DNA from: Anaerolineae bacterium
GTDB lineage: Bacteria; Chloroflexota; Anaerolineae; B4-G1; SLSP01
NCBI GenBank assembly: GCA_003562365.1
Contig: PWVB01000134.1
Location: 1 to 32,993, forward strand
Direction of reading: 5' to 3'
DNA: 32,993 bases
Shown: positions 1 through 32,993 of the stretch, one piece after another
Layout of the letters: each line of letters begins with the position of its first letter
How positions within the stretch are numbered: position 1 is the stretch's first letter
The notes under the pieces: generated by a model
The model's database searches: none
Seen by the model: the letters and a program-made list of their open reading frames with translations, nothing else
What the model was told of the DNA's origin: nothing
Translations under genes and position numbers: made by a program

Positions 1-1
1 C

Positions 2-373
2 TACACTGAGAAGGGCGCCCTTCCTCAAGGGCCCTATTCACAAGCGATCGTAGCGGAAGGGCCGTTGGTCTTCGTCTCGGGCCAGGGACCGGTTGATCCT
101 GCCACGGGCGAGATGCAGTTCGGTAGCTTTCGCGAGCAGGCTGAGCTGACCTTTCAGAACATCACCACCCTCCTGGAGGAAGCAGGTACGTCGTGGGCCA
201 ACGTCGTGCGAGTCGGGATTTTCCTCGCCGATCTAGGCGATTTTGCGGAGCTGAACGAGGTCTACGAGCGTTACCTCACCAAGCCCTATCCGGCACGCAC
301 CACGGTGGGCGTGACGCTGCCCGCTAAGATGCGGATCGAGGTAGACTGCTTCGCCGTGATCCCGCAGGCATAG
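2..373 (+). CDS. RidA/YjgF family enamine/imine deaminase (5' partial)
   Basis: The reading frame is open from the first bases of the window, so the start codon lies upstream; the track ORF beginning at a TTG at 65 is internal. The visible 123 residues begin YTEKGALPQGPYSQAI and continue with LVFVSGQGPVDPATG, the N-terminal signature of RidA proteins. They end in PARTTVGV and RIEVDCFAV, which carry the family's conserved active-site Arg region. RidA proteins form trimers and hydrolyse reactive enamines and imines such as 2-aminoacrylate, made by PLP dehydratases. The stop is 4 nt before a D-serine dehydratase-type PLP gene, which suggests translational coupling and detoxification of that enzyme's product. 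The family is certain; the substrate is inferred from context. Confidence 0.9.
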   Translation, partial: YTEKGALPQGPYSQAIVAEGPLVFVSGQGPVDPATGEMQFGSFREQAELTFQNITTLLEEAGTSWANVVRVGIFLADLGDFAELNEVYERYLTKPYPARTTVGVTLPAKMRIEVDCFAVIPQA

Positions 374-377
374 GACT

Positions 378-1427
378 ATGCACGTCAACGCGCTGGAGAC
401 CCCGGTCGTGGTCGTGGACCTCGACCGGATGGAGGCCAACATCGAGCGACTGCAGCGCTATCTGGATGCTCACCACATCGCCAACCGTCCTCACATCAAG
501 ACCCATAAGGTCTCTGAGATCGCTCGGAAGCAGGTAGCAGCGGGCGCGGTAGGGATCACCTGCCAGAAGGTCAGCGAGGCTGAGGTTATGGCTGACGCGG
601 GGATCGAGGATCTCTTCATCCCCTACAACATCCTGGGCGAGGCTAAGCTGCGGCGCCTGATGCAGCTGGCAGCCCGAGTGCCGGTGCAGGTGACCGCCGA
701 TTCGGCCTACGCCATCAAGGGCTATGCGGGCGCCGCCCAGCAGGCTGAGCTGACGCTGCCGGTGTTGGTGGAGTTTGATACCGGCATGCACCGCTGCGGG
801 GTGCCGTCTCCGGCGGAGGCTGCGGCGCTGGCACGCCTGATCGCGCGCTCGGCGGGCCTGGCCTTCAACGGTCTGATGACCTTTCCCCATAATGCCGCCA
901 GCGATGCCTTCGTCCGCGAGGTGCGAGGGTTGCTGGCGGCGGAGGATATCTCCATACCCCACGTGAGCTACGGCGGCACGCCCGGGATGTGGAAGGCACA
1001 CACTCGCACGGAGGTCACCGAGTACCGCGCCGGCACCTACGTCTATGGGGACCGGTCGATCCTCAAGTCTGGCGCGCTGAAGCTGGAACAGATTGCGCTG
1101 CACGTGATCACCACCGTCGTCAGCCGCCCCACGGTGGAGCGCGCCATTCTTGACGGCGGGAGCAAGACCTTTTCCTCGGATCTGGGAGGCCTCGAGGGCC
1201 ACGGCATGATCCTCGAGTATCCGGAGGCCCGCTTCTATGGAATGTCGGAGGAGCACGGACACGTCGATGTCGGTGCCTGTCCGCGTCGCCCGGAGATCGG
1301 CGAGCGGGTCACGGTGATCCCCAACCACGTCTGTCCTGTCAGTAATCTGTTTGACCAGGTAGTGGGGGCGCGGAACGGCAAGGTCGAGGTTGTCTGGCCC
1401 GTCGCGGCGCGTGGGACAGTACAGTAG
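378..1427 (+). CDS. D-serine dehydratase / D-threonine aldolase-like PLP enzyme (alanine racemase-like fold)
   Basis: A 349-aa protein of the DSD1/D-threonine aldolase family (fold-type III PLP barrel plus C-terminal beta domain). It opens with ETPVVVVDLDRMEANI; RPHIKTHK contains the probable PLP lysine, K41. SYGGTPG near residue 195 fits phosphate binding. The C-terminal HVDVG and PNHVCPVSN (His317, Cys319) match the paired His/Cys metal site of eukaryotic-type D-serine dehydratase and D-threonine aldolase. These enzymes cleave D-3-hydroxy amino acids by dehydration or retro-aldol reaction, needing PLP and a divalent metal. The 4-nt gap to ridA implies one transcript. Sequence alone does not separate D-serine dehydratase from D-threonine aldolase; the RidA neighbour favours a 2-aminoacrylate-forming dehydratase. 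Confidence 0.85.
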   Translation: MHVNALETPVVVVDLDRMEANIERLQRYLDAHHIANRPHIKTHKVSEIARKQVAAGAVGITCQKVSEAEVMADAGIEDLFIPYNILGEAKLRRLMQLAARVPVQVTADSAYAIKGYAGAAQQAELTLPVLVEFDTGMHRCGVPSPAEAAALARLIARSAGLAFNGLMTFPHNAASDAFVREVRGLLAAEDISIPHVSYGGTPGMWKAHTRTEVTEYRAGTYVYGDRSILKSGALKLEQIALHVITTVVSRPTVERAILDGGSKTFSSDLGGLEGHGMILEYPEARFYGMSEEHGHVDVGACPRRPEIGERVTVIPNHVCPVSNLFDQVVGARNGKVEVVWPVAARGTVQ

Positions 1428-1432
1428 CCGGC

Positions 1433-2278
1433 TTACACTGGTGGGGGTGCGTCGGGAAGCAGCGCTCGGGAGAAGATGAGATAGCCGGTGTGGGCAACCA
1501 TGCGGTCAAACGGGCGCAGGCGCTGCGGCACGGCCTTATAGGGGCGCAGCAGCAGCTCCTCCACCTCGGTGAAGCCGAAGGGCCCCCGCTCCAGATGGCG
1601 CAGCAGGACGCCCACCTGGTTGACGGTGGGCACCAGGCTGCAGAAGAAGCCGCCGCCGCACAGCGCCGCGTGCGTCTGCTCAAGGTAGAGCCAGGGCTCG
1701 CGGACGTCGAGGATCGCGGCGTCGATGCCTCGCTCGTCAAAGCCTTCCTCAATGTCGCGAACCTGGAAAGTGACGGCGGCGTCGAGCCCTACGCGCGTCA
1801 GGTTCTTCTGTGCCACAGCCTGGATCTCCGGACGCACCTCGTAACTATAGACGTGGCCCGTGGGATGGACCATACGGGCCAACGCCAGCGTCAAGCCGCC
1901 GCTGCCGGTGCCGGCCTCCAGGACCCGGGTGCCAGGGCCGATGTTCATCTTCATCAGCATATAGCCGATTTCCTTAGGGTAGATGATCTGCGTGGCACGG
2001 CGAATGTCGCGAATGAGTTCGTCCAAAGAGGGCGGCAGGACCATATAGGTGTAGCCCAGATGGGTGTCGACCGTCTCTCCCCAACGGCAACCGACCACGG
2101 CATCATGCTCGAGAACCCCGTGATGCGTTTGGTGCTGGATCCCCGGCTGCATTCGCACGATGGCGGTCTTCCGGTCGTTGCCCACCAACAGCACGAGGTC
2201 GCCGGCGGCGACGGTGCTGGTGCTGCTTGCCGGCGCGGGGTCGCGCATCGGATTGTCGTTCGGTTTGGGTGGGTGCAC
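1433..2278 (-). CDS. trmI: tRNA (adenine(58)-N1)-methyltransferase TrmI
   Basis: SAM-dependent methyltransferase of the TRM61/TrmI family, which makes m1A58 in the tRNA T-loop. The N-terminal small beta domain (AAGDLVLLVGNDRK) is followed by YPKEIGYMLMKM and the SAM-binding motif VLEAGTGSGGLT near residue 120, then the variant LDVREPW in the DxPxPW position. The track ORF begins at 2389, but a GTG at 2278 has AAAGGA 7 nt upstream and gives 281 aa, close to the family norm; an ATG at 2248 is the alternative and lacks a visible ribosome-binding site. The longer ORF would overlap the promoter of the divergent c-di-AMP receptor genes. The gene converges on the upstream PLP enzyme with only 5 nt between stops. 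Confidence 0.88.
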   Translation of the reverse strand: MHPPKPNDNPMRDPAPASSTSTVAAGDLVLLVGNDRKTAIVRMQPGIQHQTHHGVLEHDAVVGCRWGETVDTHLGYTYMVLPPSLDELIRDIRRATQIIYPKEIGYMLMKMNIGPGTRVLEAGTGSGGLTLALARMVHPTGHVYSYEVRPEIQAVAQKNLTRVGLDAAVTFQVRDIEEGFDERGIDAAILDVREPWLYLEQTHAALCGGGFFCSLVPTVNQVGVLLRHLERGPFGFTEVEELLLRPYKAVPQRLRPFDRMVAHTGYLIFSRALLPDAPPPV

Positions 2279-2321
2279 GTTAGATTCCTTTGCGGGCCTG
2301 CCGGCTGCAAGGCCGATAGCT

Positions 2322-2350
2322 TTTACAAAACCACGCAAAGGCATTATAAT
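2322..2350 (+). promoter_or_regulatory. Sigma70-type promoter for the tandem PII-like genes
   Basis: TTTACA (2322-2327), a 17-nt spacer and a perfect TATAAT (2345-2350) lie 39 nt before the ATG at 2389, which has GGGGGA as ribosome-binding site. The promoter sits between divergent trmI and the first c-di-AMP receptor-like gene and points toward the latter. It is one of the clearest consensus promoters in the window, implying strong expression by the housekeeping sigma factor. Confidence 0.8.
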
Positions 2351-2388
2351 GAACTTGAGATAGACATGCAACTTCACGGGGGATACCA

Positions 2389-2730
2389 ATGCCTGATGAA
2401 AGCATCGATCGTATGGCCATCACCATTGTCGACGGGGGCCAGTCGCGGGACCTCCTGAAGGCACTCAACGCCCGCCATTTTCCGGTCACGACGCTGGATG
2501 CGGTAGGAGGATTTCTGCATGAGGCGATGGTGACCTTGATGGTTGGCATGTCCGAGGCGCGCTTGCCGCTCTTTTTCACCCTGCTCCGCGAGAAGTGCCC
2601 CAGCCGTACCCGCTACATTCCGATGGGCGTGGAGCTTTCGCTCTCCCCAGGATATCCGATGATGATTGAGGCGCGGGTGGGTGGCGCTACGGTTTTTGTG
2701 CTGCCGGTGGAACGCTTTGTGCAATTATAG
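2389..2730 (+). CDS. PII-like cyclic-di-AMP receptor-family protein, full-length but with degenerate pocket (PstA/DarA-like)
   Basis: A 113-aa protein of the CdAMP_rec family (DUF970, PF06153), the trimeric PII-like c-di-AMP binders PstA/DarA. It retains the long B-loop region (YIPMG followed by EARVGGATVFVLPVERF), which aligns with the corresponding region of Staphylococcus PstA as I recall it. The N-terminal ligand strand is altered: family FRxTKLxxTGGFLRxGNTT becomes FPVTTLDAVGGFLHEAMVT, so the Arg, the second Arg and the Asn of the pocket are gone while GGFL remains. ATG 2389 has a GGGGGA site and a strong promoter. It is followed 12 nt later by a shorter paralogue, so the two are co-transcribed. 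It may be a non-binding or different-ligand subunit. Confidence 0.8.
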   Translation: MPDESIDRMAITIVDGGQSRDLLKALNARHFPVTTLDAVGGFLHEAMVTLMVGMSEARLPLFFTLLREKCPSRTRYIPMGVELSLSPGYPMMIEARVGGATVFVLPVERFVQL

Positions 2731-2742
2731 AGGAGAGCCGAG

Positions 2743-3012
2743 ATGAAATTGGTCGTCGCGATTGTCAAAGACTCTGATGCTATGGACGTCTCAGACGCAC
2801 TGGTGGAAAACGACTTCCGGATGACGCGCATCGCGAGCACCGGCGGGTTCCTACGCCGCGGCAATGTCACGCTGTTGATCGGTCTGGAAGAAGAACAACT
2901 CGAAGCGTGCTTTGCCACGATTCAGGCTGCCTGTCGTCCCCCGCAGAATCCCGAGGAACACAAGGCGACGATCTTCGTACTGCCGGCGGAGGACTTTGTC
3001 CAACTAGGGTGA
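2743..3012 (+). CDS. PII-like cyclic-di-AMP receptor-family protein, short form with intact pocket (PstA/DarA-like)
   Basis: An 89-aa paralogue of the preceding gene. MKLVVAIVKDSDAMDVSDAL and FRMTRIASTGGFLRRGN match the canonical PstA/DarA N-terminal half, including the Arg, Thr, Phe-Leu and Asn used in the c-di-AMP pocket. The segment corresponding to the long B-loop (about 20 residues in PstA, present in the upstream copy) is missing; the chain runs from CRPPQNPEEH directly to ATIFVLPAEDFVQLG. AGGAG lies just before the ATG. It probably forms PII-like trimers and may bind c-di-AMP, sensing potassium or cell-envelope state through an unknown partner. A hairpin terminator follows. Confidence 0.88.
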   Translation: MKLVVAIVKDSDAMDVSDALVENDFRMTRIASTGGFLRRGNVTLLIGLEEEQLEACFATIQAACRPPQNPEEHKATIFVLPAEDFVQLG

Positions 3013-3070
3013 GTTATCGGACTTCCTGCGGTCGATTTCGAATGAGTGCGACCTAGTAGCAATTGACGTC

Positions 3071-3100
3071 AAGGGGGCCAGATCGTGCCCCCTTGTTTGC
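3071..3100 (+). terminator. Intrinsic terminator after the PII-like gene pair
   Basis: AAGGGGGC (3071-3078) pairs perfectly with GCCCCCTT (3087-3094) across an 8-nt loop and is followed by the T-rich GTTTGCTT. It lies 58 nt past the second PII-like stop and 48 nt before the next gene start. The T-tract is interrupted, so termination may be partial and the downstream mutase/meaB genes could still be read through. Confidence 0.65.
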
Positions 3101-3141
3101 TTGATCACGGCAGTTGCGGAGATGGAGGAGGTGTCGCTTTG

Positions 3142-3564
3142 ATGACAGGAGAGCGGCGGGCGATTCGCGTTCTGATTGCCAAGCCTGGCTTGGATGGACA
3201 CGACCGTGGTGCAAAGGTGGTAGCACGCGCCCTGCGGGATGCGGGCATGGAGGTGATCTATACGGGTTTGCGCCAGACCCCCGCGATGGTCGCTGAGGCC
3301 GCCCTGCAGGAGGATGTTGATGTCGTAGGGCTTTCGATTCTCTCCGGCGCCCATATGGCCTTGGTCCCCCGGATTATGGACGAGCTGGCCCAACGCGACC
3401 TCGAGGATCTGCCGGTCTTCCTGGGTGGGATTGTGCCGCAGGACGATGTTGTCGCGTTGCAGGAACTGGGGATCGCCAGCGTCTTCGGGCCGGGGACCGA
3501 GACAAAGACGATCATCGCCTACATCCGCGAGACGGTGGAGCAGGAGCTGCTTGAGGAGGCGTAG
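3142..3564 (+). CDS. Methylmalonyl-CoA mutase-type B12-binding subunit (stand-alone C-terminal domain)
   Basis: A 140-aa stand-alone cobalamin-binding domain. The hallmark DxHxxG is [10 protein letters not shown] (His20, lower axial cobalt ligand); the second and third B12 motifs are GLSILSGAH and [11 protein letters not shown]. This equals the C-terminal domain of methylmalonyl-CoA, ethylmalonyl-CoA or isobutyryl-CoA mutases, which isomerise acyl-CoA skeletons with adenosylcobalamin. No catalytic TIM-barrel subunit lies nearby, so the partner must be elsewhere. The start at ATG 3142 is preceded by GGAGGAGGT; the track start at 3085 falls inside the upstream terminator and is unlikely. The 3' end overlaps meaB by 14 nt, matching the mutase-small-subunit/meaB pairing known in several lineages. 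Confidence 0.9.
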
Positions 3565-4585
3565 ACGCCGTCCGGATGGTGCCGCGCTGGCTGAGCGGGC
3601 GCTGGGGGGCAGCCGAGGCGCCTTGGCCCGGTTACTGACCTTAGTGGAGAATGGCCATCCCGAGGGACAAGTTGCCCTCTCTAGACTCTTTCCACGTTCG
3701 GGGCAGGCTCATATCGTGGGCTTCACGGGCGCCACTGGCGCCGGGAAGAGCACCCTGGTCAACCAGGTCGCTTGCGAGCTGCGCGACCGTGACCTAAGCC
3801 TCGCGGTGGTTGCTGTCGATCCCAGCAGTCCCTTCTCCGGTGGGGCGGTGTTGGGCGACCGCCTGCGGATGCGCGACCTGGCTGAAGATCCCGCTATCTT
3901 TATCCGCAGCATGGCTTCCCGGGGGCATCCTGGGGGCGTCGCCCAAGCCACCCGGGACGTGGTGACCGTGCTCGATGCACTAGGGACGCCCGTGATCCTG
4001 GTGGAGACTGTGGGTGCTGGCCAAGCACAGGTCGAGGTGGCGCAGATCGCCCACACCGTGGTGCTGGTGGAGGCGCCCGGCATGGGCGATGACGTGCAAG
4101 CCCTCAAAGCGGGGCTGCTGGAGATCGCCGATATCATCGTGATCAACAAGGCCGACCGGCCTGAAGCCAAGCAGACCCTGCGGGCCATCCGGAGCGCGCA
4201 CCTGGAGGGACTGCGCTTTGGTGACGCTGGTGGACCCGCTGACCTTGGTGAGGAGACCCAGAAGGACCGGTGGACGGTGCCGGTGTTGGAGACCAGTGCG
4301 CTGGAGGGGCGTGGGATCGTCGAGCTGGTGGATGCCATGGGTGCTCATCGGGAGGCTTTGAAGGCCCAAGGGATCTGGCGGGGGCTGCGGGAACGCCACG
4401 CTCGCGCCCAATTGGCGGCGTGGCTGCAGCAGCATCTTCAGGCGCTCATCGACACACACCTGGCAGCTGAGGACCTGGAGATGGCCGTGCAGTCCATTGT
4501 GCGCCGTGACGCTGACCCGGCCTCAGCCGCCCAGGCGCTGGTGGATCGTCTTGTCGAAACCTTGATCGCTCGAGATAGCGGCTGA
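3551..4585 (+). CDS. meaB: MeaB/ArgK-type G3E GTPase, B12-mutase chaperone
   Basis: A GTPase that gates cofactor loading and protects adenosylcobalamin-dependent acyl-CoA mutases. The P-loop [10 protein letters not shown] is near residue 65, followed by [19 protein letters not shown] (G3E metal/switch region), [12 protein letters not shown] (switch II) and NKAD for guanine recognition. A C-terminal helical dimerisation arm runs from about residue 275. The track ORF starts far inside the mutase gene. The only plausible start near the family N-terminus is TTG 3551, with AGGAG just upstream, giving 344 aa and a 14-nt overlap with the mutase subunit; no ATG or GTG occurs before [17 protein letters not shown]. 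The overlap indicates translational coupling. Family assignment is secure; the start codon is less so. Confidence 0.92.
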
Positions 4586-4620
4586 GTCAGCCGATGGAGA
4601 TCCCAGAGGAGAGGAATTCT

Positions 4621-5589
4621 ATGGTGGATGGCGAATGCTACGGTCAGATCGTCCTGTATGGCGGCACCGGATCCCCGGACCTGGCCTCCGAGATTGCCGA
4701 TCATCTTGAGCTGACATTGTGTCCGCGCGAGGTCATCACCTTTCCCAACACGAACCTCTTTGTCCGTTTGGGCTCCAGTGTGCGCGGACAGGACGCCTTT
4801 ATCATCCAGACAACCTCGGCGCCGACCAACGACAACCTGATGGAACTGCTGATCTTCATCGAGACCCTCAAACGGGCTTCGGCGGGGCGCGTGACGGCGG
4901 TAATCCCCTATCTAGGATACGCCCGTTCGGACAAAAAGGATCAGCCCCGGATTCCGATCACGGCGCGTCTGGTTGCCGATATGATTCAAAGTGCTGGCGC
5001 CGACCGCTACATCACCCTGGATCTGCACGCCGGGCAGATCCAGGGTTTCTTCAGCATCGCCGGTGACGTCATCACGGCCTTCCCGCTGTTGGCGGACTAC
5101 CTGCGCAAAAAGGACCTGCAGCACGCCGTTGTCGTAGCTGCCGATTTGGGGTTTGCCAAGAAGGCCCGAGCCTTCGCCACCGAACTGGATCTCCCGGTGG
5201 CCTTTGTCGAGAAACGCCGGGTGGACACCCACACCGAGGCGCTGACGGTCATCGGTGATGTGAACGGTATGGACGCGATCATCGTGGATGACGAGGTCGA
5301 TACGGGCGGCACGGTGTGCGACACGACCTCGGCGCTGGTGGAGGCCGGGGTCAGGGATATCTACGCCTGTTTTGTTCATCCGATTCTCTCGTCCGACGCT
5401 GCCGCGCGGCTGCGTTCGCAGCCGATCCGCGAGATCGTGACCACTAACTCGGTGCCCATCCCGCCGGAAAAACGACTGCCGAATATGACGGTGATCTCCG
5501 TCTCGTCACTGCTCTCCGGCGTGATCCAGCGGGTCCACGCCGGGCGCAGCGTGGGCGAGATGTTCGCTCCCTATCACGGCTACAGTTAA
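4621..5589 (+). CDS. prs: Ribose-phosphate pyrophosphokinase (PRPP synthetase), divergent
   Basis: Makes PRPP from ribose 5-phosphate and ATP for purine, pyrimidine, NAD, His and Trp synthesis; TrpD, encoded nearby, uses it. A 322-aa protein of two Pribosyltran-like domains. SAPTNDNLMELL, the catalytic loop YARSDKKDQPRIPITAR, LDLHAGQIQGFF (metal ligands) and the PRPP loop IVDDEVDTGGT near residue 220 are all present. Departures from the textbook enzyme: the early FSDGE element is replaced by FPNTNLF, ARQD by ARSD, and DDMIDTGGT by DDEVDTGGT. ATG 4621 has GAGGAGAGG 6 nt upstream and is preferred over the track ATG at 4594. The gene lies 35 nt after meaB and ends before a strong GC hairpin. Confidence 0.9.
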   Translation: MVDGECYGQIVLYGGTGSPDLASEIADHLELTLCPREVITFPNTNLFVRLGSSVRGQDAFIIQTTSAPTNDNLMELLIFIETLKRASAGRVTAVIPYLGYARSDKKDQPRIPITARLVADMIQSAGADRYITLDLHAGQIQGFFSIAGDVITAFPLLADYLRKKDLQHAVVVAADLGFAKKARAFATELDLPVAFVEKRRVDTHTEALTVIGDVNGMDAIIVDDEVDTGGTVCDTTSALVEAGVRDIYACFVHPILSSDAAARLRSQPIREIVTTNSVPIPPEKRLPNMTVISVSSLLSGVIQRVHAGRSVGEMFAPYHGYS

Positions 5590-5614
5590 TGTCAGCTACT
5601 TTGCGGTGTAGGCT

Positions 5615-5646
5615 CCCGAGCGCGCAGCGTCTGCTGCGCGCTCGGG
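5615..5646. terminator. 14-bp GC-rich hairpin between convergent genes
   Basis: CCCGAGCGCGCAGC (5615-5628) pairs perfectly with GCTGCGCGCTCGGG (5633-5646) around a GTCT tetraloop. It lies 25 nt after the prs stop and 41 nt before the end of the convergent flavin reductase gene. There is no T-tract on either strand, so it may act as a bidirectional, Rho-assisted or 3'-end-stabilising structure rather than a classical intrinsic terminator. Confidence 0.6.
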
Positions 5647-5687
5647 GTTGGATGCGTTCCCACGTGGAGCAGCCCCAGTGGGCGAGC

Positions 5688-6239
5688 TTATTGGTGGGCG
5701 TTCACCATCGCCGTCGCTGCTTCACGGATGGCGATGAGTTTGTAGGGGCGACTCCAGCGGTTGACCGGCAGAAGGTCCCAGGTCTTGCCGCGTAGATGGT
5801 GGATCCAGCGCTCCATGCTGCCCAGGCAGGTAATCATTCCGTTGCCGCTGCCGCCGGCGGCGGCGACGGCTAGGATGGGCTTGCCGGCCAGGCCGCTGGC
5901 GTCGCCGCGCGTGGCCTCGCAACGCCGCAGGCGGTCGGTCAGCGCTTTGGCGGACTCGCTCATCTCACCGTAATAGACAGGCGTGATCAGAATCAGGGCA
6001 TCGGCAGCACAGATGCGAGCCTGCAGAGCCTGAAAGCCGTCCAAGACCTGGCAATGGTGCTCGGGCAAGCAGGTGCCCCAGCCGTTGTCGCAGGCCTGGC
6101 ACAGACCCACATCCAGGTCGTTGAGTCGCACGTTCTCGACTGCGCCTCCGGCGGCCCGGGCTCCCTCGGTTGCTGCGGCAGCACACGCCGCCGTCAGGCC
6201 ATCGTGGTTGGGGCTGGTATGGATCACCAAAACGTCCAT
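5688..6239 (-). CDS. Flavodoxin-fold NAD(P)H-dependent FMN reductase family protein
   Basis: A 183-aa flavodoxin-like protein. MDVLVIHTSPNHDGLT is the FMN-phosphate loop; LITPVYYGEMSESAKALTDRL is the second flavin-contact region typical of the FMN_red/iron-sulfur flavoprotein superfamily. Four cysteines (47, 50, 57, 63) occur as CQACDNGWGTC followed by C, resembling the compact Cys cluster of iron-sulfur flavoproteins though with wider spacing. It probably reduces quinones, flavins or a small redox protein in the cytosol. The start at 6239 has AAGGAGGGT upstream, better than the track start at 6305. It lies 105 nt downstream of trpA on the same strand but is unrelated to tryptophan synthesis; it could be a read-through gene or have its own promoter. 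Confidence 0.8.
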   Translation of the reverse strand: MDVLVIHTSPNHDGLTAACAAAATEGARAAGGAVENVRLNDLDVGLCQACDNGWGTCLPEHHCQVLDGFQALQARICAADALILITPVYYGEMSESAKALTDRLRRCEATRGDASGLAGKPILAVAAAGGSGNGMITCLGSMERWIHHLRGKTWDLLPVNRWSRPYKLIAIREAATAMVNAHQ

Positions 6240-6344
6240 GGCACCCTCCTTTTCATGTTCCCGATCTCGTGATTGTCGCTCAATGTTTCTGACGTGAGTG
6301 TACACTGAAGCGCTCCGATTTGCACGTCGGCGCGCGGCGCGCCG

Positions 6345-7151
6345 TCATGGGGCGCTGCGGGCGGCATCCAGCGCCACCCGCAGCGCCTCGACAAAGCGCG
6401 CGGCGGCTTCTGCCGGGGCATCGGCGTAGCTGATGGCATCGATCAGGGCGCTGCCCACGATCACCCCATCAGCAATGCGGGCTACCCTGGCAGCTTGAGC
6501 CGGGGTGCTGATTCCGAATCCTACAGCCAGCGGTTTGTCCGTTGCAGACCGGACCCGGGCGACAAAGGTCGCTAGATCCTCCGAGAGATGATCGCGTGCG
6601 CCGGTCACACCGACCAGCGAGACCAGGTAGACAAAACCGTCGGTGCACGCCGTCACAATGTCAATGCGCGCCGTGTCGGCGGTAGGCGCCAGGAGGAAGA
6701 TGAGATCCAGCCCGTGCGCCGCACAGGCCGCGCGGACGGCAGCGGCCTCCTCGGGCGGGAGATCAGGGACGATCACCCCGTCGATGCCGGCGCGTGCGGC
6801 TTGTGCGGCGAAAGCGGCCACACCCAACTGCAGGATGGGATTGTAGTAGCCCATCAAGACGAAGGGAACGGTGACGCCCTGATGCCGCAGCGCGGCGGCC
6901 TGCTCGAGGCACCGTGTCAGCGTGATCCCGTTGCGCAGCGCCTGCTGTCCGGCTGCCTGAATCGTCGGACCGTCGGCCAGCGGGTCGCTGAAAGGAACGC
7001 CCAACTCGATCAGATCGGCCCCTCCGTCCACGAGGGCGGGAATCAGCGTAAGCGCGCTGTCCCGCTCCGGATAGCCTACCGTCAAATAGGGCATCAGGGC
7101 TGTCCGATCGGCCTGCCGCAACCCTCTAAGTGTGGTCTCGATGCGACTCAT
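6345..7151 (-). CDS. trpA: Tryptophan synthase alpha chain
   Basis: Cleaves indole-3-glycerol phosphate to indole and glyceraldehyde 3-phosphate and channels indole to TrpB. The 268-aa TIM barrel carries both catalytic acids in the family positions: Glu49 in [11 protein letters not shown] and Asp60 in PLADGP. Phosphate-binding VGFGIST and VIVGSAL are present near residues 215-235. Its ATG overlaps the trpB stop (ATGA), so translation is coupled. It is the last gene of the trp operon. Full length with no irregularity seen. Confidence 0.97.
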
Positions 7152-8398
7152 GCCCGCCTCCCTGAGTGGGGTTGGTCCGATGATAGCTTGTCTCCCAGCA
7201 TCTCGGCGACGGTCTGCATGTCCTTGTCGCCACGCCCGCTGACGTTGACGATGATGAGGGCATCCGCCGGAAGCTGCGGCGCGCGCTTGATGGCCTCGGC
7301 GACGGCATGAGCGCTCTCCAGTGCGGGGATGATGCCTTCAAGCTCACTGAGTCGCTGCAGGGCATCCAGCGCCTCAGCGTCGGTGGCGTAAGTGTAGGCC
7401 GCGCGCGACACCTCGCGCAGCCAGGCGTGTTCGGGGCCCACCGCCGCGTAGTCGAGCCCGGCAGAGATGCTGTCTGTCAGGGCGATCTGACCGTCGGGGT
7501 CCTGCAGGACGTAGGTCTGCGTGCCGTGGAGCACGCCCAGACGGCCTCGCTCCGGATCGGCGAAACGGGCCGCGTGCTGGCCTCCGTCGATCCCGCTGCC
7601 GCCGGCCTCGACGCCTACCATAGCCACAGCTTCGTCGTCCAGAAACGGATGGAAGAGGCCGATGGCGTTAGAGCCGCCGCCGACGCAGGCGATCAGGAGA
7701 TCGGGCAGGCGCCCCTCGGTGGCGAGGATCTGTACCCGGGCTTCCTGACCGATGACCCGCTGGAAATCCCGCACGATCCGTGGGTAGGGGTGGGGCCCTA
7801 GCGCTGAGCCTAGCAGATAGTGGGTGGTGCGTACGTTGGTCACCCAATCGCGGATCGCTTCGTTGATCGCGTCTTTCAGGGTGCAGCTGCCGGCGTCTAC
7901 CGCACGCACCTCGGCCCCCAGCAGCTGCATACGCAGGACGTTGAGCGCTTGGCGTTCGATGTCGGTTGTCCCCATATAGATGACGCACTCGAGGCCCAGG
8001 AGTGCGCAGACGGTGGCGGTAGCTACCCCGTGCTGTCCGGCGCCTGTCTCGGCAACGATGCGCTTTTTTCCCATACGCCGTGCCAGCAGGGCCTGTCCCA
8101 GGGCGTTGTTGATCTTGTGGGCGCCGGTATGTGCCAGGTCCTCGCGTTTCAGATAAATACGCGCGCCGCCCAAAGCATCGCTCAGTCGGTGGGCCGGGGT
8201 AAGCGGCGTAGGCCGGCCGGCGTAGGTTTGGAGCGTCGCATCCAACTCGGCCTGAAAAGCGAGATCGGCGCGGGCTGCATCGTAGGCCGCCTCCAGTTCC
8301 TGAATGGCTGGTGCCAGTATCTCAGGGATGAAGGCGCCGCCAAAGCGACCGTAGTAGGGCCCGTTGGATGGGATGACGGCTGGGTGCGAAGATGACAT
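7148..8398 (-). CDS. trpB: Tryptophan synthase beta chain
   Basis: PLP enzyme that condenses indole with L-serine to L-tryptophan. The 416-aa sequence contains [13 protein letters not shown] with the PLP lysine K95, [12 protein letters not shown] (catalytic Glu region) and [10 protein letters not shown] (phosphate cup). It is the standard TrpB1 form that partners TrpA. The track ORF extends to 8539 into trpF; ATG 8398 has AGAGGAGATCC directly upstream and matches the family N-terminus ([12 protein letters not shown] at residue 15), so it is chosen. There are 13 nt between the trpF stop and this ATG. Confidence 0.97.
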
Positions 8399-8411
8399 AG
8401 GATCTCCTCTA

Positions 8412-9110
8412 CTAGTTATGATCGGGTGGCTGCCCGGTTGCGCGGACGGCTCGGATAAAGGCGCGCACCCGCTCGTGGTCCTTCCGCTTCTGCTTATGCT
8501 CCACGCCAGTGGAGACATCCTCCACGCCAGTGGAGACATCGACTCCCCACGGCTTGATGTGGGCGATGGCCTCCCCCACGTTTTGGGGTGTGAGCCCGCC
8601 TGCCAGCAGCAGGCGACAGTGTGACGCCAGCCACCGGGCGATAACCAGATCGACGCTCAGCCCCGTACCGCCCTTCTGATGAGGTGCGTAGGCGTCGACA
8701 AGCAGTTGGGGTGCGGATGGGTCGGCCGTCAGCCGGCCACGGCGGTAAGTGGCAAATGCTGTTCGGGCCTCCGAGAGACTCTGGGGGCGGAGCGCCTTGA
8801 ACGCGTAGGGGTAGAGCGCCTCTAATAAGAGCAGAGGCTCGGACCCGTGGAGCTGGACGAAGTCCAGTCCGGCTTGAGCGCGGATGGCGCGGATACGCGC
8901 CTCGGGGCTGTCGACGAAGACCCCCACAAAACGTGGCGCCGTTGCCCCCAGGTCAGCGCGGAGCGCCGCGACGATGGCGCCCGCGGCTTCCGGTGCGATA
9001 TACCGTGGGCTCGGAGGATAGAAGATGAAGCCCAGGAAATCGGCACCGGCATCGCTGGCGCACCGGGCGTCCTCCAGATGGGTGATGCCGCAGATCTTAA
9101 TATAGGTCAT
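8412..9110 (-). CDS. trpF: Phosphoribosylanthranilate isomerase with duplicated phosphate loop
   Basis: Amadori isomerase converting PRA to CdRP. The 232-aa beta/alpha barrel starts [10 protein letters not shown] with the catalytic general base Cys7; LLVDAY holds the general acid Asp139; [12 protein letters not shown] is one half of the phosphate site. The other half, normally a single GVDVSxGVE loop, is duplicated in frame: [14 protein letters not shown] at residues 191-204, caused by a perfect 21-bp tandem repeat. The tail [15 protein letters not shown] matches the usual KD.xkv.xFI ending. ATGA overlap with trpC. The assignment is certain; whether the loop insertion alters activity is unknown. 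Confidence 0.95.
8499..8540. repeat. Perfect 2 x 21-bp tandem repeat inside trpF
   Basis: The unit CTCCACGCCAGTGGAGACATC occurs twice in succession (8499-8519 and 8520-8540) with no mismatch. Each unit contains an inverted repeat, CTCCAC-GCCA-GTGGAG. The length keeps the frame and duplicates seven residues (DVSTGVE). A 15-mer in it, CCAGTGGAGACATCC, matches 14 of 15 bases of the 13-bp repeat at 19611-19649 read on the other strand. Confidence 0.95.
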
Positions 9111-9946
9111 CGGTCGCCCTTCGGTTCACTCGAAGGCCGGCGGCGGGGCACGGCCTTTCCGGCCCGGACCAGTGCCTGTGCATAGGCACCCGGATCGGCA
9201 GCGGTCACCAGAGCCGTTCCGACCAGCATGGCATCCACGCCGGCGTCGACCAGGCGGGCGACATCGCTGGCGGTGTGGATGCCGCTCTCCGCGACCACGA
9301 TCACCCCTTCCGGGATGCGCGGGCGGAGGGCGAGGGTTGTGTCGAGGCAGACCTCCAGGGTGTGCAGGTTGCGGTTGTTGATCCCGATGGGGGAGGCTCC
9401 TGCCGCGAGCGCGCGCTTTAGCTCGCTGTCATCGTGTACCTCGACGAGCGCCGCCATCCCCAGATCCCTCGCCAGAGCCTGCAGCGTTTGCAGTTCATCA
9501 TCGTCCAGGGCCGCGACAATCAGCAGGATGGCATCGGCACCGACTGCACGGCTTTCGTAGACCTGAAAGGGATCGAGGATGAAATCCTTGCGCAGCACCG
9601 GTACCGGCGTAGCACGCCGGGCGGCGCTCAGGTCATCCAGGCTTCCTCGAAAGAAGCGCGCATCCGTGAGCACGCTCATTGCGCTGGCCCCGTTCACGGC
9701 GTACGCTTCGGCGAGTGCTCTCGCATCGAGCCCGGGGCGCAGAGAGCCTCGGCTGGGTGACGCCCGCTTAATCTCGGCGATCAGCGATACGCCGGGGGCG
9801 CGGAGGGCAGCGCTGAAGTCCCGGTGCGCGTTAAGCGGAGCGGGGAGAGCGGCCTGGGCCTCCCCTCGTCCTGCGGCTTCCTTACGGCGCTGGATCTCCT
9901 GGCGCTTGTGGGCGACGATCCTGTCTAAGACGGTTTCAGCTTGCAT
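9107..9946 (-). CDS. trpC: Indole-3-glycerol phosphate synthase
   Basis: Ring-closing decarboxylation of CdRP to indole-3-glycerol phosphate. The 279-aa TIM barrel contains SLIAEIKRASPSRG (Lys60), VLRKDFILDPFQVYE (catalytic Lys120), ALVEVHDDSEL and GINNRNLHTLEV, and AESGI near residue 215. It overlaps trpF by ATGA and starts 3 nt after trpD. It is not fused to trpF, unlike in E. coli. Confidence 0.97.
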   Translation of the reverse strand: MQAETVLDRIVAHKRQEIQRRKEAAGRGEAQAALPAPLNAHRDFSAALRAPGVSLIAEIKRASPSRGSLRPGLDARALAEAYAVNGASAMSVLTDARFFRGSLDDLSAARRATPVPVLRKDFILDPFQVYESRAVGADAILLIVAALDDDELQTLQALARDLGMAALVEVHDDSELKRALAAGASPIGINNRNLHTLEVCLDTTLALRPRIPEGVIVVAESGIHTASDVARLVDAGVDAMLVGTALVTAADPGAYAQALVRAGKAVPRRRPSSEPKGDR

Positions 9947-9949
9947 AGG

Positions 9950-11011
9950 TCACGCGGCATCCGGGGCCGGTGCTTCGGCCTGCCGGTAGTGCTGGCTCAG
10001 CGCCACGAGGTCCGCCAACTTGGCTGCCGCAGCGCCGCTGTCAAGGCTCTCAGCGGCCTTGGCGATTCCCTCTTCAAGATCGGCCGCGGCACTGCCCACG
10101 GTGAGCGCTGCGGCAGCGTTAAGCAGAACGACATCGCGTCGGGCCCCGTGTTCCGATCCCTCAAGGATTGCGCGGGTGATCCGAGCATTTTCCATTGGTT
10201 CTCCCCCTCGCAAGGCTGCCAAGGGTGCCACGGCAAAGCCAAGTGCCCCCGGATTGAGGTCCTCCGTCACGACCTCGCCGCTTGAGCGGCCCACACCGAA
10301 GTAGCTCACCCGATTCGGGCCGGTGGTCGAGAGCTCGTCGAGGTGCCCGTGGCCGTGCACGACGTAGGCCGCTCTGGATCCCAGTCCCCGGAGCGTCTCC
10401 GCCAGCACTTCGGTCAGGTTCGGGTCGTAGACTCCCAGCAGTTGGGCCTGGGCGCCGGCCGGATTGGTGAGCGGGCCCAGGATGTTGAAGATGGTGCGGA
10501 CGCCCAGTTCGCGGCGGGGGCCGATGGCGTGGCGCATAGCCGGATGGAGTTTGGGGGCGAAAAGGAAGCCGATGCCGACCTCATCGATGCAGGTCGCGAC
10601 CTGGTCTGGGCTGAGCTCAAGGTTGAGCCCCAGGGCCGTGAGGACGTCGGCGCTGCCAGACTTGCTGCTGACGCTGCGGTTGCCGTGTTTGGCGACGCGC
10701 AGCCCGGCACCGGCGACCACAAAGGCGGTGGTGGTGGAGATATTGAAGGTGCCGGCTCGATCACCGCCGGTGCCGCAGGTGTCGATAAGATTCCGGCTCC
10801 GGGGCCTCACTCGAGTGGCCGCCCGGCGCATGGCCCGCGCGCAGCCGGTGATCTCATTCACGGTCTCGCCTTTCGTACGCAGTGCGATCAGGAATCCGGC
10901 GATCTGCGCATCGGTGGCCTGCCCGCCCATCACCTCATCCATGACATTCTCGGCCTCTTCAACGGAGAGCGACCTGCCATCCAACAGCTGTGCGATGGCT
11001 TCGCGGATCAT
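9950..11011 (-). CDS. trpD: Anthranilate phosphoribosyltransferase
   Basis: Transfers the phosphoribosyl group of PRPP to anthranilate. The 353-aa protein has the alpha-helical N-domain ([15 protein letters not shown]), the PRPP loop [17 protein letters not shown] (residues 77-93), and [21 protein letters not shown] for PRPP/anthranilate binding. [12 protein letters not shown] contains the Mg-binding Asp-Glu pair. Its start overlaps the trpG stop (ATGA). The C-terminal Ala/Pro-rich tail (AEAPAPDAA) is slightly extended but unremarkable. Confidence 0.97.
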
Positions 11012-11589
11012 GATGTCCTCCTGGTGGTTTGGTATCTGAGAAAATTCTCTAGTATCGTTTTGCCGTGCTCGGTCAGAATGCTCTCCGGATGGAACTGCAC
11101 CCCTACGACCGGCGCGGTCCGATGCTGCAGTGCCATGATCTCGCCTTCTGTGGTAAAGGCCGTGACCTCTAGCGCGGATGGGAGCGGCTCGTGGACGATG
11201 AGGCTGTGATAGCGCATGCCGCTGAAAGGGCTGGGCACTCCGTCAAAGATAGGGCGTTGTGCGTGGTAGATAGGGCTGGTTTTGCCGTGCATCAGGCGTG
11301 GGGCGGCGCTCACCCGCCCGCCAAAGGCCGTAGCGATGCATTGATGGCCCAGGCAGACGCCCAGGATTGGCGTCGTGGTGTACAGGGCCTGGATGAGCGA
11401 CACTGAGATGCCGCCGTCCTGGGGCGTCCCGGGACCCGGGGAGATGATGACCTGACTGGGGTGTAGGGCATGGACTTCGTCCAGGGTGATTGCGTCGTTG
11501 CGGTGGACCTGCGGGTCGGCCCCCAGCTCGCCTAGGTATTGCACCAGATTGTACGTAAACGAATCGTAGTTATCGATGACCAGTAGCAT
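11008..11589 (-). CDS. trpG: Anthranilate synthase glutamine amidotransferase subunit
   Basis: Supplies ammonia from glutamine to TrpE. The 193-aa class-I glutaminase starts [19 protein letters not shown] and shows the oxyanion loop SPGPGTP, the nucleophile Cys79 in GVCLGHQ, and the His/Glu of the triad in [11 protein letters not shown]. Its ATG overlaps the trpE stop by one base (TAATG). It may also serve PabB if one exists elsewhere, as in other bacteria; nothing here tests that. Confidence 0.96.
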
Positions 11590-13106
11590 TAGACTCCCTC
11601 CTCTGCCATCGCTATGGCAACGCTCAGCGCCTTCGCCTTGTGCAGCGTCTCCTGATATTCGCGGGTGGGGTCGCTGTCGGCGACGATGCCGGCGCCGGCT
11701 TGTAGATAGGCGGTCTTGCCGCGCATCACGATCGTGCGGATGGTGATGCAGGTATCCATATTGCCGTTGAAGCCAAAATAACCGACGGCGCCGGCGTAGG
11801 GCCCGCGCCGTAGCCCTTCGAGCTCGTCGATGATCTCCATCGCCCGGACCTTGGGGGCGCCGCTGACGGTGCCCGCCGGCAACGTGGCCCGCAGCAAATC
11901 GAAGGCGTCAAGCTCGTCGCGCAGGCGTCCCTCCACATGGCTGACCAGGTGGATCACGTGGGAATAGGTCTCGGTGGTCAACATCTCCGGGATGTGCAGC
12001 GAGCCGAACTCACACACGCGGCCCAGGTCATTGCGGCCCAGATCTACGAGCATCACGTGCTCCGCGTGCTCCTTTGGATCGGCCAGCAGCTCGGCTGCTA
12101 GTGCCTTGTCCTCTGCGGGCGTCTTGCCTCGCGGTCGGGTCCCGGCGATGGGCCGCACCGCCGCGGTGCGGCCCTCCAGACGCACCATAACCTCCGGCGA
12201 TGAGCCGATCAAGCAGGTGGGATCGTCACCACCCAGGTTGAGAAAGAACATGTAAGGTGAGGGATTGATCCGCCGCAGCGCCCGGTAGATGCTGAAGGGT
12301 TCGGCCTCGGTGGGACGGATCAGGCGTTGGGAGAGCACGACTTGGAAGATGTCCCCGGCGCTGATATAGGCCTTCGCGGCGCGGACCGCCGATTCATACG
12401 CAGTCTGGCTCATCGTGGATGTCGGAGCCTGCCCGCTGGGGCCGGGGGCCGCGGATTGAGAGGGAAGGGGGGCCTGAAGACGGGTTTCAAGGGCGTCCAG
12501 GTGGGCCAGCGCCTCATCGTAGGCGCGATCCAGGTCCTGTCCTGAGGCGACGGGCGCATTGGCGATGAGCAGCAGCCGATGCTGCACGTGGTCGAAAACG
12601 ACGAGGGTATCGGTGATCAGGAGATGGAGATCGGGCAGCCCCAGTGGATCGTGCGCCACCCCAGGCAGGCGCTCGAAGAACCGTACCAGATCGTATCCAA
12701 GGTAGCCGACGGCTCCGCCGAAGAAGCGCGGCAGGCCGCCGGTGCCGCCTTGGATCGGCGCGATCGGCTGGTAACGCTTTAGCTCGGCCTTTACCACATC
12801 AAGGGGATCCTCGTGTAGCCCCAGATGGCGGGTCTCGATTCCATTATGGTTGCGCAGTATGACTTTACGTTCCCGTGCGATGATCTGCCGATGGGCGTCG
12901 AAGCCCAGGAACGAGTAGCGCCCGATCTGTTCGGCCCGCTCGACGCTTTCCAGGAGGAAACTAGGCCCCAGCTTCCGCAGTTTGAGATAGACCGAGACTG
13001 GCGTCTCCAGATCGGCCGGCAACGCCCGGATGACGGGTACCAGAGCCCCCTGTGCTGCACTTTCGTAGAATTGATCCCTCGACAGCGTGTGCCTTTGTGG
13101 TGTCAT
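11589..13106 (-). CDS. trpE: Anthranilate synthase component I
   Basis: Converts chorismate to anthranilate with TrpG. The 505-aa protein carries the Trp feedback-inhibition element FLLESVE in the N-domain and, in the catalytic domain, [39 protein letters not shown] and [22 protein letters not shown], plus [16 protein letters not shown]. These are diagnostic of TrpE over PabB in combination with the operon. The track ORF begins at 13166 inside the T-box terminator; ATG 13106 has GGGGAGGAG upstream and is the start. First gene of the operon, under T-box control and probably also feedback inhibition. Confidence 0.97.
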
Positions 13107-13142
13107 CTTGTTCTCCTCCCCTTGGATTCCCGACGTTACGAC

Positions 13143-13182
13143 AAAAAAAACGCCCCTCGTCCCCATAGGGACGAGAGGCGTT
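13143..13182 (-). terminator. T-box regulated intrinsic terminator
   Basis: On the minus strand AACGCCTCTCGTCCC (13182-13168) pairs with GGGACGAGGGGCGTT (13163-13149) around a TATG loop, with one T-G wobble, and runs into eight Ts (13150-13143). It lies 36 nt before the trpE start and directly downstream of the T-box sequence, as expected for the alternative OFF structure. Confidence 0.92.
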
Positions 13183-13237
13183 AGGCTTCCCGTGGTGCCA
13201 CCCTGATTGAGCCTGATGTTCCGGGCCTTCCCGGAAC

Positions 13238-13263
13238 AAAAAAATCGCGTCCTGTGACGCGAT
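13238..13263 (-). terminator. Second terminator-like hairpin within the T-box leader
   Basis: On the minus strand ATCGCGTC-ACAG-GACGCGAT (13263-13244) is an 8-bp perfect stem followed by seven Ts (13244-13238). A further perfect hairpin, GTTCCGGG-AAGG-CCCGGAAC (13237-13218), follows at once. The first sits where Stem III of a T-box leader is expected, but its T-tract gives it the form of an intrinsic terminator upstream of the regulated one. Confidence 0.65.
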
Positions 13264-13502
13264 CAGCCAGCTCCACTCTTGCAAGTACAGGCTATGTCAC
13301 ATACGGATTATGCATAACCGATACCCTCAGCCTTGATAACGGCGGCGCTCCCGGCCGGCCCTACCCAGGTCCCCCTGCTCGGGCTGGCAACTCCCCGGCC
13401 CATTCACCCCTGCCGTCTGCGAGTGAGCTCGCACCTCAAGGCCCACCTCTCTGACGCACGTACACGGGCTACTCTTCCGGATCGACGTTATGTCATATTT
13501 GG

Positions 13503-13540
13503 ATTATAGACATCTTACCTGATAATCTGCGACGTGTCAA
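13503..13540 (-). promoter_or_regulatory. Promoter of the trp operon
   Basis: On the minus strand a perfect TTGACA (13540-13535) is followed after 17 nt by TAAGAT (13517-13512). A perfect TATAAT lies at 13508-13503 but would give a 26-nt spacer from the same -35. Either start falls just before the first T-box Stem I bases, consistent with a leader of about 350 nt. Confidence 0.75.
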
Positions 13541-13702
13541 GGTCTCGACGATTCTAATCTTTGTTCACTGCCGGTTTGTCACCCCCAGCATTGTGGGCTA
13601 TGCTACCAGCATGGGCGCCGCTACAGGCGCTGCGGCCTGCGAGCTTGTGCAGGTTGGTTGAGCCGTTGGTGGGATGTGTTAGTCAAGACGGAGGGATCTA
13701 TT

Positions 13703-14227
13703 ATGCCGTTCAACGTCAAAAAGCGTGGGAAGCTGACCTATTATTATCACGGAGAGCATCCGGTGTTGTCATCGCTGGTCACTGAGGAACTGCCCGATGG
13801 GGACCTAAAGATCTCCTTTGCGGGCTTGACGGGCGGGTATTCGGCGAAGGGGGTGCTGGGCCTAGATGAGCTGGTGACGATGGAGCCCGAGCAGGAGATC
13901 CCGCTGGTCTTTAAGAGCTGGGAGCTATGGCTGCAGGAGGCCGGCATCTGCGATTCCCTGGAGGATGTGGACTTCATCGAGGTCCATGCCTTCGGCTGCC
14001 AGCCCAAGTCCCCGAACCCGTTAGTCGATCCGCAGGGTTACGCTGCGGAGCTGGGGCGGTTGCGCAAGGCCTACGCCGAGGCTTATCGGGGCTTCTTCAG
14101 AGACTATCTTCCGAACAACGGAGTACCGGCCCGCTTTACAGTCCACGTGGTCGATGTGCCCGACACAGCGGCCTCGTACGAATTTTACGCGACAGCACTC
14201 TACCAGAGAGCCCTCCAGGAGGACTAG
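13703..14227 (+). CDS. Conserved-looking protein of unknown function, 174 aa
   Basis: I do not recognise a family. ATG 13703 has GGAGGG 7 nt upstream and is preferred over the track start at 13658. The sequence has no signal peptide, no membrane segment and no Cys cluster. It begins MPFNVKKRGKLTYYYHGEHP, has an acidic middle (LDELVTMEPEQEIPLVFKSWELWLQ) and a C-terminal helix with the repeated pattern LGRLRKAYAEAYRGFFRDYL, then a short beta-rich stretch ARFTVHVVDVPD. Codon use looks like its neighbours, supporting a real gene. It is transcribed divergently from the trp operon and lies 119 nt before the amidohydrolase gene on the same strand, so a functional link is possible but untested. Confidence 0.7.
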   Translation: MPFNVKKRGKLTYYYHGEHPVLSSLVTEELPDGDLKISFAGLTGGYSAKGVLGLDELVTMEPEQEIPLVFKSWELWLQEAGICDSLEDVDFIEVHAFGCQPKSPNPLVDPQGYAAELGRLRKAYAEAYRGFFRDYLPNNGVPARFTVHVVDVPDTAASYEFYATALYQRALQED

Positions 14228-14346
14228 ACCTTTGGACGGTTTTACCCTTCCTGGTCCAGCACGGATGGGTGGGGTTGCGGCCGTTGTAAGCATCAAGCGC
14301 TCCAGCCGAGAAACGTTGTACAGTGTGTCGCGAAGGGAGGACGTGC

Positions 14347-15597
14347 GTGGCGAGCAACTCAGAAGACCAACCAACACCGTTTGACCTGCTGCTGAAAGGA
14401 GGGCACGTCATCGATCCCGCCAACGGGATCGATGGGCTCTTCGATGTGGGCGTGAAGGCAGGCAAGATCGTCGGGGTAGCTCCCGATCTCGCTATTGGTG
14501 GGGCGGCTACAATTGTGGATGCCTCCGGCCTGATCGTGACCCCGGGTATCCTGGACATCCACACGCACGTCTATCCCTTCGTGGCGACCGAGACGGCCTA
14601 TGTGGGAGGCGTTGATGCCGACGCCCATCTGCTTGCTTCGGGGGTGACGACGACGGTCGACGCCGGGACCGTTGGCTGGAAGGATTTCCTGAACTTCAAG
14701 GCGCACTACATCGACCGCGCCCAGGTCCGCATTCTGGCCTTTTTGAACATCGCTGCCGGCGGCATGGTTGACGCCGCATCGGAGCAGGATTACCGTGCGA
14801 TGCAGCCGCAGGTCGTTGCGGCGCTCGCCGAAGCCTATCCGGAGGTGATCGTCGGTATCAAGACGGCCCACTATTGGACGCGGCAGCCGTGGGATGTGGA
14901 GCATCCACCGTGGGCTTCGGTAGAACGGGCCGTTGAGGCCGGTGAGCTGTGCGATCGGCCGGTAATGGTCGACTTCTGGCCCCGACCGCCGGAGCGTTCC
15001 TACCCCGACCTGATTCTGAAGAAGCTGCGTCCCGGCGACATCCACACCCACGTCTTTGCGCAGCAGTTTCCTATCATCGATCCGGACGGCAAGGTCTATG
15101 ATCATCTATTCCAGGCCCGTGACCGGGGCGTGATCTTCGATCTGGGCCACGGTGCCGGGAGCTTCTGGTTCCGCAACGCTGTACCCGCGCTGAAGGGTGG
15201 CTTTCCTCCAGACTCCATCAGCACCGACCTGCATATGGGCAACATCAACGGGCCGGTGCTGAGTATGCTGAACACGATGTCCAAATACTTGAGCCTGGGG
15301 ATGCCGCTCCAGGAGGTGATCATGCGTTCCACGGCGGCGCCGGCACGGGAGATCGGACGCCCCGCACTGGGGACGCTGAGTGTTGGCGCCGAGGCCGATA
15401 TCGCCCTGTTCAGGCATCTGAAGGGTACTTTTGGATTCACCGACTGCGGCGGCGCTAGGATGATGGGCACAGAGAAGCTGGCGTGTGCAATGACCTTGAG
15501 GGCCGGCGAGATTGTCTACGATCCGACCGGATTGAGCATGCCAGACTGGGAGCACGCGCCGGCGTCCTACTGGCGTGTACCTGATCTCCAGGCTTGA
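14347..15597 (+). CDS. Amidohydrolase/deacetylase-type metallohydrolase (dihydroorotase-like, EF_0837/AHA_3915 type)
   Basis: A 416-aa TIM-barrel amidohydrolase. Metal ligands appear in order: DIHTHVYPF (HxH, residues 72-74), VGIKTAHYW (probable carboxylated bridging Lys), DIHTHVFAQQF (His), DLGHGAGSFWF (His) and STDLHMGN (Asp). The small flanking beta domain is LLLKGGHVIDPANGIDG at the N-terminus and IALFRHLKGTFGF plus LRAGEIVYD at the C-terminus. Start chosen at GTG 14347 with GGGAGGA 5 nt upstream. Such proteins are often annotated as dihydroorotases but usually occur next to a SelA/DgaE-like PLP enzyme, exactly as here, which suggests hydrolysis of an N-acyl or cyclic amide of an amino acid or amino sugar acid. 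The substrate is unknown. Confidence 0.85.
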   Translation: MASNSEDQPTPFDLLLKGGHVIDPANGIDGLFDVGVKAGKIVGVAPDLAIGGAATIVDASGLIVTPGILDIHTHVYPFVATETAYVGGVDADAHLLASGVTTTVDAGTVGWKDFLNFKAHYIDRAQVRILAFLNIAAGGMVDAASEQDYRAMQPQVVAALAEAYPEVIVGIKTAHYWTRQPWDVEHPPWASVERAVEAGELCDRPVMVDFWPRPPERSYPDLILKKLRPGDIHTHVFAQQFPIIDPDGKVYDHLFQARDRGVIFDLGHGAGSFWFRNAVPALKGGFPPDSISTDLHMGNINGPVLSMLNTMSKYLSLGMPLQEVIMRSTAAPAREIGRPALGTLSVGAEADIALFRHLKGTFGFTDCGGARMMGTEKLACAMTLRAGEIVYDPTGLSMPDWEHAPASYWRVPDLQA

Positions 15598-15672
15598 AAC
15601 ATGGGGGCCGCCGGCGAGCGGAAGCGCTGGCTTCCCCGAGGTTAACGAGCGCTTTCGCAGGAGATGATAAGT

Positions 15673-16791
15673 GTGAACACAGACATCTACGACGAACTGG
15701 GCGTTACCAAGGTAATCAACGGCGCGGCGACGTTGACTCGTTTGGGCGGTTCTCTAATGCCGCCGGAGGTCCTCGACGCGATGGCCCAGGCCGCTCAACA
15801 CTTCGTCGACATCGACGACCTGCAGCAGAAGGCTGGGGAGCGTCTGGCGGCGTGGACGAAGAACGAGGCGGCCTACGTCTCCTGTGGCGCGGCCGCTGGC
15901 CTCGCACTGAGCACCGCCGCCTGCATCACTGGCCTGGATCCGGACAAGCGCGCGCGGCTGCCCTACACTGAGGGTATGAAGAACGAGATCATCGTCCACC
16001 GGCGCGGCTACGTGGGCTACGCCTTCGCCATCCGCCAGGCCGGCGGCCGGCTCGTCCAGGTTGGTACCCCGGAGGGGGCAACGCCCAGTGACATAGAACG
16101 GGCGATCAACGCGCGGACCGCAGCCCTCTTCTACTTTTACAACCCTAGCCTGATGCCGGGGCAGGTTCCCTTGGCCCAGGGCATCGAGATTGCCCGTCAG
16201 GCGGGGATTCCTGTGATCGTGGATGCCGCTGCACAGATCCCGCCGGTCGAAAACCTGTGGCGCTTCACTCAGATGGGTGCCGATCTGGCGCTCTTCAGCG
16301 GCGGCAAAGGCCTCTGCGGCCCGCAGAGCAGTGGTCTCATCCTGGGGCGCAAAGAGCTCATCGAAGCTTGCGCCTTCAACGCCTGTCCCAGGCCCTTTAT
16401 CGGCCGACCCATGAAGGTGGGCAAGGAGGAGTTGGTGGTGCTGATGGTGGCGGTGCGGCATTACCTCGATCTGGACCACCAGAGGCTTATGCAAACCTAC
16501 GAGGACCAAGTGCAGACGGTGATTGCCGCTTTTGGTGATCACCCACACATCTCGGCCCGTCGCAGTTTCCCCAGCGAGGCCGGACAGCCGATGCCGCGCG
16601 CCGAGATCATCTTTGACCCGCAGGGCTTGGGCCTCACACGGGATGAGATCCTCGGGCGGCTGCAGGGCGGACATCCCAGCGTGATCTTGGCTGAGGCGGG
16701 TGAGAGCGGCCTCTTTGTCAATCCCCAGACGCTCAAGCCCGGACAGGAACAGATCATCGTCGACCGGATTATGCAGGTCGTCGGCGCATAG
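15673..16791 (+). CDS. SelA/DgaE-like PLP-dependent lyase or transferase
   Basis: A 372-aa fold-type I PLP enzyme of the selenocysteine synthase/D-glucosaminate-6-phosphate ammonia-lyase (DgaE) branch. NGAATLTRLGGSLMPPEV opens the chain; DAAAQIPP contains the Asp that contacts the PLP nitrogen; LFSGGKGLCGPQSSG holds the Schiff-base Lys (about 212). It lacks the N-terminal SelA domain, so a selenium role is unlikely. GTG 15673 with AGGAG 9 nt upstream is preferred over the track ATG 15664, which touches that site. It lies 75 nt after the amidohydrolase; the pair probably forms a short pathway that opens and deaminates an amino-acid- or amino-sugar-like substrate. Confidence 0.82.
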   Translation: MNTDIYDELGVTKVINGAATLTRLGGSLMPPEVLDAMAQAAQHFVDIDDLQQKAGERLAAWTKNEAAYVSCGAAAGLALSTAACITGLDPDKRARLPYTEGMKNEIIVHRRGYVGYAFAIRQAGGRLVQVGTPEGATPSDIERAINARTAALFYFYNPSLMPGQVPLAQGIEIARQAGIPVIVDAAAQIPPVENLWRFTQMGADLALFSGGKGLCGPQSSGLILGRKELIEACAFNACPRPFIGRPMKVGKEELVVLMVAVRHYLDLDHQRLMQTYEDQVQTVIAAFGDHPHISARRSFPSEAGQPMPRAEIIFDPQGLGLTRDEILGRLQGGHPSVILAEAGESGLFVNPQTLKPGQEQIIVDRIMQVVGA

Positions 16792-17202
16792 TGTTGGGAT
16801 TGACCTTCGGTTTCCGCCCTGGTGCGGCACGAGATGGCGAGGCGCCGACGCTGAGCTGCTTGCGGATCCGGAAGAGGACCTCGGCAGGCTCCTTAGGATG
16901 CCCGAGCACTTTGTGCCTGACACCTGGGCCGTGTTGGCCTTGCCTCGAAAGTGAGCCAGTGGCCGTCTGCGTGAGGGAGCTCCTGGATTAGGCGCAGGCC
17001 GGCGACCGCGGAGGAGCTGAAGGCAGCTTTATTCATCGGCGATCCGGGACGTAACGCGGTGGTCACCTCGCTGCAGGTAGAGCGCCTGACGCACATTCGC
17101 CGCCGAGTGGAAAACGGAGCAGGCCTGCGGTAGCTTGGTGTGCCGTTTCCCGGCTGTGCTGAGGTCCGGCGATGCCGCCGGACCTCAGGTGCGCCGCTAA
17201 GC
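16792..17202. other. Gene-poor stretch, possibly with a decayed coding remnant
   Basis: No complete gene is convincing here. On the plus strand, fragments such as AELLADPEEDLGRLLRMPEHFVPDTWAVLALPRK (ends about 16954) and, in another frame, EELKAALFIGDPGRNAVVTSLQVERL (17011 to about 17130) read like protein sequence but lack a shared frame, a start and a ribosome-binding site. A minus-strand ORF (16893-17243) is Arg/Ser-rich and overlaps the aldo/keto reductase end. I interpret this as non-coding or a frameshifted remnant; no family is recognised. Confidence 0.4.
17159..17188. terminator. 12-bp hairpin between convergent transcripts
   Basis: CTGAGGTCCGGC (17159-17170) pairs perfectly with GCCGGACCTCAG (17177-17188) around GATGCC. 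It lies 15 nt beyond the end of the minus-strand aldo/keto reductase. There is no T-tract, like the hairpin at 5615, so a shared style of 3'-end structure is possible in this genome. Confidence 0.55.
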
Positions 17203-18195
17203 CTACTGCTGGACCTCGCGGTCGTAGACAGGGTCCCTCCCAACCCAACGCCCGGGTCCGATAGCCGGCAAGGCGTCCCGTTCCTCCGGCGTCAGCTCCA
17301 GGTCAAGGCCTCCCAGTGTGTCATCTAGCTGTTCCAGCGTTCGCGCTCCAATGATGGGTGCCGTGATGCGCGGTTCGGCGAGGACCCAGGCCAGCGCCAG
17401 CTGCGCAGGCGTCACGCCGTGATTCTCAGCTGCCGCGACGAAGGCCTCGACGATGTCAAAAGTCGTCTCGGTGTAGTAACGCTGGCGGTAGGCTTCCGAG
17501 TCGCTCAAGCGGGTCTCCTCCGGAAGCGGCTGCCCGCGCTTATACTTTCCCGTCAGCACCCCGCCGGCCAGCGGATTGTAGGGGATCACGCCCAGCCCCT
17601 GCCGATCGCAGTAGGGCAGGATCTCGCTCTCAATGCTGCGGTTGAGGGCGCTGTAGAGGGGCTGGAGGCTGACGAAGCGCGACCAGTGGTGGGTGTCCGA
17701 TATCCGGAGGTACTCCGCGATCTGCCACGCCCGCAGATTCGAACAGCCGATGTAGCGTACCTTACCCTGGCGCACCAGGTCATTCAGCGCCTCCAGCGTC
17801 TCGTCAGGCGGCGCGTCGAAGTCCCAGCGGTGAATCTGGTAGAGGTCGATGACCTCTGTCTGCAGGCGGCGTAGGCTGTCCTCGACGGCGCGTTGGACGT
17901 GAATTCGCGACAGTCCGCGCTCGTTAGGCGCCGGTCCGGTGGTGCCGTAGACCTTCGTGGCCAGTACGATCTTATCGCGGACGCCGCGTTCCTTGATCCA
18001 CCTGCCGACGATCTCCTCTGTCAGACCGCCGTTGTAGACGTCGGCGGTGTCCAGGAAGGTGCCGCCTGCCTCCATAAAGCGATCCATGATCGCGAAGGCC
18101 GTGGCTTCGTCGGCGCCGGCGCCGAAGGTCATCGTGCCCAGACAGAGTTTGGACACCTTAAGCCCTGAACGTCCCAATCGTAGAATCTGCATCAT
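17203..18195 (-). CDS. Aldo/keto reductase
   Basis: A 330-aa NADPH-dependent oxidoreductase of the AKR superfamily (YajO/GPR69-like branch). The catalytic tetrad is visible: Asp49 and Tyr54 in FLDTADVYNGG, Lys81 in LATKVYG, His122 in YQIHRWDFD. The 3' NADP-phosphate region reads IIGARTLEQLDDTL. It reduces aldehydes or sugar carbonyls in the cytosol; the specific substrate cannot be read. The track ORF extends to 18477 into the upstream gene; two adjacent ATGs at 18195 and 18192 follow AAAAGGAGACC, and either could be used. A small hairpin (TGCCCGC paired with GCGGGGCA, 18211-18231) lies just upstream, between this gene and the aminotransferase. Confidence 0.92.
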   Translation of the reverse strand: MMQILRLGRSGLKVSKLCLGTMTFGAGADEATAFAIMDRFMEAGGTFLDTADVYNGGLTEEIVGRWIKERGVRDKIVLATKVYGTTGPAPNERGLSRIHVQRAVEDSLRRLQTEVIDLYQIHRWDFDAPPDETLEALNDLVRQGKVRYIGCSNLRAWQIAEYLRISDTHHWSRFVSLQPLYSALNRSIESEILPYCDRQGLGVIPYNPLAGGVLTGKYKRGQPLPEETRLSDSEAYRQRYYTETTFDIVEAFVAAAENHGVTPAQLALAWVLAEPRITAPIIGARTLEQLDDTLGGLDLELTPEERDALPAIGPGRWVGRDPVYDREVQQ

Positions 18196-18353
18196 GGTCT
18201 CCTTTTCTAGTGCCCGCTTTCTTGCGGGGCAGTTTCTACCACACAATCTGCTCAAACACGTCTTCCCCACCGGGGCATCGCTGCGTGGACTCGCCATCGA
18301 TGAGCGCCGCGCCGGATCTGCGCTTCGGCGCCGGACGAGCCTTGCCGAGGCGG

Positions 18354-19592
18354 CTATGCCTCCAGCAGCTCGCCTGAAGCTGCCTGTACCTTTGCCACCG
18401 CTGCGACGATGTCGTCCATATCGGCTGATGTCCCTAGAAGCATCGCTTGGGTGAACCAGATGCCCTCCTCGGCGCATGCCCGTTCGGTGACCGGACAGTC
18501 GGGCAGCGTCTCAGGGTAGGCGCCAGGCCAGTCCACGGCCGCCTTCAATCGTTGCACGCCGCCCTGAATCGCCGGCATGCGGTAGAGGGGCACGTAGCCC
18601 TCGCTGCAGGGGATGCCTTCAGCCTGCAGGGCCGCCAGGAACTTGTCCCGCGGCAGCCCAGAGAAGGCCACCGGCGTATAGCGGCTGATGAACAGGTGAT
18701 AGCCATGCTGGGTCACCCGTTCATCCCGTTCCTGGGGTTGCAGGCCGGTCTCCTGGGCGAGCCTCTTGGCCAGGTAGCGTCCGTTTTCCTCTCGGCGTCG
18801 CGCGAGATCCTCGAAGCGGGTGAGCTGGGCCAGGAGGATCGCGGCTTGCCACTGGGTCATCCGGTAGTTGCTGCCCAGGACCTCGTGCTGATACCAGCGA
18901 CCGTCGCGAATGCGTCCGCAATTGTGCACCGACCAACAGCGTTCTGCCAGCGCCTCATCGTCGGTGACGATGAGGCCCCCCTCACCGGCGTTGATGTTCT
19001 TCGATGATTGGAAGCTAAAGCAGCCCAGGTGACCGATGGCGCCAACGCGCCGTCCTTTCCATGCGGCGCCGTGGGCCTGGCAGGCGTCCTCCAGCACTAT
19101 GATACCGTGCTGTGCTGCGATGGCCTCAATGCGATCCATATCAGCCGGGAGTCCTCCGATGTGCACCGGGATGACCGCTCGCGTCCTCGGCGTGATCGCC
19201 ACCTCCATTGCCGCCGGGTCCATATTGTAGGTTCCCGGTTCGATGTCGACGAAGACCGGGATCGCGCCGACCATCAGACAGGCGGTCGCTGTCGCCATGA
19301 AGGTGTAGGCCGGAATGAGAACCTCGTCCCCATAGCCGATGTCGTTGGCCCGCAGCGCGACGCCCAGCGCCACCGAACCGTTAAAGACCGCCTGTCCATA
19401 GGCGGCGTCGTGGGTCTCGGCAAAGGCTTGCTCAAAGGTCGCGATCCTCCCACCGTCCGCGGTAATACCCCAGTCGCCTGACTCGAGCGTCTCCATCAGG
19501 GCCGTACGCTCCTCCGCCCCCCAGATCGGCCACGCCGGAAAAGGACGCGTTCGCACTGGCGGGCCGCCGAGAGCTGCCAATTTCTCTGTCAT
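18354..19592 (-). CDS. DegT/DnrJ/EryC1/StrS-type PLP aminotransferase
   Basis: A 412-aa fold-type I enzyme of the sugar aminotransferase family. FNGSVALGVAL and IPAYTFMATATACLMVGA are the substrate/PLP region; VLEDACQAHGA contains the PLP-binding Asp; CFSFQSSKNINAGEGG holds the Schiff-base Lys198. Such enzymes aminate keto-sugars (nucleotide-linked or free, as in scyllo-inosose aminotransferases) or related cyclitols. ATG 19592 has AAGGAGCGATA upstream. The next gene on this strand is an aldo/keto reductase, and the divergent neighbour is a sugar-type MFS transporter, so a sugar or cyclitol substrate is likely. It lies near a catabolic locus rather than O-antigen genes, which hints at a non-glycosyltransferase context. 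Confidence 0.9.
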   Translation of the reverse strand: MTEKLAALGGPPVRTRPFPAWPIWGAEERTALMETLESGDWGITADGGRIATFEQAFAETHDAAYGQAVFNGSVALGVALRANDIGYGDEVLIPAYTFMATATACLMVGAIPVFVDIEPGTYNMDPAAMEVAITPRTRAVIPVHIGGLPADMDRIEAIAAQHGIIVLEDACQAHGAAWKGRRVGAIGHLGCFSFQSSKNINAGEGGLIVTDDEALAERCWSVHNCGRIRDGRWYQHEVLGSNYRMTQWQAAILLAQLTRFEDLARRREENGRYLAKRLAQETGLQPQERDERVTQHGYHLFISRYTPVAFSGLPRDKFLAALQAEGIPCSEGYVPLYRMPAIQGGVQRLKAAVDWPGAYPETLPDCPVTERACAEEGIWFTQAMLLGTSADMDDIVAAVAKVQAASGELLEA

Positions 19593-19610
19593 TATCGCTC
19601 CTTAGCTCTG

Positions 19611-19649
19611 TGGATGTCTACACTGGATGTCTACACTGGATGTCTACAC
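19611..19649. repeat. 3 x 13-bp perfect direct repeat in a divergent intergenic region
   Basis: TGGATGTCTACAC is repeated three times without mismatch (19611-19623, 19624-19636, 19637-19649). It lies 18 nt from the aminotransferase start and 66 nt from the MFS start. It could be a regulator-binding array or a slippage-type minisatellite. Its complement, CCAGTGTAGACATCC, differs at one base from a 15-mer in the trpF tandem repeat. Confidence 0.95.
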
Positions 19650-19715
19650 TTGCCTATCTGCCCATTTCAGTAACATGGGTCCATCCTACACCCGCTTGCC
19701 AGGAGAGAAAGTCCG

Positions 19716-20981
19716 ATGAAGCTTCAGGGCTATGCCCTCGTCACGATGAACGTCTATTGGTTCGGCCTGGCCTTTATGTGGAATGCACTGCATCCGATAG
19801 TGCTGCCGGCGCTGCTCCTGGATTTGGTGCCCGATGTGCTCAAGAATACCTACCTGGGCGCTATGACATTTGTTGGATTGCTGTCGGCCATAGCGATCCA
19901 GCCGTTGGCGGGGGCCTTGAGTGACCGCACCCCGACCCGCTGGGGCCGGCGGCGCTCCTGGATGGTCTCCGGCACCCTTGCCAGCATGCTCATCCTCGGC
20001 TTGATGGTTTGGGCGCACCGGCTGTGGGAGTTGATGATCGCCTATCTCATCCTGCAGGTCGTATCCAATATGGCCCACGGCCCGGCTCAAGGACTGATCC
20101 CCGACCTGGTGCCGGCGGAGCACCGGGGGCTGGCTGCGGGGATTAAGAACCTCTTCGATATGGGCGGCCTGATCGTGACCTCGTTGGTAGCCGGGCAGGT
20201 GATGCAGAACGGCAACCCACGCCTGGCCTTCGCCATTATCGGCGCCGTGCTCCTGACGGCAACGGCGGTCACTGTGACGACGACGCGCGAGCCTGTCCCG
20301 GATCGTGCCTTCGTCGCCAAGGACCGCTGGGCGGGCCTGCTGCGTCCCGGCCTCTCGCGCCACCCCACCTATGCCAAGCTGCTGGTTGGGCGCTTCCTGA
20401 TTCTGCTCGGCGTCTATGTGGTGCAGAGCTTCTCCCAGTACTACATCCGCGATTGGATCGGCGTCCCCAATGCGGCCGCGGTCACCGGCAACCTGATGGC
20501 GGCGATCGGGGTGACCCTGATGCTGCTGGTCTCGCCGGCCGGATGGTTGTCAGATCGCGTCGGGCGCTGGCCGCTCAACGTGGGTGCTGGAGGGCTGGCC
20601 GCGCTGGGGATCGTGCTTCTGGTGCCGGCGCGCAGTGTCCTCGCCGTCTACGCTTTCGGTGCCATCATCGGCATGGCGACGGGCACCTTTCTGAGCGTCA
20701 ACTGGGCGCTGGCGACCGATCTGATCCCGCCGAACGAAGGGGGCAAATACCTGGGGCTGTCTAATCTGGCGACGGCTGGCGCCGGTGCCACCAGTCGCCT
20801 TGCCGGTCCGCTGATTGACGGGCTGAACGCCGCGTGGCGGGGGTCTTTTGTGGGCTATCCGGTGACCTTCGCCTTGGCGGCGCTGGCCACGTTTGGTGGC
20901 GCGTTGCTGCTGGCCCGGCTGTGGCAGCGCCAGCGACATCTCGATCCACTGCCCGAAGTGCAGAATCAGGGGGCACTGTAA
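19716..20981 (+). CDS. MFS transporter, SLC45/GPH-like sugar permease
   Basis: A 421-aa integral membrane protein with about 12 hydrophobic segments; the first is MNVYWFGLAFMWNALHPIVLPALLL. The cytoplasmic 2-3 loop GALSDRTPTRWGRRRSWM is the motif characteristic of SLC45/sucrose-proton and GPH-type sugar symporters. A second half-motif, GWLSDRVGRWPLNVG, lies in the 8-9 loop. The C-terminus is cytosolic and basic. AGGAGAG precedes ATG 19716. It converges with an esterase gene 28 nt away and is divergent from the aminotransferase. Likely imports a sugar, disaccharide or glycoside for the downstream catabolic cluster; the substrate is not readable. Confidence 0.88.
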   Translation: MKLQGYALVTMNVYWFGLAFMWNALHPIVLPALLLDLVPDVLKNTYLGAMTFVGLLSAIAIQPLAGALSDRTPTRWGRRRSWMVSGTLASMLILGLMVWAHRLWELMIAYLILQVVSNMAHGPAQGLIPDLVPAEHRGLAAGIKNLFDMGGLIVTSLVAGQVMQNGNPRLAFAIIGAVLLTATAVTVTTTREPVPDRAFVAKDRWAGLLRPGLSRHPTYAKLLVGRFLILLGVYVVQSFSQYYIRDWIGVPNAAAVTGNLMAAIGVTLMLLVSPAGWLSDRVGRWPLNVGAGGLAALGIVLLVPARSVLAVYAFGAIIGMATGTFLSVNWALATDLIPPNEGGKYLGLSNLATAGAGATSRLAGPLIDGLNAAWRGSFVGYPVTFALAALATFGGALLLARLWQRQRHLDPLPEVQNQGAL

Positions 20982-21008
20982 CCGCCGAGCGCCCCCTGGG
21001 ATGCGCTG

Positions 21009-22061
21009 CTAACCGAGATGGCGCCTGAAGAAAGCCTCTGATCGGTTGCCGGCCCAGCCATGCTCCCCGGGATGCAGATCCAGCTCGAGGCGGTCGCTGG
21101 CGCCGGCGGCGGCGTAGATGTCGGTCAGCTGCTCGTAGCACTGCAACGCCGTGTCGACCTTGAAGCAGGTGTCGTTGGCGCCGATGGTGATCAGCAACGG
21201 ACGCGGCGCTACCAGCCCCTGCAGGTCGGGCAGATCCACGAGCTTGAAAAGCCCGGGCGCGACCTGCATGCCACAGTAGTTTGCGTCACGCATCCCGAAG
21301 GCCCACCACAGATCGCTATAGCAGATGATCTCACTGGCCTTGAAGCGCTCATCGCAGAGCGTCATCCAGAGCGTCATCGCCCCCCCGCCGCTGAGACCCA
21401 TCACGCCGAGGCGCTCGGGGTCGACCTGGGGCATGGCGCTGACCACATCGGTGGCGGCCTTGCCGTGGGCCACATTGATGGAGAGCGACGTCATCCCGAG
21501 CATTGTGGCGTGCAGGTAGTAGAGGTTGCACCAGTCGCGCTCCCGCGCTACCGAAAGATGGTTAGGCTTCTGGCGGTCGTCGCGCTCCCCGAAACCAATC
21601 CAGTCGATGGCGTAGGTGACAAACCCTTTCTGGGCCATCACCTCCCCGTAGTTATAACCGTGATCCTGGATTGCCTGGCGCAACGCCGGGCTGGAGTCGT
21701 TGCCCATCACCGGCTCCTTACCGAACTGCCCGTGCCCGTGGCAGCAGAGGATGGCCGGGCGCTGTTCCCCCTTAGCCGTGCCCTGGGGAAGGGCAACACG
21801 CAGGGTAGCCGACAGATGGGGCTGGACGTCGATGATCCAGCGCTGGTGCGTCAAACCTTTGTCCTCCCATTGGGCCAGCAATTCCGGATTGGGGTCAACG
21901 GACGGCGGATCGTCTCCCAGTGTGGCCAGCACCTTGGGCAATGCTTCCGCTTTCCAGCTTTCGAAGTCTTCCGGCGATGTGCCGGTGAAGCCATAAAGGG
22001 GACGGTGGCTTTTCGCCATCTCGACGAACATCCGGTTGGGGCTCAAGTTTCGTGTCGTCAT
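21009..22061 (-). CDS. Alpha/beta-hydrolase (dienelactone hydrolase / acetyl-xylan-esterase-like)
   Basis: A 350-aa alpha/beta hydrolase with an intact triad: nucleophile Ser224 in GLSGGGAM, Asp297 in GANDTCF, His334 in HPGEHGW. The oxyanion strand is ILCCHGHGQFGKEP, and the long insert with GYNYGEVMAQKGFVTYAIDWIGFGERD resembles the large acyl-esterase/Abhydrolase_7 group. No signal peptide, so it acts in the cytosol, probably removing acyl groups from imported sugars or glycosides. AGGAGAGAGG precedes the ATG. It is divergent from the uxuA-led operon with about 110 nt between, suggesting shared regulation. Confidence 0.85.
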   Translation of the reverse strand: MTTRNLSPNRMFVEMAKSHRPLYGFTGTSPEDFESWKAEALPKVLATLGDDPPSVDPNPELLAQWEDKGLTHQRWIIDVQPHLSATLRVALPQGTAKGEQRPAILCCHGHGQFGKEPVMGNDSSPALRQAIQDHGYNYGEVMAQKGFVTYAIDWIGFGERDDRQKPNHLSVARERDWCNLYYLHATMLGMTSLSINVAHGKAATDVVSAMPQVDPERLGVMGLSGGGAMTLWMTLCDERFKASEIICYSDLWWAFGMRDANYCGMQVAPGLFKLVDLPDLQGLVAPRPLLITIGANDTCFKVDTALQCYEQLTDIYAAAGASDRLELDLHPGEHGWAGNRSEAFFRRHLG

Positions 22062-22171
22062 AGCCTCTCTCCTGGGCTGGGTTCAAGAGTCGCGTCTTAG
22101 CGGTTACGATGTATGATCAGTGTAGTGCTGGATAGATAGGGATGCAAATGGCTAGTGCAATAGGAGGCTAT

Positions 22172-23152
22172 ATGATTCAGATCGCCGAAGTTTTCCACCC
22201 CAACGACCGCTCGCTCTGGACGCTGGTCAAGCAGTGTGGCGTCAAGCATGTTGTAGGCGGCTTCGGGCTGCAACCTATAGAGGGCGCGGACCCGGAGCGG
22301 CAGCCTTGGAGCTATATGTCGCTGCTGCGCATCAAGACTGCCTACAACGACGCCGGCTTCGAACTGGCGGTGATTGAGAACCGCCCACCGATGGAGCGGA
22401 TCAAGCTGGGCCTGCCCGGCCGTGACGAAGAGATCGAGGTCGTCAAGGAGTTGATCCGCAACATGGGCCGGCTGGGGATTCCCGTGTGGTGCTACGAGTT
22501 TATGCCCATCGTGCGGGTCGTCCGTACCTCGGCGACCATTCCAGCCCGCGGGGGTGCGCTGGTAACGGGCTACGATCACGAGCTGATGGCCGACGCGCCC
22601 CTAACGGCCTACGGCACCTACACTGACGAGCAGATTTGGGAGAACCTCAAGTATTTCCTGGAACAGGTAGTGCCCGTCGCGGAAGAGTACAACGTCAAGT
22701 TGGCGGCCCATCCGGACGATCCGCCACTCTCGCCGCTGCGGGGTATGGCGCGGGTGTTGCGCAGCATCGAGAACTACCAGAAGCTCATCGATCTAGTGCC
22801 CAGCCCGGTCAACGGGGTTGCGCTCTGCCAGGGCAACTTCACGCTGATGACCGATGATCTGCCGGCGGCTATCCGCCACTTCGGCAGCCAGGAGAAGATC
22901 TTCTTTGTTCACTTCCGCGACGTCCGCGGCACCCCAGAGAAGTTCGTCGAGACCTTCCACGACGAAGGGAAGACCGATATGCTCGCATGTATGCGCGCCT
23001 ACCGAGAGGTCGGCTACGCCGGTGTCTGTCGCCCTGATCACGTGCCGACGATGGAGGGCGATGACGAGGGCACCCCGGGCTACACCAAGATCGGGCGCCT
23101 CTTCGCGATCGGTTATATCAAGGGTCTGCGCGAGGCCGTTTACCGCGATTGA
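22172..23152 (+). CDS. uxuA: D-mannonate dehydratase-like (UxuA family) protein, short form
   Basis: UxuA enzymes dehydrate D-mannonate to 2-keto-3-deoxygluconate in hexuronate catabolism. The 326-aa TIM barrel keeps the expected metal ligands: His in AAHPDDPP, Cys in ALCQGNF, His in FVHFRDV and Asp in CRPDHVP, plus IKLGLPGRD and CYEFMPI. It is shorter than typical UxuA (roughly 350-390 aa), mainly around the RTSATIPARGGALVTGY stretch, so substrate preference may differ. ATG 22172 has AGGAGG 5 nt upstream; the track start at 22142 lacks one. Its stop overlaps the next ATG (TGATG). First gene of a six-gene operon. Confidence 0.85.
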   Translation: MIQIAEVFHPNDRSLWTLVKQCGVKHVVGGFGLQPIEGADPERQPWSYMSLLRIKTAYNDAGFELAVIENRPPMERIKLGLPGRDEEIEVVKELIRNMGRLGIPVWCYEFMPIVRVVRTSATIPARGGALVTGYDHELMADAPLTAYGTYTDEQIWENLKYFLEQVVPVAEEYNVKLAAHPDDPPLSPLRGMARVLRSIENYQKLIDLVPSPVNGVALCQGNFTLMTDDLPAAIRHFGSQEKIFFVHFRDVRGTPEKFVETFHDEGKTDMLACMRAYREVGYAGVCRPDHVPTMEGDDEGTPGYTKIGRLFAIGYIKGLREAVYRD

Positions 23153-25605
23153 TGAACCCCACCCCCAACGATTCCGTGCAGCGTATCGCGCTCGAGCTCA
23201 GCCTCAAGCCCTTCGGGCGCGATAACGGTGTGAGCTACGCGGCGCGCGCGCGCCAGGTCATCATGGCCTGGCGCCCGCTCTTGGAGGCCGCGTCCGAGGT
23301 GAGCTTTGTGCTCTGGGTGGCTGACGGGAGCGAAATCCTCGAGTGGCGCGGTGATATGGCACAGTCTCTGGAGTGGGCGCGCTACATCGGCTTCTGTAAC
23401 CGGGCATACGGCGTCTACGCCGCGGGTCACCATCCGCCCAGTCGGGATGCGATTCCCTATGCCGAGTCCCCGCGGCCGATGCGTTATGCAGATCTGCAGG
23501 AAATTGTCGCCGCCTTGCGCGCCGTGGGCGCCGAGCTGTTGGGGCGGCGTATCACCATCGGCGCCACCTTCGATCCGGGGCCGGAGTTCGCTGAGTCGCC
23601 CTTCAAATACGAGCGGCATCGAGAGATCATCGTGCCCCAGCGGGTGAGTGGTCGGCCTACCTTTCCTATGGCGGATGCGGGCGCGACCTTGGACGCCGAC
23701 CCTCAATCCTACGCGGCCTATCCGAAAGGGATCCCCCAGGGTGAACCCTTCGCCCTCTTCCTGGGTCGGCAGATCGCCGCTTTCTGCCGCGACCTTGACT
23801 TTGATTATGTCTGGCTCTCCAACGGCTTTGGCTTCTCCGCGGTGGCCTGGGACTACCTGGGCCCCGGATTTGACGGTGAACGCTTTCTGCCCGAGGCCCG
23901 TGCCGAACAGCTGACGCGCTTCAAGCGCGCGTGGGAGGCGCTGCACAGCGGTAATCCGGATGTGCCGATGGAAGTTCGCGGCTCTAACTTCGCTGCCGGG
24001 ATGGATATCGCCAAGGACGGTGTTGACTTTGCCTGGCTTTACGAGACAGGCTATATTCGCCTGCCGCCGCCTAACTCTCCGTGGGGGGTGCTCAACTTTG
24101 ACTACGGCTTGGAGATCGCCGGCTTTCTCTCCCGTGCAGTGCGCAGCCCGCGGGGGCAGTATCTCTTCCGCTACTATCCCAACGATCCGTGGTTCTGGCA
24201 AAATCCCTGGACTGACATTTTCTACGGCGAGGCCTACGACATCTACGTCCCGCTAGCCACCGGCGTCATCGGTGCGGCGGGGGAGATCACCACGCCGTCG
24301 GCAATCAACATCCTGACGGGAGACACCGAGTTCGGTGAGGTGGATCCGCTCACCGGTGTCCAAGTCGGGGCGCATATCCGCACGGCGCTGAGCCACCGGC
24401 CCGACGACGTGGGGTTGGTCACCTGGATCTATCCCTTTGAGGCTTACCATCAGCTCGCTGCGAGGGACGCTGCAGGGCAGGCCGAGGTCTTTTTCGGTGA
24501 CTGGTTCGTACGCAGCGCCATTAACAACGGCCTGCCCGTGGCGACGGTGGGCACGCCGGCGGCCTTCGATGCACGCGTTGGAAAGCCAGGACCTCCTCCT
24601 GAAACGGTGGCCTTCCTTCCCTCCGCCGCCGTTCACACCGCCGAGGGCGCCGCGCGGCTCCTGGCCTGGCTGGCTCGAGGCATCCCGGCGATCGTATACG
24701 GGCCGGCATCGTCGCTGCATCCTGCCCTTCTACGCCGCCTCGGTCTCGAGCTGGATGACCCGCTGCACGGCGAGATGGTGCTGCGGTGTCTCGATGGCCC
24801 GGGCGGTTTGCTGGTCCACGATCCAATCGGTTCGGCCGGCCCCATTCGGGCCAAGTTCGTGGGCGACCGGCAGGCAGGGGGCAAGGTCACCTTGCGCTAC
24901 AGCGTGGCAGCTGGTGCCGCGACGCGGGCCTACTGCGTCGCCTCTGCTGCTGCTGGTGACGGGTCGCTGATCTGGATTCGGGGCACCAACCCCTTCGAGA
25001 CCCGCCCCGACAAGACCCGGCTGGCGCTCAAACCGCGCCCGCGCGATGACCGCTGGTTTGACGCCAGCCGTCTGTGTGTTGAGGCCCTGGGTCGCCTCGG
25101 TTATACAATCGATGTCCTGGACGATCTGCCGCCACGAACAGGGTTGTCGCAGACGATGGAGCCGTCGCGGACGGTAGAGCCGTCCGCTGCGCTGATGCTT
25201 TTTGCGCGCCATGACAACGCCTGGTTTCTCAGCGGCTATAGTGCTGCGCCGGTGGGCTTTGCCAGGTTTCGTTTTCCCGCGGGGGCACCGATCTTCCATA
25301 CTACCTTTACCCGCATCGAGGATGGCGCGGCACACTACCCACTGGCCCGCACTATGCACCAAGAATGCCGGGTCTTCGTGCGCCAACGACGTGGCGTGGT
25401 GGGCTGTGATCCGCGGGCGCGAAACGAGCACCACCGGGTGCTGACGCTGCGGATCACGGGACTGGTGGATGCGACGGTGACATTCCTGCCCCCACCGGGG
25501 ATGGCGGTCACCTTTGAGCACGCCGGCAGGCAAACCCGCTTTTCGCCCAGCGAGACGTCCGTGTCACAGTCGGGCCTTTCCGGTGAGCTGTTGATCCACT
25601 GGTGA
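23152..25605 (+). CDS. Large protein of unknown function with glycoside-hydrolase-like layout, 817 aa
   Basis: I cannot assign a named family. The chain starts RIALELSLKPFGRDNG. Residues 20-430 look like a TIM barrel with many aromatic/acidic strand ends: SFVLWVADGSEILEW, GATFDPGPEFAESPF, FDYVWLSNGFGFSAVAWD, LFRYYPNDPWFWQNPWTD. Residues about 480-590 (FLPSAAVHTAEGAARLL, GIPAIVYGPASSL) resemble a Rossmann/GATase-like domain as in GH42 galactosidases. The C-terminal part, after a repeat-bearing linker (SQTMEPSRTVEPS), is beta-rich. No signal peptide. Its ATG overlaps the uxuA stop, so it is co-translated with a sugar-acid dehydratase. I infer a cytosolic glycoside-processing enzyme; the catalytic residues are not identified. 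Confidence 0.8.
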   Translation: MNPTPNDSVQRIALELSLKPFGRDNGVSYAARARQVIMAWRPLLEAASEVSFVLWVADGSEILEWRGDMAQSLEWARYIGFCNRAYGVYAAGHHPPSRDAIPYAESPRPMRYADLQEIVAALRAVGAELLGRRITIGATFDPGPEFAESPFKYERHREIIVPQRVSGRPTFPMADAGATLDADPQSYAAYPKGIPQGEPFALFLGRQIAAFCRDLDFDYVWLSNGFGFSAVAWDYLGPGFDGERFLPEARAEQLTRFKRAWEALHSGNPDVPMEVRGSNFAAGMDIAKDGVDFAWLYETGYIRLPPPNSPWGVLNFDYGLEIAGFLSRAVRSPRGQYLFRYYPNDPWFWQNPWTDIFYGEAYDIYVPLATGVIGAAGEITTPSAINILTGDTEFGEVDPLTGVQVGAHIRTALSHRPDDVGLVTWIYPFEAYHQLAARDAAGQAEVFFGDWFVRSAINNGLPVATVGTPAAFDARVGKPGPPPETVAFLPSAAVHTAEGAARLLAWLARGIPAIVYGPASSLHPALLRRLGLELDDPLHGEMVLRCLDGPGGLLVHDPIGSAGPIRAKFVGDRQAGGKVTLRYSVAAGAATRAYCVASAAAGDGSLIWIRGTNPFETRPDKTRLALKPRPRDDRWFDASRLCVEALGRLGYTIDVLDDLPPRTGLSQTMEPSRTVEPSAALMLFARHDNAWFLSGYSAAPVGFARFRFPAGAPIFHTTFTRIEDGAAHYPLARTMHQECRVFVRQRRGVVGCDPRARNEHHRVLTLRITGLVDATVTFLPPPGMAVTFEHAGRQTRFSPSETSVSQSGLSGELLIHW
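25141..25182. repeat. Imperfect 18-bp tandem repeat in the 817-aa gene
   Basis: TCGCAGACGATGGAGCCG is followed directly by TCGCGGACGGTAGAGCCG with three mismatches, then a partial third TCCGCTGCG. It encodes SQTMEPSRTVEPSAA in a predicted linker between domains. It is a third example of short in-frame or intergenic tandem units in this window. Confidence 0.75.
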
Positions 25606-25639
25606 CCGTCTTTATGATGTGACACGGAGGTTCGAGCTT

Positions 25640-27097
25640 ATGCGCAGGTTGAAGGCCGTTGCCCCACCGCAGGATCGCGCACAGGTCTTCGCGTCCAATC
25701 CGTACTACATCCAGTACCGTGGTCGCCCCATCTTCCTGGTGGGGTGCAACCAGGGTTGGACGGCGTCATTGCAGAATCTGGATCATGATTATCGGGCGGA
25801 ATTCGACCGGTTGGCCGAGGTCGGGGGAAATCTGGTGCGCATCACGCCTTTTATCTGTCCCAAAGTCGACGCTGCGGAGCGCTTCGATGATCGAGCGAAC
25901 AACCTGCCTTGGCGGCGAGAGGGCCGGCGTTATCGTCTGGATCTGGCACGTGGTGGGGGCAATCCACGCTTCTGGGATCGGTTGGCCGAGTTGGTAAGGT
26001 ATGCATACGAGCGCGATGTCCTGATCTCCTTTGAGTATTGGGACCTCTATGGGCCGGCACGGGGGCCGGGGGGCAATCTAGACTTCAAGACACCGCCTGG
26101 TGACCGTTGGAGCGCTCATCCCTTTTTCCCCGGCAACAGCCCCGATCTGATCGGTGAGGAGCAACTGCCCGCAGCGACCCATATGAAGTATATCGCCTTC
26201 TGCCGCCCGGTGACCCGGGGGGGCTACGATGCGGCCTTACGGCTTCAGCGGCAATACGTGCGGCGCCTCTTGGACACGCTGAGCCCCTATCCTAATGTAA
26301 TCTACTGCATGGTCAATGAGACCTCGGCCGAGAAATCCTGGAGTGATTACTGGTTGACCTACACGCACCAGTACTTCAGGGATGTCTGGGACGGCGCGCC
26401 CCATCTGGCCGGCGAGATGCCGCGCGAGTTCTCCTTCACCGAGAACTTCACGGTTGAAGCGATGATCGCTGACCCTCGCTATGACTTTGCCGATGCCTCG
26501 CAATACTATACTGGAAGTGGGCTGGTTGAGATGCGGAAGGTGAAGGACAACCTGGTTCGTTTTCGCGCTTACTGCGAGGCGGCCGGCTACGTCAAGCCGT
26601 TGACGTGTATGAAGGTCTACAATCGCCTCGCCGCCGAGGTGCTGTGGATGCGGCTGCTGGCAGGGTCGGCGTCGGCACGCTTTCATCGTGTCTTGAACAG
26701 CAACTACCAACCGACTGAGGATCTCGCCGATCTGGCGCGGCGGCAACTCGGCTTCGTCGGTTGCCTGGCCTCTTTCCTGCAAGAGACTGGATTCAGCCCT
26801 TGGGAGATGCGGCCCGACCACGATGTGGTCTTGGCCACTCAGCAGGTTGACGAGGTGCTGGCGATGTCGGCCCCGGACCGCCGGGCCTGTGCGGTTCTGG
26901 CCTTCAGCGAATCTCGTCACCCGGATCGTCAGATTACGTTGGCTCTGCCGGTTCATCCGACAAGGGCTTTCTGGCTGGATCCTGCCACGGGCACAAGGAC
27001 CGCCGCGGTGTCGGTTTGTGGCGATGATGTAGGCCAGGTGACCTGGCGCCTGCCCATGGCCTTCGAGCAAGCCGTACTCTATTGTGTTGTTGAGTGA
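25640..27097 (+). CDS. Putative GH-A clan glycoside hydrolase (DUF4038/apiosidase-like), 485 aa
   Basis: The N-terminus FASNPYYIQYRGRPIFLVGCNQGW and FDRLAEVGGNLVRITPF are typical of GH-A-clan barrels of the DUF4038/collagen-binding-associated type. NVIYCMVNETSAEKSW places an Asn-Glu pair at the end of strand 4, the usual acid/base position. A small C-terminal beta domain, HPTRAFWLDPATGTRTAAV, resembles the putative collagen-binding domain that follows such barrels. No signal peptide; probably cytosolic. ATG 25640 has GGAGG 9 nt upstream and is preferred to GTG 25619. It lies 34 nt after the 817-aa gene, in the same operon. Substrate unknown. Confidence 0.78.
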   Translation: MRRLKAVAPPQDRAQVFASNPYYIQYRGRPIFLVGCNQGWTASLQNLDHDYRAEFDRLAEVGGNLVRITPFICPKVDAAERFDDRANNLPWRREGRRYRLDLARGGGNPRFWDRLAELVRYAYERDVLISFEYWDLYGPARGPGGNLDFKTPPGDRWSAHPFFPGNSPDLIGEEQLPAATHMKYIAFCRPVTRGGYDAALRLQRQYVRRLLDTLSPYPNVIYCMVNETSAEKSWSDYWLTYTHQYFRDVWDGAPHLAGEMPREFSFTENFTVEAMIADPRYDFADASQYYTGSGLVEMRKVKDNLVRFRAYCEAAGYVKPLTCMKVYNRLAAEVLWMRLLAGSASARFHRVLNSNYQPTEDLADLARRQLGFVGCLASFLQETGFSPWEMRPDHDVVLATQQVDEVLAMSAPDRRACAVLAFSESRHPDRQITLALPVHPTRAFWLDPATGTRTAAVSVCGDDVGQVTWRLPMAFEQAVLYCVVE

Positions 27098-27126
27098 TGC
27101 GCCAATTGGCTAGTTAGGAGGAAGAG

Positions 27127-28143
27127 ATGCAGGCCTTAAGAAAAGCGGCCGCGGGCGTCGGCCACGTCGAGCTGTGTGCGGTGCCCGAGCCGGAGATCGG
27201 TCCCCAAGACGTGCTGATGAAGGTCTATGCCGCCGGTGTGTGCGGGAGCGACCTGCTGATCCAGGAGGACCGCCACTTCTACGAGGCGCCGGTGACGCTG
27301 GGACACGAGTTCTCCGGGGTCGCCTCCCAGGTGGGCGAGGCCGTCACGCGCGTCAAGGAAGGCGACAAATTCGTGGCCGATATCGAGTGTGGACCAGGCC
27401 GCTGGCTGGGGGTCACCGTCGATGGGGCGTATGCGCCCTACATGCGCGTGCCGGAGCACGTCATCTATCGGATTCCGGATCATGTCTCCCTTGACCACGC
27501 CTGTCTGGCCGAGCCGATCGTCGCAACCCACCATTGGATCCAGGAGCGCGCTCAGGTTAAGGTCGGGGATGATGTAGTGGTCGTTGGCCCTGGTCCGATG
27601 GGCATCATGGGCTGCCATTACGCCAAGGTCTGTGGTGCCCGGCGGGTTTTTCTCATCGGCCTCAAGAGCGACGCAGGACGGCTGCAGATCGGCAAGCAGA
27701 TGGGCGCCGATTACGTCCTTTACTCTGAGGAGGACCCTGACAAGGTGGTGCTGGACGTCACGGGCGGCAAGGGTGCCGAGGTGGTTCTGGAGTGCTCGGC
27801 CAGCGAGATGGGGGTTCGTCATGCCCTCGATTGTGCGCGCAAAGCTTATGAGGGGCCCGGGGGCAAGGGCGTGGTGGTCTTCATCAGCCTTTGGGGGCAG
27901 AAGCTCTCCATCAACCTGGATGAGATCAGCCTTGGCCAGCTTGACATTCGCGGCAGCTGGAGCTGGAATGGGCCCGAGACGTGGGAAAGCGCTGTCGACT
28001 TGCTGGATCGCGGCGTTTTCGATCTTGATCCACTGATCACCGCTCACTACATGCTCGATGAATGGGAGACTGCCTTCGCCAACCTGCGCGCCAAGCGGGA
28101 TGTCAAGGCCCTCATTCATCCCAACGGCAGGGGATGGGAATAG
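27127..28143 (+). CDS. Zinc-dependent MDR dehydrogenase lacking the structural-zinc lobe
   Basis: A 338-aa medium-chain dehydrogenase of the sorbitol/threonine/L-idonate dehydrogenase group. Catalytic zinc ligands are in place: Cys39 in GVCGSD, His60-Glu61 in GHEFSG and Glu129 in LAEP. The coenzyme fold has GPGPMGIMG near residue 155. The usual CGxCxxCxxGxxxxC lobe is absent: VADIECGPGRWLGVTVDGAYA joins the flanks directly, with only one Cys. It likely oxidises a sugar acid or polyol with NAD(P). AGGAGG precedes ATG 27127; 29 nt after the previous gene. Supports a pathway that oxidises a sugar before or after dehydration by the UxuA homologue. Confidence 0.88.
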   Translation: MQALRKAAAGVGHVELCAVPEPEIGPQDVLMKVYAAGVCGSDLLIQEDRHFYEAPVTLGHEFSGVASQVGEAVTRVKEGDKFVADIECGPGRWLGVTVDGAYAPYMRVPEHVIYRIPDHVSLDHACLAEPIVATHHWIQERAQVKVGDDVVVVGPGPMGIMGCHYAKVCGARRVFLIGLKSDAGRLQIGKQMGADYVLYSEEDPDKVVLDVTGGKGAEVVLECSASEMGVRHALDCARKAYEGPGGKGVVVFISLWGQKLSINLDEISLGQLDIRGSWSWNGPETWESAVDLLDRGVFDLDPLITAHYMLDEWETAFANLRAKRDVKALIHPNGRGWE

Positions 28144-28167
28144 GCAAATATGACGAGGAGGTGCCAA

Positions 28168-29094
28168 ATGCGACCGCTGAGCAAGGTTGCGCCTGACTGG
28201 TGGGACTACACGACGCTGGACCGCGAGATTCTGGATGATGCGGCCCGCCTGACGCCGGAGGATCTCTTGGCGCTCAGCAGGCCCGGATTCCAGGTGGTTT
28301 TCTATGATACGCTAGAGGACTTCTACCTTGCCGAGGCTCTGGAATATGTCACTGCCTGGCGGCAGGCGACAGAGGCGACGCCCGCCGGAATCTGTGGCCC
28401 GATCGGCCCGACGGAGCAGCTGCCTCTGGTGGCGCGGCTGGTGAATGTCCTGGAGCTGGATCTGCGCCACGCACACTTCTGGGCGATGGATGAATGGATT
28501 GTGGAGGGTCAGGAGGTTCCCGTGAGCCATCCGCTGAGCTTCGAACGGGCCAACCGCGCCCTCTGCTTCGATCGGATCCAGCCCCACCTGCGCATGCCCG
28601 AAGAGAACCTGCATTTCCCCAAGGCCGACCTGACATCCTATAAAGCCAGCTGGGAGCAGGCACGTTGCGTTGTGATGCAGGGGGGGCAAGGAGAGGTAAA
28701 GCACTGGGCCTTCAACGACCCGCCAAAGCGACGGGCATCCTATCGGGAGACGCCGCCCAGCCCGGCTGAGTATCGTGAGCTGACGGCCCGGGTGGTCGAT
28801 CTGCATCCTATCACGCTGATCCAGAACGCGCGGACCTCGGGTGGTGGCGTGGTGCAGAATGTGCCCAGCCAGGCGTTGACGGTAGGGCCGGTCGAGACCT
28901 GGAAGGCCGAGAAGGTTTCCATCTGGCACGCTGGCGCTCACGACAATCCCTTTGGTATGCGGCTCACCACGTTGATGATCGGCAAGCAGGTGCCTGACAG
29001 CGCTGTGCCGATGTCGCTGCTGGCAGACCATCCCGACGTGCAGTTTAATTTCTATCGGGGCGGTATCGGCACCTGCGAAGCCGAGATGCACTGA
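28168..29094 (+). CDS. NagB-like glucosamine-6-phosphate deaminase/isomerase family protein, altered active site
   Basis: A 308-aa protein of the NagB/RpiA/6-phosphogluconolactonase-like group. GPIGPTEQ stands for the phosphate loop; [10 protein letters not shown] contains the general-base Asp (about 108) as in Nag[20 protein letters not shown] corresponds to GxGxDGHIAFNEP. Here the DGH Asp is replaced (VKH) and the Glu is Asp, while the His (about 179) remains. A long N-terminal extension and a C-terminal segment [12 protein letters not shown] are unlike E. coli NagB. Start chosen at ATG 28168 with GAGGAGGT upstream. Beside a deacetylase, it suggests amino-sugar isomerisation/deamination or a lactone step. 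Confidence 0.75.
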
Positions 29095-29107
29095 CGGAGG
29101 TAGCGTG

Positions 29108-29887
29108 ATGACGAAGCAGCGGCGGGCCTTCGCGGTCGCGGCACACCCCGATGACATCGAGTTCTTGATGTCGGGTACTTTGATGCTGTTGGGACGCGCC
29201 GGCTATGAGCTGCACACCATGACCATCGCCAACGGATCTTGTGGGACGGCGCATCTGAGCCGTGAGGCCATCGTGCGCATCCGTGAGGCCGAGGCGCAAG
29301 CGGCGGCCGCCTCCATCGGCGCGCAGCACCACGATAGCCTGGTTGACGACCTGGCCATCTTCTACGAGCCGCAGCTGCTGGCTCGCGTCGCCGCGGTGAT
29401 GCGCGAGGTCGCCCCGGAGATCCTATTGCTCCCCTCCCCCGTGGACTATATGGAGGACCACCAGAACGCAGCGCGCCTGGGCGTCACGGCTGCCTTCGGG
29501 CGCGGCATGCCCAACTTCGCCACCGCCCCGCTCCGCCCGCCTGTGGATCAAGCCATCACCCTCTACCACGCCCAGCCCCATGGTAACCGTGATCCGCTGC
29601 GACAGTTGATCGTTCCGGAGATCGCCGTTGACGTCACCGACCTGATGGCCGAGAAGCGGGCGATGCTGGCACATCATGCGAGCCAGAAGCGCTGGCTGGA
29701 TCAGACCCAGGGCATGGACTCCTACCTCGACGCGATGAGCACGATCTGCCGGGAGATCGGCGAGCTCTCCGGGCGCTTCACCTATGCCGAGGGCTGGCGC
29801 CGGCGGCTGCACTTCGGCTTCTGTGCTGCCGAGGCCGACCCGCTTTCGGCGGCCTTAGGTGAGCGGGCCTGGATGCTTCCGACCTGA
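29108..29887 (+). CDS. PIG-L/LmbE-type N-acetyl deacetylase
   Basis: A 259-aa zinc deacetylase. VAAHPDDIEFLMSGTL gives the diagnostic HPDD motif (zinc His and catalytic Asp), and DYMEDHQNAARLG supplies the second zinc His. Family members remove acetyl groups from GlcNAc-containing substrates (GlcNAc-PI, GlcNAc-inositol, bacillithiol precursors) or small amides. No signal peptide. GGAGG lies 7 nt before ATG 29108 (the track GTG 29105 is only 4 nt away). It is the last gene of the operon, 13 nt after the NagB-like gene; the pairing points to deacetylation and then processing of an amino sugar. Confidence 0.9.
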   Translation: MTKQRRAFAVAAHPDDIEFLMSGTLMLLGRAGYELHTMTIANGSCGTAHLSREAIVRIREAEAQAAAASIGAQHHDSLVDDLAIFYEPQLLARVAAVMREVAPEILLLPSPVDYMEDHQNAARLGVTAAFGRGMPNFATAPLRPPVDQAITLYHAQPHGNRDPLRQLIVPEIAVDVTDLMAEKRAMLAHHASQKRWLDQTQGMDSYLDAMSTICREIGELSGRFTYAEGWRRRLHFGFCAAEADPLSAALGERAWMLPT

Positions 29888-29935
29888 GGTACAGTCGACT
29901 CTAGATCAGAGCCGTCTTGCTGAGGTGATCAGGCC

Positions 29936-31459
29936 TCACCAGCGTTTGATGTGCTGATTCTCCACCGCGGCACGGCCGTGAAGATTGGCTTCACCGGGCA
30001 TGGGCCAGCGCATCGTCGTATGCCGGGCCCGGGTGCGGCGGTAGCCGGCGTTCCAGTAGGTGCTGCTGGCGAGCCAGCTGAGTAGGTCGAGCTGTAGGCG
30101 TGTTTTGACCTCTGCGTAGGTCGGATCGTCCCAGCGGTTGAGCAGCTCGTTGGGATCGGCTTGCAGGTCGTAGAGCTCGCCGGCCTCCTGTCCGATGTAG
30201 GTAACGAGCTTGTGCGTGGGGCTGCGCATCATAATCTGGTAGTTATCCTCGCAGAAGACATAAGGATGCGGTGGGCCTGCCTCACCCATCAGGTAGGGTA
30301 GCAGCGAGCGCCCCTCGAAGTAGGTGGGGATCGCGATCCCAGCGGCCTCCAGCAGAGTGGGGCCGATGTCGAGCAACGAGACGAGGTCGGTGACCGTACT
30401 GGGCTGCGTCCCTTGTGTTTCAGCCCGGCGATCCCAGATGATCAGCGGCACGTGGACGACAGGGTCGTACATCAGCCACTTATAGGCCATTGCGTGGTCG
30501 CCGAGCATCTCACCGTGGTCGGAACAGAAGACCACCAGGCTGTTGTCCAGGTAGCTCCGCGCCTCCAGCGCGTCCAGCACGCGCCCAATCTGCTCGTCCA
30601 CCGTGGTGATCTTGGCGTAATAGTGCCGCCGCATCTCGGTGATCTGCTCCGTTGTCGCGCCCTCCAGGTCGATCTGAGACTCATGCCAGGTGGTAGCGTG
30701 GTGTTCGCGGATACGAGCTTGTTGGGGGGGCTTCTCCGTCAGCTCGCCCTCGCGCCAGGTGGCCGACGGCAAGTCGCGGCCCTCGTAGAGTTTCAGATGA
30801 CGCGGCAGGGGATCCCAGGGCTCGTGGGGGCCGGTGAACCCCACCTGCAGAAAGAGCGGGCGCTCACCGCGGTGGCTGCGGATCCAGGCCACCGCGGAGT
30901 TGCCGATGAAGACATCACTGTGCAGGTGCTCGTCGAGGTGCCACGGGACTCCTTGGTGACGGTCCAGCCACTCGGGATCCGACTGGTTACGGGCGTTGGG
31001 GCGTTCGATACCGTGGAGGCTCAGGTAGCGGCCCCAATCGTCGTCAGCACCGCCCTGGGCTGCCGTCAGGTTCGTGGGGTTCTCGACGATCACCCGCTCG
31101 TGGAATCCCCCTGGTACGTCCCGCGGGCTGAAGTGCATTTTGCCGATGCTGGCGCACCAGTAGCCGGCGTCAGCAAGATCCTCAACCCAGTTGCGGTGCT
31201 TGGCCCAGGGGTCGAAGCTGTAGACGCCGGTGGTATGGGGCCACATCCCAGTGAACATCGCGGCCCGCGACGCGACGCAGGTCGCGCCGGGAGAGTAGGC
31301 CTGGCGGAAGGAGACTCCGGCCTGGACCAGGCGGTCTTGGTTAGGTGTGATCATGTGATGGTGGCCCCATGCAGCGATGGTGTCAAAGCGCTGCTGGTCG
31401 GTCATAATCAGGATCAAGCTGGGACGATTAGGATCCGCGGCTGTGCGACTATCTGCCAT
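29936..31459 (-). CDS. Type-I formylglycine sulfatase (CxAxR motif)
   Basis: A 507-aa arylsulfatase-family enzyme that hydrolyses sulfate esters. LILIMTDQQRFDTI gives the first metal Asp; GATCVASRAAMFTG contains the formylglycine site Cys61 in C-V-A-S-R; IGKMHFSP and TGPHEPWDP carry active-site Lys/His; FCSDHGEMLGDH gives the second metal pair. The CxAxR variant, rather than CxPxR, is one typically matured by radical-SAM anSME enzymes in anaerobes. No signal peptide, so a cytosolic enzyme acting on imported sulfated sugars. AGGAGG precedes the ATG. It lies 24 nt downstream of an MFS gene on the same strand, so transport and desulfation are probably co-expressed. Confidence 0.92.
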   Translation of the reverse strand: MADSRTAADPNRPSLILIMTDQQRFDTIAAWGHHHMITPNQDRLVQAGVSFRQAYSPGATCVASRAAMFTGMWPHTTGVYSFDPWAKHRNWVEDLADAGYWCASIGKMHFSPRDVPGGFHERVIVENPTNLTAAQGGADDDWGRYLSLHGIERPNARNQSDPEWLDRHQGVPWHLDEHLHSDVFIGNSAVAWIRSHRGERPLFLQVGFTGPHEPWDPLPRHLKLYEGRDLPSATWREGELTEKPPQQARIREHHATTWHESQIDLEGATTEQITEMRRHYYAKITTVDEQIGRVLDALEARSYLDNSLVVFCSDHGEMLGDHAMAYKWLMYDPVVHVPLIIWDRRAETQGTQPSTVTDLVSLLDIGPTLLEAAGIAIPTYFEGRSLLPYLMGEAGPPHPYVFCEDNYQIMMRSPTHKLVTYIGQEAGELYDLQADPNELLNRWDDPTYAEVKTRLQLDLLSWLASSTYWNAGYRRTRARHTTMRWPMPGEANLHGRAAVENQHIKRW

Positions 31460-31483
31460 TTGCTGCCTCCTATCGGGATTGTC

Positions 31484-32791
31484 CTATCGTTTGCTAAAGC
31501 TCTCTACGCTTCGATCAGTCTCTGCGGCGATCCTGAAGCTCCAGAAAAACAGGGCGGCGGCTGCATGGACGCCTCCGGCGACGAAGAAGACGGATCGGAT
31601 GTCGATCCAATCGGCCAGCAGGCTGCCCAACAAAGGGGCGGTGAAGAGAGTGAGGCTTGCCAGCATCATGTTGACGGCTATGAAGCTGGGACGCCGGTCG
31701 GAAGGGCAGACCGCCAGCAGGGTATCGAAGAGCGAGAGGTTGACTCCAGTGATGAAGAACCCCTGTACAATGGCGATCAATGGAAGCCATACCTGGCTCG
31801 TTGCCAGCGCAGTGAGAACGGGGTAGAGGCCGAGGCCCGCGGTGCAGATCAGCAGCGGGGCGCTGTAGCCCTTGCGGCTGATGAACCGCCCCCAGATCGT
31901 GTAGCCGAAGATCAACGCGAGCTGACTTGCGGTGGTCTGCCAGCCGATCCAAAGATCCGAGGCGCCCAGCTCGCGGATCCAGTAGATGCTGTAGAGAGCG
32001 GCAGGAATGTGCATCCCCAGTCGAAAGACAGTCGCCGTGAGCTGGTAGCGCATAAAGCTGGGCACCTGCAGACTGTGCCAGTAGGCACGAATCTGCTCTC
32101 TGATAGGGCGCCGCACCGTCTCCTGCGCCTCTGCTTTGCTGGTGTCGGCGAGCCGCAGTTTGCCCCAGAAGAGCATGCCGAGCGATCCACCGACGAAGGA
32201 GATCAGGAAAACGATCTGGTAGTTCAACGGGAACGGCAGGCGATCCAGCATATAGCCGAAAATGGCCACGGCAACAGCGGTGACGATGCTGAGGATCGTC
32301 CAGCGCAGTCCATTGACGCGGGCGCGTCGATGGGCGGGGATGACCTCGGCGACCACCGCCATCCACGACGACTCGAGCAAGGAGTTGACGATGGCTTTGA
32401 GCGTCCAGGTCACGATGATCACTGTGATGATATGCTCTGAGGCAAAGAAGGGTAGCAGTGCGGCGAAGAGAATCGCGCCGCGGTGGAAGGCGCGCACCTG
32501 GTTGGTGAAGCGCACGAGATCGCGCTGTTTCTGCACCAGCTGGCCGGCAGGGAGCGCCGCGAAAACCATCATCAGCGCCGGGAGCGAGGTAAGCAGGCCT
32601 GTCTCGTATTTCGTGGCGCCGAGGCGCACGATAAAAACTGAAAGAAAGCTGAAGATACCGCCCATCATCAGCCCTTGGAGAGCGGTGTCGATGGTAAAGT
32701 AAAGGATGTTCCGGTTTTCAAGTGAGAGCTGATTGGGTCGTAGCCACTCTCCTCGCGTGCGCAGGGCAGCCCGGGCATTGTATAAGGCCAT
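31484..32791 (-). CDS. MFS transporter
   Basis: A 435-aa multi-pass membrane protein of the major facilitator superfamily (about 12 segments, e.g. LMMGGIFSFLSVFIVRLGA near the N-terminus and LFTAPLLGSLLADW near the end). The 2-3 loop motif is weak (LPAGQLVQKQRD), so the subfamily is unclear. Start at ATG 32791, with GAGGT 9 nt upstream; the track ORF to 32980 adds a non-membrane leader and is less likely. The sulfatase gene follows after 24 nt, implying that this carrier imports its substrate or exports a product such as sulfate. No solute specificity can be read. Confidence 0.85.
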   Translation of the reverse strand: MALYNARAALRTRGEWLRPNQLSLENRNILYFTIDTALQGLMMGGIFSFLSVFIVRLGATKYETGLLTSLPALMMVFAALPAGQLVQKQRDLVRFTNQVRAFHRGAILFAALLPFFASEHIITVIIVTWTLKAIVNSLLESSWMAVVAEVIPAHRRARVNGLRWTILSIVTAVAVAIFGYMLDRLPFPLNYQIVFLISFVGGSLGMLFWGKLRLADTSKAEAQETVRRPIREQIRAYWHSLQVPSFMRYQLTATVFRLGMHIPAALYSIYWIRELGASDLWIGWQTTASQLALIFGYTIWGRFISRKGYSAPLLICTAGLGLYPVLTALATSQVWLPLIAIVQGFFITGVNLSLFDTLLAVCPSDRRPSFIAVNMMLASLTLFTAPLLGSLLADWIDIRSVFFVAGGVHAAAALFFWSFRIAAETDRSVESFSKR

Positions 32792-32993
32792 AGGTATAGG
32801 ACCTCGTTGGTGAGATAGGCTGATGGTACCACAAGCCCGCGGCTTGGGAAGCGGCATTTGTTTCTTGGTCGGAATAGGGGGTAGGACCACACTAAACCGT
32901 GGTCGGCAGGCAATTTGACAAGAGAGGATCCATGAGCACAATCCGATTTGGCAATCAAGTGAAACGGAGCGTGAACTCATAGATCCTCAAGCC
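32792..32993. other. Intergenic end of window upstream of the MFS-sulfatase pair
   Basis: No gene is supported. A weak minus-strand promoter candidate is TTGTCA followed after about 17 nt by a poor TTTAGT-like box around 32890-32918. A 16-residue plus-strand ORF (ATG 32932, with AGAGAGGA just before it) is too short to call. Confidence 0.35.

Follow-up and report, generated by a model that had tools for sequence, protein, structure and literature searches.

A tandem pair of PstA/DarA paralogues in Chloroflexota as a candidate heteromeric c-di-AMP receptor

The c-di-AMP receptors PstA and DarA are PII-like proteins, and those described so far are homotrimers (PMC4316997, PMC4475381). In Staphylococcus aureus PstA, each c-di-AMP ligand is held between two monomers: one supplies a first half-site composed of Arg26, Thr28, Gly47 and Gln108, and the other a second half-site composed of Phe36, Leu37, Asn41 and Phe99 (PMC4316997). 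Arg26 is dispensable, as Listeria PstA has Gly at this position (PMC4475381). In the current model, the three B-loops of PstA are presented to a partner of three-fold symmetry (PMC12435418), and the binding partners of PstA were still called unknown in 2025 (PMC12802241). More than one PstA gene per genome has been recorded among green non-sulfur bacteria, with three orthologues noted in Sphaerobacter thermophilus and Thermomicrobium roseum in the S. aureus PstA report (PMC4316997). A precedent for mixed PII rings is provided by the GlnB/GlnK heterotrimers of Escherichia coli, as cited in PMC5448240.

Here we analysed two adjacent genes of this family in a 32,993-nucleotide window (the whole stretch of DNA examined) from an Anaerolineae bacterium. 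Gene A (2389–2730, forward strand) encodes a long-loop PstA/DarA paralogue of 113 amino acids, and gene B (2743–3012, forward strand) a short paralogue of 89 amino acids without the B′-loop insert. Both are real open reading frames, as initially annotated, and both exceeded the 27-bit cut-off of PF06153 (A, 77.8 bits; B, 89.1 bits). The nearest solved structures to both proteins were DarA and PstA (4rle, 4rww and 4wk1; A matched DarA 4rle with an E value of 2.7e-14). Neither reached the 140-bit cut-off of the NCBIfam DarA equivalog NF058593 (71.0 bits for A, 84.6 bits for B). The Walker-type motif of the classical PII B-loop, TGxxGDGKI, was absent from A and B, and searching with the Pfam P-II profile gave 21.9 bits for B, under the cut-off of 25, and no match for A.

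The signals around the two genes were those of a small operon. A sigma-70-like promoter (TTTACA-17-TATAAT, 2322–2350, forward strand) with 11 of 12 consensus matches, against 0.3 expected in shuffled sequences, lies upstream of A and likely drives both genes; a promoter search between A and B gave no match, in line with the single strong shared promoter initially proposed. The genes lie in one frame, separated by a single TAG, and the 12-nt spacer AGGAGAGCCGAG (2731–2742, forward strand) holds a Shine–Dalgarno sequence containing AGGAGAG. An intrinsic-terminator-like hairpin (3070–3095, forward strand) closes the unit after B. Given this promoter and hairpin, A–B looks like a two-gene unit.

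Alignment to S. aureus PstA revealed what each protein keeps and loses. In A, Arg26 is replaced by Pro and Asn41 by Met, the latter within the T′-loop sequence GGFLHEAM (2506–2529, forward strand; PstA 34–41), which also carries an acidic Glu at position 39. The equivalents of Thr28, GGFL, Gly47, Phe99 and Gln108 are retained, as is a long B′-loop with a GGA hinge (2599–2688, forward strand; GGA at 2680–2688), both hinge glycines being present in all 43 A proteins of the window's lineage. A lacks Asp12, a partner in the Asp12–Arg67 salt bridge that forms upon ligand binding. The initial annotation was thus right that A keeps the long B-loop and went too far in stating that A has lost an Arg/Arg/Asn pocket: much of the site remains, and of the residues meant by that label only Arg26, itself dispensable, and Asn41 contact the ligand in S. 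aureus PstA (PMC4316997, PMC4475381). Its description of B, a pocket without the B-loop segment, agrees with the alignment. Every ligand-contact residue is present in B, with the stretch from R26 to N41 (RMTRIASTGGFLRRGN) at 2818–2865 (forward strand); in the window's lineage R26 was found in 40, T28 in 43 and N41 in 40 of 43 B proteins. The T′-loop motif TKLxxxGGFLxxGNTT occurs in B with three substitutions (Lys29 to Arg, Leu30 to Ile, Thr42 to Val), and is not found with N41 in A (R26P, N41M). The loop of B is shortened (2935–2967, forward strand) and lacks both the 94-GGA-96 hinge and Arg67; neither hinge glycine was found in any of 80 scored B proteins. The large B′-loop and GGA hinge are therefore both present in A and both missing from B, and these differences in loop and pocket are kept over the 34 pairs from sampled relatives, the window's included.

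The pairing itself is widely conserved. In a sample of 60 relatives, with tandem pairs across the family, the order and beyond, we found 34 tight A–B tandems including that of the window, and all five genomes of the window's genus carry both genes. Genomes of GTDB species were then scanned with a B profile and the best 80 B loci kept, all in Chloroflexota (Anaerolineae, Thermoflexales, Anaerolineales, Longilinea arvoryzae, Brevefilum and others). In 79 of these 80, a set biased towards conserved B because it was retrieved by B motifs, a long A gene lies directly upstream, mostly at a gap of 2–20 nt. The exception is locus L160, whose B (738–1001, forward strand) carries Met41 and whose 737 bp of available upstream sequence contain no A. 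Occurrence of one copy without the other, which the initial annotation had regarded as evidence against partnership, was therefore seen neither in the genus nor in the other 79 loci. Across the class, many genomes hold only a canonical long PstA, and in some families short and long genes are unlinked; genomes of one such family (f37; L196–L203) encode a short B-like protein whose loop (HPPHRATVFV) is slightly longer, from a gene that does not adjoin their canonical PstA. Long–short neighbours also occur outside the class (for example, G362, G375 and G382 in the phylum search).

The class survey further yielded 12 natural fusion proteins from 10 genomes in four families, in which a single open frame runs from a long PstA domain at the N terminus through a linker to a short domain at the C terminus; the one fusion tested gave two CdAMP_rec domains in Pfam. 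On a FastTree phylogeny, weakly resolved and built from few columns, tandem B and fused B domains fell into one clade (SH 87); tandem A made up two others (100 and 88) and fused A a further one (90). Because tandem and fused B group together, loss of the loop looks like one event, and the loop-less domain like a single invention retained beside a long partner. Pairing in the genus and in 79 of 80 loci, together with the fusions, makes it very likely that A and B are obligate partners. A different kind of double-domain protein (L209, G147:C82, about 1338–1935, reverse strand) has 199 amino acids and two PF06153 domains, both of the short-loop type.

AlphaFold predicted B alone with a pLDDT of 90.2 and a pTM of 0.80 as a beta-alpha-beta-beta-alpha-beta chain whose best fold matches in the PDB were PstA and DarA, that is, a PII-like ferredoxin fold. 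The same fold is indicated for A by its sequence and by a low-confidence fusion model. The in-frame A-TAG-B readthrough, modelled as an artificial tandem from 11 alignment rows, reached a pTM of 0.48 and gave no confident docking; an alignment version that included further single-gene rows put A rows against the B half, and we set it aside.

Next, we asked how the two half-sites decay. Over 81 scored pairs (43 of the window's lineage and 38 of Anaerolineaceae type), residue loss was non-random with respect to the half-sites, although the counts represent non-independent events. In the window's lineage, A kept Thr28 (43 of 43), Gly47 (43) and Gln108 (41), and Asn41 was never kept (Phe36 in 23, Phe99 in 27); B kept nearly all contacts, with Asn41 in 40. 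Anaerolineaceae-type pairs showed the opposite side of A preserved: among 38 proteins Phe36 was kept in 37, Leu37 in 36, Asn41 in 31 and Phe99 in all, and Gln or His108 in one (Glu in 33), Arg26 in one, Thr28 in 30 and Gly47 in 31. Their B partners retained Arg26, Thr28 and Gly47 in all 38 and Gln or His108 in 37, and Asn41 in 12; a ribose contact might still be possible with Arg, Ser or Gln at this last position of B. On loosely resolved trees, parsimony required about five changes of Asn41 in A, three of position 108 in A and nine of Asn41 in B.

We then scored all four types of interface. In the window's lineage, 36 of 42 pairs keep both the interface formed by the first half-site of A with the second of B and that formed by two B subunits. 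Among the Anaerolineaceae-type pairs, the first half-site of B with the second of A is the sole interface with every checked contact in 17 of 38, and is kept together with the B–B interface in 12 of 38. The idea that every pair preserves N41 in one or other of its two proteins was rejected, as neither protein has it in 10 of 81 pairs (3 of 43 and 7 of 38). Mutual information between opposing A and B half-sites showed no enrichment, with mean ranks of 0.49–0.52. In the window's lineage the T′-loops carry opposite mean charges (−1.6 in A, +3.8 in B); with an acidic loop in A and a basic one in B, the contact of the second half-site of A with the first of B would be charge-complementary even without ligand.

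A ligand for such a receptor is very probably made in the cell. We searched the genome for a diadenylate cyclase, as initially suggested, and obtained two matches; the copy on contig C9 is CdaA-like with intact DGA and RHR motifs, on which sequence evidence c-di-AMP synthesis is very probable. The genome holds four PF06153 genes: in addition to A and B, contig C55 carries a solitary A-like gene and contig C132 a further family member. A second A-like gene, whose T′-loop is of the GGLLREGM type, occurs in the window's genus without an adjacent B (L003, 1495–1896, reverse strand; L076, L078 and L080). The gene on C132 (L004, 1495–1827, reverse strand) encodes a further divergent PF06153 protein (motif FTESRGGMLRQAQ) and lies between atpA and atpG in the F1-ATPase operon. 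The gene was also found in L072, L074, L075, L077, L079 and L081–L095, and the order atpA–gene–atpG holds in 20 of 21 loci (L084 ends ahead of atpG). A PII-like gene within an ATP synthase operon was unexpected, and we found no mention of one in the open-access literature searched.

Beyond A–B, no gene context was common to all pairs. The TrmI, B12-binding and MeaB neighbours in the window are limited to close relatives. Within the window's wider lineage, 20 loci (L103–L114, L117, L122, L127, L134, L141, L144, L156 and L170) have an MFS transporter reading frame directly after B or overlapping it, making this transporter a candidate target of the receptor. A gene for a DUF4013 membrane protein lies downstream of B in 19 loci, mainly of Anaerolineaceae type and mostly at 60–230 nt (L171, 4381–5041, forward strand, and 18 other loci). 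In the window's genus, no transporter gene follows B and there was no clear orthologue (best identity, 28%).

We propose that A and B, probably transcribed together, may belong as obligate partners to a single c-di-AMP receptor that evolved from a PstA/DarA homotrimer, and that they most likely assemble in mixed rings in which each ligand site is a composite of both proteins. The half containing T28, G47 and Q108 would come from A and that containing F36, L37, N41 and F99 from B in the window's lineage, with the roles swapped in Anaerolineaceae-type pairs. Since B has no B-loop, a mixed ring would display one or two signalling loops, not three; fewer loops would match a target that is not three-fold symmetric, for example the transporter whose gene adjoins the pair in many relatives. 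Mixed rings are favoured above all because a homotrimer that has stopped binding ligand has no reason to keep half a site. Against them, B–B interfaces keep all contacts in the window's lineage, so a B homotrimer could bind alone. The flat mutual information, the lack of confident docking, the pairs with N41 in neither protein, the lone A-like gene of the genus, the B of L160 and the unlinked genes of some families also count against the proposal. The main rival, which we consider the less probable but a serious possibility, accordingly holds that one operon encodes two separate homotrimers, a loop-less c-di-AMP sensor formed by B and a loop protein formed by A that is ligand-independent or differently liganded, cooperating as antagonists or as stacked or tethered rings without mixing. 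The homotrimeric state of known PstA proteins (PMC4316997, PMC4475381) agrees with it, and two tethered rings would be a good match for the fusions, whose pockets are both largely preserved; the fusions fit tethered homotrimers and a mixed ring equally well. Yet two separate homotrimers would give A no reason to keep T28, G47 and Q108 almost without exception while N41 and F36 drift, and would leave neither homomeric interface complete for the checked contacts in the 17 Anaerolineaceae-type pairs noted above.

Two further readings are less probable still. Facultative mixing, with homotrimers and heterotrimers coexisting to tune the response and composite sites non-essential, draws on PII paralogues known to mix (PMC5448240 and references there) and on C-terminal strand residues common to A and B; the strictness of the pairing and the existence of fusions suggest a more obligate tie, and we regard this reading as unlikely. 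Hardly probable at all is a reading in which A, a duplicate in decay or put to another use, has ceased to bind c-di-AMP and stays beside a working receptor B as a relic of tandem duplication: A is indeed the furthest from the family T′-loop motif, but it is conserved across the class with invariant positions (T34, G53, C70, E94, GGA and VE), adjacent to B in all but one of the 80 loci and matched by fused counterparts. Mixed A–B rings with composite sites are, at about even confidence, the best single explanation; the ring, composite binding, loop number and target are all features that we infer. The initial suggestion of a heterotrimer with one sensing and one signalling subunit thus stands as regards partnership, and the sided decay favours its mixed ring; the division of labour was drawn too sharply, since half of the ligand site survives in A. 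Only tentatively, with confidence somewhat short of even, do we extend the proposal to a class-wide obligate heteromeric receptor in Chloroflexota, with mixed PstA rings, composite sites and fewer signalling loops, fused in some families and controlling a co-encoded transporter.

If this is true, mixed PII trimers can arise in evolution from symmetric ones, and the fused forms are ready-made constructs. A receptor whose ligand site and signalling loop are divided between two proteins is a natural experiment on the role of each part, and its position beside transporter genes in relatives points to a specific target that can be tested. The A–B pair is a variant of the PstA/DarA receptor for which we found no earlier description in the open literature; on tandem, heteromeric or fused PstA, the open-access literature yielded nothing beyond the three-orthologue remark. 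That genomes of green non-sulfur bacteria can hold more than one PF06153 gene had already been noticed in S. thermophilus and T. roseum, and the accessible part of that report describes no tandem pairing, loop loss, fusion or complementary half-sites (PMC4316997). The GlnK–AmtB operon resembles the 20 loci with MFS genes in that a PII-type gene adjoins a membrane transporter gene; AmtB, however, is three-fold symmetric and MFS proteins are not, the window's genus lacks an adjacent transporter, and regulation of MFS by A–B is a candidate function. E. coli GlnB and GlnK are likewise two PII paralogues in one trimer, which for A–B is the probable arrangement proposed here. GlnB and GlnK are both complete sensors, bind a different ligand and are not encoded in an obligate long/short tandem. 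Closest of all is PstA/DarA (YaaQ, PF06153), whose fold A–B shares, with the T′-loop motif in B and the long B′-loop with its GGA hinge in A. Known members unite both features in the single-gene subunit of a homotrimer, whereas here they are split between two co-encoded proteins whose half-sites decay on opposite sides.
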